A stretch of DNA of 64,000 nt from positions 1 through 64,000 of IMG/VR virus record IMGVR_UViG_3300030102_006261; one strand, written 5' to 3'. The first letter of the stretch is position 1, and each line of letters opens with the position of its first letter. Below are positions 1-64,000 of this stretch, in pieces. The position numbers and the translations under genes are program-made. This DNA comes from a virus. The notes beneath the pieces are model-generated. The model did not search any database. It saw only the letters and a list, made by a program, of their open reading frames with translations, and was not told where the DNA came from.

Positions 1-174
1 GTTGATTTCGTCGTAGCCCTTGGGATTGAGAAGGCCGTGCCCTCTACTCTCGTCGAATCCGGTGCCGACCAGGTAGACTCCCTGATCGTGGTGCGCTTCG
101 AGAATGCGCCATTCGTTTCCTTGCGGGTCGTTGAACCGCCATCCGATTGCTCTGTTCACTGGCTTGCCTCCCAT
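1..174 (-). CDS. hypothetical protein, partial (runs off window start)
   Basis: An open frame reads leftward off the window edge with 58 codons present and no stop. It begins ATG-Gly-Gly-Lys at 174, overlapping the end of the upstream gene by 19 bases. An alternative GTG start at 159 touches the upstream stop codon and has the purine-rich GGGAGG a few bases before it, so either start is possible. The visible part is polar and Trp/His-containing, ending in a stretch with GLLNPKGYDEIN. I do not recognise the family. It lies at the end of the leftward small-gene array and is probably translated from its neighbour's transcript. Confidence 0.5.
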   Translation of the reverse strand, partial: MGGKPVNRAIGWRFNDPQGNEWRILEAHHDQGVYLVGTGFDESRGHGLLNPKGYDEIN

Positions 175-416
175 GCGGCTTCCTCTTCCGGAGTGAGCTT
201 GCGAAGATATTCGGTCTTCGGTTCCTCGTAACTTGCGGTGGCGGCTTGGTAGAAGCGTTCCCCGTCGAAGTTGTCGTTGGTTCCCACGAGTGCTTGCTGC
301 ATTCGGGAAGCGAGGATGATGTGGTCACCCTCCCACATTTTCGAGTCCTTCGCGTAGTCGTCGATGAACTTTGCGAGGAAGGTGTAGTGAGCGCGTGTCA
401 TTCGTGGTTTCTTCAT
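156..416 (-). CDS. small conserved-type phage protein, unknown function
   Basis: 86 residues. The arrangement RAHYTFLAKFIDDYAKDSK, then a helix, then NDNFDGERFYQAATAS resembles small early proteins common in phages of several hosts (a helical protein with an NPNFDR-like motif), but I know no function for them. A sigma70-like promoter lies directly upstream with its -10 box six bases before the ATG, and there is no room for a ribosome-binding site, so the mRNA is probably leaderless. First gene of a short leftward unit with the partial gene at 1-174. Confidence 0.65.
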   Translation of the reverse strand: MKKPRMTRAHYTFLAKFIDDYAKDSKMWEGDHIILASRMQQALVGTNDNFDGERFYQAATASYEEPKTEYLRKLTPEEEAAWEASQ

Positions 417-422
417 GTGTGT

Positions 423-451
423 ATTCTACTCCGAATCGGCTGGTGTGTCAA
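423..451 (-). promoter_or_regulatory. sigma70-like promoter, leaderless configuration
   Basis: On the minus strand a perfect TTGACA (446-451), a 17-base spacer, and TAGAAT (423-428). Exactly six bases separate the -10 box from the ATG at 416, which puts the expected transcription start at or next to the start codon. Confidence 0.8.
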
Positions 452-484
452 GTGAAGGGGTGACGATTGTGGACAACTTGTGGA

Positions 485-724
485 TTACTCCCACAGTCCA
501 TAGTCCTCGTCGGTTCCCCACCCTGCGGACGCGAGGGAGTCCGCATCAGTCCACGAATCGTCTTCGAACGAATCGTCTTCGAGTTCCTCGGTGGTCGCGG
601 GATCATCGCTGTAGAAGTCGGGGATGTGGTCCTCGATCGTTTCCCCGTCAGGGAGAATCCATGAGAAGTCGTCGTGGACTTCACCGGGGAGATCGTTGTT
701 GAACTGGTCATCGAAGGTGGTCAT
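485..724 (-). CDS. acidic hypothetical protein
   Basis: 79 residues, very acidic, opening MTTFDDQFNNDLPGEVHDDF and rich in Asp, Glu and Trp throughout (for example TTEELEDDSFEDDSWTDAD). No known family recognised; small acidic early phage proteins often bind host factors or mimic DNA, but nothing here proves that. Unlike its neighbours it has a leader of about 25-30 bases containing a GAAAGG-like ribosome-binding site before the ATG at 724. Its promoter overlaps the end of the next gene upstream. Confidence 0.6.
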   Translation of the reverse strand: MTTFDDQFNNDLPGEVHDDFSWILPDGETIEDHIPDFYSDDPATTEELEDDSFEDDSWTDADSLASAGWGTDEDYGLWE

Positions 725-754
725 GAGTTGAGCCTTTCTGTTTGAGTTGCTCTG

Positions 755-783
755 ATTGTAGCAGGAATGGGGGACGGTGTCAA
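755..783 (-). promoter_or_regulatory. sigma70-like promoter with leader
   Basis: Minus-strand TTGACA (778-783), 17-base spacer, TACAAT (755-760). It drives the gene starting at 724 and, unlike the other promoters in this array, leaves a normal leader before the start codon. Confidence 0.75.
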
Positions 784-1046
784 GCGTAGCACATGCAAAG
801 TCTGTGATTTTCGAGATCCCAGTCCTTCCACGTCATGGAGTACGCGAGAGTGTAGAGGGCTTCCGCTTGCTCACGGGTGAGGGGAACCGACTCCTCACGG
901 GAGCAGTCGAACAGGTAATACCCGACCTTTCCCTCGTCCTTCTGATCGATGAACCCCTTGTCGAATGCGACGAGTTCCACGCGGGGGTGATCGTCATCGA
1001 TGGAGAGATCCGTGAAAATTCCGACTGATTGAAGTGTTGCATCCAT
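780..1046 (-). CDS. hypothetical protein
   Basis: 88 residues, acidic, with a central HPRVELVAFDKGFIDQKDEG and a predicted beta-rich first half, then a helical second half (LTREQAEALYTLAYSM). Cys-rich end (LCMCYA). Family not recognised. Its start is fixed by a promoter whose -10 box ends six bases before the ATG, so the mRNA is likely leaderless. Confidence 0.6.
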   Translation of the reverse strand: MDATLQSVGIFTDLSIDDDHPRVELVAFDKGFIDQKDEGKVGYYLFDCSREESVPLTREQAEALYTLAYSMTWKDWDLENHRLCMCYA

Positions 1047-1052
1047 GGTGGT

Positions 1053-1081
1053 ATTCTACTCCGAAGTGGTCAGGGTGTCAA
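1053..1081 (-). promoter_or_regulatory. sigma70-like promoter, leaderless configuration
   Basis: Minus-strand TTGACA (1076-1081), 17-base spacer, TAGAAT (1053-1058), then six bases to the ATG at 1046. The part nearest the gene repeats the promoter at 423-451 almost exactly (shared TTCGGAGTAGAATAC), suggesting a duplicated promoter cassette. Confidence 0.8.
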
Positions 1082-1407
1082 GTGGAGGGGGAGAGATTTT
1101 CGGACTTTTCGAGATATTCCCACAGGAGCCCCCGATGCTCATCCCGTCGAGCGAGGTAGAGGTGACTGCTGAAGACCTCAACACCGTAGAAATCGTCCCC
1201 GTTCTCGTCCATCGCACGGAAAACGTACGTTTCACAGAGATGCTGGTCCTCGATGCTCATGACTGCGGACACCACGAAGGTTTCGGTGTTGATCCCGTCA
1301 GGTGAGAAGTTCCATACAGTCTGGAACAGGGACTTCTGATACGTTCCCTCTTCGATGATCTTGCGGTTTCGGGTGCGGATGTACTTGATGTCGTTGAGAT
1401 TTGTCAT
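1078..1407 (-). CDS. hypothetical protein
   Basis: 109 residues from the ATG at 1407. An in-frame ATG lies 18 bases further upstream, but it would sit on the -10 box of the promoter, so the inner start (MTNLNDIKYIRTRNRK) is preferred. The protein is mixed alpha/beta and contains FVVSAVMSIEDQHLCETYVF and an aromatic end. Family not recognised. It is the fourth gene of the leftward early array. Confidence 0.6.
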   Translation of the reverse strand: MTNLNDIKYIRTRNRKIIEEGTYQKSLFQTVWNFSPDGINTETFVVSAVMSIEDQHLCETYVFRAMDENGDDFYGVEVFSSHLYLARRDEHRGLLWEYLEKSENLSPST

Positions 1408-1413
1408 GAGGGT

Positions 1414-1442
1414 ACTATACCACAAGGGCAGAGGTACCGCAA
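1414..1442 (-). promoter_or_regulatory. sigma70-like promoter, leaderless configuration
   Basis: Minus-strand TATAGT (1414-1419) with a weak -35 (TTGCGG, 1437-1442) 17 bases upstream, and six bases to the ATG at 1407. The -35 matches the consensus only in its first three bases, but spacing and start-codon geometry agree with the neighbouring promoters. Confidence 0.6.
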
Positions 1443-1496
1443 CCCCTAGGTCCTGTCCGAACAGTAAAAAATAAAATTTTTTTTAGGGACTCAAAT

Positions 1497-1514
1497 CCGG
1501 CTAGCGATAGCCGG
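1497..1514. terminator. hairpin between leftward genes, possible terminator
   Basis: A perfect 7-bp stem (CCGGCTA/TAGCCGG) closes a GCGA tetraloop. It lies just past the stop of the leftward endonuclease VII-like gene. On the minus strand the first long T-rich tract comes only about 10-15 bases later, so it is not a textbook terminator; RNA processing or mRNA stability are alternatives. Confidence 0.4.
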
Positions 1515-1522
1515 GATATTTT

Positions 1523-1879
1523 TCAGCCCCTACCCCCGGCACCCTCTTCGAGATACACAATACCTTTTCGGAGCATCTCGGGGTCATCACAGAGTTTCCC
1601 CAGCCCATCATTACATCGCGAACAGAGCAATCCCCTGACATCCCCTGTTTCATGACAGTGATCAACTACCAGTGGATCTGGTGGTCTCCCCTTTGCGGGG
1701 GCTCTCTTTACGGCACGGATCACATCCTCGTGTCGCCCACAGAGCATACAGCAATACCCCTGCTCTTCGCGCATACGATTATATTCATCCAGATCAATAC
1801 CATATTTCCTACGCAGATGCCCACTACGGTCATACACCTTACGCTCTTCTGGAGTCATATCTTTATATCGTTTGCTCAT
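1523..1879 (-). CDS. endonuclease VII-like HNH nuclease
   Basis: 118 residues from the ATG at 1879. Recognised by the recombination endonuclease VII (T4 gp49 type, beta-beta-alpha metal) signature: a CxxC pair near residues 44-47, then VVDHCHETGDVRGLLC around 71-86 with the catalytic His, and a second zinc pair CSRCN at 86-90. T4 gp49 is 157 residues and resolves branched DNA before packaging. This protein has the catalytic core but little of the C-terminal dimer arm, so it may instead be a small phage HNH endonuclease of the same family. The start is chosen because a good -10 box ends six bases before it. An upstream in-frame ATG would overlap that box. Confidence 0.85.
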   Translation of the reverse strand: MSKRYKDMTPEERKVYDRSGHLRRKYGIDLDEYNRMREEQGYCCMLCGRHEDVIRAVKRAPAKGRPPDPLVVDHCHETGDVRGLLCSRCNDGLGKLCDDPEMLRKGIVYLEEGAGGRG

Positions 1880-1885
1880 GGGATT

Positions 1886-1913
1886 ATTATACCACAGAAC
1901 GTACATAAAACAA
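1886..1913 (-). promoter_or_regulatory. sigma70-like promoter, leaderless configuration
   Basis: Minus-strand perfect TATAAT (1886-1891), six bases to the ATG at 1879, and a weak TTGTTT (1908-1913) 16 bases upstream. It repeats the geometry of the promoters at 423, 1053 and 1414. A run of ten C residues (1911 onwards) follows immediately. Confidence 0.65.
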
Positions 1914-2007
1914 CCCCCCCCCCAAACCTGAAAGCATACTACGGGACTCCAAACCGGAAAAAATTTCTCGGCAAAATTTTTGATATATACCTTTGAGGGA
2001 GAATGCC

Positions 2008-2346
2008 ATGCATGAACAAAAATCTTCTCCTACAGTATGTGAACAGTGCCAAGAGAAAGAACTACAACAGACTAAGCACGAACTACACAAGTGTCAGAGT
2101 GCAAACTCAGCAAAAGATAAAGAACTCAAGAAGAAAGACAAGAAGGTCTTTATACTCATGTGTATCGTCGTAGGTATAGGTGCTATCTTTGGTAAGGAAG
2201 CATTAGACAGTATCTCTGAGTGGCTCGAAACAATCGGCAGTGTCAAGAGTGGTGTTGAGAATCTAACAGCGAGTATCGTACCTGGTCCTGCTACACTCGG
2301 TATGTTTGCTCTTGGTGGTGTAACAGTGAGACCAAGAAAAAGATAA
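2008..2346 (+). CDS. membrane protein with PEP-CTERM-like C-terminus
   Basis: 112 residues from the ATG at 2008, behind a GAGGGAG ribosome-binding site. Residues 1-46 are charged and coiled-coil-like with three Cys (CEQCQ near 11-15). A transmembrane segment follows at about 47-62 (VFILMCIVVGIGAIFG), then an amphipathic stretch. The last 22 residues, from VPGPATLGMFALGG to the basic RPRKR, match the three-part layout of a PEP-CTERM sorting signal (Pro-containing motif, short hydrophobic stretch, basic tail), which exosortases process in some Gram-negative bacteria including planctomycetes. The match is by eye and the hydrophobic part is short. Role unknown; a lysis or envelope function is possible. 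Confidence 0.6.
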   Translation: MHEQKSSPTVCEQCQEKELQQTKHELHKCQSANSAKDKELKKKDKKVFILMCIVVGIGAIFGKEALDSISEWLETIGSVKSGVENLTASIVPGPATLGMFALGGVTVRPRKR

Positions 2347-2420
2347 ATAGAGTGGACAGAATGACAATACGATGCCTTTCATGAAGTGACGCACACACAC
2401 TCGTTTCGAGGGGGAAACAC

Positions 2421-2648
2421 ATGTCAGGTATTCTTGCAATTACAGATCATCTTATCACAATCGGCATTAGTATTGCTGGACCCATTGTGCTAGCAATTCT
2501 GGGATTCATGCTTAAGCTCTATTCTACAATCAGTCTACACACTAAAATGCTCGAAGCACATGACAGACGAATTCGTGAAAATGTGGCTAAACTGAGTAAG
2601 ATGGAAGACAAGCAGTACTCGATCGTACAGAAGATCCCACCTAAATAA
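2421..2648 (+). CDS. small membrane protein, holin-like layout
   Basis: 75 residues, start ATG preceded by GAGGGGGAAACAC. One or two hydrophobic segments at about 4-33 (TIGISIAGPIVLAILGFMLK), then a charged helical tail (KMLEAHDRRIRENVAKLSKM). Such a short hydrophobic N-terminus plus a polar coiled-coil tail occurs in phage holins and spanin-like proteins, but no family signature is seen. The last codons overlap the end of the convergent protease-like gene by 8 bases. Confidence 0.55.
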   Translation: MSGILAITDHLITIGISIAGPIVLAILGFMLKLYSTISLHTKMLEAHDRRIRENVAKLSKMEDKQYSIVQKIPPK

Positions 2649-2988
2649 GCCCTGATCTCCAGAGTTCGTCTGTGAGGAACATTTCGAGTTCCCCGCACTC
2701 ACGCTCTCCGTCATGAGTCCATGTATCTTCGATATACTGTCTTACGTGTATCATCTCATGTATAAGGGTGCTGACGAAATCACGAATAGTCATGTTGGTA
2801 TTGAGCCGAATTACGTAAGTGTTCGGCTCTTTATCAGGTAGACATTCTCCGTAGTAGCCGTCCAAAGCCTGAATTAGCAAGCGGAGCGAAAACTTGTGGT
2901 CTTGCAAGCTTAAATTAGAAATCGCCCAGTCTATAGTAATCTGAGCGATTCTTCTTTCGTATTGTTTTCCACCGCGAATGGTGAGCAT
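2641..2988 (-). CDS. SprT-like zinc metallopeptidase
   Basis: 115 residues. The motif LIHEMIHVRQY at about 76-86 gives the zinc-binding HExxH (His77, Glu78, His81), in the layout of SprT-like and related small phage metallopeptidases; a downstream acidic/His segment could supply the third ligand. The first half is a helix-strand domain (ITIDWAISNLSLQDHKFSLR). The ATG overlaps the stop of the upstream gene (TGATG), so the two are translationally coupled. Being last in a transcript of putative capsid-targeted proteins suggests a virion-associated or late role, but the substrate is unknown. Confidence 0.7.
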   Translation of the reverse strand: MLTIRGGKQYERRIAQITIDWAISNLSLQDHKFSLRLLIQALDGYYGECLPDKEPNTYVIRLNTNMTIRDFVSTLIHEMIHVRQYIEDTWTHDGERECGELEMFLTDELWRSGLI

Positions 2989-4061
2989 CAGAATTTTGTA
3001 CCGGGAGATCTTACGAACGATGTGAGGTTGCTCGTGGAGACAGATCTGCTAGGATCTCTTCTTCTACGCTCCATCTCTTCCTTCTCGTATCCGGTGAGTT
3101 TGCTTGCGATTTCCTGTGCGTCTGAATAGACTCCGAGTCCAGCAAGGGGAACACCTACGATTCCGAGAGCCTTACCACCCGCACGAACGAGCGGGTTTCT
3201 CGCGACTAGTCTGGCGATATTGCCAATTCTGGACATTGTGCTGGGTGGTTTTGGCACCGCCTTAAGATCAGCAGCTCTCTTTGCCATGTCCGACTGGAAT
3301 TTACCTGCCTTGTCCTCAATACCACTTCTGATCTTGTCGAGACGGGCTCTTTGCTCCGGAGTGTAATCATCGACACCTGTTGGAGCTTTAGGGGTATCAG
3401 GTTCGAGCTTACTCGTTATCTTCTTGTCATAGTCCGCTCGTGCTTTATCTAAATTCTTCTGAAGCTTTGACTCCACATCGTCAGCGGCAATCTTTTTCTT
3501 TGCGTCCTCTATGTCACCACTAATCTTCTTGAGTTCTGCTTCCTCTTCTGGAGTGAAGAAGTTGAGATCTGCATCGTTTGCAGGTTTCGGTGTCTTGGGA
3601 GTTCCGGGTTCACGATAATCAGGTGACGCACTTCTTTGTGCATCGAGTTGATCCATCGCAGCCTTCATCTGTGGTGAGTCACCAACTTTTGGTGGTTTTT
3701 GCTTTTCGAGGAACTCTTTTTCTATGGGATCCATCTTGGCAGCATCAATATCTTTTTTAGCGGCACCAGGTCCTGATGCATCAGGTACGTCGTATCCGGC
3801 ACTCTTCATTCTTGATTTACGAAGGCGATCTATTTCTTTTGCCGCTCTTTCATCTACTGGTTCGCCGTAGTTTTGACTTGGACGGATAATAGGTTCTTTC
3901 CCAAATGATCCTGCGTCTGGTAGAGCGTCTTCCGGTTTGATTCTGGATTGATCCAGATACCTTGAAATCTTAAATCGATCTGGACCATCATCATCTGGGA
4001 ATGATTGTGAATACTTCGGTCCCTTGTCGATCTCTGTGATGTATGTTAGAAATGATCGCAT
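2988..4061 (-). CDS. putative internal head protein with capsid-targeting N-terminus
   Basis: 357 residues from the ATG at 4061, which overlaps the previous stop (TGATG). The N-terminus MRSFLTYITE then Ile resembles the capsid-targeting propeptide of T4 internal proteins (MKTYQEFIAE, cut after Glu by gp21, which prefers I/L-x-E). The body is charged, Pro/Lys/Asp-rich and probably disordered or coiled-coil, with repeated KxxKISGDIED-like and TPKAPTGVDDYTPEQ-like segments. Near the C-terminus a Gly/Ala hydrophobic stretch (AGGKALGIVGVPLAGLGVYS, about 290-312) could cross a membrane, after which the chain ends basic. The role is inferred from the N-terminus only. Confidence 0.55.
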   Translation of the reverse strand: MRSFLTYITEIDKGPKYSQSFPDDDGPDRFKISRYLDQSRIKPEDALPDAGSFGKEPIIRPSQNYGEPVDERAAKEIDRLRKSRMKSAGYDVPDASGPGAAKKDIDAAKMDPIEKEFLEKQKPPKVGDSPQMKAAMDQLDAQRSASPDYREPGTPKTPKPANDADLNFFTPEEEAELKKISGDIEDAKKKIAADDVESKLQKNLDKARADYDKKITSKLEPDTPKAPTGVDDYTPEQRARLDKIRSGIEDKAGKFQSDMAKRAADLKAVPKPPSTMSRIGNIARLVARNPLVRAGGKALGIVGVPLAGLGVYSDAQEIASKLTGYEKEEMERRRRDPSRSVSTSNLTSFVRSPGTKF

Positions 4062-4987
4062 CAATATCCCATTTTTCGGGGAAGATTACTTTTCATTGCT
4101 CTTGCCATTGCATTTGCAGTGTCCGATGAACGATTCATCATACTTGCTGCTGATGGTGGTCTTCCTGCTTGAGCAGCAGATGAGCGAGCCTGTGATGCTG
4201 TTGATCTAACCGGTTTGGTCAGATCTCTCGGACCACGAGCCAATGAAGCTTGCATCCCTGTTCTACCTCTTATCGATCCGATGGTTGATCGCCCGTCCTT
4301 TGTGATGGTGACTCCACCGGTGTAGTTTCGATTTGCTTGACGAATACCCTCTTCTCTACCCTTTTCAAAATCACTTGGTCCTGTTGGTTGTGGAGCATCG
4401 TCAATGGTTGATTGTGCGAGGTTTGGATCAGGCATCAAACCACCCGCTGGATTCTTCACCATTGGTTTGGTAAAATCAAATGATGGAGTCTGATCTGACA
4501 TCGGATCTGGTTGTGTTGGGGATGCTGAGTCAATTGCAGAGTCAGCGGTCTGGGTTGCTGCTCGTGGCTTCATTGCACCCGATGCCATATCAGTTCTCAT
4601 CTGACCCACACGAGCCTGTCTTCCATCGTCTTCCAATGCACTTATCGCAGCGTCCAGCCCACCTGTGCGCAGCATCGTTGAATATTTACCTGTGGTGGGA
4701 TTACTTTCTCTTGCTTGTTGTCTTCGATCAAGTTCCCTGAGTCGCTCTCTTTGTTCTGGTGTCGCGTTTACGAGTCTGTCATACCGGTCTTGCTCGTTGA
4801 TTTGATCTCGACTGTTACTGAAGTGAAGGTTGTCTCTCATGAACTCATGACCAGGTGTTCTGTCGAGCTTGAGGTGTGCGTCTTGTCGGACACTAAACAT
4901 CGGCTGCGCTGGATTGATGTCATTTGTCATCTTTTTATTTTGTTCTTGTTGTTCGGCAGCCCAATTAAAGAAAAGATTCATGTCCAT
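4061..4987 (-). CDS. disordered Gln/Arg-rich putative virion protein
   Basis: 308 residues, start MDMNLFFNWAAEQQEQNKK after an AGGAG site. Low-complexity, rich in Gln, Arg, Ser and Thr, with a central TSPTQPDPMSDQTPSFDF-like stretch and a basic Arg/Ser/Ala-rich C-terminal half ending RKMGY. The FFNWAAE opening looks loosely like a capsid-targeting segment but lacks the I/L-x-E cleavage consensus. Encoded between two other unusual leftward proteins, and translationally coupled to the next gene. No family recognised. Confidence 0.5.
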   Translation of the reverse strand: MDMNLFFNWAAEQQEQNKKMTNDINPAQPMFSVRQDAHLKLDRTPGHEFMRDNLHFSNSRDQINEQDRYDRLVNATPEQRERLRELDRRQQARESNPTTGKYSTMLRTGGLDAAISALEDDGRQARVGQMRTDMASGAMKPRAATQTADSAIDSASPTQPDPMSDQTPSFDFTKPMVKNPAGGLMPDPNLAQSTIDDAPQPTGPSDFEKGREEGIRQANRNYTGGVTITKDGRSTIGSIRGRTGMQASLARGPRDLTKPVRSTASQARSSAAQAGRPPSAASMMNRSSDTANAMARAMKSNLPRKMGY

Positions 4988-5014
4988 TTTTAGTTCTCCT
5001 GTGCATATATGTAG

Positions 5015-5995
5015 TCAAACTCCATACTTAACCCTCTCGGTTGTTGACAGAAAAAGAACGTCAGGTCGCCCCTCAATGTAAGTTCTCTGTGGTGCGATGA
5101 CACGAAGCCCCGGATACTTTGCGGTTCTGTTACGGGATCGGTCCTGACGAATGACAAACACCGGTAATTTCATTCTGGGAATATCTGTTACTGTTGTGTA
5201 TATCGCACCACCCTTGATGCGGAGTGTATTGTTCACTTCCTCCCACACAAAGTCCGTGGGAAAAAATCCACTCTCAACAATCGCTCCATTGGATGATGCG
5301 ATGTCTGACCCAAAAACTAAAGCTTGTATTTCGGCGTTTGTTGGTTCCAAAGCGACTCTAGGTGTTATTGCAAATGTCCCCTGCGGTTCTCTAGTAAGAG
5401 TAATCCTACCCTCTTCAGATAGTGCATCCAGTAACTCATCTCGTTTTGTTTTGAACAGAACGTCAGGTGATTCCCAGTATTGTGCGGTTGGATCCTTCAC
5501 TGATATGTGAAAGATACCAGAGTCTGTTTCGAGATCTATGTCAGATTTATTGACAAGCCCTTGCTCATTACGACGAGAGGATGTGGCAACCGATACTGCT
5601 CTTTTGACTCCTGTTCGTTTTATCTTACGATGCCCTGCCTCTAACACAACCGTGATAGGAAGCCCTTCGTTTTCCACTTGAATCGCTTGATTAATTGACT
5701 CAAGTAGTCTTGTCTCCGTTGCAGCACCTGCTGATCCCGCACCCTGTCTCTCCGTGGGTTTGAGAACAACTTTGATTGCACCTACCTGAACACTTTTACC
5801 ATCTGGTGACACCTGCGCGCCCTCAAATAGCTGACCAATTTTTTGTGCTTCCATCGGACGCTGTGCGCCCGGAACAAGCACAGTTACGTTGCGAACACGA
5901 TCCCCAGTCTTGAGATTTTTGAATTTGGTGTAGCCGTGAAAGCGAAGAGCGTTTGCCATCTCTGCTGCTGTTTCTATGACTTTATTGTCAGGCAT
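5015..5995 (-). CDS. putative PD-(D/E)XK-fold protein
   Basis: 326 residues from the ATG at 5995, which has GGAG seven bases upstream; a longer start at 6022 lacks a site. After an N-terminal helical domain, the segment GAATETRLLESINQA (about 105-119) supplies a helix with Glu. Beyond it come KSDIDLETDSG and FHISVKDPTAQYWESPD (roughly 160-190), the Asp then S-V-K layout of PD-(D/E)XK nuclease folds. The C-terminal part is beta-rich. This is fold recognition by eye; I cannot confirm catalytic geometry. It is the first gene of the leftward unit, divergent from the rightward cassette at 6058, with no clear promoter of its own seen. Confidence 0.5.
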   Translation of the reverse strand: MPDNKVIETAAEMANALRFHGYTKFKNLKTGDRVRNVTVLVPGAQRPMEAQKIGQLFEGAQVSPDGKSVQVGAIKVVLKPTERQGAGSAGAATETRLLESINQAIQVENEGLPITVVLEAGHRKIKRTGVKRAVSVATSSRRNEQGLVNKSDIDLETDSGIFHISVKDPTAQYWESPDVLFKTKRDELLDALSEEGRITLTREPQGTFAITPRVALEPTNAEIQALVFGSDIASSNGAIVESGFFPTDFVWEEVNNTLRIKGGAIYTTVTDIPRMKLPVFVIRQDRSRNRTAKYPGLRVIAPQRTYIEGRPDVLFLSTTERVKYGV

Positions 5996-6033
5996 AAAAA
6001 TCTCCGAAAGTATGTAGCTCAAACCACATAAAA

Positions 6034-6041
6034 TATAAATA
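6034..6041 (+). promoter_or_regulatory. T4-type late promoter
   Basis: Exact TATAAATA octamer, 16 bases before the ATG at 6058, with a GAGGAG ribosome-binding site between. It should be read by RNA polymerase with gp55/gp33 and drive the 6058-7594 cassette. Confidence 0.75.
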
Positions 6042-6057
6042 ATACGAGGAGTGTCAA

Positions 6058-6342
6058 ATGAAAGATTTTCTAGAATATCTTGATGAAAACATCGAAGAAG
6101 AAAACATTGAGTTAAATGCCAAGGGTATGATCGGTGATGAAGTAAAAGACGATGAAAAAGATCATGAGGGTGAAATGGCTAAAATTCAACTTAAGAAAAT
6201 CAAAGACTACTCAGGATCTTTGTTTGACATGCTCAAAGATGATGATCAACTAAAAGCGTGGATTCAAAGTAAAATCACTAAAGCTGCCGCAGATATCGGC
6301 TCCGTAAAACACTATATGGCATATAAGAAAGAAGAACAATGA
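6058..6342 (+). CDS. conserved marine-phage-type protein with capsid-targeting-like start
   Basis: 94 residues. The start MKDFLEYLDE then Asn fits the T4 capsid-targeting pattern (F-x-E-Y-L-x-E). The C-terminal part, with EGEMAKIQLKKIKDYSGSLF and an AWIQSKITKAAADIGSVKHY segment, resembles a small conserved protein I associate with marine T4-like phages; function unknown. A late promoter and a strong GAGGAG site precede it, and it overlaps the next gene by 4 bases, so it is expressed late, consistent with packaging into the head. Confidence 0.6.
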   Translation: MKDFLEYLDENIEEENIELNAKGMIGDEVKDDEKDHEGEMAKIQLKKIKDYSGSLFDMLKDDDQLKAWIQSKITKAAADIGSVKHYMAYKKEEQ

Positions 6343-7190
6343 AAAACTACAAAAGTCCAATTAGCACCATCCGTCATATCATGCTTGAGTATGGTGGTGG
6401 AGTCGTACCAGCAATGAGAAAGCGTGAGGGTGGTGAAGTTAAACCTGTAGATAAAAAGGACAAGAAGAAGAAAGTGGACTCATCCATGCCAGTAGAGACC
6501 ACTGAGTCTCGCGTTGATCACATTCGAGGAATTGTAGAAGACCTTGGAAAAATGGAACGCAGAATACAAGCAGGTGATCGACGTGAGGGTGATGAAGCCA
6601 GAATAAAACAAATGTACGATAAGCAAGTGCGAGTGCAGCGAGAAAAGGGTGACCTTCCAGCAGAACTTCAGAAGGAGAGACCCTCCCGTGATGTTGAGGG
6701 CAGAATGGAAGCAAAGACAAGACTAAAAAACATGAAACCAACTCCAACAGGTGAAACTAGATATTACAGACCAGATGGGACTGACGTAACCTCTGCGGTT
6801 AATTTTAGAAACTCTATTGGCGGAGAACATCATGGTACCGTGGAAAGTCAATTTACTGCCCATCCTGAACACAAGCAAATGGTCCAACGCACTTCCCTCA
6901 GTAGTTCGGTTCCACCCGCGCAAGCACTCCATGGTATTTTTACGAAAACAAGTGATCCACAAGGAAAGGATCCACATATCGCAGTGATGGCCGCATATGG
7001 TGGTCCTTATCACCCCGAAGGTGGTGCGGAAAGAACTGTTGAACCACTTATGATGTCTATTAAGAATTTTAGATCTGCACGAGCAAACCTTCCACGCGGA
7101 GTCTCTCTCACTACTGGTGGAGTTCCACAAGATTTCATCAACCACGCCGTCGGTGACAACGAACATCCCATGAGTCTACAGAGAAAATGA
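6339..7190 (+). CDS. hypothetical late protein, charged
   Basis: 283 residues, translationally coupled to its neighbours on both sides by 4-base overlaps. The N-terminus MKNYKSPISTIRHIMLEYGG loosely resembles a capsid-targeting segment but with Met rather than Ile/Leu at -3. Residues 25-130 are highly charged (Lys, Arg, Glu) and helical. From about 140 a folded domain begins (ETRYYRPDGTDVTSAVNFRN, later HIAVMAAYGGPYHPEGG). Family not recognised. The operon context suggests an internal head protein or another late virion component. Confidence 0.5.
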   Translation: MKNYKSPISTIRHIMLEYGGGVVPAMRKREGGEVKPVDKKDKKKKVDSSMPVETTESRVDHIRGIVEDLGKMERRIQAGDRREGDEARIKQMYDKQVRVQREKGDLPAELQKERPSRDVEGRMEAKTRLKNMKPTPTGETRYYRPDGTDVTSAVNFRNSIGGEHHGTVESQFTAHPEHKQMVQRTSLSSSVPPAQALHGIFTKTSDPQGKDPHIAVMAAYGGPYHPEGGAERTVEPLMMSIKNFRSARANLPRGVSLTTGGVPQDFINHAVGDNEHPMSLQRK

Positions 7191-7594
7191 TCAAATTCAC
7201 TGAATTCATCAGTGAGGCACTTACGGTGCAGCAGAGACAGAAGCGATCTCTTGTTGCCAGACGCACTGCACGTATACGTGCTACGAAAAGAAAGCTAAAA
7301 AGCAGGAAAAGAAAGCCAGAATCTGAGCTTAAGGTGAAAGCTAGACGTGCTGCACGTAAAAAAATCATGCAGAGATATGTTGGAGGGAAAGATTTCTCTA
7401 AATTGCCACCTAGTGCGAAGCAACAACTCGAAAAAATGGTCGATAAAAAGCAAAAATCACTCGAAAAAATCGCACTACGACTTCTTCCAGTGGTGAGAAA
7501 AGACGAAGGTGTGCGTCTTAGCAAAATTTCGAAGAAAAAACCCGCAAAAGTAGGAAAATCATCGATAAGAATTTCTGGTCTTGACGCTTATTGA
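7187..7594 (+). CDS. highly basic putative internal head protein
   Basis: 135 residues with a strong net positive charge. It begins MIKFTEFISEA, close to the T4 internal protein leader (F-x-E-F-I-x-E then Ala) and ideal for gp21 cleavage after Glu10. The rest is Arg/Lys-rich helix (LVARRTARIRATKRKLKSRK, then DFSKLPPSAKQQLEKMVDKK), suited to binding packaged DNA. Last gene of the late cassette; a sigma70-like promoter for the next unit starts one base after its stop. Confidence 0.65.
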   Translation: MIKFTEFISEALTVQQRQKRSLVARRTARIRATKRKLKSRKRKPESELKVKARRAARKKIMQRYVGGKDFSKLPPSAKQQLEKMVDKKQKSLEKIALRLLPVVRKDEGVRLSKISKKKPAKVGKSSIRISGLDAY

Positions 7595-7622
7595 TTGACA
7601 AATTCGTTTTTTCGTGTAAAAT
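7595..7622 (+). promoter_or_regulatory. sigma70-like promoter
   Basis: Perfect TTGACA (7595-7600), 16-base spacer, TAAAAT (7617-7622). It opens the rightward accessory unit beginning with the small membrane protein at 7653. Confidence 0.75.
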
Positions 7623-7652
7623 TGAGAAAAATACCTCAACTTTGGACAAAAA

Positions 7653-7799
7653 ATGAACAAAAATAGCAAAATTTACCGTTTTTTGGAAAAGCACCTCCAA
7701 GGAGTGCTCGTTTTTGAATTTATTTCTTGGGTTATTTGCTTTTTTGTGTTATTTTTTATATTACTTGCGGTAATTATCGACTTTTTTGGATGGAAATAG
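7653..7799 (+). CDS. small membrane protein
   Basis: 48 residues, MNKNSKIYRF then a long hydrophobic helix covering roughly 18-45 (EFISWVICFFVLFFILLAVI) and ending FFGWK. One transmembrane segment, N-terminus basic and so probably cytoplasmic. Behind a sigma70-like promoter with a leader of about 25 bases and only a weak GGA site. No family recognised; tiny single-span early phage proteins of this sort may modify the host envelope. Confidence 0.5.
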   Translation: MNKNSKIYRFLEKHLQGVLVFEFISWVICFFVLFFILLAVIIDFFGWK

Positions 7800-7802
7800 C
7801 AA

Positions 7803-8120
7803 ATGTCTGGATTTAAACTGAGCACGATAACACTCGGTCCGCATGGTCGTGGATTTGCAATACGATTTTCGAATAATTATGTTGTATCTGTGCAATTTGG
7901 TCCTAAAGATAACTGTTCAGTTAAAAACCAATCTCTGGACGACATAGTTTCACTGGACAATCTGGATGATGTGCAGTCTGACGCTGAAGTCATAGTTTAT
8001 GACACGACAGGAAATCCAGTAGTGTTCAATTCATCCGGTGATGAAAGTCATGGATTTACAACACCAGAAAAACTCGTATCAATATTAACTTGGGCAATGA
8101 GGAGAAATCATGATTCCTAG
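7803..8120 (+). CDS. hypothetical protein
   Basis: 105 residues, starting three bases after the previous stop and overlapping the next gene by 11. Beta-rich first half (TITLGPHGRGFAIRFSNNYV) followed by an acidic linker and a short C-terminal helix (TPEKLVSILTWAMRRNHD). Family not recognised; its context is a run of small accessory genes. Confidence 0.6.
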   Translation: MSGFKLSTITLGPHGRGFAIRFSNNYVVSVQFGPKDNCSVKNQSLDDIVSLDNLDDVQSDAEVIVYDTTGNPVVFNSSGDESHGFTTPEKLVSILTWAMRRNHDS

Positions 8121-8379
8121 AACTAGAGAAGAAGCAATTCAAAGACTTTCAGCTAATGTGTGTGAAGTAATTTTTCGAAAAAAGACCACCGGAGATATGA
8201 GGGAAATGCAATGCACATTGGATCCTCAACATATGCCAATCGGAACTTTTCAGAGTCTTGGTAACTTGGACAGATACGAGCTTGAGTCTGATATAGTTCC
8301 TGTATGGGATATGGGTAAGAGCGCGTGGAGAAGTTTTGATATTAGAACCATCGTAAACTTCAATGAAATTAAAGAATAA
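8110..8379 (+). CDS. SH3/Sm-barrel phage protein (DUF2693/WYL_2-like)
   Basis: 89 residues. The pattern of a short helix, then VCEVIFRKKTTGDMREMQCT with a following LDPQHMP, and near the end VPVWDMGKSAWRSFDIRTI, is that of the small phage Sm-like SH3 beta-barrel family (DUF2693, also called WYL_2). Such proteins are thought to bind nucleic acid or partner proteins, but no specific role is established. Part of a run of small genes in the early or middle unit. Confidence 0.65.
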   Translation: MIPRTREEAIQRLSANVCEVIFRKKTTGDMREMQCTLDPQHMPIGTFQSLGNLDRYELESDIVPVWDMGKSAWRSFDIRTIVNFNEIKE

Positions 8380-8399
8380 ATAGTAATGTAGGAGATATT

Positions 8400-8573
8400 A
8401 TGAGTTCTTATGGTGATCAATATGTAGATGATCTGATCGAAGCAGCAGAGGGTGTTGTTCTTGGTTACGAAAAATATCTATTGGATAAGCTTGACTATAA
8501 TGAATTAGCTGGTATCATGAAAACCCTAAGAGAACTTCTTCCATTTGAAAATTATGATCGAGAAAGTGAATAA
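8400..8573 (+). CDS. small acidic hypothetical protein
   Basis: 57 residues, MSSYGDQYVDDLIEAAEGVV, helical and acidic, with TAGGAGAT as ribosome-binding site. Its stop overlaps the next start (TAATG). No family recognised. Confidence 0.55.
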   Translation: MSSYGDQYVDDLIEAAEGVVLGYEKYLLDKLDYNELAGIMKTLRELLPFENYDRESE

Positions 8574-8824
8574 TGCAATTCAGACTACACATTGACATCC
8601 CTCTTGGAACTGATGAAACAGAGGCAACAAAAAAAGCAGAGTATTACATGAACTTTTGTTTCTCTGATGATGATGCGAGGGAGAGGCTTCGGAATAATTT
8701 TAAAATCGAACAAGTTAATTATAGACTTGGACACGACGAAGATCGACAAAAGTCAAATTACTTGAACAAGACAGAAAGCGGTCACGTAACAAACAAAAAA
8801 ATACGCCTACTCCTTTCGGACTGA
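8573..8824 (+). CDS. conserved small phage protein
   Basis: 83 residues. The opening MQFRLHIDIPLGTDETEA and the later YRLGHDEDRQKSNYLNK, ending with TNKKIRLLLSD, match a small conserved protein I associate with marine T4-like phages; function unknown. Ferredoxin-like alpha/beta layout is plausible. Translationally coupled to the preceding gene. A tRNA gene follows 8 bases after the stop. Confidence 0.6.
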   Translation: MQFRLHIDIPLGTDETEATKKAEYYMNFCFSDDDARERLRNNFKIEQVNYRLGHDEDRQKSNYLNKTESGHVTNKKIRLLLSD

Positions 8825-8831
8825 TTAATCA

Positions 8832-8904
8832 GGGCCGGACGCGGATGGCATTAGCAGCACCGCTTATAACGGTGTCCTCGTGGGTTCGAGTCCCACCCGG
8901 CTCA
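8832..8904 (+). tRNA. tRNA-Ile (anticodon UAU)
   Basis: A 7-bp acceptor stem (8832-8838 with 8897-8903, one G-U), a 5-bp anticodon stem around the loop CTTATAA, and a perfect 5-bp T stem with loop TTCGAGT. Anticodon 8865-8867 is UAU, reading AUA. The D arm is poor: the 17 bases between acceptor and anticodon stems do not form a normal 4-bp stem, and position 8 is A, not U. CCA is not encoded. Either a diverged functional tRNA or a decaying one. Confidence 0.65.
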
Positions 8905-8906
8905 TT

Positions 8907-9434
8907 ATGATAGAAACTGTAGCAAAACTAATCTTACTAAGTTTCATAATTTTTTATGTTATAGATTTTTCTTTACATGCAGTTTCTGAATACAATAGCT
9001 TCCCATTTAAAAACTTGAGAAAACGTTATCATACCAGCAAGTTTTATTACTTTTATAGAAAAACTGGGATATGGGGTGGTGCAGGAATGTTTTGCCCCGG
9101 AACTAGAGTAAGATATTTTCATTATGTGATTACAAATGAAAACAACAAAACTTTGCTGGATTTCCCGCACTACAAAAAATTACCATACCCCCTACAGATA
9201 TGGTATTTTAGATGGAGAAGACTTGGTTATGTTGGAATACAACACAAGAAATCTTTAATAAGAAATTTTGCCATCCAGAATGGGGTTAGGAACAAATACA
9301 AGTTGTTCGAAACAGTATACCATTCTCAATATATGGATTATGACGGGACCATAGTGCCTGCGAAAGTAAGGAAGTACATTACTCGCTGGCCTTCGGAGAA
9401 AAAGACAAAGGATACCGGTGACTCTGGTGATTGA
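8907..9434 (+). CDS. membrane-anchored protein paired with HTTM gene
   Basis: 175 residues from the ATG at 8907, just after the tRNA. An in-frame GTG upstream lies inside the tRNA T arm and is rejected. Residues 1-22 form an N-terminal membrane anchor (TVAKLILLSFIIFYVIDF). The soluble part is rich in Tyr, Arg, Lys and Trp, with WGGAGMFCPGTRVRYFHYV (about 57-75) and a basic C-terminus. The end overlaps the HTTM gene, so the two are co-expressed and may act together in a membrane. In cellular genomes HTTM proteins often neighbour small partner proteins, but this one matches nothing I know. Confidence 0.55.
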   Translation: MIETVAKLILLSFIIFYVIDFSLHAVSEYNSFPFKNLRKRYHTSKFYYFYRKTGIWGGAGMFCPGTRVRYFHYVITNENNKTLLDFPHYKKLPYPLQIWYFRWRRLGYVGIQHKKSLIRNFAIQNGVRNKYKLFETVYHSQYMDYDGTIVPAKVRKYITRWPSEKKTKDTGDSGD

Positions 9435-10263
9435 TACAATAGACACATATTTTTTCTCCGAAGTCGATCCTTTTCCTTACGCAGTATTAAGAATTGCAAT
9501 TGGAATTTTGTATTTTCTAACTGCATTAGATTTTATAGTATCTTACGACATATGCGCCCCGACAGAGGAGGGTGGATACTACAACAGTAGGCGTATTTCA
9601 ATTTGGAATGTGCCAAATATATTTAAAACGTTTAACTGTCCATTTTGGTTATACATTCTTCTTTACTTTATTTGTAGTATAGCAATTACCATAGGATTTT
9701 TTTCTACTACATTTTTCATTTTAATTCTTTACTTGGTGATCAGTAAACGAGCTTTCATGAATGAAGTTCACTGTGGTAGTGATCAACTATTGCAATATTT
9801 TTCTCTTTGGATGATATTTGCAAATTCAGATCAAACGTTATCGGTAATGTCACTATTATTTGAAAACCAAGATGGTGTTTGTCTCGCGTACGCGGGTAGA
9901 TGCATGACGATTAATTTTGCCATGTTTTATTCTTTATCTGTTATAGCTAAACTGCAAGGGAGAGACTGGAGAAGTGGTGTTGCGGTGTGGAATGCCATGA
10001 ATTTCCCAGATAGACATTGCTGGAAGTGGCCAGTAAATTTTTTATCTGACAAAATTTTTCTTGCAAAATTCTCAACATACTTTGTATTATTCTTTGAGGG
10101 TACAGCTATTGTTGGATTCGTCTATAAACCACTCATACCCGTATGGGCTACTGCACTCTTTATGATGCACCTTGGAATAGAGATAACTATGTTTGTTGGT
10201 TTATTTGGGTGGATGGCTTGTACTTTTTTAACTTTCCTTTTTTTAACTTACTTGTATTGGTGA
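9418..10263 (+). CDS. HTTM-domain integral membrane protein
   Basis: About 280 residues with roughly six to eight hydrophobic segments. Two stretches fit the HTTM family (the transmembrane domain of vitamin-K-dependent gamma-carboxylase and its bacterial relatives): CGSDQLLQYFSLWMIFANSD at about 120-139, matching the family's GGDxLLRxxxFW pattern, and FYSLSVIAKLQGRDWRSGVA followed by VWNAMNFPD at about 165-195, matching the family's GxDWRxGxAxxxALN. The lumenal carboxylase domain is absent. GTG starts at 9418 or 9427 both overlap the previous stop. The chemistry of stand-alone HTTM proteins is unknown; a phage copy would be an acquired accessory gene acting in the host membrane. Confidence 0.75.
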   Translation: MTLVIDTIDTYFFSEVDPFPYAVLRIAIGILYFLTALDFIVSYDICAPTEEGGYYNSRRISIWNVPNIFKTFNCPFWLYILLYFICSIAITIGFFSTTFFILILYLVISKRAFMNEVHCGSDQLLQYFSLWMIFANSDQTLSVMSLLFENQDGVCLAYAGRCMTINFAMFYSLSVIAKLQGRDWRSGVAVWNAMNFPDRHCWKWPVNFLSDKIFLAKFSTYFVLFFEGTAIVGFVYKPLIPVWATALFMMHLGIEITMFVGLFGWMACTFLTFLFLTYLYW

Positions 10264-10267
10264 ATAT

Positions 10268-11101
10268 ATGAAAAATAAAATTATTGGTGTTGTAGGTAAT
10301 GGCTTTGTTGGTAACGCTGTTGCCATGGGATTTAAGGGTGTTGGTGCGGAGGTTCGCGTGTATGATAAGGATCCAAGTAGATCTCCTAATACGCTAGATG
10401 AAACGATGCAGTCGGATTTTATTTTTGTGTGTCTTCCGACTCCGATGAAGAGTGCTGAAGGTGGAGATGTTGATCTTACAATTCTCACTGAATTTTTTAA
10501 TCAGCCTGATTTGAATAAGGATCCGATCTATATCATCAAGTCAACTGTCCCTGTTGGAACGACTTGGAAGATGGCTCTTAGTAGTGGGGCAAATGTTGTA
10601 CACAACCCAGAGTTTCTGACCGCAGCGAATGCCGAGGAAGATTTCATCAACGCAGAAAGAACTGTGATTGGTGGAAACCATGTGTGGACTTCCCCTGTTG
10701 CTGATTTGTACAAGACTTACTGGCCGGACACTCCAGTCATTACAGTCGCTTCTAACGCATCCGAAATGATTAAGTATACTGCGAATAGTTTTCTTGCACT
10801 TAAAGTGTCATTCTTTAACATGATGTTTGATTATTGCCAACGAATCGGTATTAATTATTCGGATGTATTGTCTGGAGTTTGCACTGACAGCAGAATTGGA
10901 TCTTCACACACTCAGGTGCCTGGACCTGATGGTGATCGTGGATATGGTGGAACGTGTTTCCCGAAAGATATCAACGCAATGAAGGAAATGTTCTTGCAAG
11001 CTGGATTGAACTGTGATATACTCGCTGACTCATGGGACTATAACAAACTTATTAGAGAAAACTGGGATTGGGCTAACAATCCCTCAGCAGTGAGTTCATA
11101 A
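10268..11101 (+). CDS. UDP-glucose/GDP-mannose dehydrogenase family, C-terminally short
   Basis: 277 residues. The N-terminal Rossmann loop GNGFVGNAVAMGF (10-22) binds NAD, followed by FVCLPTPM and IIKSTVPVGTT, and the catalytic cysteine sits in GYGGTCFPKD near residue 230. These identify the nucleotide-sugar 6-dehydrogenase family, which oxidises UDP-glucose to UDP-glucuronate in two steps. Typical enzymes are about 390-450 residues; this one stops soon after the catalytic Cys and lacks the C-terminal nucleotide-sugar-binding domain. It could act on another substrate, as a shortened dimer, or have lost activity. Shares its stop/start overlap with the next gene. Confidence 0.85.
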   Translation: MKNKIIGVVGNGFVGNAVAMGFKGVGAEVRVYDKDPSRSPNTLDETMQSDFIFVCLPTPMKSAEGGDVDLTILTEFFNQPDLNKDPIYIIKSTVPVGTTWKMALSSGANVVHNPEFLTAANAEEDFINAERTVIGGNHVWTSPVADLYKTYWPDTPVITVASNASEMIKYTANSFLALKVSFFNMMFDYCQRIGINYSDVLSGVCTDSRIGSSHTQVPGPDGDRGYGGTCFPKDINAMKEMFLQAGLNCDILADSWDYNKLIRENWDWANNPSAVSS

Positions 11102-11688
11102 TGAATATTTTCGTACTTGATGAGGATCCTAAAGTCGCTGCTAGAATGCAATGCGACAAGCATGTGGTCAAAATGATCGTGGAGAGTGCTCAGATGCTAT
11201 GCACTACCCACAGGTATCTTGATGGCAAAGAATGGATTGATCGCAGTAAGAACGGAAGAAAGATCACACGATGGGATCACTGGTCCGATTACGCAGATGC
11301 CTGCTATCGTCCAATGTTGTACAAGTCAGTGATGCTCAATCATCCATGTACGATCTGGACATGTAAGAGTTTGGATAATTACGACTGGCATGTAGAACAT
11401 GCTCTGGAACTCTGTGCAGAATATGATCGAAGGTATCGTAAGATCCATGCTACCGAAAAGATTCTTCGGTGGTGTAAAAAGTATTCGCCGAGGAACTCGA
11501 ATAGAAGACAACTCAGCAAGGGTCTGACTCCGTTTGCACAGGCAATGCCTGATCACTACAAAGTCAGTGGTGATGCTGTTCAAGCATATCGTAATTATTA
11601 TATTGGGGACAAGGCTCGGTTCGCAAAATGGAAGGAACCGAGCCTTGTCCCAGAGTGGTTTAATGTTAATGTAGCGGTTTGTGCTTAA
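11101..11688 (+). CDS. conserved phage protein, possible pyrimidine-dimer-glycosylase relative
   Basis: 195 residues. The N-terminus MNIFVLDEDPKVAARMQCDK followed by HVVKMIVESAQMLCT is a signature of a widespread phage family. The arrangement of an early Asp-Pro, then Cys-Asp-Lys-His and a His/Arg-rich helix recalls the pyrimidine dimer DNA glycosylase family (T4 endonuclease V type), and Trp/Tyr clusters follow (RWDHWSDYADACYRPML). I would not assign the activity without a profile match. Starts within the stop of the dehydrogenase gene, so it shares that transcript. Confidence 0.55.
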   Translation: MNIFVLDEDPKVAARMQCDKHVVKMIVESAQMLCTTHRYLDGKEWIDRSKNGRKITRWDHWSDYADACYRPMLYKSVMLNHPCTIWTCKSLDNYDWHVEHALELCAEYDRRYRKIHATEKILRWCKKYSPRNSNRRQLSKGLTPFAQAMPDHYKVSGDAVQAYRNYYIGDKARFAKWKEPSLVPEWFNVNVAVCA

Positions 11689-11695
11689 CCACCAC

Positions 11696-12379
11696 CTACG
11701 GTGCCATGTATAACCACATACCACCCTGTTCATGTTTTGTATATTCAGGGTTTATTTCATGTATGATATTATCTATTTCGTGTCCATCCACCTCGTATTT
11801 TCCAAACTTTCCTATGTCATCAATAATTATAATTGATGTCTTTGTTGCATGTTTTTTAATAATGTTCAATTCTTTGATTATAGGAAATTCCGAACCCTCT
11901 TCAGAATATGTATTAATGCCATTATGAGAGTGTATGTGACCATCGAGGAAGAAAAGACAATCTTGATTTTTCATGACATCTATGATTTCATCACTTGCAA
12001 AGAAATCAATAGAAGAACTATGGTATAAGTTTACCGTCTTGTTCCATCCACCACCGCTCTTCTTGTACCACTCACAAGCCCATGCATATCTGGCTCGTCG
12101 CTTTTGCCCCTTGTTCGGAAACTTCTTTTTTGCCGCAATCATTGCTCTAGACCAGAGTTCGGGATTATCTTTATTAAATCTCGTATCACAATGTATCGTA
12201 AAAGTGTCATCTATATCAACACTATAAATCTTATCAAATCCGTGTTCTAATGCCCATTCAATACTATCGCCCAGATATGAACCACTTTCTATGAAGGTGT
12301 CTGGAAATGTTGTTTCTTTTAGTATGGGTAGTCTGTTAAGTACACTTTTATTTTGATATTGCTTCTTGGTATCGCTCAT
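11696..12379 (-). CDS. methyltransferase-like protein with inserted module
   Basis: 227 residues from the ATG at 12379 (GGAGGG just upstream; longer in-frame starts intrude on the next gene). The Rossmann core is recognisable: FIESGSYLGDS (29-39) as motif I, KIYSVDID (50-57), CLFFLDGH (141-148) and SIIIIDDI (182-189), typical of phage FkbM-like class I methyltransferases. Between TIHCDTRF (61-68) and TVNLYHSSS (115-123), where relatives usually run straight on, lies a basic segment from NPELWSRAMIAAKKKFPNK to WYKKSGGGW (72-112). The same module ends the neighbouring gene product. This is a domain insertion, keeping the core motifs intact. Confidence 0.7.
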   Translation of the reverse strand: MSDTKKQYQNKSVLNRLPILKETTFPDTFIESGSYLGDSIEWALEHGFDKIYSVDIDDTFTIHCDTRFNKDNPELWSRAMIAAKKKFPNKGQKRRARYAWACEWYKKSGGGWNKTVNLYHSSSIDFFASDEIIDVMKNQDCLFFLDGHIHSHNGINTYSEEGSEFPIIKELNIIKKHATKTSIIIIDDIGKFGKYEVDGHEIDNIIHEINPEYTKHEQGGMWLYMAP

Positions 12380-12429
12380 TGACCCTCCACCGAAGACTTG
12401 TGAAATTCCATCCTCACAAGTAGTCAATA

Positions 12430-13560
12430 TTAAGACTTCTTTTTCTTCCATCCACCGCCGCGCTTCTTGTACCACTTAGAAGCCCATGCGTTAGCGTATG
12501 CAGAAGGATAAACATCAAATTTCTTTTTAGCCGCAGCTTTTGCTCGGGACCAAAGTTCTGGGTTGGTTGGAACGTTCTTTGATGCTTCAGTGATGAATTC
12601 AACAAAGCTTGGGATAACACTTTCACTGTGGACTTTTTGAACTTCAAAGTCAGCTTGTAGTGATGCGTCTTTGTGAGCTTTGAATGACTTTGGTGCGTGT
12701 TTCATAAGTTTATACTCATTGGCACCTTTTTTCATCCAGTGAAATCCCTCTGGTGCTTTAACTTTTTTCTTCTCTTCGTGTAAGTAATCTTCATTCATCT
12801 TTTTTGTTTTCCTTTTCATTTTTTCAATGTAAGTTCTGTAAACTTTTGCTGGGGCTGTTTTGTTTGCCGCCTTTGCTCTCTGCTCCATCGCAATGGCAGC
12901 CTGTATTTTATGGGCGTGTTTCTTACCCGATCCCTCGATTTTACTTACCGATTTTCTTGCATCAGTTTCTGTTGCAAATTTTAGCCCGTGAATTGTGCCT
13001 TTGGGATTTTCATCTGTGTAAAGATCCGAGTGCTTTTTAGAATTTGCGGGTTGTCCCTTTTTGCGAGGAATTCTTTTTGCTTCAAGAATAGCCTCTTTTA
13101 GTTTTTTCTTTTTAGCTGCACCAGTCGCAACATTTATCGGCTTCTTACCTTTACCCTTTCGAGTTTCACCTTTTTCGCCTTTACCCTTTTTGGGATCACC
13201 AGCTTTTGACTGTGCTCTTCGTTTTCTCTTTACAAAGGCAGCCCTTCCTGATTTCCCTAATTTGGCTGCTTTCTCGGCAGACAGACAAGCAGCGTAACCT
13301 TCGCCCTCTTTGGCGTCACCACATTTACCAATCTTCTCTCCCTTGGTATTGTATCGATCCCATCCACCTTTAGTTGTCCCACCACCGCCACCTTTACCAA
13401 ACCACTTACCGAGTCCAGAATCTTTGTATACTTCGTTTAGTTTCTTTTTTCTGCCCTGACAGTGTGCCCTTTGACTAAACCCCTTGGGATTGTCACAGTC
13501 TATAGACTTCTTATACTTGTCCGACCATTTTCTCTCTGTGATATATTCAAAAAATAACAT
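12430..13560 (-). CDS. multi-module Lys-rich putative internal head protein
   Basis: 376 residues from the ATG at 13560; a longer start at 13578 exists. The chosen start gives MLFFEYITE then Arg, a capsid-targeting-like propeptide with an I-x-E cleavage site. Modules in order: WSDKYKKSIDCDNPKGFSQ (about 11-45); a Gly-rich joint then GWDRYNTKGEKIGKCGDAKE and the AACLSAEKAAK stretch (60-100); a Lys/Arg linker; SDLYTDENPKGTIHGLKFAT with KKHAHKIQAAIAMEQRAK (180-240); a second SFVEFITE-Ala (about 317-324); and NPELWSRAKAAAKKKF to WYKKRGGGW at the C-terminus. Similar modular basic proteins occur in marine phages as unknown domains. The two targeting-like segments suggest fusion of two internal proteins. 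Confidence 0.6.
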   Translation of the reverse strand: MLFFEYITERKWSDKYKKSIDCDNPKGFSQRAHCQGRKKKLNEVYKDSGLGKWFGKGGGGGTTKGGWDRYNTKGEKIGKCGDAKEGEGYAACLSAEKAAKLGKSGRAAFVKRKRRAQSKAGDPKKGKGEKGETRKGKGKKPINVATGAAKKKKLKEAILEAKRIPRKKGQPANSKKHSDLYTDENPKGTIHGLKFATETDARKSVSKIEGSGKKHAHKIQAAIAMEQRAKAANKTAPAKVYRTYIEKMKRKTKKMNEDYLHEEKKKVKAPEGFHWMKKGANEYKLMKHAPKSFKAHKDASLQADFEVQKVHSESVIPSFVEFITEASKNVPTNPELWSRAKAAAKKKFDVYPSAYANAWASKWYKKRGGGWKKKKS

Positions 13561-13568
13561 GAGAACTA

Positions 13569-13596
13569 TTGACTCCATGGGATATTTAGTTACAAT
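13569..13596 (+). promoter_or_regulatory. sigma70-like promoter for tRNA-Lys unit
   Basis: TTGACT (13569-13574), 16-base spacer, TACAAT (13591-13596), placing the start of transcription just before the tRNA-Lys gene. It overlaps the first codons of the divergent gene ending at 13578 on the minus strand. Confidence 0.65.
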
Positions 13597-13612
13597 ATGT
13601 AGGAAATCAAAC

Positions 13613-13685
13613 GCCTCCGTAGCTCAGTTGGTAGAGCAATCGGCTTTTAACCGATTGGTCGTTGGTTCGAGTCCAACCGGGGGTA
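13613..13685 (+). tRNA. tRNA-Lys (anticodon UUU)
   Basis: Canonical cloverleaf: acceptor GCCTCCG with CGGGGGT, D arm GCTC/GAGC, anticodon stem ATCGG/CCGAT around CTTTTAA, T arm GTTGG/CCAAC with TTCGAGT. Discriminator A; CCA not encoded. Reads AAA/AAG. Confidence 0.95.
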
Positions 13686-13691
13686 TTTATT

Positions 13692-13901
13692 ATGAAACAG
13701 TATATGAAAACCACTCACACGGATAATTCACAGAAAGTCTTTTTCAAAGACGGTGTGACTCCCCGATGTCTTGATTTGACATCCTCAGAGCTAACTGATA
13801 TTGTAAACGAAAAGATTAATTTACTCCAAGGAGAAATTGATATGTGGAAAGAATTGTTGACTAATCAAAAGGATTGGATTGATGCCAAAAAGAGTTCTTG
13901 A
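13692..13901 (+). CDS. small hypothetical protein
   Basis: 69 residues from the ATG at 13692, six bases after the tRNA; a further ATG lies at 13704, and an upstream frame extension would lie inside the tRNA. Helical, MKQYMKTTHTDNSQKVFF, then TSSELTDIVNEKINLLQGEI, ending with Trp/Lys residues. Resembles small phage coiled-coil proteins; family not recognised. Overlaps the next gene by 20 bases. Confidence 0.5.
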   Translation: MKQYMKTTHTDNSQKVFFKDGVTPRCLDLTSSELTDIVNEKINLLQGEIDMWKELLTNQKDWIDAKKSS

Positions 13902-14064
13902 CAAGTTTGATCTGGAGGCAGAACGAGAGGGTTCTGCAATGAAGAAGCATACTGTTCTCCGCGTTGGGTGGGGTAAGGGTATTACAAAGCAACGTAACAT
14001 GCACAAGCGTGGCGATGAAATTCAGACCACTCGTGTGGTGAATCGACTCGGAACATTTAAGTGA
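13882..14064 (+). CDS. small basic hypothetical protein
   Basis: 60 residues from the ATG at 13882. Basic, MPKRVLDKFDLEAEREGS, then KKHTVLRVGWGKGITKQRNM, ending NRLGTFK. Its stop overlaps the GTG start of the next gene (GTGA), typical of coupled phage genes, which supports it despite the 20-base overlap at the front. Family not recognised. Confidence 0.5.
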   Translation: MPKRVLDKFDLEAEREGSAMKKHTVLRVGWGKGITKQRNMHKRGDEIQTTRVVNRLGTFK

Positions 14065-14528
14065 AAGAATTTGATTACACACTAGATTATGACACACTCA
14101 ACTTCAAGAAAAACCCGGAATTGTACCGCATCGGGCGGGGGGAACAAGGCGTGTTGCTTGTCGAACCCTACAAATCGGAGATCTGCAAACACTGGAGGTT
14201 TCGCACCCCAGAAATCGCCCGAAAGTCTGCTGACAAAATTAGCTCAATGTTCCATAGCTATCTCGCTATGGGGGATTTTGTTGGTGCTGATATGGCACGT
14301 AAGTTCCTGATGATGGGATGGACACGCGCTCGTCGCTATGCCAATCACCGATCAGGAAAAAAGTATGATGACAACGGAAATGTGAAGCCACAAGAGGTAG
14401 ATCATTGGACCTGTGATAAAGCAGAATCTGCTAGAATATTCAAGGAAGCGTATGATTCTGCTAGACAAAACCCAGATTATAAGGTAATGTATAAAGCATG
14501 GAGGAAACAAGAAAATGTTTTGCATTGA
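14061..14528 (+). CDS. DUF4385-type protein
   Basis: 155 residues, GTG start overlapping the previous stop. The segment from KNPELYRIGRGEQGVLLVEP (about 17-36) through KHWRFRTPEIARKSADKISS to GADMARKFLMMGWTRARRYA (about 75-94), then a short Asn-His-Arg-Ser run, is the conserved body of the DUF4385 family found in phages and bacteria. Function is unknown. The near-unbroken motif and Lys/Arg-rich surface suggest nucleic acid or nucleotide contact, which is only a guess. It overlaps the zinc-finger gene downstream. Confidence 0.85.
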   Translation: MKEFDYTLDYDTLNFKKNPELYRIGRGEQGVLLVEPYKSEICKHWRFRTPEIARKSADKISSMFHSYLAMGDFVGADMARKFLMMGWTRARRYANHRSGKKYDDNGNVKPQEVDHWTCDKAESARIFKEAYDSARQNPDYKVMYKAWRKQENVLH

Positions 14529-14724
14529 CTGTGGTAATGAGATCCCTGAGATTCGTCTTGAGTTTTGCCCTGATACTGACTATTGCATTAGTTGTGTTGA
14601 TAAACACTCAGAACCTGTGGTGGCTCGTATGATCTACAACCATAAAACTGCTGGTGAAGTCTTTATCGCTAAGGGTAAGGAAAATTGTCGAATCCTCGAA
14701 CGAGAATATGTGAGGGGTCGATGA
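14515..14724 (+). CDS. small C4 zinc-finger protein, DksA/TraR-like
   Basis: 69 residues. MFCIDCGNEIPEIRLEFCPD then TDYCISCVDK gives two Cys pairs in the layout of the DksA/TraR-type zinc finger (CxDCGxxI..R....P....C..C). The helical coiled-coil arm of DksA is missing; only the finger and about 40 further residues remain. In bacteria this fold binds RNA polymerase's secondary channel, so a transcription role is possible but unproven. Overlaps both neighbours. Confidence 0.7.
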   Translation: MFCIDCGNEIPEIRLEFCPDTDYCISCVDKHSEPVVARMIYNHKTAGEVFIAKGKENCRILEREYVRGR

Positions 14725-15044
14725 CAAGCAGGAAGATTGATTGGGGCTATACTAAGCCTATGACAGATGTAGAGAAGAAGTGTGCGAATCAACAACAATA
14801 CGCAGTCACATGCGTTATTGTCATAACTGGATTCAACATCATGTATGGCGCACTTATGGTATATAAAGTTGTTCCCGTTTGGTTGGGGATGATTCTTGCC
14901 TTTCTTACCATGGGAATCGTTGCACTAAAGGCACGAAGAGATCTCTTGGATGAAGGTGAAACCCTAACTGAATCACCTGAACACTTCCGCACACGAATGC
15001 ATCAGAAAAATTTGGAAAAGGGTATTGACAACAACGGAATCTGA
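14721..15044 (+). CDS. two-span membrane protein
   Basis: 107 residues from the ATG at 14721 (ATGA overlap with the previous stop). A polar N-terminus of about 33 residues is followed by two hydrophobic segments, VTCVIVITGFNIMYGALMVY and VWLGMILAFLTMGIVALKA, separated by a two-to-four-residue turn, then a charged C-terminal tail (FRTRMHQKNLEKGIDNNG). A helical hairpin of this type fits a holin-like or inner-membrane accessory protein. No family recognised. A strong promoter for the next gene starts inside its end. Confidence 0.55.
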   Translation: MTSRKIDWGYTKPMTDVEKKCANQQQYAVTCVIVITGFNIMYGALMVYKVVPVWLGMILAFLTMGIVALKARRDLLDEGETLTESPEHFRTRMHQKNLEKGIDNNGI

Positions 15045-15052
15045 TGTATAAT
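15025..15052 (+). promoter_or_regulatory. sigma70-like promoter
   Basis: Perfect TTGACA (15025-15030), 16-base spacer, perfect TATAAT (15047-15052). Transcription would start near 15059, giving an untranslated leader of about 84 bases before the ATG at 15143. The promoter lies inside the end of the upstream membrane-protein gene. Confidence 0.85.
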
Positions 15053-15065
15053 TAACGCATAAGCA

Positions 15066-15123
15066 AATCGGAAGCTGGTTAGATGCAACAGCTACCCCCG
15101 ATTAAATTAATTTTATGCATCTA
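15066..15123 (+). promoter_or_regulatory. structured mRNA leader with H-type pseudoknot
   Basis: Helix 1: AATCGG (15066-15071) with CCGATT (15098-15103). Helix 2 above it: AGCTG (15073-15077) with CAGCT (15089-15093). The 11-base apical loop contains TAGATGCA (15080-15087), perfectly complementary to TGCATCTA (15116-15123), an 8-bp pseudoknot whose end lies 5 bases before the AAAGGAG ribosome-binding site (15129-15135 region). This geometry could control ribosome access, as in riboswitches or protein-bound autoregulatory leaders. I do not recognise a known riboswitch class. Confidence 0.65.
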
Positions 15124-15142
15124 CTGCAAAGGAGCGTTGGTA

Positions 15143-15412
15143 ATGACCAACACTATGACTAAGAAGCGGCGCGTAATCAACTATCTCGCGTCCGGTAAGG
15201 GCCTCACCGAGGCAGAAGCACGTAGCCGTTTTGGAGTTGCAAACCTCCGTGCTACCATCAGCGACATCCGTGACATGGTTGAAGCTCACGGTAACTGGGA
15301 GATCACCTCGGAGGCTACCTCCACCGGTAAGACCCGTTACTTCATGGAAGACACTCACCCCGGTGAGCGTTCCTACGGTTTCGACAACATGGGTCGTCGA
15401 TTCGCACTCTGA
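15143..15412 (+). CDS. small helix-turn-helix DNA-binding-type protein
   Basis: 89 residues from the ATG at 15143, eight bases after AAAGGAG. A predicted winged-helix fold: helix KKRRVINYLASGKGLTEAEA (about 6-25), then RSRFGVANLRATISDIRDMV (27-46), followed by a beta hairpin with YFMEDTHPGERSYG. Codons are unusually GC- and C-ended (like the capsid gene), pointing to high expression. It has its own strong promoter, a pseudoknot leader and a terminator, so it is a separate regulated unit. A transcription regulator or abundant DNA-coating protein are both possible; autoregulation through the leader is an attractive inference. Confidence 0.7.
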   Translation: MTNTMTKKRRVINYLASGKGLTEAEARSRFGVANLRATISDIRDMVEAHGNWEITSEATSTGKTRYFMEDTHPGERSYGFDNMGRRFAL

Positions 15413-15441
15413 TTCTTTTATAGATACTAGTGCAAAACGGT

Positions 15442-15469
15442 CTTGGTGAGATGTCAAATGCTCATCAAG
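15442..15469 (+). ncRNA. stable 3'-UTR hairpin
   Basis: A 9-bp stem, CTTGGTGAG (15442-15450) with CTCATCAAG (15461-15469), one G-U pair, closing a 10-base loop. It lies between the helix-turn-helix gene and its terminator. Possibly an mRNA stabiliser or part of a 3'-UTR-derived small RNA. Confidence 0.5.
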
Positions 15470-15479
15470 CCTTCGAGAG

Positions 15480-15535
15480 AGTGCGGTGAAATATTTCTAG
15501 GAAGCGTCTGCCTAGCCCGCACTTTCTTTTTTTTT
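15480..15535 (+). terminator. intrinsic terminator with bulged stem
   Basis: AGTGCGG (15480-15486) pairs with CCGCACT (15517-15523), with an inner CTAGG/CCTAG stem (15497-15501 with 15511-15515), then a T-run interrupted by one C (15523-15535). It ends the transcript of the helix-turn-helix gene. Confidence 0.75.
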
Positions 15536-15546
15536 AAAGGACTATC

Positions 15547-15705
15547 ATGAGTACAGAAGAAGTTTACGAATTTTGTGTGCTTTGTGGACCTGAACAAGAC
15601 GCTCCACCTGATAATGATCAGTGGACAATGGTTATGTGCAGAAAATGTTCATACCAAGAATCACATGGTGTTGATCATTTAGAGCTAATACCAACGATTG
15701 AATAA
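15547..15705 (+). CDS. small zinc-ribbon protein
   Basis: 52 residues, MSTEEVYEFCVLCGPEQD then VMCRKCSYQESHGVDH, giving CxxC (10-13) and CxxC (31-34) pairs of a zinc ribbon. Acidic C-terminus. Start preceded by AAAGGACT. It follows the terminator of the previous unit by 11 bases and has no promoter of its own that I can see, so it may depend on read-through. No specific family. Confidence 0.55.
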   Translation: MSTEEVYEFCVLCGPEQDAPPDNDQWTMVMCRKCSYQESHGVDHLELIPTIE

Positions 15706-15720
15706 ATTTCAATAAAGGGG

Positions 15721-15748
15721 TTGACAAACCCAACAGATCGAGTATAAT
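15721..15748 (+). promoter_or_regulatory. strong sigma70-like promoter
   Basis: Perfect TTGACA (15721-15726), 16-base spacer, perfect TATAAT (15743-15748). No gene follows; the next coding start is at 16120, beyond a terminator, so this promoter serves a noncoding RNA. Confidence 0.85.
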
Positions 15749-15754
15749 ACTCGT

Positions 15755-16040
15755 ATGACAATTGAATAATAGAATGAAGAGAGACTAATTACCTCTCTTC
15801 GGGACTCGCATAATAATCCTCTTGACTGGGGATAGTGCAATCTCTGAATGGTTTAGCGACCTGTTCCTTAGCGATGCAGAAATGCTTGCGGGATGATCCT
15901 TAGCGGGATGTGCAGAGATCTCTTAGTAGGGTACACTTCACTCGTACAGTCACCCGAAAAGTTCTGGTAATTACGACAATCCAGAGTCCCATTGAACGAA
16001 GCAGGGGCTGGTAGAAATATCAGCCCCTGTCTTTTTTTTT
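15755..16040 (+). ncRNA. candidate novel structured RNA, about 290 nt
   Basis: The 414-base gene-free stretch 15706-16119 holds a strong promoter, this transcript, its terminator and a late promoter. No open frame of note exists in it. Visible structure: an 8-bp hairpin GAAGAGAG/CTCTCTTC (15776-15783 with 15793-15800); a long-range helix ATCTCTG (15840-15846) with CAGAGAT (15913-15919) enclosing three TTAGCG repeats (15853, 15868, 15900) and small hairpins; a GGGT/ACCC pair near 15929-15955; TCTGG/CCAGA (15963-15967 with 15981-15985); and the terminator stem. The first hairpin loop and the TCTGG hairpin loop both contain TAATTA and could kiss. It does not show the hallmark sequences of tmRNA, RNase P RNA or 6S RNA that I know. 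Function unknown. Confidence 0.7.
16002..16040 (+). terminator. intrinsic terminator of the noncoding RNA
   Basis: A perfect 9-bp stem CAGGGGCTG (16002-16010) with CAGCCCCTG (16021-16029), 10-base loop, followed by TC and nine T. Confidence 0.9.
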
Positions 16041-16045
16041 ACTGA

Positions 16046-16053
16046 TATAAATA
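16046..16053 (+). promoter_or_regulatory. T4-type late promoter
   Basis: Exact TATAAATA shortly after the terminator and 66 bases before the small gene at 16120. It could drive 16120-16725 and the tRNA-Arg beyond, though the leader is longer than at most other late promoters here. Confidence 0.55.
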
Positions 16054-16119
16054 ATTGGGTAAATAGAAAATAATACACAAATGTCTTGTGTAATACTAAA
16101 GAAGATGATACAATAACAA

Positions 16120-16260
16120 ATGAGCGCAAAACATTCAGCCGGAAAGGGTGATAAATATCGCCCAATAGATTATAAAAAGTATGCAGAAAACTATGAAAAG
16201 ATTTTTTCTAAAAAAGTGAAAGGTAGAAAAAATGGAAACCAAGATCGTAAGACTAAGTAG
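16120..16260 (+). CDS. small basic conserved-type phage protein
   Basis: 46 residues, MSAKHSAGKGDKYRPIDYKK then a Tyr/Lys-rich helix. The GKGDKYRPxD motif with following KYxENYEKIF recurs in small proteins I associate with marine T4-like phages, always of unknown function. It overlaps the following LSm-like gene by 29 bases in another frame, an arrangement that supports both being real. No strong ribosome-binding site. Confidence 0.55.
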   Translation: MSAKHSAGKGDKYRPIDYKKYAENYEKIFSKKVKGRKNGNQDRKTK

Positions 16261-16573
16261 TGGTGAAGAAATCATTTGTAAAAGTGAAATGATTGATCGT
16301 GATGGAATTGAGTTTATCAAGATCAAGAACCCAGCAATTCTAGTTCCCGTTGGGGACGGACAGCTTGCGTTTGCACCATGGCTACCATATGGTGAAATCA
16401 GCAGCGGTGTTGAAATCGAAAAGAAGTTTATCGTTTTCACAATTAAGCCCCAGACAGAACTTTCAAATCAGTACAATGAAACCGTGGGTAACGGTATTGT
16501 TGTTCCAAGTCAGGGTCAACTCACTCCGGCTGGTGCTGGATCTCCGAGTTCTCTGAAGATCAGTGGCTCTTAA
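16232..16573 (+). CDS. LSm-like barrel protein, paralogue of 58043-58651
   Basis: 113 residues. The opening TKIVRLSSGEEIICKSEM has the Sm1-like signature (I-V-x-L-x-S-G-E-x-I-I), continuing with IKIKNPAILVP, FAPWLPYGE, and KFIVFTIKPQTELSNQYNE. The product of the gene after UvsW opens the same way and keeps the W, I-x-x-x-P and Y-N positions, so they are paralogues. Sm-like barrels bind RNA or partner proteins; here neither RNA nor partner is known. The last 25 residues are Pro/Gly/Ser-rich and probably flexible. Confidence 0.65.
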   Translation: METKIVRLSSGEEIICKSEMIDRDGIEFIKIKNPAILVPVGDGQLAFAPWLPYGEISSGVEIEKKFIVFTIKPQTELSNQYNETVGNGIVVPSQGQLTPAGAGSPSSLKISGS

Positions 16574-16587
16574 TTAAGGATTAGACA

Positions 16588-16725
16588 ATGGCTAAGCAGA
16601 CTGCTCAGTATTCTAAGCACGTAAACAATATGATGAAAGTTGGTAGCCCTCGTTCCTCTAAGAGGAAGAAGGGTAATGCACCAGCAAGAACTTCTAAGTC
16701 CGGAAGCGGAAGGAAGATTCGATAA
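16588..16725 (+). CDS. small basic protein
   Basis: 45 residues, MAKQTAQYSKHVNNMMKVGS followed by an Arg/Lys/Ser tail (RSSKRKKGNAPARTSKSGS). Strongly basic, so DNA or RNA binding is plausible. It follows the LSm-like gene by 14 bases with a weak AAGGATT site and precedes tRNA-Arg by 6 bases. No family recognised. Confidence 0.5.
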   Translation: MAKQTAQYSKHVNNMMKVGSPRSSKRKKGNAPARTSKSGSGRKIR

Positions 16726-16731
16726 ATTATT

Positions 16732-16805
16732 GCGGGCGTAGCTCAGTTGGATAGAGCAGCGGACTTCTAATCCGCAGGTCGAAAGTTCAAGTCTTTCCGC
16801 CCGTG
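16732..16805 (+). tRNA. tRNA-Arg (anticodon UCU)
   Basis: Canonical cloverleaf: acceptor GCGGGCG with CGCCCGT, D arm GCTC/GAGC, anticodon stem GCGGA/TCCGC around CTTCTAA, T arm GAAAG/CTTTC with TTCAAGT. Reads AGA/AGG. CCA not encoded. Confidence 0.95.
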
Positions 16806-16812
16806 TTATACC

Positions 16813-17181
16813 ATGAATCAACGCAAATTTAAAAAACTCGCTGAGATCGCATTGCCCCATGCGCTCCAGAGCAACAGACAAAAGAAACATGTCTCGTTGA
16901 TCATAGTTCGCAATAGGGTAATTTCAGTTGGAACTAATCAACTAAAGTCTCATCCACAAGCGAAGAAGATTGGTTATAGATATGATGAAGTTCATTCGGA
17001 GTTGGACGCACTGCTTCGTTGCAAAGAGAGAAAGAATCTTGAATTGGTTAACTTTAGGTTTAACAGGTTTGGGGATTTTCGTTTATCTCGCCCTTGTTCT
17101 CTTTGTAGCCCATGGTGTAAGATGATGTTTGACAAAATTTACTACACGACCCGTGAGGGTTATGAAAGGTTGGAATTTTAA
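16813..17181 (+). CDS. cytidine-deaminase-fold protein
   Basis: 122 residues. Zinc-deaminase motifs are present in order: HSELDALLR at 61-69 (His and catalytic Glu) and RPCSLCSPWCK at 93-103 (PCxxC), with the preceding strand VSLIIVRNRVISVGTN. This is the cytidine/deoxycytidylate deaminase fold, in a shorter form than T4 dCMP deaminase (193 residues). It may act on a nucleotide to feed dTMP synthesis, or on another substrate. Start lies 7 bases after tRNA-Arg; the stop overlaps the next start (TAATG). Confidence 0.75.
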   Translation: MNQRKFKKLAEIALPHALQSNRQKKHVSLIIVRNRVISVGTNQLKSHPQAKKIGYRYDEVHSELDALLRCKERKNLELVNFRFNRFGDFRLSRPCSLCSPWCKMMFDKIYYTTREGYERLEF

Positions 17182-17387
17182 TGAAAACTTTTATGCTATT
17201 ACAAGAAGTAATTCATATCCCAAGCAATAAAAAGGCGACTGTGATCTCAACAAAACTTGATCACTCGGGTAATCAATTGATTGAAGTTAAGTACGAAAAT
17301 GGAACAACTGGATGGTCAACACCAGACAGCCTAACTACTTTTATTCAGGATGCTGTCGAGTACGATGGTGAATTTTTGTCTGATTGA
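17181..17387 (+). CDS. small hypothetical protein
   Basis: 68 residues, coupled to the deaminase-like gene by TAATG. Beta-rich, with VIHIPSNKKATVISTKLDHS and LIEVKYENGTTGWSTPDSLT, the pattern of a small SH3/KOW-like barrel. No family assigned. The promoter for tRNA-Leu starts 5 bases after its stop. Confidence 0.55.
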   Translation: MKTFMLLQEVIHIPSNKKATVISTKLDHSGNQLIEVKYENGTTGWSTPDSLTTFIQDAVEYDGEFLSD

Positions 17388-17391
17388 TATA

Positions 17392-17420
17392 TTGACTACA
17401 CGTAGTTAATCTGATATAAT
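17392..17420 (+). promoter_or_regulatory. sigma70-like promoter for tRNA-Leu
   Basis: TTGACT (17392-17397), 17-base spacer, perfect TATAAT (17415-17420), eight bases before the tRNA. Confidence 0.8.
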
Positions 17421-17428
17421 ATACACAT

Positions 17429-17513
17429 GGCTCTGTGGCGGAATTGGCAGACGCAACGGACTTAAAATCCGTCGAGGGTAAACCTCATGGGGGTTCGAGT
17501 CCCCCCGGAGCTA
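17429..17513 (+). tRNA. tRNA-Leu (anticodon UAA)
   Basis: 85-nt class II tRNA: acceptor GGCTCTG with CGGAGCT, anticodon stem ACGGA/TCCGT around CTTAAAA, a long variable arm, T arm GGGGG/CCCCC with TTCGAGT. Reads UUA (and UUG by wobble). CCA not encoded. Confidence 0.95.
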
Positions 17514-17514
17514 T

Positions 17515-17522
17515 TATAAATA
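17515..17522 (+). promoter_or_regulatory. T4-type late promoter
   Basis: Exact TATAAATA one base after the tRNA-Leu and 16 bases before the ATG at 17539. Confidence 0.7.
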
Positions 17523-17538
17523 TGGTCAAGGAGATCCC

Positions 17539-17889
17539 ATGACCGATAACGAATCATTCATAGAAGATTTTGATTTTGGTATTTCTTTCGCTGATTCCAG
17601 TGAAGTAAATGTCACTGACAATCAAGATGCTGAAATCAGCGCACTAGAAACAAAAATCGAAGACGTTCTGTCTAAAATTGAAAATCTATCCACTGGATCA
17701 GATGTTGATGAGTATAAAGCTTTACTGGATGAACAGTATAAACAAAAGCTTACCAAGCTTGAGTTGATGATCATACCGCTTCTTAACAATCTTAAAAAGA
17801 ATCCAGATAAAGAATATATCTTTTGGCCAAATAGAACATCAGTTATTGATGATCAAATTGAAAAGATAAAAGATGTAACTAGAGGCTAA
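17539..17889 (+). CDS. conserved-type phage protein, acidic coiled coil
   Basis: 116 residues. An acidic N-terminus (MTDNESFIEDFDFGISF) is followed by coiled-coil helices and a C-terminal NLKKNPDKEYIFWPNRTSVI, a motif typical of a conserved marine T4-like phage protein of unknown function. Late promoter and AAGGAG site upstream. Its stop overlaps the convergent fibre-like gene by 4 bases. Confidence 0.6.
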   Translation: MTDNESFIEDFDFGISFADSSEVNVTDNQDAEISALETKIEDVLSKIENLSTGSDVDEYKALLDEQYKQKLTKLELMIIPLLNNLKKNPDKEYIFWPNRTSVIDDQIEKIKDVTRG

Positions 17890-19265
17890 TAACCACCAGC
17901 GGAGCCGTCTAGTGGATTTCGAGTAGAACGCGATCTTGGATCGTCATTAACATTTGTTGGATTCACTAAAGTGAATTCTTCGTTCATGAAGGACACCTGA
18001 TTTGCCGTAACTATTGCCTGTGCATCATACTCGGGATAACTAACGGTATATTGTGGTGGAATCGAAGAAGGTCCTGCTATTCTTTGATCATAGATTGAAT
18101 ACGTACCATCTATTTTTAGTTCCCCACCCATGTTGCGTTTACTTTCAGAGAAGTAATATATCACAGAATTTTTTATAAATCTGGGCTCAAAGATGAACAT
18201 ATTTGCCTCTGTTCGTGGAAAGCTAACACCATCAAGAATAAACACTGATTGACCTCTTCTACTCCTAGAGGGAGTGAAAAGGCCGTCTCTAATATTAGAC
18301 AACCTAAATGGATAACCTCTATTATTATTGCCCCGATAATTACTTGGATCAGTGCAATCAAAGATGTATGTTATACCTCTTTGCAAGGTTATCTGTGGAT
18401 CGCGAACACCATTTATCATGAAATAGTAATCATCATTTTCTTGTCCCACAGTAATTTTTAAAGTTTGTATATTTACATAAGTGTTGCTACTGGTGTCATT
18501 TCTACTATGACCTTGATCCCTATACAAATTAATTTCTGAGGTTATCCCTATTCGGTTTTCATCACTAGCGGCGGTGTTGCCTAGTATGACAACTTCTGTT
18601 CCGTTGGGGTCAAGATAAAAATCTTCAACTTTAAATGCATTCGAGTTTAATGTGCTGTTAGATATCGTCACATAGTCATCCACTCGTAAATCCATACTAG
18701 TAAAGGATGGTAATGATTCGGTGCCAAGATAGTTTTTTATCGCAAATTGCTCTCTACCATTATTTGCCGTCCCTAGAAGATTTATTTGTGGAACGTCAGC
18801 AAAATATTCAGATGAGTAACGCACCACTCCAGATGGAATATTTGCTAAGGTGTCAAACGTGGCTTTAATCAAAGTATCTCGGAATATACCCTCAAATGTA
18901 TATGTCCCAGATATATCAGCATATTCCTCTGTATTTGGATCATAATATTCACCATTGGTTATGGTGAATGTGTTACCAGAAGTTAAAGTGTCTGATATTG
19001 CCTTTATGTAATTTAAGTCTTTATTTATTTGACTTGAACCAAAGTCTATTACAGCGGTGTTTCCGGTAATGACAACTTCTGGTGTTGATGAGGTTCTTTG
19101 ATCAAAGTCTAAAAAATCTCCGATTGCATCACCAACTTTTAATCCATAAAAATTACCACCTGTGACTAGGGTATATGAGAAAAAATCGGCTGTACCAGTT
19201 CTTTTGAACTGGGTGTTGCTACTTCGTACAAACTTGTTTTTACTTTTTAGACGTTGACGCGCCAT
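17886..19265 (-). CDS. fibre/virion structural protein with cupredoxin-like segment
   Basis: 459 residues. Basic N-terminus (MARQRLKSKNKFVRSSNTQF), then beta-rich sequence with many Asn/Thr/Gly. Around 275-345 a segment TLKITVGQENDDYYFMINGV and RDPQITLQRGITYIFDC, followed by YPFRLSNIRDG, resembles the cupredoxin-like module found in marine phage structural proteins. Likely an appendage component. It lies on the strand opposite to most tail genes, in a two-gene leftward unit with 19269-20648, which suggests a module inserted or exchanged as a block. Confidence 0.55.
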   Translation of the reverse strand: MARQRLKSKNKFVRSSNTQFKRTGTADFFSYTLVTGGNFYGLKVGDAIGDFLDFDQRTSSTPEVVITGNTAVIDFGSSQINKDLNYIKAISDTLTSGNTFTITNGEYYDPNTEEYADISGTYTFEGIFRDTLIKATFDTLANIPSGVVRYSSEYFADVPQINLLGTANNGREQFAIKNYLGTESLPSFTSMDLRVDDYVTISNSTLNSNAFKVEDFYLDPNGTEVVILGNTAASDENRIGITSEINLYRDQGHSRNDTSSNTYVNIQTLKITVGQENDDYYFMINGVRDPQITLQRGITYIFDCTDPSNYRGNNNRGYPFRLSNIRDGLFTPSRSRRGQSVFILDGVSFPRTEANMFIFEPRFIKNSVIYYFSESKRNMGGELKIDGTYSIYDQRIAGPSSIPPQYTVSYPEYDAQAIVTANQVSFMNEEFTLVNPTNVNDDPRSRSTRNPLDGSAGGY

Positions 19266-19268
19266 TCA

Positions 19269-20648
19269 TCATGATCCATGGAAAAATACATTTTGAGTAT
19301 TTGTTGAATTAGTGAAAACAAACACCTTGTTGAAATTGTCACATTCAATAAACATTGTTTCAGAGGCTTCCAGTGGATATCCGCTTGCAATGGCATCTGT
19401 TCCACCAGTTGCGGCAACATAGATGTAATCACCGTTGAATGGTGATGCCTTGATGTTGACACCTGTGTGTAGTTGTATTGAATTATTTCCAGTTACACCA
19501 TTTATGTTTGCAGATGCTAGGAAGGTAGCACCATCACCACCGCTTGGCACTATCATTGTACCGAAGTACACATTACTTGGTTTAATTTCTCTGGTTACAG
19601 TTGTGAGGACGACATTCGCTCCAGATGCTCCATGGTTTTCAAACTCAGCGGTTCCTCCGGTTATAGCACTACCCAGACCAGTAAATCCTAGACCTTCACC
19701 ACCAAGCTGGTTTATTAGTGTGTTCAATTTGGTGTCGATGACACTACCACCTGTTAGTGCAGTTACTAAGAGAGTATCATTAATATCCATCCGCTTAGTG
19801 CCAGCTAGTGTGACATTTAGTATGTTACCCGTTCCGGTAACAACTTCCAACGCACCACCTTGCTCACCTTTGATTGTGACACTATCCCCAGATGCACCCT
19901 GAATTCTTAATGGTCCCTGATCTGCGTTTGTGATACCAACTGTAATACCAACCGAAACCGAGAATGTCAGCCCCGCGTTAACAACGTTAACATTCATGGC
20001 ATCCCCGGAGTGACCAATTGTTGATCCATCACCCGCGAATAGTTTAGTAAGAACCTTTCCACCTAAATCCGAACCAAAAACTGCAACAGAATCCGTCGCT
20101 GGTGATAATCTAGCAAATCCAACTGTGCTACCGATGACTTGCACCGAGTCTGTGGTGTAGTCTAACTTACTACCACCTGTTATTTCAATTGGTGTTCCGT
20201 TTGTTATACCCTGAATTCGTGGTGCTCTCTCTAGTGTGTCTGAAATGATCAGAACGTCACCAGTCACAGCGACTGGGTATGCACCAGAAAATCCTTGAAT
20301 AGTTCCTGTAATTCCTACTGGATTTCCTAGTGTATCACCAGCTACTGCCAGATACATTACGGTTGCACCAGAGGCTCCACCACCAATATGGGCATTTGCG
20401 ATATAGAAATTACCTGTGCCGTTAATCTCACCACCAGAGATTCCAACGTTAGATGGAGCACCATAAATGGATACAGGTAGAGGATATGTTCCACTTACTC
20501 TGTAGCCACTATTTTGGTCACCCCAGACAACTTTCATCATTTGTAGGTGAGCAGCACTTGCACCCACCAAGTTAGTTCCATAATCGGTGGCTAAGTCAGC
20601 CGTTGTTCCTACTGTTTGTATAACAATGTTTGATGTAGTATCTGCCAT
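19269..20648 (-). CDS. repetitive beta-rich virion/fibre protein
   Basis: 459 residues, low in charge and made of Gly/Thr/Val-rich repeats such as GITGTIQGFSGAYPVAVTGD and SDTLERAPRIQGITNGTPIE, with recurring V-x-I-x-G-x-T/S units, typical of elongated beta-solenoid or trimeric fibre shafts. The C-terminal 40 residues (ASETMFIECDNFNKVFVFTN) look like a compact cap. First gene of the leftward fibre unit. Homologue not recognised. Confidence 0.6.
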   Translation of the reverse strand: MADTTSNIVIQTVGTTADLATDYGTNLVGASAAHLQMMKVVWGDQNSGYRVSGTYPLPVSIYGAPSNVGISGGEINGTGNFYIANAHIGGGASGATVMYLAVAGDTLGNPVGITGTIQGFSGAYPVAVTGDVLIISDTLERAPRIQGITNGTPIEITGGSKLDYTTDSVQVIGSTVGFARLSPATDSVAVFGSDLGGKVLTKLFAGDGSTIGHSGDAMNVNVVNAGLTFSVSVGITVGITNADQGPLRIQGASGDSVTIKGEQGGALEVVTGTGNILNVTLAGTKRMDINDTLLVTALTGGSVIDTKLNTLINQLGGEGLGFTGLGSAITGGTAEFENHGASGANVVLTTVTREIKPSNVYFGTMIVPSGGDGATFLASANINGVTGNNSIQLHTGVNIKASPFNGDYIYVAATGGTDAIASGYPLEASETMFIECDNFNKVFVFTNSTNTQNVFFHGS

Positions 20649-20692
20649 TTTTTATCTCCGGATTCCTATTATATATAATAGAAAGATCTATC

Positions 20693-20720
20693 TTGATTTA
20701 TATTGAATTGTTTTTATAAT
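20693..20720 (+). promoter_or_regulatory. sigma70-like promoter before gp33
   Basis: TTGATT (20693-20698), 16-base spacer, perfect TATAAT (20715-20720), with AAAGGAG before the ATG at 20738. It lets the late-transcription coactivator be made before late promoters fire. Confidence 0.7.
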
Positions 20721-20737
20721 GAGCTAAAGGAGACACA

Positions 20738-20965
20738 ATGATAATCACAGATGAGGCAAAAAGAAAATTTTCCAAGGATGTAGAAAACCATGTTATTTAC
20801 AGAGGCGGAAGATATATTGATGCCGTTTTAAAAAAGTGTGACGATTACGATATAGAACCTCAAGTTGCGGCTAAACTCATCTCCAGACCAATAGTTGAAA
20901 AGCTCCAAATAGAAGGTCAAGATATCAATCTGGTACCAAAGCAAAAAAACAAACTTCCCATTTGA
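20738..20965 (+). CDS. 33: gp33, late transcription coactivator
   Basis: 75 residues. In T4, gp33 binds the RNA polymerase flap and links gp55-bound polymerase to the sliding clamp. The body with VENHVIYRGGRYIDAVLKKC, then YDIEPQVAAKLISRPIVEKL, matches the gp33 family of marine T4-like phages, a short helical protein. The C-terminal clamp-binding hydrophobic motif of T4 is not obvious in KQKNKLPI. It sits just upstream of gp32 and has its own sigma70-like promoter. Confidence 0.75.
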   Translation: MIITDEAKRKFSKDVENHVIYRGGRYIDAVLKKCDDYDIEPQVAAKLISRPIVEKLQIEGQDINLVPKQKNKLPI

Positions 20966-20989
20966 CATATGGGATTTTTAAGTTATAAT
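20962..20989 (+). promoter_or_regulatory. strong sigma70-like promoter before gp32
   Basis: Perfect TTGACA (20962-20967) overlapping the gp33 stop, 16-base spacer, perfect TATAAT (20984-20989). Transcription from about 20996 gives a leader of about 70 bases. Confidence 0.85.
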
Positions 20990-20999
20990 AACACAAGTT

Positions 21000-21043
21000 C
21001 TGGGGAGTTCCCAGAGTTACTCATGTCCGAGGGAGTTCCTCGG
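21000..21043 (+). promoter_or_regulatory. two-hairpin leader of gp32 mRNA
   Basis: Hairpin A: CTGGG (21000-21004) with CCCAG (21010-21014). Hairpin B: CCGAGG (21027-21032) with CCTCGG (21038-21043). Both close the same pentaloop GAGTT. Between them ACTC (21019-21022) could pair with the GAGT of either loop to make a pseudoknot. T4 gp32 represses its own translation by nucleating on a pseudoknot leader, so a similar role is a reasonable inference. Confidence 0.6.
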
Positions 21044-21065
21044 GGAAAAAAGAAAGGTTACGAAT

Positions 21066-21932
21066 ATGAGTTCATTTGATGATTTCAAGAAGAAGTCACG
21101 ATCAAGCATTGATGATCTGACTAAGGCACTAGAAGAAACCAGCGGAGCGACCAAGTCCTACAAGGACGAACGTTTCTGGCGTCCAGAACTGGACAAGGCT
21201 AGTAACGGTTTTGCTGTCATTCGCTTCCTCCCAACACCTCCAAACGAAGAGCTTCCATTCGCGAAGTTGTATTCTCATGGATTCCAAGGTAAGGGTGGTT
21301 GGTATATTGAAAACTCTCGCACCACTCTTGGAGAGAAGGATCCTGTTTCAGAAATGAACAGCGAACTTTGGAACAGTGGTATCGAGTCAGATAAGGATAT
21401 CGCGAGAACTCGCAAGCGTAAGCTTCAGTATATCTCGAACATCCTCGTCATCAGCGATCCCGCAAACCCACAGAATGAGGGTAAGGTTTTCCTTTACAAG
21501 TATGGTAAGAAGATCTTTGATAAGATCCAAGAGGCAGCACAGCCAGAGTTTGCTGATGAAGAAGCAGTCGATGTATTTAACTTCTGGGATGGAGCAAATT
21601 TCAAGTTGAAGGTTCGTCGTGTTGCTGGATTTATCAACTACGATAAGTCTGAGTTTGACTCCGCTGCCCCACTTTTCGAGGGTGATGACAATAAGCTCGA
21701 AGAGCTTTGGAACAAGCAGTACTCCCTTACTGCGTTCACTGATTCATCTAACTTTAAGTCTTATGAAGAACTGAAGATTCGACTTCAGGAAGTAATTGGT
21801 GAAGATATTCGTTCAACTGAGTCCAGAACCTCGACGGTTGAAGATGTCAGCAGTTCTGATGTCAACACTATCGATGACTCAAAGGACGAAACTGACGCTC
21901 TGTCTTACTTTGAAAAGCTCTCTCAGGATTAA
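21066..21932 (+). CDS. 32: gp32, single-stranded DNA-binding protein
   Basis: 288 residues against about 301 in T4. It coats single-stranded DNA at the replication fork and in recombination. The N-terminal basic motif (FDDFKKKSRSSIDDL), the OB-fold core (FAVIRFLPTPP, WYIENSRTTLGEKDP, KLQYISNILVISDP, FNFWDGANFKLKV) and the acidic C-terminal tail are all present. T4's three zinc-binding cysteines are absent: there is no Cys in the protein, and the region reads ENSRTT...DPVSEMN instead. Codons are of the highly expressed type. Strong promoter and structured leader upstream. Confidence 0.95.
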   Translation: MSSFDDFKKKSRSSIDDLTKALEETSGATKSYKDERFWRPELDKASNGFAVIRFLPTPPNEELPFAKLYSHGFQGKGGWYIENSRTTLGEKDPVSEMNSELWNSGIESDKDIARTRKRKLQYISNILVISDPANPQNEGKVFLYKYGKKIFDKIQEAAQPEFADEEAVDVFNFWDGANFKLKVRRVAGFINYDKSEFDSAAPLFEGDDNKLEELWNKQYSLTAFTDSSNFKSYEELKIRLQEVIGEDIRSTESRTSTVEDVSSSDVNTIDDSKDETDALSYFEKLSQD

Positions 21933-21948
21933 TTGAAAGGTTTATACT

Positions 21949-22113
21949 ATGTTTGAGAAGATTCTTTATATTGCAGCCCTAGTTTCAATCTTCCTGTCTG
22001 TTTGGATTTATCAGACAGATCAGACACTTGGGACGTTCATTGGGCTTTGGGTACCCACTCTTCTTCTTCTTGGTAAGAATTACCCGTGGGGCAATAACAA
22101 CAGTAACTGGTGA
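21949..22113 (+). CDS. small membrane protein after gp32
   Basis: 54 residues starting MFEKILYIAALVSIFLSVWI, with a second hydrophobic segment TFIGLWVPTLLLLG and a polar tail KNYPWGNNNSNW. Two short membrane helices. GAAAGG site 8 bases upstream. Co-transcribed with gp32 and convergent with the next gene. No family recognised. Confidence 0.55.
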   Translation: MFEKILYIAALVSIFLSVWIYQTDQTLGTFIGLWVPTLLLLGKNYPWGNNNSNW

Positions 22114-22129
22114 TTAATCAGTATATTGT

Positions 22130-22816
22130 TTACCCATGATGCGTCCTCCACTCGGGGGGCGCATTTTTTCTAGTAAGCTTTCTTGATGACGCGGTATTTG
22201 TTGCTAAAGGCTCAGGAACTTCAAAATCAAAACTGTCACTACCAGATGGAGCTATTGACATTGCATTTTCTGTTGCTGTTCCAGGTCTCGGTTGGGATTG
22301 CATGTAATTTGGATTTTTTAAATCAAAAGATAGCTGTTTATTAACTTGAAGATTTTTACTTGTTTCAACTGTAAGTGTTTCATTAGTTGCCATGTTTTCT
22401 AGTGGGTTTACGGGAGCACTCATTTGCCCGGTAGGGTTAGGATCTGAGTTTGAAACCTCCATCTTTTCTGGTAGTGGATTTACTCTACCCTCATTCATAA
22501 AATCAATCGCATCTGGGGTAGGGTTGATGTTACCCTCTTGAACTTCCAAAGGTTGTGGAGATGGATTTACTCTACCTTCGGGTATTGTAACTTCACTTAA
22601 GGTTTTAGTGTTTGTGGTAATTGTCCTATCGACAGATGCTTCATCTGCCGGATCTATATCGGGGACAAAGCTATTTACGTTAATATCACTGAAGGAAGTC
22701 TGATTGGAATCACTTAACATATTTTCCACATTGTACAATGATATCATATTTTCTTTTGATTGTTTTGGATCAAATATATCATCTTCATCTATTTTGTTGA
22801 AACCAAACTCTTCCAT
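22130..22816 (-). CDS. Pro/Asn-rich repeat protein in baseplate cluster
   Basis: 228 residues. The N-terminal 75 residues are acidic. Residues about 75-140 hold four imperfect repeats of 17-20 residues built round G-R/N-V/I-N-P-x-P (EGRVNPSPQPLEV, EGNINPTPDAIDF, EGRVNPLPEKMEV, APVNPLENM), probably an extended flexible rod. It ends NAPPEWRTHHG. No family recognised. Last gene of the leftward gp4-gp26 unit, so a baseplate or tail accessory role is plausible. Confidence 0.5.
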   Translation of the reverse strand: MEEFGFNKIDEDDIFDPKQSKENMISLYNVENMLSDSNQTSFSDINVNSFVPDIDPADEASVDRTITTNTKTLSEVTIPEGRVNPSPQPLEVQEGNINPTPDAIDFMNEGRVNPLPEKMEVSNSDPNPTGQMSAPVNPLENMATNETLTVETSKNLQVNKQLSFDLKNPNYMQSQPRPGTATENAMSIAPSGSDSFDFEVPEPLATNTASSRKLTRKNAPPEWRTHHG

Positions 22817-22817
22817 C

Positions 22818-23012
22818 TCAATTCCTTTCGGCTAGTTTTTGTTGTATCTTCATGTTTTCTTCGACTATGGTTGCCCTCAATAATGCTAAATAAATTTCTT
22901 TTTCCCAAGGAATCAAATTTTCTAATTCAGTTAAGCTGTAACCGTGAGTGTGTATTAGTTGAAAATTTAATATGAAAAAATCTGTTAAATTTATATGGCT
23001 GAGGGAAAGCAA
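22818..23012 (-). CDS. gp51-like baseplate hub assembly protein (candidate)
   Basis: 64 residues, TTG start overlapping gp26 by 22 bases; no better start is visible. The sequence INLTDFFILNFQLIHTHGYS and ELENLIPWEKEIYLALL, with an acidic-helical tail, fits the short protein that follows gp26 in marine T4-like phages and is usually named gp51. In T4, gp51 helps hub assembly but is much longer (249 residues), so the name is by position and motif, not demonstrated homology. Confidence 0.5.
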   Translation of the reverse strand: MLSLSHINLTDFFILNFQLIHTHGYSLTELENLIPWEKEIYLALLRATIVEENMKIQQKLAERN

Positions 23013-23704
23013 AAAAAATCAAATAGACCTCTCACTAAAAGTGACTTCTGTTCTCCTGATTTTGTAGTGTACTTAAGGTTGTGCTCATATCTTGCCGTTT
23101 TATTATTTTCGCTTATTAGTTTTTTGTATTCTACTGGTAGTAAGTTATCTATGATGTCGGACTTTTGTTTTTTTGTCAAGGACTTGCAGTCGATTACCTG
23201 TGAAGGTGTTTCTATTTTGGAGAGCAAAAAGACTATTTCATCAAACTTACTATTCAACGTGGAAAAGCTCCGTTTGAAGTCACCGAACGTATAGTCTCTG
23301 AATTCAAAGTTCTTTTGTGTGGATAGCTTTATGTTTTTTTTATTAGTATTAGAAGTTGGCTTAATGTCGTCCAAATTCAAACTAACCTTTATATTCTCCC
23401 CAGTCTCGGGGCACTTAAAATTTAAGTCTACCACTTCACCGATTGAATTTTTTCTTAACTCTAAAAATAGGTGCTCAACGTCAACAAGTGGTAGATTATC
23501 TATTTTAGTTAAGCTTGAGCAAGAGAGTATTACGTTCTCTATAGCTCTTAGTTGATCTTCTTTTTTTCCATTTTGCTTTGCGACCAGTAGCACCTTTTCC
23601 TCTTTGACAAGAAAGGGTCTATATTTAACAATCTTTTTTGATTTTGGTAACTTAGTCTCGTGTTCAGGTATTTCAGATCTTATTAGTGATGTATAATCAG
23701 TCAT
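22991..23704 (-). CDS. 26: gp26-like baseplate hub protein
   Basis: 237 residues. The opening RSEIPEHETKLPKSKKIVKY and RPFLVKEEKVLLVAKQNG, then CPETGENIKVSLNL and YTFGDFKRSFSTL, identify the gp26 baseplate-hub family, found in T4-like and marine phages (T4 gp26 is 208 residues). It acts in assembly of the central hub of the baseplate. Transcribed with the tube-like gene and gp4. Confidence 0.85.
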   Translation of the reverse strand: MTDYTSLIRSEIPEHETKLPKSKKIVKYRPFLVKEEKVLLVAKQNGKKEDQLRAIENVILSCSSLTKIDNLPLVDVEHLFLELRKNSIGEVVDLNFKCPETGENIKVSLNLDDIKPTSNTNKKNIKLSTQKNFEFRDYTFGDFKRSFSTLNSKFDEIVFLLSKIETPSQVIDCKSLTKKQKSDIIDNLLPVEYKKLISENNKTARYEHNLKYTTKSGEQKSLLVRGLFDFFCFPSAI

Positions 23705-23714
23705 TTATTCTCCA

Positions 23715-24263
23715 TTATCCAGGCATTTCAATTGAAGCACCGTTAAGTAAAATTTCATATTTTCTGTAACCAAAGTTTGCACTAAACGTAAACGGTACAA
23801 TTTCTTCCACGGGTTTCAAATCTATCGGATACAAAACTCTTGGATATGCCTCATGAAATACTACCTCTATTTCTGGTCTGCTTGAATCGTACCCGATTCG
23901 TACATGAAGCTTAGATGCCGCAGTTCCTTCCTCATAAAAAAAGTTAGGACCGCTATCAGTTGCAAAATACTCACTCCACCTGTTCACTAACTCATACGGA
24001 CTACCATTTACGTTTTTTGACATGAAAAAGTTTATGAACAAACCTTGAATGTAAGTTTTTCTTTCGGGAATATACTTGATTGGACCGGTAACATCCCTCT
24101 GTTCAATGGTATTCACATCAAATCCGGGTAAGGTAACTGAAAAAACAGGTAACGCTGTGATATTACCAACAGGAGAAAACATATCAACTATAAATTGGTT
24201 TTGCTTTAGATAACCATTGTTGAAAATACCTTGAGCTAGTTCTGTTGTTGGATTTAATGGCAT
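23715..24263 (-). CDS. tail-tube-fold protein near baseplate genes
   Basis: 182 residues. The pattern YLKQNQFIVDMFSPVGNITA, LPVFSVTLPGFDVNTIEQRD, KYIPERKTYIQGLFINFFMS and the final SANFGYRKYEILLNGASIE is typical of the tail-tube fold (gp19 and relatives), with alternating long strands. It differs from the canonical gp19 encoded beside the sheath gene. A place between gp26 and gp4, near gp48, suggests a tube initiator or a specialised ring (T4 gp54-like), but homology to gp54 is not demonstrated. Confidence 0.6.
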   Translation of the reverse strand: MPLNPTTELAQGIFNNGYLKQNQFIVDMFSPVGNITALPVFSVTLPGFDVNTIEQRDVTGPIKYIPERKTYIQGLFINFFMSKNVNGSPYELVNRWSEYFATDSGPNFFYEEGTAASKLHVRIGYDSSRPEIEVVFHEAYPRVLYPIDLKPVEEIVPFTFSANFGYRKYEILLNGASIEMPG

Positions 24264-24266
24264 ATG

Positions 24267-24707
24267 CTAGGTTCCTTTGAATAAATCTTTTTCTGTGAGT
24301 ATTTTAAATTTCCATCCTTTATCTTTGCATAGTTTAGTTGCAGATTTCCATTTCTCTGTATTAACTGCGTATGTCATAATTTCGTTCTGATAAGTTTTTG
24401 GTCTTTTCTTGCCCTTTTTAGGTCTTTTAGTTTGTTTTTCTGGTTTGACCTCAATTAAGAACGTATTCACCTCGTTATTTTCATTTTTTATTTCTGCTAT
24501 AAAATCGGGATAATATCGATGAATTTTTTTATCTATCGGAGAGACATATGGTACAACAATTTCTTCACTACCCCAACGTACAACGTTTTCATTTGCATCC
24601 ATGTATTTACACACTTTTCTCTCCCACGTAGATCGGCAAATAATTTTTGTTGGATCCCCGAGGTACTTCTTTGTGTTTTTGGGATTGTATTTTGTTTTGT
24701 ATGGCAT
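24267..24707 (-). CDS. 4: gp4, head completion protein
   Basis: 146 residues from the ATG at 24707 (GGAG upstream; longer starts cross into the divergent gp48 gene). The motifs CRSTWERKVCKYMDANENVV, WGSEEIVVPYVSPIDKKIHR, YYPDFIAEI and FLIEVKPEKQ match T4 gp4, the nuclease-fold head completion protein that acts after packaging, before neck joining. The D...EVK arrangement is a PD-(D/E)XK core. First gene of the leftward hub unit. Confidence 0.9.
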   Translation of the reverse strand: MPYKTKYNPKNTKKYLGDPTKIICRSTWERKVCKYMDANENVVRWGSEEIVVPYVSPIDKKIHRYYPDFIAEIKNENNEVNTFLIEVKPEKQTKRPKKGKKRPKTYQNEIMTYAVNTEKWKSATKLCKDKGWKFKILTEKDLFKGT

Positions 24708-24746
24708 TCTATTCTCCAATATATATATTGGGGTAAGGGGAAATAA

Positions 24747-25562
24747 ATGGCCACAAACGCAATAGCATGGGGAACTCCGGAAACAGTAGAAGCTCCATAC
24801 TGGATGCTTTTTTCTTGTCATAACTACAGTAAATTTTTCCAAGACAGAGCACCACTAAATCAGTTGTTAGGAGAAATATTACTCCCCGGAACCATCGTTT
24901 CTCGCGGAACGATGAACCGTTACAATGATGATAGCCCCATGAAAGAAAGCTTCCAGCATCTGAGGGATAGTCTAGGAAATGCAAAAATTGGTGGTAAATC
25001 GGTAACTGGTACAGGTCTTAGAGATGAACTCGCTCAGATCACCGATGGAGTAGCGTCCAGAGCGTTCAATGACACATTTGGTAACATGCAAAGAAGTGCG
25101 GGTAGAATTGACCTTCTTACTACCGAGTCCGTTTACATGGGTGCATCAAGAAGGAAGTATCAGTTAAACTGGAATCTGAAAACAGTTGCAAGCGTTGCCA
25201 ACAGTGAACTAGCTGCTCTTATAGGGAACACATTCGAGTCTTTATCCATGCCAGCACCTCTTCTCAGCAGTGGGAATCTCATAGACGCAATATCTAGAAT
25301 GAATCACCCACCACTCTGGCAACTTAGCGCATGGGATGCTAGAAACAACTCTAACCAAACTGGATTCTGGTTAGGTCAACCCAAACCATGTGCGTTAGTT
25401 GAGGTAGCTCACGGAATCGATACCTCTAGATTTTACAGAACAGATGACGCATTCTATCCATTCTCATACAACATAGGTTTGACTTTTGTTGAAATAGAGG
25501 GTGTATTTAGAGATCCAAATGGTGGCATCATAAGCAGATCGGAATTGTTTAGCAGACTATGA
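24747..25562 (+). CDS. 48: gp48-like baseplate tail-tube cap
   Basis: 271 residues. The core RRKYQLNWNLKTVASVANSE, LAALIGNTFESLSMP, then a W-rich MNHPPLWQLSAWDA and YPFSYNIGLTFVEIEG, is the layout of the gp48/gp54 tail-tube-initiator family (tube fold), which caps the baseplate and starts tube growth. Overlap with the gp53 gene follows the usual gp48-gp53 order. T4 gp48 is 364 residues, so this is a shorter version. Confidence 0.7.
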   Translation: MATNAIAWGTPETVEAPYWMLFSCHNYSKFFQDRAPLNQLLGEILLPGTIVSRGTMNRYNDDSPMKESFQHLRDSLGNAKIGGKSVTGTGLRDELAQITDGVASRAFNDTFGNMQRSAGRIDLLTTESVYMGASRRKYQLNWNLKTVASVANSELAALIGNTFESLSMPAPLLSSGNLIDAISRMNHPPLWQLSAWDARNNSNQTGFWLGQPKPCALVEVAHGIDTSRFYRTDDAFYPFSYNIGLTFVEIEGVFRDPNGGIISRSELFSRL

Positions 25563-26485
25563 GTTACTTCAAATATTTACCAAAAATTAATTATACCTTT
25601 CCAGATGGATCAACAAAAGAAATAGTTGATATTTATTCACGAGGTTATATAAAACCAGATTCATCAATATATGATAAAATTATTTTAAATGGTGGACAAA
25701 AACCAGAACAACTTGCAAACAACATTTATGAAAACCCACATCTCTTTTGGCAGATTTTGTACGCAAATAATGTCATAACAAGAGACGATTGGCCGTTAAC
25801 TGATATAGAAATAAATGATCTTTTTGTGAATTACTATACGGGATTTTCTTTTCATATATTTGCTAAGCCAGAGTTGACACTACGACGGGGTGATATAATA
25901 ACAATCGCGGCAGACGGAATACCGGTTGACCCTTCAAAGTGGGCAATTGTTGATACCTATGATCAAAGAACAAGAAAAATTGACTCGATATATTTCACAG
26001 ATGATTTTTTCACTGGATTAGAATCCCAACAAATTTTCATTTGGAGATTAACAAATCCGAATGTTGACGGCAGTTTCTCTGATACAGTCACCGAAATATT
26101 TTCATCGTCAAATGTTGACACAACATTTATTGCTAAGAAGGTAACTCCAATACAGTCCTCATTGTCTGAATTTACTGATACATCCAAAAAACAAGTTATT
26201 TCACCATATCGAGAAACGGATGATACAACACTACTAGACACTCTGACTATAGAATTTAATAGCACATCAACCTCATTGATAGCGAAATACATAAATGGAA
26301 GTGATCTACCAACTAACATAAAAACCAATAGTGTTAAAGATTTTCTGACTAAAGTAGAAACAAATAAACGTGGTGTTTTTGTTCCGAAGAAAACAATAAC
26401 TTCAAACATAACCGATGCGTTTAGTATTGTAATGAGTTCCCGAAATGCCTTATCATCATATGGTTCGGTAAATTCTACAAACTGA
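25559..26485 (+). CDS. 53: gp53-like baseplate wedge protein
   Basis: 308 residues. The N-terminal half (MSYFKYLPKINYTFPDGSTK, then NIYENPHLFWQILYANNVIT and DDWPLTDIE) matches gp53, which attaches to the inner wedge. T4 gp53 is 196 residues; the additional C-terminal 110 residues are Thr/Ser/Lys-rich. Overlaps gp48 by 4 bases. Confidence 0.8.
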   Translation: MSYFKYLPKINYTFPDGSTKEIVDIYSRGYIKPDSSIYDKIILNGGQKPEQLANNIYENPHLFWQILYANNVITRDDWPLTDIEINDLFVNYYTGFSFHIFAKPELTLRRGDIITIAADGIPVDPSKWAIVDTYDQRTRKIDSIYFTDDFFTGLESQQIFIWRLTNPNVDGSFSDTVTEIFSSSNVDTTFIAKKVTPIQSSLSEFTDTSKKQVISPYRETDDTTLLDTLTIEFNSTSTSLIAKYINGSDLPTNIKTNSVKDFLTKVETNKRGVFVPKKTITSNITDAFSIVMSSRNALSSYGSVNSTN

Positions 26486-26495
26486 GGATTTAAAA

Positions 26496-29400
26496 GTGGC
26501 TGACAGTAAAAATGATATTCAATGGCATGAACTTTCACTGAGCGTGAAGGGTCCAAATAATAAAGATATTAGCATTGATATTTCAACCGATCCCATGTTC
26601 CCCTTTATATACAATGGAATGAATATCGAACAATCGATGTTTGAGGGTGGTCTAAAGGGGACATTAATGCTTCGTGATGCAGATCCCCAAAACGCATATA
26701 ATAACAAGATCCCCACGATATCTCCTTACCTGAGAACTGGTGGTAAATTAAAAATGGCGTTCTCCACGCCTGGTATTGATGACTCCTTTACTGAGTTGCA
26801 ATTTTATATGACCTCAATATCACTAGTTGCAAACCAAATGCCTGGAATGTATTTACAGATGGGTGAGTCTACAAATAGACTTTATCAAATTGAATTTTCT
26901 TCATATGAAGATGTGCAAGTTTATCCAGAGAATAGAGAATTTGGTGATGACGAATGGGTTGGTCCCATCGATAAATATGTAACCGAACAATTAGCTCCAA
27001 ACTACTTTGATGGTAAACCGTACTCAACACAAAAAAATAGGCAAACCACGTCGAAGGAACCAATGGAGGTTGACAAAACCAGAAACTGGGTTTGGTTGAG
27101 GCCGAGGTATTTCTTATATCCTTGGGGTAAAGTCGTTAAAGAACTAAATGTTGATCAATTGATCAATAACTTCTCAGAGAATGCTATTGATTTACAATAT
27201 AACGCTCCAAATTATTTCTTTTGGCAAGATTTTGATAAGTGGTACTTTAAGAGTATAACATCATTGATCAGTGAAAGGTACATAAATCAAGAGGGCTATT
27301 GGAGATATAGCCTAACTTCGGATGAGGGGGATCTGTATAGATTTGAGTCAATAAAAAGTGTCAAAGCATATGATCTTGATGATTTAACAAACTCTGGTGC
27401 GTTTGCATCCAAGTACAGACTTGTTGAACCAAATTACAACAGTATATACGATGGAATTGGAAGCTCAGAGCTAAAAGAAAGTTTATTGATCAACCACTTA
27501 CCGGTGCCCGAGGGAGTTGAAGATCTTACTAACTTTAACAATCCTGCTTGGACAGATGATTATAGAGCGCAAATAAAAGCTGGCACTCAGTTTCACGATA
27601 CCGATCCGATAGGATTTAGGTTACGAGAAAGAGATATCAATTTTGATTACAGGTGTGATTTCCTCGGTTTACCCATGGGTCCTTGTAAACAACCCGAGGA
27701 GGTGGAAGATCCCACGGACGAAGAAGAGGAAGAAAAATTCAATGAGCAATATTCATTGTTCAAAAGAAATTCAGTTCTTATAGGTACACAGCCAGTTGCG
27801 GATCTAGAAGATGAAACATTATTCACACCAGAAATAAACGAAATATATGACGCTATTTACGGCTGGTTTAACTTTAGTCAATACAATAACCCAAATCCAA
27901 CCTTAAATGATCAGTACTCATACGTTGAAGGTAAAAACCAAGACATACTTTGGCAAACAATGTTTGACATTACACCATTGGATGGTAATCTTTTATATAC
28001 TTTACGTTCAATTAGATCTAGATTGAAGAAAAAACGTTTAGCATACTCTCTACTTTCAACACTTAAGCAACACTGGAATTATTACAGATACTCCATGTGC
28101 TGTTCACAGGTTGCAGATGAAACAGAGAAGGACTCCTTCGCGGTGTTAGTTGGTATAGAAACTCCGGGTACATATGTAAACTCAGAGATAGGCGAGGTTC
28201 CAATTGGTGGTGGTCCAGTTCCATATGAAACTGGAGGAGAAGAGGGACCAGCAGATAATTCGTGGACTCACGATACCCTGTATTGGCCAATCTATAGGTA
28301 TGCTTTTTATCCAGTAGAAATCGTACCAAAATGGGATCCGTCACTAAACTACTATAACACCACTGTAATACCAGAGGGTAGTGATGAGGATGATGAAAGT
28401 GATGACAGTGAAGAAAGTTTGGCTTATGGTAGAGACTTCTTGGGGAGACCATGTGATGCATTCCATCCAGATGGAAAACCAAAAAGAGTTTACGAAAGAT
28501 ATGATCAAACAACTTTGAATATCATTAATGGAAATGCACAACCAAATAATGAAGATAACTTATACACCCTAAATCACGATCACCTAGAGTGGTTCAACAT
28601 AAACCCAAATAAAAACGCTAATTTTTATGCAATACCTCTAGGCATACAATTTGAAGTTGTTCGTGATGAAGATACAGATGAAGTTATTTCCACGAAACCA
28701 TATCACTCAAGTTTCACACTACCAGACGCAGCTAGCACTTACGGTACAGTCGGTGAAGAGCAAGAGTTTGGTGGGAATAGATGTAAGATAAAAGAAAATG
28801 TAGTTGAGGGGTTTTTCCTTCGAGGTAAAAATGTCGCTTGGAACATAAATGAACTTTCTAATTACTGGACATGGGTAAATCCTGGCATCAATATGTACGG
28901 GGAGGATTACCCCAATCATCCAGAGTCATTTTCAATGATGCCTGTTGGAGCTGTTTTTGGTCAAGATCCAACTACTTCTTCACCAGAAGCAGAAATAAAC
29001 GATCCCAATAAAACCATCTCCCCACCAGAAGAAACATATCGAAATGAGGAAACTTTAGAGAGTGAAATACTAGGTAGAATTGTTCGACTCACACCAGTCA
29101 ATAAATCAGAGTATGAAATAAATCTACCCTTTAATGATTTACCTGTTGATTGTAGTGATGTTGATGATGAAGCAGAGGAGGGCACTGGGGAGTCAGAGGG
29201 AGAGTCCAGTGAATCCTCAAATCAAAATTTCCCAGCATCAATTAAAGATGAATCTGGTGTGGACGCAGACAATGGAATTTTTATGATTGTAAACAAAATA
29301 TTTGGAACAGACAATATTCCGAAACCTTTTGGTGGTAAAAAACAAGATCTTGAAGTTGTGGTAAGAGAAGTAGATGAGAATGATGAAACTATTGTGACAA

Positions 29401-29735
29401 CCAGAACCGTAAAATACGATCAAGATTGTACATTCCCCATATCGACATCTGGATTTGGTGCTGACAGTTCCTCCGGCGCCGTTGAGACACCAATATATGT
29501 CTTTGACGTTGAAAATTCACATGATGGCAATTGTGATGGTAATGTTCCATTCGGTCCATACATGAGTAATTTCCAACTCAATGAAGATGAAGAAGAGGAA
29601 GAAGATGAGTCAGATGAGGGTGTCGATGAGGGTGTCCCTGAAGCGTTGGCCGCTATCAGTTTTGATGAAAATCAGTTAGACTCCGGGGAAGAAGCCCTCG
29701 AGGCTCCAACTAGAGAAGATATTGAAGAAGGGTAG
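26496..29735 (+). CDS. giant baseplate hub protein, gp27-like N-terminus
   Basis: 1079 residues from a GTG start (MADSKNDIQWHELSLSVKG). The first 150 residues (DPMFPFIYNGMNIEQSMFEG, then LKGTLMLRDADPQNAYNN) have the torus-domain pattern of hub proteins such as T4 gp27 (391 residues). The remainder is long, Tyr/Trp-rich and beta-strand-rich, with several Glu/Asp runs (DPTDEEEEEKF near 408, a DEDDESDDSEES run near 630, a longer one near 1030). It is far larger than T4 gp27 and could combine hub with other baseplate roles. Position between gp53 and gp25 supports hub identity, but domain limits are unclear. Confidence 0.65.
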   Translation: MADSKNDIQWHELSLSVKGPNNKDISIDISTDPMFPFIYNGMNIEQSMFEGGLKGTLMLRDADPQNAYNNKIPTISPYLRTGGKLKMAFSTPGIDDSFTELQFYMTSISLVANQMPGMYLQMGESTNRLYQIEFSSYEDVQVYPENREFGDDEWVGPIDKYVTEQLAPNYFDGKPYSTQKNRQTTSKEPMEVDKTRNWVWLRPRYFLYPWGKVVKELNVDQLINNFSENAIDLQYNAPNYFFWQDFDKWYFKSITSLISERYINQEGYWRYSLTSDEGDLYRFESIKSVKAYDLDDLTNSGAFASKYRLVEPNYNSIYDGIGSSELKESLLINHLPVPEGVEDLTNFNNPAWTDDYRAQIKAGTQFHDTDPIGFRLRERDINFDYRCDFLGLPMGPCKQPEEVEDPTDEEEEEKFNEQYSLFKRNSVLIGTQPVADLEDETLFTPEINEIYDAIYGWFNFSQYNNPNPTLNDQYSYVEGKNQDILWQTMFDITPLDGNLLYTLRSIRSRLKKKRLAYSLLSTLKQHWNYYRYSMCCSQVADETEKDSFAVLVGIETPGTYVNSEIGEVPIGGGPVPYETGGEEGPADNSWTHDTLYWPIYRYAFYPVEIVPKWDPSLNYYNTTVIPEGSDEDDESDDSEESLAYGRDFLGRPCDAFHPDGKPKRVYERYDQTTLNIINGNAQPNNEDNLYTLNHDHLEWFNINPNKNANFYAIPLGIQFEVVRDEDTDEVISTKPYHSSFTLPDAASTYGTVGEEQEFGGNRCKIKENVVEGFFLRGKNVAWNINELSNYWTWVNPGINMYGEDYPNHPESFSMMPVGAVFGQDPTTSSPEAEINDPNKTISPPEETYRNEETLESEILGRIVRLTPVNKSEYEINLPFNDLPVDCSDVDDEAEEGTGESEGESSESSNQNFPASIKDESGVDADNGIFMIVNKIFGTDNIPKPFGGKKQDLEVVVREVDENDETIVTTRTVKYDQDCTFPISTSGFGADSSSGAVETPIYVFDVENSHDGNCDGNVPFGPYMSNFQLNEDEEEEEDESDEGVDEGVPEALAAISFDENQLDSGEEALEAPTREDIEEG

Positions 29736-29743
29736 TCATAGCA

Positions 29744-30619
29744 ATGACAAGTAAAAGTAAAATAATATACACCAATACTAAAAAAGAAAAAAAGATAGAT
29801 CAAGAACCGATTATAATTGGTGAACATGAGTATGTTTGTTTAAAGCCAAGTGGACCGACTGATAACTCACCGTGTGAAACTGAAGGTAAATGGGATGAGT
29901 TTATTGGAGAGGATCCAAGAAAAGGTAGCGCGAAAGAGTATCTTCCAGAATACGAAGCTCTGTGTAAATGTCATAAGGCTGAACACTTGGGAGCACCAGA
30001 TGAGGAGAGGGATCCTAACTCACTTCCACCCTTTGCAGATCTAGCCTCAAAGGTCCCTTTGTTTAGGGAACCAATGGATGACGAAATGCATTATGCAGAG
30101 GATGACATTGATGAGTGCAAGGAAATACGTAGTAGTCTTTTTGATGGGGAAAATTACTTAGGTTGTTTACCGCCCATACCAAACAGTCCTCTTAATTGCG
30201 ACTGTGAGAATCCATTCTCAGAGCAAACAGATCAAAGTGGTGATGACAAGTATCTTAGAGACTCTAGATTTGCTGAGTACGTGAGAACTGGTAGAACATA
30301 CTCCACGTTTTGGGATACTCCAAGAAAAACACCACTGTTAAGAAAATCCTTAATGAATCTTTATTCGGCACAAATAGCTGTCGGTACAATGCCGGGAAAC
30401 TTAAAACTTAAGGTTGGTGACTTTGTGGAGATACAAGGAACCCCATCTTCAGATGATACAAATTTACTCACCGGAACTTGGATGGTAGTGAAAATAGTCT
30501 TTTCAATTCCAGCAACAGGATTCCATAAAAATGTGGTAACTCTCATTAGAGATACTAGAGGGACATATGAGGAAAAAACATCCATACAACAGGATGTGGA
30601 AGCAGAGTTAGGTCTTTAA
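29744..30619 (+). CDS. baseplate hub C-terminal-type protein
   Basis: 291 residues, 8 bases after the giant hub gene, no late promoter of its own. The C-terminal third (LLRKSLMNLYSAQIAVGTMP, then GNLKLKVGDFVEIQG and MVVKIVFSIPATGFHKNVVT) is the type of domain that forms the end of large hub proteins in marine phages. The first half is Cys- and acid-rich (CKCHKAEH, CDCENPF), possibly metal-binding. It looks like a part of a hub that is one chain elsewhere but two here. Confidence 0.6.
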   Translation: MTSKSKIIYTNTKKEKKIDQEPIIIGEHEYVCLKPSGPTDNSPCETEGKWDEFIGEDPRKGSAKEYLPEYEALCKCHKAEHLGAPDEERDPNSLPPFADLASKVPLFREPMDDEMHYAEDDIDECKEIRSSLFDGENYLGCLPPIPNSPLNCDCENPFSEQTDQSGDDKYLRDSRFAEYVRTGRTYSTFWDTPRKTPLLRKSLMNLYSAQIAVGTMPGNLKLKVGDFVEIQGTPSSDDTNLLTGTWMVVKIVFSIPATGFHKNVVTLIRDTRGTYEEKTSIQQDVEAELGL

Positions 30620-30626
30620 CTTGGAT

Positions 30627-30634
30627 TATAAATA
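30627..30634 (+). promoter_or_regulatory. T4-type late promoter
   Basis: Exact TATAAATA immediately after the hub gene and 6 bases before the gp25 ATG. Spacing this short leaves little leader. Confidence 0.6.
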
Positions 30635-30640
30635 TAACGT

Positions 30641-31069
30641 ATGGCAGTAGAAATAACACATTCTGATTTAGATGTAGATCTCACTAGAAACACGTTCACG
30701 GGAGACGCATCTGTAAAAAACGACTTGAATGCAATACGTCAGTCTGTTCAAAATATATTATTAACTAGACGAGGCGAAAGACCCTTTGATCCTACTTTTG
30801 GCAGTGAAATTGAAAATTTCTTGTTTGAATCACAAGACTCATTTCTAACCACCATCACTTTAAAAAGTAGATTAGAAACAGCCATAAACAAAATAGATCG
30901 TAGGGTTAAATTTATTGATTTTATTGTTTTAGATGATCTGAGTGAGTCGAGTACAGATACCGTTTTCTTTGAATTGCAATATTCGGTAAACACTTTGGGT
31001 CAAGATTTAAATCAGGGTGATTCGACAGAAATTACAGATGCGGTTACAATAACAGTAGAGAGGGCTTAG
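30641..31069 (+). CDS. 25: gp25, baseplate wedge protein
   Basis: 142 residues (T4: 132). NDLNAIRQSVQNILLTRRGE followed by RPFDPTFGSEIENFLFES is the signature of the GPW/gp25 family, which nucleates the sheath on the wedge. The rest is strand-rich as expected. Adjacent to gp6, matching the family's usual order. Confidence 0.92.
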   Translation: MAVEITHSDLDVDLTRNTFTGDASVKNDLNAIRQSVQNILLTRRGERPFDPTFGSEIENFLFESQDSFLTTITLKSRLETAINKIDRRVKFIDFIVLDDLSESSTDTVFFELQYSVNTLGQDLNQGDSTEITDAVTITVERA

Positions 31070-31070
31070 T

Positions 31071-32867
31071 ATGTCTCAAATACAATTGGGAAGTTTAGAT
31101 TATGATGAAATTAAAAATGAATTAAAATCTTTTCTTTCAAATCAAGAGGAGCTGAGGGATTATAATTTTGATGGATCTATCCTTTCAACAATTGTTGATC
31201 TGATGGCTTATAATACAATGTATTATGCTTTTTATTCGAATATGCAAGCAAATGAAGCCTTCTTGGATACCGCACAAAGAACAGACTCCCTAATATCATT
31301 AGCAAAACCACTAGGATATGTTGTACCGCACAGGAAAAGTGCGACATCCCAAATTACATTAACTGGTGTTGAAGGTAGCGACAACGTAAGCTTTGGTAGG
31401 TATGAACTTAGACTAACTGGATCCGATGCGTCCGGAACAATTAGAACATTTTATAATCTAAATCCAATAACTTTATCCTCTGCTACAGTTCCTAGTGCCA
31501 CTGGAACTTTCTATGAGGCGAATGAAGTGGTATTGGATGCAGTGGTAAATGTGGATCTTGATTCACAGAAGTTTGATATCTTTGACAAGACTGTTGATCC
31601 AATTGGTATAATCGTAAAGGTCAATGGTGTAGAGTGGAGAAAACAAGAGGGTATAGATCCCGATCTAAACTCACTCAGTGAGGTTTACTTTGTCGAACCC
31701 AGTAAAAATGGTTACGTAGTTCGAATGGGAGGGTTAACCGAAACTGAGTCTGGTCAGATAATCGGTAAGGGTGTTGCTCCCGAAGATGTGGTCACAGTTT
31801 CATACTTCTCTTCAAATGGATCATTGGGAAATAACATTACTGGTATCTTTGGAAACGATAGTGTATCCATACAGACAGCAGAAGCGACCACATTGTCCGC
31901 TGGTGGATTCAATTCACCAAATCCAGACGTAATTAAATTCTTTGCTCCTAGATTTTTTGCTACACAGAACAGAGCAGTTACAGCAGAGGACTTTAAAACA
32001 ATTGGGGCTTCGTTGTTGGGTTTAGAGAGTAATGCATCATTTATTAATGTTTTTGGTCACGAAGATATCGGCAATTTACCACACCTAAACTACACCAACG
32101 AAGATGGTGCGAATATTACAGACCAAGAATTCTTTTCTGGATCACCCGGTGAAGTCTACGTATCATACCTAAACTCAAGTGGAGAAGCTCCGAGTTCGTC
32201 AGAGCAAAGTATATTTTTCAATCAACTAAAAACTAAGTCGGTTGCCGGTTTATCGCTTCTTTATTATCCACCAAGAGTTGGTGAGTTGGTTGTCAAAATT
32301 CAAAATCCATCCGAGCAAGAAATAAACACATTCAACACATTATTTCCAGATGGTTTCACCGACGTAAACTCAGAACTATTTGCAAATAGTGGTGGTCGTG
32401 CTTTTAGCACAGCGACTATAACTTTTACTGATAACCCAAATAATGCCAGTGGTGGTAAGTTTTTCTTTAAAAACAAAATGGATCGAAACGTTCCATTCGT
32501 AATGACTCCTGAAACGTTTATTCCACGACCAGATGAATTAGATACGACTGGAGTATGGTATGATTTGAGTTCAATTACAATTGATGAACCTTCTAGTGGA
32601 AATGATGGTTATTTCTCACCTATTTTCGCTGCTGATGCCGAACAATATATTACCCAAGCCGGAGCCTGGTTTACCGCGTCCAAGCAAATAGGAGCCATAT
32701 ATTGGGACACGGGAGAGATACAGATACTTAGTTTACAACAAAGCCCTGTTGATTATGGTAATATTACCTTTAGTGCGAATGTGGACTTCAACGCGGCAAA
32801 TCAAAACCAAACAATTTACGCTCCACACAATTTCTACCTATCCTCTAAACTGGAAAATACCTCGTGA
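31071..32867 (+). CDS. 6: gp6, baseplate wedge protein
   Basis: 598 residues (T4: 660). The N-terminal region (LKSFLSNQEELRDYNFDGSI, LSTIVDLMAYNTMYYAFYSN and the following MQANEAFLDTAQ) and RFFATQNRAVTAEDFKTIGA are signatures of gp6, which dimerises between neighbouring wedges in the baseplate inner ring. It starts one base after gp25 and overlaps the next gene by 4. Confidence 0.92.
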   Translation: MSQIQLGSLDYDEIKNELKSFLSNQEELRDYNFDGSILSTIVDLMAYNTMYYAFYSNMQANEAFLDTAQRTDSLISLAKPLGYVVPHRKSATSQITLTGVEGSDNVSFGRYELRLTGSDASGTIRTFYNLNPITLSSATVPSATGTFYEANEVVLDAVVNVDLDSQKFDIFDKTVDPIGIIVKVNGVEWRKQEGIDPDLNSLSEVYFVEPSKNGYVVRMGGLTETESGQIIGKGVAPEDVVTVSYFSSNGSLGNNITGIFGNDSVSIQTAEATTLSAGGFNSPNPDVIKFFAPRFFATQNRAVTAEDFKTIGASLLGLESNASFINVFGHEDIGNLPHLNYTNEDGANITDQEFFSGSPGEVYVSYLNSSGEAPSSSEQSIFFNQLKTKSVAGLSLLYYPPRVGELVVKIQNPSEQEINTFNTLFPDGFTDVNSELFANSGGRAFSTATITFTDNPNNASGGKFFFKNKMDRNVPFVMTPETFIPRPDELDTTGVWYDLSSITIDEPSSGNDGYFSPIFAADAEQYITQAGAWFTASKQIGAIYWDTGEIQILSLQQSPVDYGNITFSANVDFNAANQNQTIYAPHNFYLSSKLENTS

Positions 32868-33727
32868 CACTATCGATTCTAGGACATCCAGATCAGAACC
32901 CATCAGCAGGTGCAAGTGCTTCAGCAAATCTAATCACTCTGCGTGATAGTGTTGTTTCTACGTTTCCAGCGCAAAGATCTACCGCCCTTCTTCCAGAATC
33001 TGAAATAGAACGATCTTGTACGGGAAGACCACCATTCGACGTTCTAAATCAATTTCCCAGATGGATTCAAAAAAGACACAACAGTGGTGATAGCACTCTT
33101 ATTACTTTGATGGAATACTACTATAAATGGCTTTATTGTGAATTCGGAAGTGGATATATTTTAGATGACAGAATGTCATCGATACATGATATTGATGAAA
33201 CAACTGATGAATTTGTTGATCTTATTGCCAGAACATACGCACCAGATTTAGATGTGATTTCAGGTATTGCATCAGTTTCAACAAGCAGAGAATTCATTAA
33301 AAATATAAGAAAAGTTCTGTACTCATCAAAAGGCACAAAACAATCAATATACCATTTCTTCAACACGCTGTTTAAAGATTTTGTTTACGTTGAGATATTG
33401 TATCCAAATGATAATTATGGTGAGGGTGAGTCAATTGGCATTGGGGGTGCGGGTGATCCATTTAGAACAAATTCATCATTATTATCTGACTCAACACATA
33501 GATTAAATGAAGGACAGTCACAAGAGGTAAATCTAGGATCTGCCGGTAGTGGATCAGGTGAAATGTTTACGTATAGTGTAAAGGCGTATTTTACTGATTC
33601 TGGTATACCTCTAACCGAGCAACAAAAAAGAGATATAGAATCTTTGTATAGAAGGTTAATTCATCCGGTAGGAATGAAACTAAATTTTGAAATAAACACA
33701 ACCAACCTATTAAGAAACATAGACTAA
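32864..33727 (+). CDS. gpI/gp7-N-like baseplate wedge protein
   Basis: 287 residues, GTG start overlapping the gp6 stop. The core WIQKRHNSGDSTLITLMEYY, LIARTYAPDLDVISGIAS and REFIKNIRKVLYSSKGTKQS, then IYHFFNTLF, has the arrangement of the phage tail protein I family and of the N-terminal part of T4 gp7. In T4, gp7 is 1032 residues, so this would be only that part. Its neighbours (gp6 and gp8-like) support a wedge role. Confidence 0.6.
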   Translation: MTLSILGHPDQNPSAGASASANLITLRDSVVSTFPAQRSTALLPESEIERSCTGRPPFDVLNQFPRWIQKRHNSGDSTLITLMEYYYKWLYCEFGSGYILDDRMSSIHDIDETTDEFVDLIARTYAPDLDVISGIASVSTSREFIKNIRKVLYSSKGTKQSIYHFFNTLFKDFVYVEILYPNDNYGEGESIGIGGAGDPFRTNSSLLSDSTHRLNEGQSQEVNLGSAGSGSGEMFTYSVKAYFTDSGIPLTEQQKRDIESLYRRLIHPVGMKLNFEINTTNLLRNID

Positions 33728-33728
33728 C

Positions 33729-34259
33729 ATGGTATACGCGGGGGACGGACAATCAAAGTTTACTACAGGTAAAAGTAGTAAAAAAGATAAAGCTAAACGT
33801 AATGCCGGTGAGATAAAAAGTTCTGGTAAAAGTTATGATAAAAGTTTTAGAAATGTGGTTGAAATCATAGAACCCGTTATTGGTAGTCTTTATAGTGTGT
33901 TTGGTGGTGGTGGATATGAATTTACAGCGGACGTTACTGGAACGGGAAACGGGGCAACCGGAGGAACTGGGTTAAATGAAGTTACAATCATACACAATTA
34001 TCTACCTTATGAACTTTCATCAGTTTCTGACCTAGGAATAACGGTTGGTTGCTCTGGATCAGGTTATCGTGGATGGTCTGGTGGTGTCACCGGGGCTACA
34101 TATAATGAAATCACATATGCACATCCTGATTGGTCTAACTCGATTATATCAGGATCCTCTTTTGGTGCTATTTCTTTAGGTGATTTCTTTGTTTTGACCG
34201 GAACATCAGAAAACGATTCAAGGCAGTGTTGCTATTCATGTCCAGCCACTGGATATTAA
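33729..34259 (+). CDS. hypothetical baseplate-region protein
   Basis: 176 residues. A basic, Ser/Lys-rich N-terminus (GKSSKKDKAKRNAGEIKSSG) leads into Gly/Ser/Thr-rich beta sequence and ends with three Cys (RQCCYSCPATGY). No homologue recognised. Within the baseplate-wedge operon, so probably a virion component or wedge/fibre connector. Confidence 0.5.
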   Translation: MVYAGDGQSKFTTGKSSKKDKAKRNAGEIKSSGKSYDKSFRNVVEIIEPVIGSLYSVFGGGGYEFTADVTGTGNGATGGTGLNEVTIIHNYLPYELSSVSDLGITVGCSGSGYRGWSGGVTGATYNEITYAHPDWSNSIISGSSFGAISLGDFFVLTGTSENDSRQCCYSCPATGY

Positions 34260-34272
34260 AGGGAAATAATTA

Positions 34273-36096
34273 ATGGCTACTAATAGAACAGTTACAAATA
34301 CAATGTCCTCCAGTAACGTGCTGGATGCTTATAATTTAGTAGGAACTGATGGTAGACATCAAGTTTTATTTTTAGGTGGTTTAACAGGTAATTCACCGAA
34401 TACAAATACACCTTTCGATCGAAACCGCATTTCAAACGAAATCAGTATAGTAAAACGAATAAAAAGAAATGACGTTATTCCCGTAGTTCAAAGAGTTGAT
34501 TGGACATCCGGCTCACCATATAATTATTATAACACAAGAGATGGTAACGTTGCGGATGGATCATACGCTTACTATGCCCTCGCGAGCAATGGTGTAGTTT
34601 ACTTGTGTTTAAGTAATAACGACAAAAATAGATCTGATCTTTCTTTACAGATCGCATCCACCGTAGAACCTAGTCATAGGGTGGGAATACAAAAATATTC
34701 TGATGGCTACACTTGGATGGCACTATTTAAAATTGACTACACTCTTAGCAAATTCTTAACATCAAATTGGATTCCTGTTCCTATATTAGAAAATTTATTT
34801 TCTGAGTTAAATACAGGTAACAGTCTAGTTGGACTTGCCACTGATATCTGTGGCTCTAGTGCTGGTGTTCTTGGAGCTTGTTGCTTATATAATAAAACCA
34901 AGGAATTCGATCCGATAACGTCTATCGAAATAACGGGGGGTAATCTTTTTGATTGTTTCTCATCAATACCATGTTACAGATGTAAAGAAATTTCAGATGC
35001 TCTGAATAAAGAGAGAGTTTTTATACAAGGAGCAACTTGTGCATCCTGCCCACCAACGACAGAAATACAAAGTCTAATTGAGAAGATAGACGCTAAAAGG
35101 GACAATTTTGCAAAAAATTCTACTATTATAACTCAGAGAGATATACAGCAAGACTCTGAAATCAATGACGGTAGAATATTGTCAGCGTTCATAGACTTAT
35201 CCGGAATTAGTGCCAGTAATTTGATAACGACAGAACAAAATCCTGTGGTTGATCTGAATAATGGTGGCGCTGACGGAGACGTAAGACTAAGCACATATCC
35301 AATTATAGATCCAAACGAAAGAACTCGCAAATATGTGATTGATGGAATTTTTGTAAACAATCCCGGAAACGGATATCATGTAGTAGATCCATACGTGGAG
35401 CCAGCTGGTAACTCAATCGCAGACATATTATCATCTCGATTGTTCATTAACCTTGACACAAGAGGAAGTCTCAGCAAAGACTTAGTTGAAATTTTAAATG
35501 TTAACAAATTGCTAACCAAAGTATGTCTAACATCAGAGGAAATTCAAACTCTAAATTCAAAGGCACGACACCAGAAGTTTAGTAGATTTGGAATTTTACA
35601 ACAGGTTAAGGATTCAAATGGTAGAATTATTGGTCAAGGTTTAAATACAAATGAAGGTGCAATTAAATCAGCAACTTACTTAATCACTGCCACCACATCA
35701 TCTTCCCAAACAATGCGAATAGGTGAACAGTTATCATCCGAATCGGGTATTATTCTAGCGAACGGGAATGCAAAACCATTCCAGAATAGTGGTAGAATAG
35801 TGGGTGTGGATGCAACTGGAGGCACTAATCATGTTCTAAGGATTATGACAGACAAAAAGTTATCCGTTGGAGAACAATACTATGTCAGCATTGATCCAAT
35901 ACAAGGTGGTATTCCATTCAATCCGAAATTAATTACATTAACAACTGTTAACGAACCCGATGTTGATCTTGATTTAACTGAGACTAAAGTTTTACACACA
36001 GGTAACACAAACATAGATATTCCGTTCCAGACAGAGTTCCTTTCTGGAAGCACACCAAGAAAAGAATATTGTTTCGAATTCGTAAAGGTTTTCTAA
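34273..36096 (+). CDS. gp8-like baseplate protein (candidate)
   Basis: 607 residues. The first 180 residues (VQRVDWTSGSPYNYYNTRDG, DGSYAYYALASNGVVYLCLS, then a HRVGIQKYSDGYTWMALF segment) match the domain that begins T4 gp8-type wedge proteins (334 residues in T4). A Cys-rich middle (CCLYNKTKEF, YRCKEISDAL, CASCPP) and a long C-terminal half follow. Longer than gp8, so it could combine gp8 with other wedge functions. Confidence 0.55.
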   Translation: MATNRTVTNTMSSSNVLDAYNLVGTDGRHQVLFLGGLTGNSPNTNTPFDRNRISNEISIVKRIKRNDVIPVVQRVDWTSGSPYNYYNTRDGNVADGSYAYYALASNGVVYLCLSNNDKNRSDLSLQIASTVEPSHRVGIQKYSDGYTWMALFKIDYTLSKFLTSNWIPVPILENLFSELNTGNSLVGLATDICGSSAGVLGACCLYNKTKEFDPITSIEITGGNLFDCFSSIPCYRCKEISDALNKERVFIQGATCASCPPTTEIQSLIEKIDAKRDNFAKNSTIITQRDIQQDSEINDGRILSAFIDLSGISASNLITTEQNPVVDLNNGGADGDVRLSTYPIIDPNERTRKYVIDGIFVNNPGNGYHVVDPYVEPAGNSIADILSSRLFINLDTRGSLSKDLVEILNVNKLLTKVCLTSEEIQTLNSKARHQKFSRFGILQQVKDSNGRIIGQGLNTNEGAIKSATYLITATTSSSQTMRIGEQLSSESGIILANGNAKPFQNSGRIVGVDATGGTNHVLRIMTDKKLSVGEQYYVSIDPIQGGIPFNPKLITLTTVNEPDVDLDLTETKVLHTGNTNIDIPFQTEFLSGSTPRKEYCFEFVKVF

Positions 36097-36097
36097 A

Positions 36098-37222
36098 ATG
36101 GCAGATGACGATACTGATTACACAAAATTTCCAATAACAGCTCGGGACACAATCTTTCAGGTTGGTGATAATACTTTTCAAGTAGATAACAAGTTTCCCA
36201 TGACAGACAATCCGTATGGTAGTCGTCTTGCGAGTCAGATTGCTCTACCAATCTCAGAGAGACAGAACACCAAGAATTATTATCTTCTTGGTTTTGCTCC
36301 ACAGAGAGCACTGCAAGCTGAAGATTTAAATGAAGTCCAAGAGAGATTCATGGTCAATAATACGCTGACTCAGCAAATGTGGTCAAATTGGAATTCATTC
36401 AACAACATGCAGACATGTGAATTTGGACCTGGATGGTTTGGCACCACTCCACTATATCCTCATGTTTGGAAATCAAACATTCGTTACTTGGACGAGCTAA
36501 TTTATTCCGAGGGTAATGTAAATGAACTTATATACGAAAAACCCAAAAACTTAATTAGTATTGATCATAAGTCCTTTTCTATTGGACTCGCACAAACATA
36601 TGATATACAGCTAACTCTGAATCCAGGCTGGTATTACATAAACGATACCTACACAACGGCATCGACACACGACAGTTCTGGACTTAAGTATTGGTATTAT
36701 CTTAAAGAAACAATTCACTCAGAGGTGGTTACAGTTATAGTAACTTACAATTTAGCTCCTATAGGGTTTACGATAAGCTCTCCAACGCACCCACAGGAGA
36801 TTATAGTAGAAAATAACGGTACCATGAATGCACATGTAGAACTTCCAATTGGAATTGTTCTGGACGATCTTAACTATGTTTCTGGTGGTGAGTTCCAATC
36901 AGGTGATTCTGACTCTGGAGCTGATCGTGTCGAAGTAAAGATAAAACCAAAGTTAGGATCTGGTACTACAGATGATCTAAGAACACCATCATACATCGGA
37001 TATGTTACCTTCGAAGATATAGGTATACCGTTTATTGGTGCGGGGCAGTCTATTGGATCGATACGAGCCAAATATCTCAACAATGTAAACTTAGACCTGT
37101 CTTCCATGAACAGAGTGGATGAATCAGATGGTGGTACTGATGGTCTTGGATTAGACAGGGGCGGATCTCAGTCAAATTATGATAATACAATTCTCCCTGA
37201 TGAAACTACGGAGTTTATTTGA
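36098..37222 (+). CDS. tail/baseplate structural protein, paralogue of next gene
   Basis: 374 residues starting 1 base after the previous stop. N-terminal pattern FPMTDNPYGSRLASQIALPI, then NTKNYYLLGFAPQRALQAED, LNEVQERFMVNNTLTQQMWS and FGPGWFGTTPLYPHVW. The next product repeats this pattern almost motif for motif, so the two arose by duplication. The C-terminus is divergent and Gly/Asp-rich. Likely a baseplate or fibre-attachment protein (the family is seen in marine T4-like phages as an unnamed structural protein). Confidence 0.6.
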   Translation: MADDDTDYTKFPITARDTIFQVGDNTFQVDNKFPMTDNPYGSRLASQIALPISERQNTKNYYLLGFAPQRALQAEDLNEVQERFMVNNTLTQQMWSNWNSFNNMQTCEFGPGWFGTTPLYPHVWKSNIRYLDELIYSEGNVNELIYEKPKNLISIDHKSFSIGLAQTYDIQLTLNPGWYYINDTYTTASTHDSSGLKYWYYLKETIHSEVVTVIVTYNLAPIGFTISSPTHPQEIIVENNGTMNAHVELPIGIVLDDLNYVSGGEFQSGDSDSGADRVEVKIKPKLGSGTTDDLRTPSYIGYVTFEDIGIPFIGAGQSIGSIRAKYLNNVNLDLSSMNRVDESDGGTDGLGLDRGGSQSNYDNTILPDETTEFI

Positions 37223-38793
37223 TGCCAGTAGATCTCCGAAAATTCCCGCTACTTGCTTCTGAAAATACAAAATTACCTCTGGATAATTTAACATACGGAA
37301 GTAGACTTAAGAACTTCTATGTGGATGATGTAGACACAAAGAATTACATCGCGACTGCATTTCGTAATATTGGGGATGTGATACAAGCAGGTGAGCTAAA
37401 CGAGATATATGAGAGACAAATACTGCACGACACGTTGACTCACCAGATGTGGTCGAATTGGTCTGCATTCATATACCCACCAGATGGGGCTCCACTTGCA
37501 CCAGCACCAACTTTTGGTCCTGGCTGGGCGGGTACTACACCATTATATCCCGGTGCATTTGATGCGAACTCACAAAAAATTACTGATACTCGTCCATATT
37601 CACAAGTTGAAGCAGCTCTTTTCTTTGAAACCGTTAATACTAATGATATTGGATCTGGTTATTTACAAGCAGATCTAAAATTATTATTTAACACTGGTTG
37701 GTATTTAATAACCGAAAACACATTTGTTACACCAAGAAGTATGGGTGAGTCGGCCGCGGCTAATACTTTATATGATAGAGTTGTGCAGGCAAGTGGATTA
37801 AAACATTGGTACTACTTAAAACAACCAATATTATTTGATATACGTTTACTGGGAGTAAATAGCACTGGTTCTGCTGCGGGCGCGGTGCCTAACGTAGAAG
37901 CTGTCATGTTTAATGAAAACACATCTTACCTAATAAATTGGCAAAATTCTACTAAGGTAGCTTTCAGTATGCAAGGTCAAGAACTTTATGATCAAGCACA
38001 TTTCAATCAACATATAAGGGACACACACGACGGTGGATATTTTGCTTTAGATTTTGCAGATAAATCACTATGTCAACATATTGATCCAGTAAATTGCGAA
38101 GAAGATCAAACACATGATTCTAATGATGGTATACCGACTGGTAGTGTGTCTGATTCAAATCCAATTCAAACCACATCGATAGTGGACGATCCACTCTTTG
38201 CAAACCCAATAAATATTAACGCATCGGATGATGGTAACTCAAGAAGAGTACAAGTAAAAGCTGTTCCAAGATTTAGAACGGCAATAAATCATAGAATGGA
38301 TCCACTTTATGCGGCCGAATCAATTACACCATTCGTCGAGGAAGGCTCCGGAACCGTAGAAGCTAGAGCGCGAACCACAAATATTGTTCTCGGTAACATG
38401 AGGTTAAATACAAATCCTGGCGGTGATCAAACGCAAGATCAAGTTCCATCTTATTCTTTATGTGTTCAGGCTGAACACAACACACAAGGCACAGCAAACG
38501 CATTCTTTAACTTGTCCACATACCTTGATACACATGCACCTAATATGGTCATTCAGGACACTTTTGATATAAATGAAGTGATAAATCTTAGAGATCAAGT
38601 GTTCCAACAAATGAAAGAGGGAGTCAAGCCTCGATTTATAAATAATGTAAGAGTGAATACGACGGTATATGATGCGGATAACGAAGGGCAAACTGATGCC
38701 AGAAATGAGTGGAATAGTCATTTTTCAGAGTTAAATGATGCGTTAGTAATAACTAAATTTAATGTAGACTTACGACAGGTAGAACCAATTTGA
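37222..38793 (+). CDS. tail/baseplate structural protein, paralogue of previous gene
   Basis: 523 residues from the ATG at 37222 (TGATG overlap). It shares with its neighbour NLTYGSRLKNFYVDDVDTKN, YIATAFRNIGDVIQAGELNE, IYERQILHDTLTHQMWSNWS and FGPGWAGTTPLYPGAFD. The central and C-terminal regions are longer than its sister's, with an acidic stretch and a HDSNDGIPTG loop. A tandem duplication in which one copy grew is likely. Role probably similar: a structural tail component. Confidence 0.6.
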   Translation: MPVDLRKFPLLASENTKLPLDNLTYGSRLKNFYVDDVDTKNYIATAFRNIGDVIQAGELNEIYERQILHDTLTHQMWSNWSAFIYPPDGAPLAPAPTFGPGWAGTTPLYPGAFDANSQKITDTRPYSQVEAALFFETVNTNDIGSGYLQADLKLLFNTGWYLITENTFVTPRSMGESAAANTLYDRVVQASGLKHWYYLKQPILFDIRLLGVNSTGSAAGAVPNVEAVMFNENTSYLINWQNSTKVAFSMQGQELYDQAHFNQHIRDTHDGGYFALDFADKSLCQHIDPVNCEEDQTHDSNDGIPTGSVSDSNPIQTTSIVDDPLFANPININASDDGNSRRVQVKAVPRFRTAINHRMDPLYAAESITPFVEEGSGTVEARARTTNIVLGNMRLNTNPGGDQTQDQVPSYSLCVQAEHNTQGTANAFFNLSTYLDTHAPNMVIQDTFDINEVINLRDQVFQQMKEGVKPRFINNVRVNTTVYDADNEGQTDARNEWNSHFSELNDALVITKFNVDLRQVEPI

Positions 38794-38803
38794 GGGAAAT
38801 TAA

Positions 38804-40957
38804 ATGGGCGTTGAAGACAATCTATTCGAAATAAATGAACTAGAGACTAGCGACACATTTCAAAGTTGGTTCACTAAAACTAACGCAGAAATCATTGCAA
38901 AGTTAAACAAACTAAAGATCTATGATCTAGAACTTTCAAACATTTCTGGTCTGAGTGGTGCAGTAGGGACTACTGCTGCTGGAACTGGTACTGCCGGTAA
39001 ACTAGAACTCAAACTATTACATACGATTCCACACGGTTTAACTCTGCAAGGTAACGCCACCATTACAGGTTCACTAGAAGCTGGTAGTTTTGCTGGTCCA
39101 AATTCATTTATTCTCAGGGGGCAGGTTGTTGACGGTGTAACCACTGCGTTTGATTTTGGTACGTTCGTTAGAATGGACTCCACAGGTCTTACTAAAGCGA
39201 AAGCAGATTCTGATACCAATGCAGAAGTTCTTGGTATGGTTACAGGAACATCTGATAACAGTATCACTGTAGCTCAGAGTGGATCAGTCACTGGTTTATT
39301 CTCACCCACAATGACAACTGGTGGTGTCTTCTTCCTAGATCCAAACGTAGCGGGTGGTTTTACAGCAACGGAACCAAACTTAGCAGGTCAAGTATCAAAA
39401 CCAGTTCTTATTGGAGGATCGGGTGATACAAACGCTGTTCTCCTATCAATGAGAGGTCAGTTACTACAAGACACTGGAACAGGTAACACTGGTGGATTTG
39501 CAACTCACAAAATTTATGTAAACACTGGATCAATTGATCACCACTTAGTTAAAGGTAAAGTGGTTGCATATAGCCCGGATACTTTAACATTCACCGATGG
39601 TAGATCTCAATTCAATGGATTCTTCCTCGCAAAGAATGATAAAAATATTGATGATACAATCGGTATTGTCACAGGTGAACCGGCTGCCGATACAATTGAA
39701 ATTACAACATCTGGACTAGCAGAGGGCATACCATCCGAGTACGGTAGAGGTAAGTTGTATGTTTCCGGTGTTACGGGTGAACTTAGAAATAATCCAGCCA
39801 CAAATCGAAGAAAACTTTTTGCGATAAATTTTGATCAATCAAATAACAACGCAATAGTCGTCAACCAAGCATCTGTCGCAGTAACGGATCTTCTTTCTGG
39901 ATCATCCCCAAACATACTAATTAACGGTGGATTTGATCTTTGGCAGAGATATCCAACTGGTGCAACAATTACAAGTGTCGATAATATCTATTCCACAGAT
40001 AGGTGGGTTCGCAACCTGAGTGCGACTGGTGCGACACTTTCAGCAGCCACATTTATCAGAAGAAAAGAATTTGATGTTGATCAAGTGGATATTAAGGGTA
40101 ACCCAAAATATTACTTAAGAACACATAATGTCATTACGGGGGCTGTAACTGGAGATCACCTACATTTTGAAAATAGGATTGAAGACTCTAGAACATTAGC
40201 AAGCGAAACTGCAACGGTAAGTGGATATGTTAGATCCGGTGCGGGTAAAGTGATTCCAATACGAATTAAACAAGTATGGAATGGTGTAACTGGATCTGAG
40301 TATAGTGGGGGAACTTTAGAATCATCCACAGATTGGGGATTCTTCAGTAGCACGTTCGATGTTCCCGGTATAACTGGAGCGTCTGCTAATCCAGAAATAA
40401 CTGGCGATCACTACTTGGCTCTTGCGTTTGATTTAACAAATGCAACAAATACTTTCCATGACTTTGCCCAGATAAAACTAGAACATGGTGACAAGGCAAC
40501 CGCCTTCTTCCCAGTCAACGCAGACGATGAACTCAGAAAATCTAGTCGATATTACCAGAGGAGTTACCGACTAGAAGAATTTACTGGTCAAGTCACCAAG
40601 GGTGGTGGTGTAGTTGACTCACACATAGTAGAATTTACACACACTCCATACAACGAAACTTCCTTCAAATATCCAGTTCCTATGAGAACTACACCACTGG
40701 TTAAACTCTACTCTCCAGACTCCGGTAATCAAGATGCATTCAACGCAGCGGCGAAAAGAGATCTCAGAAATACATCGGGAACGATAGCATTTGACGGCAC
40801 TGTTCGCATATGTGAGTCTGGTGTGACTGCCATAACTTCATTCCAAACATCCAGAATAGCCACAAGATTCAAAATTCATGCTGGAGCACATAGATTCGAT
40901 ACGATTCAATTGCACTATGTTGCGGATGCAGACTATAACAATAACGTAACAACATAA
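38804..40957 (+). CDS. tail-fibre-like protein
   Basis: 717 residues. An N-terminal helix (TSDTFQSWFTKTNAEIIAKL) is followed by Gly/Thr-rich repeats including AVGTTAAGTGTAGKL and TITGSLEAGSF. Near residues 370-400 is NILINGGFDLWQRYPTG with STDRWVRNLS, the motif seen at the start of carbohydrate-binding C-terminal domains in phage tail fibres. Likely an adhesin or fibre tip. The target cannot be deduced. Confidence 0.7.
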   Translation: MGVEDNLFEINELETSDTFQSWFTKTNAEIIAKLNKLKIYDLELSNISGLSGAVGTTAAGTGTAGKLELKLLHTIPHGLTLQGNATITGSLEAGSFAGPNSFILRGQVVDGVTTAFDFGTFVRMDSTGLTKAKADSDTNAEVLGMVTGTSDNSITVAQSGSVTGLFSPTMTTGGVFFLDPNVAGGFTATEPNLAGQVSKPVLIGGSGDTNAVLLSMRGQLLQDTGTGNTGGFATHKIYVNTGSIDHHLVKGKVVAYSPDTLTFTDGRSQFNGFFLAKNDKNIDDTIGIVTGEPAADTIEITTSGLAEGIPSEYGRGKLYVSGVTGELRNNPATNRRKLFAINFDQSNNNAIVVNQASVAVTDLLSGSSPNILINGGFDLWQRYPTGATITSVDNIYSTDRWVRNLSATGATLSAATFIRRKEFDVDQVDIKGNPKYYLRTHNVITGAVTGDHLHFENRIEDSRTLASETATVSGYVRSGAGKVIPIRIKQVWNGVTGSEYSGGTLESSTDWGFFSSTFDVPGITGASANPEITGDHYLALAFDLTNATNTFHDFAQIKLEHGDKATAFFPVNADDELRKSSRYYQRSYRLEEFTGQVTKGGGVVDSHIVEFTHTPYNETSFKYPVPMRTTPLVKLYSPDSGNQDAFNAAAKRDLRNTSGTIAFDGTVRICESGVTAITSFQTSRIATRFKIHAGAHRFDTIQLHYVADADYNNNVTT

Positions 40958-40972
40958 GTCTAGGAAAAAACA

Positions 40973-42541
40973 ATGTCATCAAGTTTTAAAAACAACACCA
41001 CAAACGTCATAAAATCTTCTACTATTGGCACCCGCATATTGGCAGAGGTTCCAATTGGAAGTATTGAAGCTGGAACAACTGCTGGTGATGTATTAAGAAA
41101 TGGTTTTTCTGGTGCAACGTCTTTTTACTTTAGAGCTGGTGCAACAAGTGCTGCTGCCGCTCGTGTGTTTGGTGTTGTTGAAACCATTCAAGACAAAACT
41201 GCAAACGTTGTTTTACAGGGGCTAATTCAGTATCCTAGCACATTAATATCTGGTGATCCCACGAGTGAAAATTTCTTCCTGAGCGCAGCAACAGCGGGTA
41301 AAGTGCAAAGCTACGCACCACCACAAGCTAGTCAAATAAATAAAAAAGTTCTCCAACAAGTCACAGTGGGTGAATTTAACGCTGCGGTTATCGGAGCAAG
41401 TGATTTTGAATCCGGAGCAAACGTAGGAGAAATTCAAGCATCAAAAACAAGTGATGCTCCAGTTGGAACAGTTTTACCTTATCTTTCAGCGTCTGGTAGC
41501 ACGGCTGTAATTCCGGAGGGATGGGTTGATGGATCGACAATGCAATATTTGTCGGTGACAGAATTCGATGAATATAACACACAGTTTGGTGATATCTTTG
41601 GATTTGAAGAAACACTAACACTGTCGTTCCCAACTTCTGAATTCGCTTCTGGTTTAGTCGGTAAGCAAGTTGTAACCGATCAGGATCACCTGAATAAACA
41701 TGATCGTAGCACTGGTGGTGCTATTGTGACTAATGTTGACACAGCAAACAATAAGTTGACAATCAGGCAAAACAAGTATGATAGAGCACAATACGCTTCA
41801 GGTGTAACCGCTGGATCAACACCACTTTATTTGTATTTTATTCCGGATGACAATAATGGCTTCTTTGAACGTGGTGAACTAATAGGTTACATCAGCTCCG
41901 GTGTACATGATAAAAATGCTACACCCCATATTAGACATAACACGAACAAAATGTCAGAGCCATTTTCTGTTAACGGAACGTATCCTCTCTATAGCACACC
42001 GGGAGCCGCACACGTAGCAAGTCCAGACACCACAGATCCTAACTTTGCGGGTAGTAATTATCATGTTCACACTGGTGCGTTTTTTGGTAGCACCTACGGA
42101 AGCCAGCAGGATCAGGGTGTAGAATTTGGAGTTCTCGCCACCCATTTCCACAGTTACTATATGCCAAATGGGCTAGTATTGTTGGATAATTTTTCTAATG
42201 ATGGTATTTACAATAAAGAAGAATTGCAATACCATGGATCTTCTGGTGGTCAGCGTCTTTATGATGGAAGTCATAACAATCCTGTAACTGACTATCTGAT
42301 CAGACCAACTGGTAATGGAATACATACACATTACACTATGAAAGTGAAAAATATTGTTGCAGTTGACATACCCACTCAGGTGACAGTGCAGACATTAAAT
42401 GTAACACACGGTTTATCGGCTGGCTCCAGTGCGAATAATGTAGCAACTAGTGACGTTGCGTTAGATGTTCAATGTCTGAAAAATAGAATACGTGATCTAG
42501 AAATTAGAATCATGGGATCTGAGCAAAGCTGTGTGCTGTAA
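40973..42541 (+). CDS. tail-collar-like fibre protein
   Basis: 522 residues. GTVLPYLSASGSTAVIPEGW with VDGSTMQYLS (near 164-195) is the phage tail-collar motif. After it, His-rich loops (ATHFHSYYMPNG, GNGIHTHYTMKV) resemble metal-binding His repeats found in collar/fibre tips. The C-terminal 50 residues form a helix (LKNRIRDLEIRIMGSEQSC), suggesting a trimeric coiled coil. It follows the fibre gene, supporting host-recognition function. Confidence 0.65.
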   Translation: MSSSFKNNTTNVIKSSTIGTRILAEVPIGSIEAGTTAGDVLRNGFSGATSFYFRAGATSAAAARVFGVVETIQDKTANVVLQGLIQYPSTLISGDPTSENFFLSAATAGKVQSYAPPQASQINKKVLQQVTVGEFNAAVIGASDFESGANVGEIQASKTSDAPVGTVLPYLSASGSTAVIPEGWVDGSTMQYLSVTEFDEYNTQFGDIFGFEETLTLSFPTSEFASGLVGKQVVTDQDHLNKHDRSTGGAIVTNVDTANNKLTIRQNKYDRAQYASGVTAGSTPLYLYFIPDDNNGFFERGELIGYISSGVHDKNATPHIRHNTNKMSEPFSVNGTYPLYSTPGAAHVASPDTTDPNFAGSNYHVHTGAFFGSTYGSQQDQGVEFGVLATHFHSYYMPNGLVLLDNFSNDGIYNKEELQYHGSSGGQRLYDGSHNNPVTDYLIRPTGNGIHTHYTMKVKNIVAVDIPTQVTVQTLNVTHGLSAGSSANNVATSDVALDVQCLKNRIRDLEIRIMGSEQSCVL

Positions 42542-42558
42542 ACTAGGAGAGCTTATTA

Positions 42559-43137
42559 ATGGGATGTAACTGTGGTAAAAAGAAAAAACAACAACAGCTC
42601 AAAAAATTCAAAGAAGAAAAAGAAAAAAAATTAAGTATAAGAAAATCTTGGGTTGACTTACGTAAAGAGGTTTCTAGAAATCTTACCCTAGTTCAAAGTT
42701 TTGGTCTTTCAATGGCTTCTAGGGGGATCAGAAATAAAAAAATTGATGGTCCAGTAAAACAATTGAGAGTGTTGAGCTGCTTTGGTAATCAAGGTGTTGG
42801 TGGTGAACTGATACCGTGTGAGGGTCTAAAAGAAAGTAAAACTGAGGGAAGACACTTCTGTGGATTGTGTGGTTGTGGTGATAGATCTGGCACACACCTA
42901 ATCTCAAACGGTGAAAAATATAGTAAGTTAGATTATCCCGTCTTATCGTGTCCACTACAAATGCCTGGATTTAGTAATTACGAACCGAGCGATGAGGAGG
43001 ATAGATTACCACCAATGTCAAGAAAAGCTTATATTGACAATCGTTTAACTCCACAGGACATACAGAAAATAGAAGTTTCTGTTCCAGAAAAAGATGAAAA
43101 ATTAAAAAAAGAAATAGAAGAGCATATCAAGGATTAA
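42559..43137 (+). CDS. cysteine-rich conserved phage protein, putative metal-binding
   Basis: 192 residues. The opening MGCNCGKKKKQQQLKKF and the core CFGNQGVGGELIPCEGLKES, HFCGLCGCGDRSGTHL and DYPVLSCPLQMPGFSNYEPS are like a protein I associate with marine T4-like phages, of unknown role. Eight Cys (3, 5, 74, 87, 101, 104, 106, 131) could bind zinc or an iron-sulfur cluster. The tail is acidic and Lys-rich (EKDEKLKKEIEEHIKD). It is between fibre and neck genes, just before a late promoter for the next unit, which suggests virion association. Confidence 0.55.
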   Translation: MGCNCGKKKKQQQLKKFKEEKEKKLSIRKSWVDLRKEVSRNLTLVQSFGLSMASRGIRNKKIDGPVKQLRVLSCFGNQGVGGELIPCEGLKESKTEGRHFCGLCGCGDRSGTHLISNGEKYSKLDYPVLSCPLQMPGFSNYEPSDEEDRLPPMSRKAYIDNRLTPQDIQKIEVSVPEKDEKLKKEIEEHIKD

Positions 43138-43151
43138 TCATTTACTCTTAT

Positions 43152-43159
43152 TATAAATA
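43152..43159 (+). promoter_or_regulatory. T4-type late promoter
   Basis: Exact TATAAATA, 17 bases before the ATG of gp13, with TAGGAGG between. Confidence 0.85.
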
Positions 43160-43176
43160 TAAAGTAGGAGGTAAAT

Positions 43177-43983
43177 ATGGCAACTCCAGATTCTAAACAG
43201 GGGATTATTGATTATGCTTTTAGGCGACTAGGTGCGCCCGTAATCGAGATAAACGTAGATCAAGAGCAAGCAGAAGAGCGTGTTGATGATGCGTTGCAGT
43301 TTTTCTCTGAGCGACACTTTGATGGTGTTGAGAGAGTTTATTTTGCGTATCAAATAACACAAGATGATCTAGATAATAAATTCATAGACACAAATAGTAT
43401 AGGACCGGCGAACGGTTCTGGTAATGATGGTCCAACCGGAAAAGATATCTTATCAATAGTAAGGGTATTTCCTTTTGGTGACTTTGGTAACATAAACATG
43501 TTTGATGTCAGATATCAAATGGCATTAACAGACTATTTTGGTATAAATCGAGGTCTTGGTGCTAATAGTTCAATGGGTATTGCTCGATATGATTCAACAA
43601 AGCGATATATTAATCTAATTCAACAAATATTTGATCCGGAAAAAGCATTGAGCTTTAGTAAAGTAACAAATAGATTACACCTAGAAATGAATCATAGTGA
43701 GGATATTAAAGAAGGTGAGTTTATTATACTAGAGGCATACGCATCGTTAAATCCAGATGTATTCACTGAGATTTATAATGATCGTCTTTTGAAAGAGTAT
43801 GTTACCGCTCTTATTAAACGTCAATGGGGGCTCAATTTATCTAAGTTCGACGGTGTTCAGTTGCCAGGTGGAGTTACTCTTCGTGGTGGGCAGATATATC
43901 AAGAGGCACTAGCTGAGATCGCTCAATTAGAACAAAGAGTTTACTCAGAGTATGAGCTTCCATCAGACTTTATGGTTGGATAA
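43177..43983 (+). CDS. 13: gp13, neck protein
   Basis: 268 residues (T4: 309). GIIDYAFRRLGAPVIEINVD, QEQAEERVDDALQFFSERH and YFAYQITQDDL identify gp13, which joins the head to the tail. Starts the neck-packaging-capsid operon and is followed by gp14. Confidence 0.9.
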   Translation: MATPDSKQGIIDYAFRRLGAPVIEINVDQEQAEERVDDALQFFSERHFDGVERVYFAYQITQDDLDNKFIDTNSIGPANGSGNDGPTGKDILSIVRVFPFGDFGNINMFDVRYQMALTDYFGINRGLGANSSMGIARYDSTKRYINLIQQIFDPEKALSFSKVTNRLHLEMNHSEDIKEGEFIILEAYASLNPDVFTEIYNDRLLKEYVTALIKRQWGLNLSKFDGVQLPGGVTLRGGQIYQEALAEIAQLEQRVYSEYELPSDFMVG

Positions 43984-43985
43984 TA

Positions 43986-44930
43986 ATGGCAAGAAATCCC
44001 TACATACGCGATGTAAATTCAGAGCAAAAGCTTGTTGAAGACCTAACTATTGAAACAATAAAGTCAATGGGTAGGAACATGGTGTACATTCCCAGAAAAC
44101 TACAGAGTGAGGATGATTTATTTGGTGAAGATGTAAACTCCAAGTTTGACGATGTTTATGACTTGGAAATGTATATTCTCAATGTCAGTGGGTTTGAGGG
44201 TGAGGGTGATATAATTGCAAAGTATGGTTTAGAAATCAAGGATAGAGCAACTTTTGTAGTGGCAAGAAAAAGATTTACAGACGAAGTAACCGAAGCCGAT
44301 GGATCAATTGATCGTCCAAGAGAGGGTGATCTAATATATTTTCCTCTAACTAAGGCACTTCTAGAAATCAATTTCGTGGAGCACGAAAATCCTTTTTATC
44401 AGCTAGGTTCATTATATACTTTTACATTGGTTTGTGAGACATTTACTTACAATAACGAAAAGTTTGATACTGGCATAGAAGATTTAGATGACATATTTAA
44501 AGACAGGAGAAAGAAAACAAGATCTCTTGTGCTTACTGGATCCCCCATCGCAGAGGGCAGCACCGGAAGAACCGCCAGCAATTATTTCCAAGGAGAGGTG
44601 CTTTTCCAAGTCGCAGGTCAACAAGGAGATACATTCTCGAATGCATCTGCAACTGCTGATATTGTTGACTGGGATGCCAATTCTAAGACACTACTCATCA
44701 CGAATATCTCCGGAAATCTTCTGTATACCTCAAACACAGAGAGTGTCAAGGGTGCCTCATCTGGAGCGGAGTACCTGATAACCACAGACGCAACCGCAGA
44801 TATAATAATACAGCACAACATAGAGGACAATGAGTTCTTTGGTGACAATGAATCAATTGAATTGGAAGGAAACATCGATAATATTATTGACTTCAGTGAC
44901 TCTGATCCATTCTCGGAGGGCAATTTCTAG
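43986..44930 (+). CDS. 14: gp14, neck protein
   Basis: 314 residues (T4: 256). SEQKLVEDLTIETIKSMGRN, MVYIPRKLQSEDDLFGED and YDLEMYILNVSGFEGEGDII are gp14 signatures. Longer than T4's because of a C-terminal extension rich in Asp/Ser/Thr after residue 180 (TGSPIAEGSTGRTASNYF, then strand-rich repeats). Forms the collar with gp13. Confidence 0.9.
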   Translation: MARNPYIRDVNSEQKLVEDLTIETIKSMGRNMVYIPRKLQSEDDLFGEDVNSKFDDVYDLEMYILNVSGFEGEGDIIAKYGLEIKDRATFVVARKRFTDEVTEADGSIDRPREGDLIYFPLTKALLEINFVEHENPFYQLGSLYTFTLVCETFTYNNEKFDTGIEDLDDIFKDRRKKTRSLVLTGSPIAEGSTGRTASNYFQGEVLFQVAGQQGDTFSNASATADIVDWDANSKTLLITNISGNLLYTSNTESVKGASSGAEYLITTDATADIIIQHNIEDNEFFGDNESIELEGNIDNIIDFSDSDPFSEGNF

Positions 44931-45703
44931 TGTTTGAATATTATAACAATGAGGCTTTACGTAAACTGGTAATTGGATTTGGTTCATTATTTGATGATAT
45001 TCTAGTCTCAAAAGATGATAACCAAGGAAACTCTTTAGAAAAAATTAGAGTCCCTCTTTCATATGGACCTAAAGAAAAATTCATACAAAGAATACGACAG
45101 TTAAGCTCGATATCAGACGAGGTTCGTTTACAGACCACAATGCCCAGGCTGGCATTTGAGTTACTGAGTCTAACTTATGATCCAACAAGAAAAGCTAACA
45201 AACTAAGAAAAACTTCAAAAATATATGATACAGGCGCAACTAGCTTTAGTTTTTCAGAAGTTCCTTATATTGCATCTTTCGGTCTTTACACTTTCACTAG
45301 AAATATCAACGAAAACTTGCAAGTTATAGAGCAGATATTACCATACTTTCAACCAGAATTTGTAATATCATTAAATATAAACGAGGTAAACAAAAGAGTT
45401 GACGTTCCTATCATACTAAACGGTCTTAGTATAACCGAAGATTATGAGGGTGGTTATGATACTCGAAGAAGTGTCAACACCGTTTTTCAGTTCACCGCAA
45501 AGACCTACGTTTACGGACCAATCAAAACTAAGCCAATTATTACAGGTGTTACTGCTGAAATATTCAACATTCTAGGTAACACTGGTTTTGGTGGAGATGG
45601 TTTTACATCAGAGTCTATCGGTATTGTTGGTGCTACCGGAGAAATTACTAGTGACGGAACACTCACAAGAAATAAACCTTTTGATACGGATGCGGGAGTA
45701 TAA
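44930..45703 (+). CDS. 15: gp15, tail sheath stabiliser/terminator
   Basis: 257 residues (T4: 272), GTG start sharing one base with the previous stop. FGSLFDDILVSKDDN, the RVPLSYGPKEKFIQRIRQ stretch and PRLAFELLSLTYDPTRKANK are gp15 signatures. The protein caps the tail and mediates head joining. The C-terminal 40 residues are Gly/Thr-rich and not conserved. Confidence 0.92.
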   Translation: MFEYYNNEALRKLVIGFGSLFDDILVSKDDNQGNSLEKIRVPLSYGPKEKFIQRIRQLSSISDEVRLQTTMPRLAFELLSLTYDPTRKANKLRKTSKIYDTGATSFSFSEVPYIASFGLYTFTRNINENLQVIEQILPYFQPEFVISLNINEVNKRVDVPIILNGLSITEDYEGGYDTRRSVNTVFQFTAKTYVYGPIKTKPIITGVTAEIFNILGNTGFGGDGFTSESIGIVGATGEITSDGTLTRNKPFDTDAGV

Positions 45704-46155
45704 TGAGTGAATCTAGTTATGATAAAATTTCTGATGCATTAGAGACAACATTCAAATCGAAAGAAATAGTGAAAAAAGAAGTAAAGGAAATTTCGGTATC
45801 TGATGAGGACCGATTTAAAAAAGACTTCTCTGACGTTAGAACTAATATCAGAGAATTGATCGACACCGGAAAAGATGCGATTGATGGGATACTTAAAGTG
45901 GCTACAGAGGGTGATGCCCCTCGTGCGTATGAGGTGGTATCACAATTGTTAAAAACTGTCTCTGAAATGAACCACGATTTAATCGATCTACATAAGAAAA
46001 CAAAAGATATAACAAAGGAGGAGACAGTAAATAATACACATAATTCAATTTATGTGGGCTCAACCTCCGATTTACAGGACTTAATTAACTCCTCACGGAG
46101 TAGAAAAAAAGTTATACAAAATGAAAATGTAATTGATCATGACGACGAAACGTGA
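45703..46155 (+). CDS. 16: gp16, small terminase subunit
   Basis: 150 residues (T4: 164). A coiled-coil body (RTNIRELIDTGKDAIDGILK, then APRAYEVVSQLLKTVSEMNH) matches gp16. It recognises DNA and stimulates gp17. Overlaps the large terminase gene by 17 bases. Confidence 0.85.
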   Translation: MSESSYDKISDALETTFKSKEIVKKEVKEISVSDEDRFKKDFSDVRTNIRELIDTGKDAIDGILKVATEGDAPRAYEVVSQLLKTVSEMNHDLIDLHKKTKDITKEETVNNTHNSIYVGSTSDLQDLINSSRSRKKVIQNENVIDHDDET

Positions 46156-47788
46156 CGGATATTTAGGAAACCCAAATCTAAAAGCAGCGGGTGTTGAATT
46201 AGACTATACCGAGGAGCAAGTCAAAGAATATATTAAATGCTCTCAGGATCCATCCTACTTCATCAAGAAGTACATCAAGGTAGTCTCTCTAGACGAAGGA
46301 TTGGTACCATTTGGATTATATGACTACCAAGAAGATATAATAGAAACTGTTCACAACAACCGATTTGTGATCGCAAAACTACCTCGTCAGTCAGGTAAGT
46401 CAACAACAATTATTGCCTATATTTTACATTATATTATGTTCAATCAGAGCATGAGTGTTGCAGTTCTTGCAAACAAGCAATCAACCGCACGAGATATTTT
46501 ATCTCGTTTGAAGTTAGCATATGAATATTTACCATTATGGCTTCAGCAGGGTATAGTTGAATGGAACAAAGGTAGTATTCAACTTGAAAACGGCTCTAAG
46601 ATTCTCGCGTCGTCCACATCAGCATCTGCGGTTCGTGGTGGTTCGTATAACATGATCTTCCTTGATGAGTTCGCTCACGTTCCTGTTCACATTGCGGAGG
46701 AGTTTTTTAGTTCAGTATATCCAACAATTACGTCTGGACAAACCACCAAAGTTCTTATGGTATCAACTCCAAACGGATTGAATATGTTTTATCACTTCTG
46801 GCGAGGTGCGACAAAGAAACAGGGTGAGCCGGGTAAAAATGAGTATATCCCAATTGAGGTTCACTGGAGTAATGTTCCACTATACCCAAATGGTCCTATG
46901 CGAGACGAAGAGTGGAAACGAAAACAGATAGCAAATACGAGTGAGCAGCAATTTGAATCTGAATTCGAATGTGACTTTGTTGGTTCAACGAATACTTTAG
47001 TAAATAGCGCAAAACTAAAATGTTTATCTTGGATTTCACCCATAGAAAAAACAAATGATGGATTGATGATTTATGAGCAACCAAAAAAGGATCATACTTA
47101 TGTAATTACCGTAGACACTGCGAGAGGACAGGGGAAGGACTACAGCGCATTTGCGGTTATTGATATTACCGAGCCACCATATAAAGTGGTAGCTAAGTTT
47201 AGAAACAATTTAATATCACCTTTGGTTTATCCCACTGTTATAAAATCAGTGGCTGAGAAATATAATCAAGCTTTTTGTTTAGTTGAAATTAATGATATTG
47301 GTCAGCAAGTGGCTGATATTTTACATCGTGATTTAGAATATGAACATGTATTGATGACGGTATATAAAGGAAGGGCTGGACAACAAATATCTGGTGGCTT
47401 CGGTGGAGGAGGTACATCTCTCGGTGTTCGAACAACCACACCCGTCAAGAAATTGGGTTGCTCTGTTCTAAAAAGTTTAGTGGAAAATGATAAACTAATC
47501 ATAGAAGATGTTGACATGGTGAATGAAATGATAACCTTTGTAGCAAAAGGTCAATCTTTTGAGGCGGACGAGGGTCACAATGACGATTTAGCCATGTGTT
47601 TAGTTTTATTTGGTTGGTTAACTAGACAGGACTATTTTAAAAACTTAACAAACTTAGACATCAGAACCGACATTTACAAAGAGGAAATGGAAAGAATAGA
47701 AGAGGAGATACTCCCATTTGGGTTCATAAGCACTGAGGACAACACAGATACATATATTGACTCTAATGGAGATAGATGGGAAGCATGA
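46139..47788 (+). CDS. 17: gp17, large terminase subunit
   Basis: 549 residues (T4: 610) from the ATG at 46139. The ATPase has Walker A LPRQSGKST (81-89) and Walker B MIFLDEF (172-178). The C-terminal nuclease has VDTARGQGKDYSAFAV, LVEINDIGQQVADIL and a late EGHNDDLAMC. It pumps DNA into the prohead and cuts the concatemer. The start codon is chosen over an in-frame TTG upstream. Confidence 0.95.
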   Translation: MTTKRDGYLGNPNLKAAGVELDYTEEQVKEYIKCSQDPSYFIKKYIKVVSLDEGLVPFGLYDYQEDIIETVHNNRFVIAKLPRQSGKSTTIIAYILHYIMFNQSMSVAVLANKQSTARDILSRLKLAYEYLPLWLQQGIVEWNKGSIQLENGSKILASSTSASAVRGGSYNMIFLDEFAHVPVHIAEEFFSSVYPTITSGQTTKVLMVSTPNGLNMFYHFWRGATKKQGEPGKNEYIPIEVHWSNVPLYPNGPMRDEEWKRKQIANTSEQQFESEFECDFVGSTNTLVNSAKLKCLSWISPIEKTNDGLMIYEQPKKDHTYVITVDTARGQGKDYSAFAVIDITEPPYKVVAKFRNNLISPLVYPTVIKSVAEKYNQAFCLVEINDIGQQVADILHRDLEYEHVLMTVYKGRAGQQISGGFGGGGTSLGVRTTTPVKKLGCSVLKSLVENDKLIIEDVDMVNEMITFVAKGQSFEADEGHNDDLAMCLVLFGWLTRQDYFKNLTNLDIRTDIYKEEMERIEEEILPFGFISTEDNTDTYIDSNGDRWEA

Positions 47789-47807
47789 ATTCCTAAATGT
47801 ATATTTG

Positions 47808-47815
47808 TCTAAATA
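47808..47815 (+). promoter_or_regulatory. late promoter variant
   Basis: TCTAAATA, one mismatch to TATAAATA, 24 bases before the gp18 ATG, with TGGAGAA between. Confidence 0.45.
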
Positions 47816-47839
47816 CATTAGTATCATTGGAGAAATAAC

Positions 47840-49189
47840 ATGCCCACAGATATTACTGTATCAGTAAATGACGAACGATTTATAGTACCCAGACAAGAGA
47901 CTTCTAGTGATTTTGTCGCTGGTTTTTTAAGTAAAGTACCAGAAAACGAATTAATACGAGCGTTAGGAAGCACCGGAGAGAGACAACAGGGATTCTTAGT
48001 TGTACCTGAACTGTCTGACTGGTTTGCCCGACTTAATAATCCACTTGGTACAGACATGCTTACCGATGGACATGATGCCTATAGTGGCTCTGAGAACGGA
48101 GCAGCGGCAGGAGCTAGATTAAATGGAACCAACCCACGCTGGCCAGACGGACCAACAGGATCTTGGGAAAGAGAATGGTACGCTGTACACAATTACCTTA
48201 AATATGGTGGTTCCGCTGTTGTTGCTGGCACTGGTTCAGTTCAAAATACAGTCTCACCCAAAAATACTTTAGCTGATTATACAGATCAACTTGACATTAT
48301 CTTCGCTGCTACGGGAGGTGTTTTAGCTAACACTGACATCTCCTTCGTTGCCAATACCAGAGAGGATGTTATTGGTATTCTTGGAGCAGGGTTCAGTGGG
48401 GATGTAATTCCAAGTCTTCTTTACAACGGGTTAACTGGATTTTCTGGACCTGGTATTACTCACAGTAAATATACATTCTCTGTTCCCGGAACTAAATTCC
48501 ATCTTAAAACATCTAGAAACATTCAAACAGAGACTGATTTTGATCTACTTCAGGAATCATTCCTAGCCCCAGACATCGCTGGTTGCTTTGCAAGAACCAT
48601 GGTCGAGGGTAGATCATTCAAATCACCTGCTGGAATGGAAAGAGGAAAAATTTTAGACGTTGTTAGAATAGGAAAAGTTATTAGTGACAATGAATATGAT
48701 CTCCTATACAACGCAGGAATAAACCCAGTTAGAACTTTCCCAGAGGGTTCATTCTTATTCGGAGATAAGTCAGGAGAGTCTGTTCCCGGTGGTGTTAATA
48801 CTGAAGGAGGTGACATTGCCACTCCTCCCATGGGTGGGGAAGTCAATAAGACTGGTGTTAAGGTATTCAGTAGAATCAACGTTGTTAGAACATTCCTTTT
48901 CCTCAAAAATGTCCTCGGTGAGTCTGCCAGAAGATTCTTATTCGAGATCAATGATGGTTCAACAAGACAAGCGTTCATAAGCACAATAACACCAATTCTT
49001 AGGTCTGTTGAAGCAGGAAGAGGAATTAGTGAATTCAGTGTGGTTTGTGATGAGAGTAACAATACACAAGCAGTCATAGATGCGAATGAGTTTGTTGCTG
49101 ACGTGTTTATCAAACCAATAAAATCTATTAACTTTATCAGGTTGAGATTCACTAATAAAGATAATAATCAAGAACTGATCACAGAATAG
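47840..49189 (+). CDS. 18: gp18, tail sheath protein (compact form)
   Basis: 449 residues against 659 in T4. VPENELIRALGSTGERQQGF, NGTNPRWPDGPTGSWEREWY and AVHNYLKYGGSAVVAG, together with the C-terminal RVNVVRTFLFLK-type segment (INVVRTFLFLKNVLGESARR), fit the contractile sheath family. It seems to keep the polymerisation domains and lack T4's outer protrusion domains. It is followed by gp19, as in T4. Confidence 0.85.
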   Translation: MPTDITVSVNDERFIVPRQETSSDFVAGFLSKVPENELIRALGSTGERQQGFLVVPELSDWFARLNNPLGTDMLTDGHDAYSGSENGAAAGARLNGTNPRWPDGPTGSWEREWYAVHNYLKYGGSAVVAGTGSVQNTVSPKNTLADYTDQLDIIFAATGGVLANTDISFVANTREDVIGILGAGFSGDVIPSLLYNGLTGFSGPGITHSKYTFSVPGTKFHLKTSRNIQTETDFDLLQESFLAPDIAGCFARTMVEGRSFKSPAGMERGKILDVVRIGKVISDNEYDLLYNAGINPVRTFPEGSFLFGDKSGESVPGGVNTEGGDIATPPMGGEVNKTGVKVFSRINVVRTFLFLKNVLGESARRFLFEINDGSTRQAFISTITPILRSVEAGRGISEFSVVCDESNNTQAVIDANEFVADVFIKPIKSINFIRLRFTNKDNNQELITE

Positions 49190-49198
49190 GAGTAAGTA

Positions 49199-49726
49199 AT
49201 GCCAGGACCATCTAGTCTTTCAACTTTTATTAACGAATTTAAGGGTGGTAACCGCGCTCACCGTTATCGAGTTAGCGGAGAAATTGGACCAACAGATCCA
49301 TCTCGTGGTCTAAATAAATTTTTTGTGCGAGCAGTAAGTCTACCACCATCGCAGATTAATGAAATTCGTATTCCATATAGAGGTAGAATTCTAAAGTGGC
49401 CAGGTGACAGAGTGTATCAACCATGGACTATTAGAATTCTAGATGAAAATGGTAATGATAACAACTTGTGGAAAGCATTCCACAAGTGGAGTGATGAAAT
49501 CAATAACCACATTGAAAATGATCAGAAGTTAGATAACTTGGATGATTTTGCAGTTGACTGGGTAATTGAGCAGGTTGATGAAAATGAAGATGTTACAAAA
49601 AGAATTGATCTTATTGGATGTTGGCCAAATCTAGTGGGTCCAATAGACATGGACGCAAACGCCGTTGACACTTTAGTAGAATTTAACGTGGTAGTGAATT
49701 ATCAATATTATGATTTAGTGGATTAA
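49199..49726 (+). CDS. 19: gp19, tail tube protein
   Basis: 175 residues (T4: 163). FINEFKGGNRAHRYRVSGEI, FFVRAVSLPPSQINEIRIPY and RGRILKWPGDRVYQPWTIRI are tail-tube signatures. It lies right after gp18 with the usual spacing and forms the inner tube. Confidence 0.92.
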   Translation: MPGPSSLSTFINEFKGGNRAHRYRVSGEIGPTDPSRGLNKFFVRAVSLPPSQINEIRIPYRGRILKWPGDRVYQPWTIRILDENGNDNNLWKAFHKWSDEINNHIENDQKLDNLDDFAVDWVIEQVDENEDVTKRIDLIGCWPNLVGPIDMDANAVDTLVEFNVVVNYQYYDLVD

Positions 49727-49739
49727 TTAGGAGTATATT

Positions 49740-51284
49740 ATGGCATTAGACCTATTTGGTTTTACAATAGAAAAGAAGTCTAAACGTGAACAACAGGTAG
49801 AGGCTGTTAAGAAAGAAACTTTTGTTTCTCCAGATGAATACGACGGAAGTTATAACTTCGAAACTGGCGGAGTTTTTGGTACATATGTGGATTTTTCTGG
49901 TGCTGTTCGAGACGAAAACGCAGCACTTTCCATGTACAGAACCATGGCTCTATATCCAGAGGTAGATTCTGCGATAGAGGATATCGTAAATGAAGCGATA
50001 GTTCTCGACGAGGATCGAAGACCTATTAAGTTAGATCTTGATCGTGTTGATATATCTGAAACAATTAAAAATAAAATTTATGATGAGTTTAATATAATTC
50101 TAAAACTATTAGATTTTGGTAAAAAATCACATGAAATTTTTAGACGTTGGTATATTGATTCAAAATTATTTTATCACATTGTAATAGACAAAACAGATCC
50201 AAGACGAGGTATTCAAGACTTGCGAGCGATAGATCCTTTAAACATTAAAAAGGTTAAAAAGGTTCTTCGAGACAAAGAAAAATTAGGTCAAGGTGCCGCT
50301 AAAATCCCAATGGTTACTGGTATGGATGAGTTTTTTGTTTACACAAATACAGACAAAAAATCAATGTACCAAACACCTGCGAGTGGTATCAAGATTAGCT
50401 CAGATTCAATCTGCTACTGTCATTCTGGAATCATAGATGCCAATACAAAACGTGTTGTTGGGTATCTCCAGAAAGCAATTCGACCTCTAAACATGCTCAG
50501 ACAAATAGAAGATGCTGTTGTTATCTACAGAATATCTAGAGCACCAGAGAGAAGAATATTCTACATTGATGTGGGTAATTTACCAAAACAAAAAGCAGAG
50601 CAATATCTTAGATCTCTGATGACTAGGTATAGAAGTAAGTTAGTCTATGATCAGGGTACCGGTGAAATTAGAGACGATAGAAGACATATGTCCATGCTTG
50701 AAGACTACTGGTTGCCTCGTAGAGAGGGTGGTAGGGGAACTGAAATTTCAACTCTTCCCGGTGGACAGAACCTTGGAGAAATGACTGATGTTGAATATCT
50801 TTTGAGAAAGGTATACAACGCTCTGAACGTGCCAATCACCAGAATGTTACCACAAGATGGATTCAATCTAGGTAGATCTGCTGAAATCACTCGTGATGAG
50901 GTTACCTTCTATAAATTTATAGAACGATTGAGAATGAAATTTTCCTTGATGTTCCTACAACTCCTAAGAGTTCAGTTAATACTAAAGGGAGTGATGACAG
51001 AAGAGGAATGGAACACTATTCAGAGTGACATATTCTTTGTTTTTGCAAAGGATTCCTACTTCAATGAGATGAAAGAAGCAGAGGTGCTGAGAAATAGAAT
51101 AGACATGGCAGCAGCACTTGAACCTCTAGTTGGTAAATATTATTCTACCAGATATATTCGTAAAAACATCCTCAAGCAAACAGAAGAAGAAATCAGAATT
51201 ATAGATACTGAAAATATGGCAGAATTAGCGTCTCAACCACAGCAAATGCTACCACCAGGTCAAGAATCGGGAATGATTCAATGA
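49740..51284 (+). CDS. 20: gp20, portal protein
   Basis: 514 residues (T4: 524). YPEVDSAIEDIVNEAIVLDE, AIDPLNIKKVKKVLRDK, VIYRISRAPERRIFYIDVGN and EYLLRKVYNALNVPITRMLP identify the T4-type portal. It forms the dodecameric vertex for DNA entry and nucleates head assembly. Overlaps the next gene by 4 bases. Confidence 0.96.
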   Translation: MALDLFGFTIEKKSKREQQVEAVKKETFVSPDEYDGSYNFETGGVFGTYVDFSGAVRDENAALSMYRTMALYPEVDSAIEDIVNEAIVLDEDRRPIKLDLDRVDISETIKNKIYDEFNIILKLLDFGKKSHEIFRRWYIDSKLFYHIVIDKTDPRRGIQDLRAIDPLNIKKVKKVLRDKEKLGQGAAKIPMVTGMDEFFVYTNTDKKSMYQTPASGIKISSDSICYCHSGIIDANTKRVVGYLQKAIRPLNMLRQIEDAVVIYRISRAPERRIFYIDVGNLPKQKAEQYLRSLMTRYRSKLVYDQGTGEIRDDRRHMSMLEDYWLPRREGGRGTEISTLPGGQNLGEMTDVEYLLRKVYNALNVPITRMLPQDGFNLGRSAEITRDEVTFYKFIERLRMKFSLMFLQLLRVQLILKGVMTEEEWNTIQSDIFFVFAKDSYFNEMKEAEVLRNRIDMAAALEPLVGKYYSTRYIRKNILKQTEEEIRIIDTENMAELASQPQQMLPPGQESGMIQ

Positions 51285-51715
51285 ATTCACGTCTAGGAAA
51301 AATCATAAACTATGCTCTCGATAAAAATAAAGATGATTTTTCCTCTTTGTTGCGGGAAGAAATAGAGGAGCGAGTAAATCACATTAAAAAGAGTAAGTAT
51401 CCTGAACTCTTAGATCGACTAGTTTTTTCGCCTAAAGATCAACAAACACTAAATATTAGTGAAGAGGAATATGCTGAATCAATCAAAATAATTCCATTAT
51501 TAAATGAATTAGCAAATAAAAAAGGCAATGTTAGCGTAACGTTTTCAGATAATAGCGAAACAGTAGTAACATCAAAGGATATAGATAGTTTGATTAAACT
51601 GCATGATGCATTAAATGAAGAAAATCAAGTAATTTTAAGATCTTCTTTAGTTGAAAGCAAAGAATCATTTAAAAGTAGTGCTAATTTTGCAAAAAAATAC
51701 ACCAGAAAGGGTTAA
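51281..51715 (+). CDS. prohead-core-region protein (candidate)
   Basis: 144 residues, starting within the portal stop (ATGA). Predominantly helical and charged (KNKDDFSSLLREEIEERVNH, then TLNISEEEYAESIKIIPLLN). The place between portal and prohead core/protease genes is that of gp67-like core proteins in marine T4-like phages. T4 gp67 is only 80 residues and acidic, so identity is not shown. Confidence 0.5.
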   Translation: MNSRLGKIINYALDKNKDDFSSLLREEIEERVNHIKKSKYPELLDRLVFSPKDQQTLNISEEEYAESIKIIPLLNELANKKGNVSVTFSDNSETVVTSKDIDSLIKLHDALNEENQVILRSSLVESKESFKSSANFAKKYTRKG

Positions 51716-51719
51716 ATAA

Positions 51720-52271
51720 ATGTCCAAGTCTTTAAACATAATTCAGAACATCATTGATGAGAATCTTATCGATGCAAAGAGAGAAACTCAGGCATATCTC
51801 AATGATATATTATCTGAGGCACTTAAAGAAAAATTCGAAGAGGTAGCCCCTACCGTCATCGGAGAAAAGTATCACGGTGATAAAAAGAAAAAGAATAAAA
51901 AAGGTAAGAAGCACTCATGTGCAAATAAAGTAGAGCACGTTGATTGGGGTGAGGGCACCTGTATTAGTGAACACCATGCCAACCCAGATGAAAATGGTTT
52001 TGTCTCTTGGTATGATGTTCAATTTGAACATGGTGTAGAGAAGAGAGTTCCCACCGAGGACCTTACAATTCTTGCTGAGTCCATGCACGAACATGCAGAA
52101 AATCCAGAAGACTTAGACGTGATCGAAGAAGAAGAGGGTAATGACAAAGATGGTGATGGTGATGGCGACTTTGCCGATATTATGATGGCTAGAATGATCA
52201 AGTCTGGTATGTCAAAAGAAGAAGCAATGAAAAAGACCAGAAAGCATAACAAAAAAGGTAAGAAGGATTGA
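51720..52271 (+). CDS. prohead core protein (gp68/gp67-like)
   Basis: 183 residues. It starts with a helix (SLNIIQNIIDENLIDAKRET) leading to QAYLNDILSE-Ala, an L-x-E cleavage-like site. It then has HSCANKVEHVDWGEGTCISE, a SWYDVQFEHGVEKRVPTEDL domain, and an acidic DGDGDGDFADI plus basic tail. Position between portal and gp21 suits a prohead core component removed or trimmed by the protease. The central domain occurs in other marine phage proteins; function unknown. Confidence 0.6.
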   Translation: MSKSLNIIQNIIDENLIDAKRETQAYLNDILSEALKEKFEEVAPTVIGEKYHGDKKKKNKKGKKHSCANKVEHVDWGEGTCISEHHANPDENGFVSWYDVQFEHGVEKRVPTEDLTILAESMHEHAENPEDLDVIEEEEGNDKDGDGDGDFADIMMARMIKSGMSKEEAMKKTRKHNKKGKKD

Positions 52272-52275
52272 TCCA

Positions 52276-52923
52276 ATGAAATTAATCACGGAAATGAACG
52301 AGGACGTTCAATTAATCACCGAAAAGCGTGACGATGGAACCAAGGAGTTTTATATCCGTGGTAATTTCATGCAAGCGGGTGTAAAAAACAGAAACAATAG
52401 AATTTATGATATTGATGTTTTATCTCCTGCTGTTGACAAGTATATGACTGAATATGTTGAAAAGAATAGGGCTCTGGGTGAACTCAATCACCCTAGTGGT
52501 CCAACAGTTAACTTGGATAGGGTTTCTCATATCATCAAAGAAATGACTGCCGAAGGTAATAACTTTGTTGGTAAAGCCAAAATTCTCAACACTCCCATGG
52601 GAAAAATTGTACAGAACTTAATTGAAGAGGGTGCATGTCTCGGGGTATCATCTCGGGGAATGGGATCTCTGAAAAAGAACAATAGTGGAATAAATGAGGT
52701 ACAAAAAGATTTCATTCTGTCTGCGGTAGATATCGTGGCAGATCCATCTGCACCTGATGCCTTTGTTGACGGTATCATGGAGGGTAGAGAGTGGATATGG
52801 GATAATGGGGTAATCCGTGAAAAACAAATCGCTGAGTATGAAAGAGTAATCAAGGAATCAACCAGAAAAAACTTAGAAGAAAACGCGATTCGAGCATTCA
52901 AAGATTTCATTTCCAAATTGTAA
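52276..52923 (+). CDS. 21: gp21, prohead protease
   Basis: 215 residues (T4: 212). YIRGNFMQAGVKNRNNRIYD, GELNHPSGPTVNL with catalytic-type His72 and ACLGVSSRGMGSL with Ser125/126 match the gp21 serine protease. It cuts capsid, core and internal proteins after I/L-x-E. Followed by the scaffold gene and a late promoter. Confidence 0.93.
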   Translation: MKLITEMNEDVQLITEKRDDGTKEFYIRGNFMQAGVKNRNNRIYDIDVLSPAVDKYMTEYVEKNRALGELNHPSGPTVNLDRVSHIIKEMTAEGNNFVGKAKILNTPMGKIVQNLIEEGACLGVSSRGMGSLKKNNSGINEVQKDFILSAVDIVADPSAPDAFVDGIMEGREWIWDNGVIREKQIAEYERVIKESTRKNLEENAIRAFKDFISKL

Positions 52924-52928
52924 AAAAT

Positions 52929-52936
52929 TATAAATA
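52929..52936 (+). promoter_or_regulatory. T4-type late promoter
   Basis: Exact TATAAATA five bases after the gp21 stop and 28 bases before the gp22 ATG; AAGGAG follows. Confidence 0.8.
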
Positions 52937-52964
52937 ACAAAGAATAGGCTTTAAGGAGCACCTA

Positions 52965-53921
52965 ATGGAAGACCAAACAAACATGGCCTCAGAAACTGAG
53001 GATAAGAAAAAGAAAAAGAAGGCAACCCAAGGCACCACACAAGTGGTCCAAGATGCTGAGGGTGGTGGTGATCAAGACGCAGAAGGTAAGGGTACCATGC
53101 TACAAACCCTAGAACCAGTTGCGAACGCACAAACTGCTGCCAACATGGCAACAATCGCATGTCCAAAGATGGAGAGTGTGGATGTTGACGAGTGCATGGG
53201 AGCACTTTTTTCAGATGAAAGTTTATCTGAAGAGTTTGCGTCAAAGGTTCGTGTCGTATTTGAAGCCGCAGTAAACACAAAAATTGAGGACTACAGTGCT
53301 CAAATTCAGGAATCATACGATGAGCTAATCAAAGAGCAACTAACTGATGTTGTTGCTGACTTATCAGAAAAGCTTGATGATTACCTCAACTTTGTAGTCA
53401 CTGAGTGGATGCAAGAAAATGAATTAGCTGTAGAACGAGGAATTAAGTCTGATATTGCAGAAAGCTTTATCTCTGGAATCAAGACTCTATTCGAAAATCA
53501 TTACATTGACGTTCCAAATGAACGTTATGATGTTCTTGATGAATTGTTTGAAGCAAATGAACAACTACAGAGTCAACTTAACGAACAAATTGAAAAGAAC
53601 ATTGATCTTTTCAATGAATTAAAGAATGCAAAGGCACAAGAAATTTTTGTTGAGTCAACTTATGATTTAACTGAGACTCAGAAAGAAAAATTCTTTGATC
53701 TTGCGAAGAACGTGGCGTTCGAAGATGAAACATCATTTGCCGATAAGCTTAACGCTCTTAAAGAAAACTACTTCCCCCTACAACCAGAGGGAATTTTAAC
53801 TGAATCCACTGATCCAATGACAGAAGAAGTCCAAGGATTAAAGGATGTTAATGTTGATTCGTCAATGAACGCTTATGTTTCTCATCTACAACATCAAATG
53901 AGACACGCAAAAAAATCTTAA
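52965..53921 (+). CDS. 22: gp22, prohead scaffold protein
   Basis: 318 residues (T4: 269). Extended N-terminus with Lys/Gly/Asp-rich sequence, then long helices (AAVNTKIEDYSAQIQESYDE, EAFEANEQL-type region with NEQIEKNIDLFNELKNAKAQ). It fills the prohead core and is removed by gp21. Position between gp21 and gp23 confirms identity. Confidence 0.88.
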   Translation: MEDQTNMASETEDKKKKKKATQGTTQVVQDAEGGGDQDAEGKGTMLQTLEPVANAQTAANMATIACPKMESVDVDECMGALFSDESLSEEFASKVRVVFEAAVNTKIEDYSAQIQESYDELIKEQLTDVVADLSEKLDDYLNFVVTEWMQENELAVERGIKSDIAESFISGIKTLFENHYIDVPNERYDVLDELFEANEQLQSQLNEQIEKNIDLFNELKNAKAQEIFVESTYDLTETQKEKFFDLAKNVAFEDETSFADKLNALKENYFPLQPEGILTESTDPMTEEVQGLKDVNVDSSMNAYVSHLQHQMRHAKKS

Positions 53922-53948
53922 ATTAAAACTCTAAGGAGACAAAAAAAA

Positions 53949-55460
53949 ATGTCTAATTTCGATACTACTACACCTTTTGACGCACTATGCGAGAAGTGGG
54001 ATCCCCTACTTGAGCATGACAGCGTTCAGTCCATCGATGACCCCTACAAAAAGAAGGTCACCGCAGCTCTACTTGAGAACCAAGAGAGAGCCATTCTTGA
54101 GCAGAACTTAAACGAGGCTGCTCCCACCAACAGCATGGGTGCTGCCGCTTTTGGCTACACCGATGGTGTTTCACCATCCAGCCGTCAGGGTGCCCTTCAG
54201 GGTTATGATCCCATTCTGATCAGCCTTGTTCGTCGTGCTATGCCAAACTTAATGGCATATGATCTTGCTGGTGTTCAGCCCATGAGCGCACCCACCGGAC
54301 TCATCTTCGCAATGAGATCCCGTTACGGCGCTGCTCGTGGAACAGCCAACAGCACCACCAACGAAGCACTCTTCCAAGAGCCCTTCGCAGTATTCTCTGG
54401 TGGTGGTTCTGGTGCTACTGTTGGTCACGGTTACGGTAAGACTTCTGGTATTGATGGTACTACCGGTACCACGGCCGACGGTGGACCCACTGCTGCGTTC
54501 TCTGCTGCTGATGGTGTTAAGCCAATTAGTGAATCCGGTACCCGTGGTGGAGACTTCAACAAGCAGAACTTTGAAATGTTCAGAGGAATGCTTACTGGTG
54601 CTGGTGAAGCACTCGGCACTGATGGTAACTCCGCATTCGCAGAGATGAACTTCACCATCGAAAGAATCGCTGTTGAAGCAAGAACTCGTGCCCTCAAGGC
54701 AGAGTACACCACTGAACTCGCTCAGGATCTCCGAGCAGTCCATGGTCTCGACGCTGAAACTGAACTTGCTAACATTCTTAGCACCGAGATTCTCACTGAA
54801 ATCAACCGTGAACTCATCCGCACTCTGTACTATAAGGCTAAGATCGGATGTCAGCAGACTGATATCGAGAACAACGGTGTTTACGATCTGACTCTTGATT
54901 CAGACGGTCGTTGGAGTGCTGAAAGATTCCGTGGACTCATGTTCCAAATCGAGCGTGAGTGTAACGTAATCGCAAAGGAAACTCGCCGTGGTAAGGGTAA
55001 CTTCATCGTCGTTTCGTCCGACGTTGCAAGTGCTCTTGCAATGGGTGGCTTCCTTAACCTTTCACCCGCTCTCAACACTCAGCTAGAAGTTGATGACACT
55101 GGTAACACCTTCGCAGGTATTCTTAACGGTAGGATTCGAGTCTACATCGATCCCTACGCTGCAACCGATACCGATACGGATACCGCTCACTCGAACTTCT
55201 GCCTAGTTGGTTACAAGGGAACCAGCCCATATGATGCAGGTATGTTCTACTGCCCATACGTACCCCTCCAGATGGTACGAGCGGTTGACACCGGTAGCTT
55301 CCAGCCCAAGATCGGGTTCAAGACCCGCTACGGCATGGTTAGCAACCCATTCGCGCAGACAGTTGATATCGCGCAGCCCGGTGGTAACCAGTACTACAGA
55401 CTGTTCGCAGTCAAGAACCTTCACGGTAACAACGCTAACCTCCTCGAAGCTAGCTCCTAA
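53949..55460 (+). CDS. 23: gp23, major capsid protein
   Basis: 503 residues (T4: 521). The propeptide ends EQNLNE-Ala, cut after Glu56 by gp21 (T4 cuts after Glu65). QGYDPILISLVRRAMPNLMA, YDLAGVQPMSAPTGLIFAMR and LAQDLRAVHGLDAETELANI are conserved. Codons are of the highly expressed type. A strong terminator follows, isolating it from the next gene. Confidence 0.98.
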   Translation: MSNFDTTTPFDALCEKWDPLLEHDSVQSIDDPYKKKVTAALLENQERAILEQNLNEAAPTNSMGAAAFGYTDGVSPSSRQGALQGYDPILISLVRRAMPNLMAYDLAGVQPMSAPTGLIFAMRSRYGAARGTANSTTNEALFQEPFAVFSGGGSGATVGHGYGKTSGIDGTTGTTADGGPTAAFSAADGVKPISESGTRGGDFNKQNFEMFRGMLTGAGEALGTDGNSAFAEMNFTIERIAVEARTRALKAEYTTELAQDLRAVHGLDAETELANILSTEILTEINRELIRTLYYKAKIGCQQTDIENNGVYDLTLDSDGRWSAERFRGLMFQIERECNVIAKETRRGKGNFIVVSSDVASALAMGGFLNLSPALNTQLEVDDTGNTFAGILNGRIRVYIDPYAATDTDTDTAHSNFCLVGYKGTSPYDAGMFYCPYVPLQMVRAVDTGSFQPKIGFKTRYGMVSNPFAQTVDIAQPGGNQYYRLFAVKNLHGNNANLLEASS

Positions 55461-55489
55461 TAGCTGCTGGTTAGTCGAAGTCAAAATAG

Positions 55490-55522
55490 CAGCGAGGGTC
55501 TTCGGACCCTCGCTGTTTTTTT
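55490..55522 (+). terminator. intrinsic terminator after gp23
   Basis: Perfect 11-bp stem CAGCGAGGGTC/GACCCTCGCTG with a TTCG tetraloop, followed by seven T. Confidence 0.95.
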
Positions 55523-55523
55523 A

Positions 55524-55531
55524 TATAAATA
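55524..55531 (+). promoter_or_regulatory. T4-type late promoter
   Basis: Exact TATAAATA, starting one base after the gp23 terminator's T-run, 15 bases before the ATG at 55547; GGAGG follows. Confidence 0.85.
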
Positions 55532-55546
55532 TTATGGAGGAATAAT

Positions 55547-56107
55547 ATGCCTTTAACAGGACCAGCCGAACTTCTTCATAGCTCTGAAATTAGAAAGCCC
55601 ACAACTAACAATTTTCTGGGCACAAACTACTTCCAATTTGTTTTAAATAGAGCGCCCCTCTTGACATACTTCTGTCAATCTGTTAACCTACCATCATTAA
55701 CTATTGGTTTTGCTGATATTCCAGTGGCTGGAGTTGGTGTTCCATTTAAAAATCCAGTTGGTAGGTACTCGTATGAGCAGTTAACTGTTTCCTTCCTAGT
55801 GGATGAGGAAATGAAAAACTGGCGAGAGATACACGATTGGATGAGAACCCTGAGTACAGCAGAGTCAATGGGTAGTGAAAAAACTTCAGAGGTAATACCA
55901 CATGAAGAAAGATTTGATACCGCAACTCTTATAATTATGAACAGTGCTTACAAACCAAATGTTAGGGTGACACTAAATGAATTATTCCCAGTGGGAATCA
56001 GTGGTATTCAGTTTTCGTCAGTTTCAGTTGATACAGAACCAGTTGTAGCCACTGCAACATTCGCATACACTTCGTACAAGGTAGAAGATATATCTAATGA
56101 ATCTTAA
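55547..56107 (+). CDS. tail completion/tube-like protein (gp3 position)
   Basis: 186 residues. FLGTNYFQFVLNRAPLLTYF, CQSVNLPSLTIG and SYEQLTVSFLVDEEMKNWRE form a tube-like fold pattern. The position between gp23 and UvsY is that of gp3, the tail completion and sheath stabiliser protein, in marine T4-like phages; T4 gp3 is 176 residues. Both ideas agree with a tail-end role, but I cannot choose between tube fold and gp3 homology. Confidence 0.6.
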   Translation: MPLTGPAELLHSSEIRKPTTNNFLGTNYFQFVLNRAPLLTYFCQSVNLPSLTIGFADIPVAGVGVPFKNPVGRYSYEQLTVSFLVDEEMKNWREIHDWMRTLSTAESMGSEKTSEVIPHEERFDTATLIIMNSAYKPNVRVTLNELFPVGISGIQFSSVSVDTEPVVATATFAYTSYKVEDISNES

Positions 56108-56531
56108 TGAAATACGTGAAATGGTTTCCAAAGATGTAATTATAGATGAAACCAACCTAGATCAAGAGTCAATAAAGACACCACAACTTCATAATAAATA
56201 CCTAATATTTTTTGGTGATGAGAAGCTCATTTTGAAGAAATTAGAAACAGATCTAAGAGGTCTCAAGAAAGTGAAATGGTTATACTATACAGGTAAACTT
56301 TCACAAGAAGAACTTGAGGAGCAGGGTTGGGAACCTTTTGATTATCATGTGCTCAAGACTGACGTTGATCGATTCATCAACGCCGATGACGACATCATCC
56401 TACTTGAAAATAAAGTAGCTCTTCAAAAGGAAAAGGTTGATTATCTAGAGAACGTGATAAAAATTGTGACTGGTAGACAGTGGAATATAAAGACCGCGTT
56501 GGACTGGTTCAAATTCACCAGTGGTGCATGA
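56097..56531 (+). CDS. uvsY: UvsY, recombination mediator
   Basis: 144 residues (T4: 137). LNEIREMVSKDVIIDETNLD, TPQLHNKYLIFFGDEKLILK and KKVKWLYYTGKLSQEELEEQ match UvsY. It loads UvsX recombinase on gp32-coated DNA. Overlaps the upstream tail gene by 11 bases. The start codon has no strong site, suggesting coupling. Confidence 0.88.
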   Translation: MNLNEIREMVSKDVIIDETNLDQESIKTPQLHNKYLIFFGDEKLILKKLETDLRGLKKVKWLYYTGKLSQEELEEQGWEPFDYHVLKTDVDRFINADDDIILLENKVALQKEKVDYLENVIKIVTGRQWNIKTALDWFKFTSGA

Positions 56532-56533
56532 GA

Positions 56534-56541
56534 CATAAATA
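56534..56541 (+). promoter_or_regulatory. late promoter variant
   Basis: CATAAATA, one mismatch from TATAAATA, two bases after the UvsY stop and only 6 bases before the UvsW ATG. Functional status uncertain. Confidence 0.4.
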
Positions 56542-56547
56542 TGGTAT

Positions 56548-58059
56548 ATGAGTGATTTAATTATTAAACCTGTGGATTCTGTTCACATATACATTGAGTG
56601 TGAAGAAAGTTTAGCCCGAGAGTTAAACGAATATTTTACGTTTCTTGTACCAAATTATCAATTCACACCAGCATACAAAAAAAGAAAATGGGATGGTCAA
56701 ATTCGTCTGTTTAATTTGTACAGTCGAAGAATATACACTGGACTATTGAACTATGTAATTAAGTTTGCTATTGATCGAAATTATTCATATGAAAATCAAG
56801 TTCAGTCAGATAATAGTGTGACAAAAGAATCTGTAATAGATTTACTCACAAGTATCAAAGTTAGTGCGAATGGTGAAAATATAACACCACACGATCACCA
56901 AGTAAAAGCCATATATCATGCTCTAAAGAAAAATAGATGCTTACTACTTTCTCCTACTGGAAGCGGTAAATCTCTGATAATTTATTATTTGATGCGTCAC
57001 TATCTGGAAAATATTGACGAGGATAAAAAAATACTCATAGTTGTTCCCACCACAGGGTTAGTGTCGCAAATGTACAATGACTTCAAAGAATATTCCTCGA
57101 ATGATACATGGGATATCACAAAAAATGCACATGTAATATTCTCAGGTCAGGATAAGTTGACTGACAAAAGAATAGTTATTTCTACGTGGCAAAGTATATA
57201 CAAGATGCCCATTGAATATTTTAATGACTTTTCGGTTGTCTTCGGTGACGAGTGTCATTTATTCAAAGCAAAGTCCCTGACTTCTTTGATGTCTAAAACA
57301 AAAGATTGCCCCTATAAGATAGGAACAACCGGAACTCTAGATGGATCCCAAACTCATAAGTTAGTTATCGAGGGATTATTTGGACCTGTTTTTAACGTGG
57401 TAAAAACAAAAGAACTAATGGAGCAGGATCTACTTTCAAACTTATCCATTGATTGTATTACCTTACAATATAATCAGGATTCAATCAACGAGATCAAAAG
57501 AGCAAAGTACATGGATGAAATTAAATGGCTAACACAGAAAAAAGAGAGAAATGATTTCATAACCAATTTATGCTGTAGACTAAAGGGAAATACACTTTTG
57601 CTGTTCAATTATGTCGAGCAACATGGAATCCCTTTATATGAAAAAATTAAAGAGATATGTCCAAATGAAAAGGTTTTTCTGATTCATGGGGGCACAGACA
57701 CAGAGCAAAGAGAAAGGATAAGAAAAATTGTTGATAAGGAATCTAAAGCTATTCTTGTCGCGTCTTATGGAACCTGCTCTACTGGCATTAATATTAGGAA
57801 TATTAACAATATTGTTTTTGCTTCGCCTTCTAAGTCAGTAGTCAGAGTATTGCAGTCTATAGGTAGAGGATTAAGAAAAACAAAGACAAAGGACAAAGTA
57901 AAATTGTATGATATATCTGATGATTTATGTCATAAGAGCTATAGAAACCACACCCTCCGTCACCTCGATGAAAGAATCAAGATATATACTAATGAAGAAT
58001 TTAAGTATGAGAAAACTAATATCCGCATAGAAGGAGATACTCATGAGCAACTCTTATAG
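56548..58059 (+). CDS. uvsW: UvsW, DNA/RNA helicase
   Basis: 503 residues (T4: 503). Superfamily 2 motifs in order: Walker A SPTGSGKS (about 135-142), DECH box GDECHLF (231-237), GTTGTLDG, and motif VI RVLQSIGRGLRKT (431-443). It unwinds branched DNA and R-loops, shutting off origin replication. Ends overlapping the LSm-like gene by 17 bases. Confidence 0.94.
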   Translation: MSDLIIKPVDSVHIYIECEESLARELNEYFTFLVPNYQFTPAYKKRKWDGQIRLFNLYSRRIYTGLLNYVIKFAIDRNYSYENQVQSDNSVTKESVIDLLTSIKVSANGENITPHDHQVKAIYHALKKNRCLLLSPTGSGKSLIIYYLMRHYLENIDEDKKILIVVPTTGLVSQMYNDFKEYSSNDTWDITKNAHVIFSGQDKLTDKRIVISTWQSIYKMPIEYFNDFSVVFGDECHLFKAKSLTSLMSKTKDCPYKIGTTGTLDGSQTHKLVIEGLFGPVFNVVKTKELMEQDLLSNLSIDCITLQYNQDSINEIKRAKYMDEIKWLTQKKERNDFITNLCCRLKGNTLLLFNYVEQHGIPLYEKIKEICPNEKVFLIHGGTDTEQRERIRKIVDKESKAILVASYGTCSTGINIRNINNIVFASPSKSVVRVLQSIGRGLRKTKTKDKVKLYDISDDLCHKSYRNHTLRHLDERIKIYTNEEFKYEKTNIRIEGDTHEQLL

Positions 58060-58651
58060 AATTATAAAATTAAAAAGCGGAGAGGATCTAATTACAAAAA
58101 TCAAGGGTAGAGAAAAGGGTAAGTTAATCGTAGAAACGCCCATGATTTTCAAATCAAATATAATCACAGACTTTGGTGGTATTCCAAAGGAAGTCACCAT
58201 ACTTCAAAAATGGTCTAAGTACTCAACAAATAAGGAAGTAAAAATTCCAGAGGATTACATCATTAGTTACTTCACACCAATTGATGAAGCTATTCGTCTT
58301 TATAATCTAGAGAAAAATAAAGAGGAAAAGGAATCAAAAATTAGTAAGCAACTGCCTCCAATGAATAATGATGTTATCAAAAAAATGCTCGATGATTTAG
58401 TTGATTTTAAATCAAATCAAGAGCCGTATGAAGGTGTGTTTAAGTTTATAGGCTCAGAGAAAGACATGGAAGAATTTCTTGATAAGCTAGAAATGAACTT
58501 AGATGACGAGTTTTATAATGAGGAAATGTACATACCATTCGAAGAAATAAACGAGGATATGTACACTGGGGATGATGTACATCATCCGGATTATGGTAAT
58601 AGGTGGACTGATTGGGATTCAGACTTAACTGATTTTCTAGAAGAAGATTAA
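58043..58651 (+). CDS. LSm-like barrel protein with acidic tail
   Basis: 202 residues; ATG inside the UvsW gene with AAGGAGATACTC upstream. NSYRIIKLKSGEDLITKIKG is Sm1-like, followed by TILQKWSKYSTNKEVKIPED and YIISYFTPIDEAIRLYN. This half parallels the 16232-16573 product. Then comes a helical, highly acidic C-terminal half (EEFLDKLEMNLDDEFYNEE, ending YGNRWTDWDSDLTDFLEED). The paralogue at 16232 lacks the acidic part. RNA or partner binding is inferred only from the fold. Confidence 0.65.
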   Translation: MSNSYRIIKLKSGEDLITKIKGREKGKLIVETPMIFKSNIITDFGGIPKEVTILQKWSKYSTNKEVKIPEDYIISYFTPIDEAIRLYNLEKNKEEKESKISKQLPPMNNDVIKKMLDDLVDFKSNQEPYEGVFKFIGSEKDMEEFLDKLEMNLDDEFYNEEMYIPFEEINEDMYTGDDVHHPDYGNRWTDWDSDLTDFLEED

Positions 58652-58667
58652 TACTATTACCCTTTTC

Positions 58668-58690
58668 CCTCTGACACAGAGGATTTTATA
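58668..58690 (+). terminator. weak intrinsic terminator
   Basis: CCTCTG (58668-58673) with CAGAGG (58677-58682), a 3-base loop, followed by ATTTTAT. The T-run is short, so it may be only partial. Confidence 0.5.
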
Positions 58691-58718
58691 GTGGTTTAGC
58701 TATTTGTCAAGTATTTTC

Positions 58719-58746
58719 TTGATTAATTAGAGAAAAGAAGTAGTAT
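58719..58746 (+). promoter_or_regulatory. sigma70-like promoter before gp55, leaderless-type spacing
   Basis: TTGATT (58719-58724), 16-base spacer, TAGTAT (58741-58746), then exactly six bases to the gp55 ATG. The geometry is the same as in the early array at 423-1913. A weak GAAG lies further upstream, so a conventional leader from another start cannot be excluded. Confidence 0.6.
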
Positions 58747-58752
58747 ATTCAT

Positions 58753-59262
58753 ATGAGTAAAAAATCTTCACATTACATAGACAACGACGAATTTTTCAAA
58801 GAGATGTCTGATTGGAAAAGTAAAGTCATAGAGGCAGAAAGCGTCGGAGAAAAACGACCACCTGTAAATGAGTATGTTGGTAAGTGTTTTCTAGATATAG
58901 CAGAGCACTTGGCGCAAAAACCTAACTTTACTAATTATCCATATAAAGACGAGATGATAAGTGACGCTGTAGAAAATTGTCTTCTATATGCACACAATTT
59001 CAATCCAGAAAAATCAAAGAATCCATTTTCATACTTCACTCAAATAACATACTATGCATTTTTGCGTAGAATAGAAAAAGAAAAAAAGCAGCAATACATA
59101 AAGTTTAAGATAACAGAGATGAATGATGATGGTTCTTTGTCCTCTTGGTTTAAAAACAATTATTTTGAAAAAGAAACAACGTCGGATGCAATGAAGGAAC
59201 ATTTCAATATTTCTGATAATGACTTAGAGAGATTAGAGCCTAAAAAGAAAAAGAAAAAATGA
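58753..59262 (+). CDS. 55: gp55, late sigma factor
   Basis: 169 residues (T4: 185). EMISDAVENCLLYAHNFNPE, KNPFSYFTQITYYAFLRRIE and KEKKQQYIKFKITEM match gp55, which directs RNA polymerase to TATAAATA late promoters. The C-terminus is poly-Lys (after NDLERLEP); T4's clamp-binding tail motif is not obvious. It overlaps the gp47 gene by 4 bases. A probable own promoter precedes it. Confidence 0.9.
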   Translation: MSKKSSHYIDNDEFFKEMSDWKSKVIEAESVGEKRPPVNEYVGKCFLDIAEHLAQKPNFTNYPYKDEMISDAVENCLLYAHNFNPEKSKNPFSYFTQITYYAFLRRIEKEKKQQYIKFKITEMNDDGSLSSWFKNNYFEKETTSDAMKEHFNISDNDLERLEPKKKKKK

Positions 59263-60314
59263 AAATCGCATTAATAAATGATACTCATTTTGGGGCAAGA
59301 AATGATTCATCTATTTTTCTAAATTACTTCTTAGAATTTTTTGAAGAACAATTTTTCCCCTACTGTATCGAAAATAATATAGATCAAGTATTACATCTAG
59401 GCGATTTGATGGATCGTAGAAAGTTTGTCAACTTCAATACGTTACATGAGGTTCGCACCAGATTTTTTAATAAGTTCAAAGAGAACAGAATTAATTTACA
59501 TTGCACTATTGGTAACCACGATACTTTCTATAGAAATACCAATGAAATAAATTCACTAAAAGAACTATTTGATGATAAGAATGAATATTTTCATTTGTAT
59601 GAAAATCCAACCTCTGTGCATTTTGACAGTCTCTGCGTTGGGCTGATTCCTTGGATTAACAATACAAATCGTCAGGAGTGTGAAGACTTTTTGAAAACAT
59701 GCGCTTGCCCAATTGTAGGTGGTCACTTTGAGCTTAATGGTTACCAAGTTATGCGTGGGGTGAACTTCAGACACGGTATGTCCGATAAATTGTTGCAGCG
59801 ATTTGAGACTGTTTTATCTGGTCATTTTCACAGTAAGAGCACGAAAAATAACGTGTATTATCTGGGCACTCAGTATCAAATAACATTTAGTGATCTAAAT
59901 GACAATAAAGGGTTTCATGTATTAGACACGGAAACAAGAGAACTTCAATTTATAGAGAATAAGAGAAGAAAGTTCTATCATATTGAGTATGATGATACTG
60001 ATCCAAAGTCACTTTCAGACATAGATTACAGTTTCTACAAAGATTGTTATGTTAAGGTTATAGTAAAGAATAAAAACAAAAGAAAAATATTTGACTCATT
60101 CCTCGATACCTTATATAAAAATAAAGTGATTGATATCACTGTTGTGGAGGACATGAGTGATTTTCTCATCGAAGAGGAAACCATTGATATGGCAAAAGAT
60201 ACTTTGACTATAATCAATGATGAAATTGACAGTGATGTTGATATAGAGGAAAAGGGTAAGATAAAGGAAATAATTCGTGATCTTTACATGGAAGGTCTAA
60301 GTTCGTGGGAATAG
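59259..60314 (+). CDS. 47: gp47, SbcD/Mre11-like nuclease subunit
   Basis: 351 residues (T4: 339). Phosphoesterase motifs: INDTHFGARND (6-16), LGDLMDRRKFVN (47-58), IGNHDTF (83-89), GGHFEL (154-159) and SGHFHSKS (187-194). With gp46 it resects double-strand ends and starts recombination-dependent replication. Confidence 0.94.
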   Translation: MKIALINDTHFGARNDSSIFLNYFLEFFEEQFFPYCIENNIDQVLHLGDLMDRRKFVNFNTLHEVRTRFFNKFKENRINLHCTIGNHDTFYRNTNEINSLKELFDDKNEYFHLYENPTSVHFDSLCVGLIPWINNTNRQECEDFLKTCACPIVGGHFELNGYQVMRGVNFRHGMSDKLLQRFETVLSGHFHSKSTKNNVYYLGTQYQITFSDLNDNKGFHVLDTETRELQFIENKRRKFYHIEYDDTDPKSLSDIDYSFYKDCYVKVIVKNKNKRKIFDSFLDTLYKNKVIDITVVEDMSDFLIEEETIDMAKDTLTIINDEIDSDVDIEEKGKIKEIIRDLYMEGLSSWE

Positions 60315-60315
60315 T

Positions 60316-62031
60316 ATGTTAGTATTTAAAAGTGTTAAGTTTAAAAACTTTGGTTCCTTTGGTAATACGTTTACACACATAGACTTAAACAGACATAACA
60401 CCGTGCTAGTGTCTGGTAAAAATGGTCATGGTAAATCGTTTGCTTTGTTGGATTCTATAACATTTGGTTTGTTTGGTAAACCTTTTAGGAAAGTGAATAT
60501 TCCCCAGTTAACCAATAGTGTGAACCAAAAAGATTGTGTTGTGGAGGTGGAATTTGACACACCTAAACACTCTTACAAAGTTATTCGTGGTCTACAACCA
60601 AAAGTCTTTGAGATTTACAAAGACGGTGATCTGCTACCGCAAAATGCAAAGGCAAAAGATTATCAAAAAATTCTAGAGGAACAAATATTACGTATGAACT
60701 ATAAGTCGTTCATGCAGATTGTCATATTGGGTTCGTCATCGTTTGTTCCATTTATGCAACTGTCTAGTAATGACAGAAGAGAAGTTATTGAAGACATTCT
60801 AGATATTAAAATCTTTAGTGTGATGAACTCCTTACTAAAGGTTAAACTTTCACAGTTAAAGGAAAATTTGAATGAAATTGAAAACAAGATCACGATCTCA
60901 AAAGAAAAAATTGATCTACAAAAGAGTCATGTGCAAACCCTTGAAAATAAAAGTCAAGAGAGTCTCGATAAAAACAAAACCAAGTTACAGTCACTCATCG
61001 AAGAGGGTAAGGCTAAACAAGAAAATATTTCCGGGATATCAACTAAGATCGAGGAAATTCGCGAGAAAACTCCTAAAAAGGAGCAGTTCTTATCGAGCAT
61101 AAAGGGCATAGAGAGAACAGAAAATGAAGTCTCTGTTAGTCTTAAAAGGTTAAACAAAGACATCACTTTCTATACGTCGAATACTAATTGTCCATCTTGT
61201 AAGCAAGAAATTGATGAAGAGTTTAGACAAGAGACACTTGATAAAAAATCCAAAGAAAAAGAAAATCTTGAGTCTAGACTAGAGGGAATCGAGCAACTAC
61301 TAAAAGAAACATCTGAAAAAATAGAGTTTATAGACGATAGAGAAAAAGAGATTAGAACACAAGAAAATCTAATCCTAGAGCAGAAAAGCATGATAAAGTC
61401 TTTGTATTCTCAGATTCAATATATTGAACAAGAAATTTCTGATCTAGAGAATAATAGGGATAACATTGATGAAGAAAAAGATAAACTATATGGATTCTGT
61501 GAAACCCAAAGAAAAGCACTAGATGAAAAAGATTCTGTTTTAAACCAGAAGTATAATTATGACGTGGTTCATGATTTACTGAAAGACGCCGGAATCAAAT
61601 CAAAAATTATTAAGTATTATTTGCCTATAATTAATAAACTGATAAACAAGCATCTTTCTTCGATGAACTTTTTTGCTAATTTTACTTTAGATGAAGAGTT
61701 TAACGAAACAATCAAAAGTCGGCACAGAGACACATTTAGTTACATGAGTTTCAGTGAGGGTGAAAAACTTAGGATTGATTTGGCTTTAATTCTGTCTTGG
61801 AGAGAAATTGCAAAGCTCAAGAACAGTGCGAGTTGCAACCTATTGATTCTTGATGAAGTTTTTGACTCGTCACTTGATGCGATGGGAACAGATGATCTTA
61901 TGAAGCTACTTGATGATTTGTCCATAAATACAAATGTGTTTGTGATTAGTCATAAGTCAGATCAATTAGCAGACAAATTTTCTAATTACCTCACATTTGA
62001 AAAGAAAAACAACTTTAGTAGGATAAAGTAA
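60316..62031 (+). CDS. 46: gp46, SbcC/Rad50-like ATPase subunit
   Basis: 571 residues (T4: 560). Walker A VSGKNGHGKSFALLDSITFG (32-51), coiled coils, zinc hook CPSC (about 292-295), signature FSEGEKLRIDLAL (about 478-490) and Walker B LLILDEVFDSSLD (about 508-520). Partner of gp47. Confidence 0.95.
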   Translation: MLVFKSVKFKNFGSFGNTFTHIDLNRHNTVLVSGKNGHGKSFALLDSITFGLFGKPFRKVNIPQLTNSVNQKDCVVEVEFDTPKHSYKVIRGLQPKVFEIYKDGDLLPQNAKAKDYQKILEEQILRMNYKSFMQIVILGSSSFVPFMQLSSNDRREVIEDILDIKIFSVMNSLLKVKLSQLKENLNEIENKITISKEKIDLQKSHVQTLENKSQESLDKNKTKLQSLIEEGKAKQENISGISTKIEEIREKTPKKEQFLSSIKGIERTENEVSVSLKRLNKDITFYTSNTNCPSCKQEIDEEFRQETLDKKSKEKENLESRLEGIEQLLKETSEKIEFIDDREKEIRTQENLILEQKSMIKSLYSQIQYIEQEISDLENNRDNIDEEKDKLYGFCETQRKALDEKDSVLNQKYNYDVVHDLLKDAGIKSKIIKYYLPIINKLINKHLSSMNFFANFTLDEEFNETIKSRHRDTFSYMSFSEGEKLRIDLALILSWREIAKLKNSASCNLLILDEVFDSSLDAMGTDDLMKLLDDLSINTNVFVISHKSDQLADKFSNYLTFEKKNNFSRIK

Positions 62032-62792
62032 TGCCAAGTCTTTTTGATGATGATTTAGTGTCTGAACTTGCTAACTGGGAGGATCCATTTCCTGCTCCGA
62101 TAATTGAAGAGCACGATGGGTTTATGATTGTTCGCGATGATCTACTTAATGGTGGATCGAAAATGCGTTTTGCTGATTACTTAATTAAAAGTCAACCGGA
62201 GATAGAAGAATGGGTATATGGGAGTTCTCCCGCAACTGGGTACGCACAGATTTCACTTTCTTACTTGTGCCGCAAATATGGTAAGAAGTCAGTTATTTTT
62301 ATGGCAAATAGAGCGTGGGATAAATTACACAATTATCAAATAGAAGCATTAGAAGCTGGAGCAGATATGAGATTTGTTCCAAATGGGATGTTGTCAGTAA
62401 CAGAGAAAAGAGCAAGAGATTATGTACAAGAAAGTCCTAACACCCGTAGATTACTTCCTATTGGGTTCGATCATCCTAGTGTTATCGCTTCCGTTACTCG
62501 GGTTGCTCAGACCATGGACATTGCACCCAGAGAGGTTTGGACAGTTGGATCTTCCGGAACTCTCACTAGAGGATTGCAGCAAGCATGGCCAGATGCATCG
62601 TTCCATTGTGTTGCTGTGGGGCACAAAGGTGACTACGGAAGAGCCAAAGTTTACAAATGTGAAATCCCATTCAATAAGGAAACAAAAGTAAAGCCTCCCT
62701 TTCCATCGGCACCAACGTATGATGCAAAGGCTTGGGAGTTCATGAAGCAATACGCTTCTAAGGGTGCTTTGTTTTGGAATGTCGGTGCTTGA
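62031..62792 (+). CDS. fold-type II PLP-enzyme-like protein
   Basis: 253 residues, start overlapping the gp46 stop by one base. The order GFMIVRDDLLNGGSKMRFAD (Lys44 a candidate Schiff-base residue, in the same position as in ACC deaminase-like enzymes), a helical ISLSYLCRKYGKKSVIFMAN, then VWTVGSSGTLTRGLQQAW (phosphate-binding loop GSSGT at 173-177) and WEFMKQYASKGALFWNVG at the end is typical of fold-type II PLP enzymes, though shorter than most (300-400 residues). Substrate unknown. It sits between the recombination genes and a methyltransferase-like gene, which hints at nucleic acid modification but does not prove it. Confidence 0.55.
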   Translation: MPSLFDDDLVSELANWEDPFPAPIIEEHDGFMIVRDDLLNGGSKMRFADYLIKSQPEIEEWVYGSSPATGYAQISLSYLCRKYGKKSVIFMANRAWDKLHNYQIEALEAGADMRFVPNGMLSVTEKRARDYVQESPNTRRLLPIGFDHPSVIASVTRVAQTMDIAPREVWTVGSSGTLTRGLQQAWPDASFHCVAVGHKGDYGRAKVYKCEIPFNKETKVKPPFPSAPTYDAKAWEFMKQYASKGALFWNVGA

Positions 62793-62816
62793 CAATAAAG
62801 TTTAAGTTGATATAAT
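62789..62816 (+). promoter_or_regulatory. sigma70-like promoter, near-leaderless
   Basis: Perfect TTGACA (62789-62794, overlapping the upstream stop), 16-base spacer, perfect TATAAT (62811-62816), eight bases to the ATG at 62825. Confidence 0.85.
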
Positions 62817-62824
62817 ACACTGTC

Positions 62825-64000
62825 ATGAAAAAGTTCTACGAAAGAAATGATTATGTAATTAATAGTGACGTGAATGTGTTGTTCGAAGAACTTCTGTCTA
62901 TGACAGTTTCCGAGTTCGAGGAGTGGGTTATCCGTATGCGGAGAGAGATAACGTATGCGTGGGATACATACGGATGCCCTCCTCGAACTGGGAAAAATAA
63001 AAATGACATACTTGATTCCTTTAACAAATTAGCAGAGTATCCAGTTCATCTATTCACTAAAACAGATGAACTTTCTGACATCGATGATGATGTTATCACA
63101 AACAAATCTCGTGCTGGTGTTGAGGTTGATCAATGGTTTTCTAATATGTTTAAAACGAGAATTAATTATAATGAAAAAGATGAAGGATATTCTATTTACG
63201 ATTTGGTTGCTAATCCTGATTATCTCGGGCGTGTTATACGTGGTGCTTCTAGGCACTTACGACGGGATTCATTTTATAGTCACGCGCTATCTGCAATCAA
63301 ACACAGTAAAAAATACTCCATCATTGACGTTTCATCCGGAGAAGAGTGGATAAAGGCTTACTTTAAAAACCCTGATGTGTTTAGAGGGTATGACTTCATG
63401 ATAGAAGAGGTAAAGCTCAGGGATGGGTTGAACACTAGTTACTTTCAGCTTGAGCAGTCTGATATACTACAATTAACAAAAGATCAAATGAATGAGTGGA
63501 AAGATTTACTCTCATACAGACATCACTCTACATTTGATATAGAGGATATGTCTGATGAAAAACTTTATGCCATCAGAATATACAAAAAGGGAAATCGGAT
63601 ATTTCCTTCTGGCTTTAAGTGTTTTAGAATTGGTTATATACAGCCTGCTGTTAACTTTCCTCCTATGACGGCTAAATACCTTTATGAGAGGTTTACCAAT
63701 GACATTAAATCACAGGAAACAATTAAAATCTTTGACCCGAGTTCAGGCTGGGGTGGTAGAATTCTTGGGGCTATGTCTTGTCGTGATGATAGGAATATTC
63801 TTTACATTGGCACTGATCCCAATCCTGACAATTTCTATGCTGATGGCACTTCTAAATATTCTTCTGTTGCCGATTTTTATAATACGGAAACGTATCGCGG
63901 CAATCCCTTCTTCAGTTCAACAAATAATTACGAGCTATACCAGCTAGGATCTGAGGAAATACACAAGGATGAAAGCTTTCAAAAACATCGGGGATCGATT
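62825..64000 (+). CDS. methyltransferase-like protein, partial (runs off window end)
   Basis: 392 codons are open to the window edge, from the ATG at 62825, with no stop. The N-terminal 280 residues are helical and mixed (SEFEEWVIRMRREITYAWDT, DSFYSHALSAIKHSKKYS). At about 303-312 FDPSSGWGGRI matches the SAM-binding motif I (D-x-x-x-G-x-G-G) of class I methyltransferases, followed by LYIGTDPNPDNF, the acidic loop of motif II. Catalytic NPPY/DPPY-type motif is not reached before the edge. Possibly a DNA-modifying enzyme with an N-terminal extension, or a nucleotide-related one. Its strong promoter suggests early expression. Confidence 0.6.
   Translation, partial: MKKFYERNDYVINSDVNVLFEELLSMTVSEFEEWVIRMRREITYAWDTYGCPPRTGKNKNDILDSFNKLAEYPVHLFTKTDELSDIDDDVITNKSRAGVEVDQWFSNMFKTRINYNEKDEGYSIYDLVANPDYLGRVIRGASRHLRRDSFYSHALSAIKHSKKYSIIDVSSGEEWIKAYFKNPDVFRGYDFMIEEVKLRDGLNTSYFQLEQSDILQLTKDQMNEWKDLLSYRHHSTFDIEDMSDEKLYAIRIYKKGNRIFPSGFKCFRIGYIQPAVNFPPMTAKYLYERFTNDIKSQETIKIFDPSSGWGGRILGAMSCRDDRNILYIGTDPNPDNFYADGTSKYSSVADFYNTETYRGNPFFSSTNNYELYQLGSEEIHKDESFQKHRGSI

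Follow-up and report, generated by a model that had tools for sequence, protein, structure and literature searches.

manA RNA (Rfam RF01745), a riboswitch candidate since 2010, is still an orphan, and no ligand is named for it in the manA literature cited here. Weinberg et al. listed it as cis-regulatory and marked one of its helices 'pseudoknot?' (PMC2864571). It is found as a 5' leader in T4-like marine phages, in many copies with a promoter directly upstream. Other structured RNAs of T4-like cyanophages are wcaG, PhotoRC-II, glnA RNA and CfrI, and T4 itself carries RNA C and RNA D (rnaC and rnaD, 139 and 119 nt), which are stable, lie beside the phage tRNA genes and have no known function (PMC3014915, PMC9697503). 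GOLLD and ROOL are encoded by phages or prophages, often near tRNA islands, and symmetric kissing loops with switching palindromes occur in GOLLD and OLE (GGCC, GAUC and AGCU in OLE) (PMC12286853). GOLLD, ROOL and OLE are several times longer than the RNA described here and have no sequence or Rfam relation to it; their cages or dimers were seen by cryo-EM, whereas the dimer proposed below is deduced from sequence.

In this work we analysed a stretch of 64,000 nucleotides (the window) belonging to an IMG/VR virus record of 142,160 bases. T4-like genes are carried (gp32, terminase and gp23), and the nearest isolates are Kyanoviridae cyanophages, with identities of ~54% for gp23 and ~60% for the terminase. 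An earlier note on this DNA had pointed to the interval 15706-16119 as gene-free, with a perfect promoter, dense pairing potential and a terminator. No plausible gene was found there on the + strand. The promoter, TTGACA-16-TATAAT at 15721-15748, matches at 12/12 positions, as does a second one in the window, at 15025. For the 291-nt transcript the folding energy is -94 kcal/mol, compared with -75.4 +/- 5.2 for shuffled sequences (z -3.6; 0/200 shuffles as stable), and a stem-loop at 16001-16030 is followed by CTTTTTTTTT. The 8-bp hairpin (15776-15783/15793-15800) and the 7-bp long-range helix (GGGACUC 15801-15807 with GAGUCCC 15984-15990) were likewise found as the note had described them. 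The features of the locus are as follows.

15721..15748, + strand: sigma70-type promoter, TTGACA-16-TATAAT, with the -10 within the palindrome CGAGTATAATACTCG
15755..16038, + strand: predicted transcript of ~285 nt, its start taken from the -10 and its end from the terminator
15776..15800, + strand: P0, the 5' hairpin, two-sided changes at 9/9 pairs, loop core 15787-15790 AAUU
15801..15990, + strand: core closed by P1 (15801-15807 with 15984-15990)
15808..15838, + strand: P2 hairpin (15808-15811/15835-15838 and 15816-15821/15828-15833)
15841..15918, + strand: P3 (15841-15846/15913-15918), enclosing P4, P5 and P6, two-sided changes at 5/6 pairs
15850..15861, + strand: P4 hairpin GGU(UUAGCG)ACC, invariant
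15871..15889, + strand: P5 hairpin with a GAAA tetraloop (15879-15882)
15896..15909, + strand: P6 hairpin AUCC(UUAGCG)GGAU with the second UUAGCG loop, a UA to CG change in 6 distinct rows
15929..15955, + strand: P7 (15929-15932/15952-15955), 77% of cells paired
15942..15976, + strand: pseudoknot of UCGUA 15942-15946 with UACGA 15972-15976, 96% of cells paired, two-sided changes at 3 pairs
16001..16039, + strand: intrinsic terminator, a 13-pair stem followed by a U-run
16232..16573, + strand: gene for an Sm/LSm-like protein (3BY7 relative), a candidate RNA partner

Homologues were searched by pattern scans of IMG/VR, which yielded 36 loci carrying the core 15776-15990; the pattern matches L073, L076, L079, L081 and L082 did not fit the covariance model and were dropped. 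This model (R1), built from the clade, gives complete copies 172-254 bits and the window core 227.6 bits, and finds one copy of the RNA in the window's own record. BLASTN searches against INPHARED and PLSDB returned no homologue, and the two pattern matches in GTDB genomes, both inside coding regions, were judged to be due to chance. R1 had no match in T4 (AF158101), and so none to RNA C or RNA D there, nor in nine marine phages. Since it also remained blank on P-SSM2 and P-SSM4 despite the presence of canonical manA RNAs there, R1 alone is too narrow to join the two branches.

The fold was evaluated on an alignment of 28 distinct rows (A3). Standard pairs occupy 96.3% of its cells, and two-sided changes occur at 23 pairs, compared with 15.3 +/- 1.6 in shuffled alignments (0/500 reached this number). 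When the partner was slid by 1-3 columns as a control, pairing was only 38-48%. The clade pairs contain 148 G-U cells versus 2 A-C cells, which designates the + strand as the RNA. The interval thus encodes, with near certainty, a real RNA whose structure is conserved among uncultivated T4-like marine phages. The covariation check of the helices that the earlier note had suggested gives compensatory changes among the homologues, in agreement with its view that this is a true noncoding RNA served by a promoter and a terminator of its own.

Among the individual elements, the P2 pair 15818-15831 varies as CG, GC and UA. The same invariant UUAGCG loop is found in P4 and P6, while the P6 stem covaries. 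P7 is replaced by GAAGCAG/CUGCUUC in copies of the L029 type, and the pseudoknot is found as UCGUA/UACGA, UUGUA/UACAA, AUGUA/UACAU and CUUAC/GUAAG. The earlier note had counted three TTAGCG repeats and two loops with complementary TAATTA, all of which are present. Conserved hairpins present two of the repeats as invariant loops (15853-15858 and 15900-15905). The third one (15868-15873), whose 3' part is the 5' strand of P5, is missing in most homologues and so is not conserved. The mutual complementarity of the TAATTA copies is not conserved either. Their pairing was ruled out, as the 5' loop changes to GAUC while the 3' copy, which overlaps a pseudoknot strand, stays AAUU (L028 and L057).

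The kinship of this RNA became apparent in Rfam searches with sister copies. At the gathering cut-off nothing credible was found in the window, and the window copy had no match at E<=10 in the 841 bases scanned. Neither the window nor the sister copies matched tmRNA, RNase P RNA or 6S, whose features the earlier note had not recognized either, or SRP RNA, wcaG, PhotoRC-II, glnA RNA or CfrI. Two sister copies matched RF01745, L044 with 51.5 bits (E=1.5e-12) and L080 with 42.7 bits (E=5.9e-10), both matches spanning model positions 1-192. The gathering cut-off of this family, 55.2 bits, was reached by no clade member tested, and L041, like the window, had no match. The link between the window and manA RNA therefore runs through the sister copies and, since it was seen only when these were scanned, the lack of an Rfam hit in the window is a false negative. 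Our own covariance model of 23 canonical manA RNAs (R2) found 12 of the 30 clade loci searched, with a best E of 2e-7, and in 2 kb around the window site it ranked this site first, with a marginal E of 0.006. The earlier note had called the RNA a novel candidate, to be given up upon a hit to a known family: the branch has such a hit and is not without a family, while the window copy itself has none.

The two branches share the T4-like marine phage setting and, in the same order, the 5' hairpin, the GGGA/UCCC closing helix, P2, P3 with three inner hairpins, P7 with the pseudoknot, and P8 (GGUAUACARUAAYCC). The hallmarks of manA RNA (5' hairpin, GGGA closing helix, P3 multiloop and pseudoknot) are thus all present in the new branch. 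They differ in the inner loops, which are GUGGUG and UACC in manA RNA and UUAGCG here, in the P0 loop, mostly GACG in manA RNA and AAUU or GAUC here, and in that manA RNA is a 5' leader, whereas the new branch is mostly a separate, terminated RNA. On these comparisons, the RNA very probably represents a diverged branch of the manA family RF01745. The canonical pseudoknot sits at the place equivalent to that of the new branch, and only one of its pairs varies (C-G in 63 copies, A-U in 6, none broken). Judged from the alignments, the stronger support for the pseudoknot is that of the new branch rather than of the canonical copies.

Two side observations concern the canonical family. In the Pelagibacter phage HTVC008M a sub-threshold manA-like RNA (L085, 5037-5223; 25.9 bits, E=6.8e-6) lies directly upstream of gp32, a position that the RNA also takes at 15 canonical manA loci. 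Many canonical manA RNAs are followed by a recurrent hairpin, GACCUAAGAUGCAACUC..GAGUCGGGCAGAUGGUC (L099, L107, L125 and others).

We compared the flanks of 30 clade copies with those of the 67 canonical copies having enough flanking sequence, a terminator being counted when its stem was perfect. Strong terminators were found in 20/30 clade and 4/67 canonical copies, and a terminator precedes the first ORF in 18/30 versus 3/67, which does not fit a leader (5' UTR) in the clade. The RNA is thus probably free-standing in this branch. The strict pattern detects an adjacent promoter at 17 of the 36 clade loci; several loci have no promoter immediately 5' of the RNA, which there comes after another gene or a tRNA. 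There is no clear terminator in 10 of the 30 clade loci, and the first ORF begins within 60 nt in 10 of the 30, so that some copies may act in cis. As far as the flanks indicate, the branch would be mostly free-standing, some copies possibly being leaders or processed from longer transcripts.

The -10 palindrome CGAGTATAATACTCG (15738-15753) recurs in nearly all clade promoters and is absent from all other strong promoters listed for the clade loci; it is possibly an operator. The clade RNAs usually adjoin phage tRNA genes and small ORFs, a setting that recalls GOLLD, ROOL and the T4 RNAs C and D. Closeness to tRNA genes was rejected as functional evidence, with 8/22 observed versus 5.3 for random positions in the same stretches.

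As a whole, the explanation that we favour, and consider moderately likely, is that of a diverged manA branch forming a free-standing, terminated and trans-acting RNA that dimerizes via its 5' loop. The main alternative, which we regard as unlikely, is a cis-acting regulator (riboswitch or attenuator), in which the fold senses a metabolite and decides on read-through past the terminator into a gene or tRNA. The listing of manA RNA by Weinberg et al. as a cis-regulatory riboswitch candidate (PMC2864571) speaks for it, and canonical copies directly follow a promoter in 65/78 cases, have their first ORF within 60 nt in 38/67 and, in P-SSM2, end ~16 nt before purL. However, the terminator arms show no relation, either among themselves or with the core. 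Among 15 distinct 5' arms no antiterminator complementarity to the 3' strand of P8/P1 was found (median p 0.67; p 0.12 for the window arm alone against the closing helix), a result that speaks against a riboswitch of the simple attenuating kind, and no aptamer coupled to an expression platform of the antiterminator type was recognized. The downstream genes also vary by locus, including tRNAs, small ORFs and a large tail-fibre-like protein, and the downstream proteins of the clade fall into 13 clusters.

A compact fold could also serve as a 5' stabiliser that keeps RNase E away from early phage mRNAs and tRNA precursors; the free form would then be a leftover or a nuclease sponge. Canonical P0 hairpins start a few nt from the predicted transcript start, the genes most commonly found 3' of canonical copies are gp32 (15 loci) and transaldolase (7 loci), and during infection host RNase E increases through a cyanophage factor (PMC9692554). 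A terminated RNA, however, leaves nothing downstream to shield, and the two invariant UUAGCG loops, the CGCAUAA segment and the covarying pseudoknot exceed the needs of a stabiliser, so that we hold this role to be quite improbable. An antisense-type sRNA pairing with host or phage mRNAs with the aid of the neighbouring Sm-like protein would fit the own promoter, the U-rich terminator and the Sm/LSm-like fold encoded next door, but is highly improbable, because the conserved segments are nearly all paired or in closed loops and expose no long conserved seed, and because there are phages that have the Sm-like gene but not the RNA.

The proposed dimer is based on the P0 loop, which follows the pattern A-N-N-[AAUU or GAUC]-N-N. 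The outer letters of the palindrome change together (AU in 16 distinct rows, GC in 11, mixed in 0), with at least 5 switches between AAUU and GAUC on a tree built without P0, a weakly resolved tree in which 11 of the 22 inner branches are open. The loop letters are so close to each other that they cannot pair inside one chain. The loop thus shows the switching palindrome of the OLE and GOLLD kissing loops, for which such switching likewise backed the symmetric interactions seen by cryo-EM (PMC12286853). With just two loop states and a tree of this low resolution, recombination that swaps hairpins could produce the same pattern as covariation. By analogy, we propose tentatively that two copies of the RNA may be held together by kissing of their palindromic 5' loops, and we would give this only slightly less credence than its opposite. 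In canonical manA RNAs the loop is GACG in 68/79 copies and mostly of the GAUC, AAUU or AGCU types in the rest. GACG is a kissing tetraloop known from murine leukaemia virus. The almost constant self-complementarity of the 5' loop in both branches (GACG, GAUC, AAUU and AGCU types) and the free branch, in which the core can act without a downstream gene, lead to a broader and rather doubtful reading, namely that manA-family RNAs as a whole are homodimeric kissing-loop phage RNAs and not riboswitches.

In the favoured explanation, the pseudoknotted manA-type core would now be transcribed on its own, as an RNA of ~285 nt that ends at a terminator not shared with a gene, and would act in trans as a folded particle. 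Two copies would kiss through the 5' loop (AAUU or GAUC), and a protein or ribonucleoprotein partner may dock at the two identical UUAGCG loops. One candidate for this role is the neighbouring Sm-like protein. The product of 16232-16573 is related to PDB 3BY7 (profile E=7.6e-14; fold E=2.6e-6), the Pfam Sm_like domain was found in 8/20 of its relatives, and in most loci the gene is located downstream of the RNA. Since cyanophages that lack the RNA also have relatives of this gene, the partnership is a candidate one, and any particular partner is improbable.

What is new here is the form: the manA core is found as an RNA of its own, terminated and lacking a platform, so that possible trans action and 5'-loop dimerization of this core become cheaply testable. 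The branch also gives covariation support to a pseudoknot previously marked as uncertain, and its sequences could extend the Rfam manA model, whose present cut-off misses them.

Further observations concern the neighbourhood of the RNA. A weaker second Sm-like relative lies at 58058-58300. A short conserved ORF (16121-16258; MSAKHSAGKGDKYR...) is located between the RNA and the Sm-like gene, and its homologues are found directly 3' of the RNA in several loci. Downstream of a winged-helix gene (15083-15412), positions 15425-15535 contain a second conserved structured element with a terminator. It has no Rfam match and consists of a CUUGGUGAG..CUCAUCAAG hairpin, then GUGCGG..CUxGGAAGCGUCUGCCxAGCCCGCAC and a U-run, with compensatory changes in L002, L028, L050, L057 and L058.
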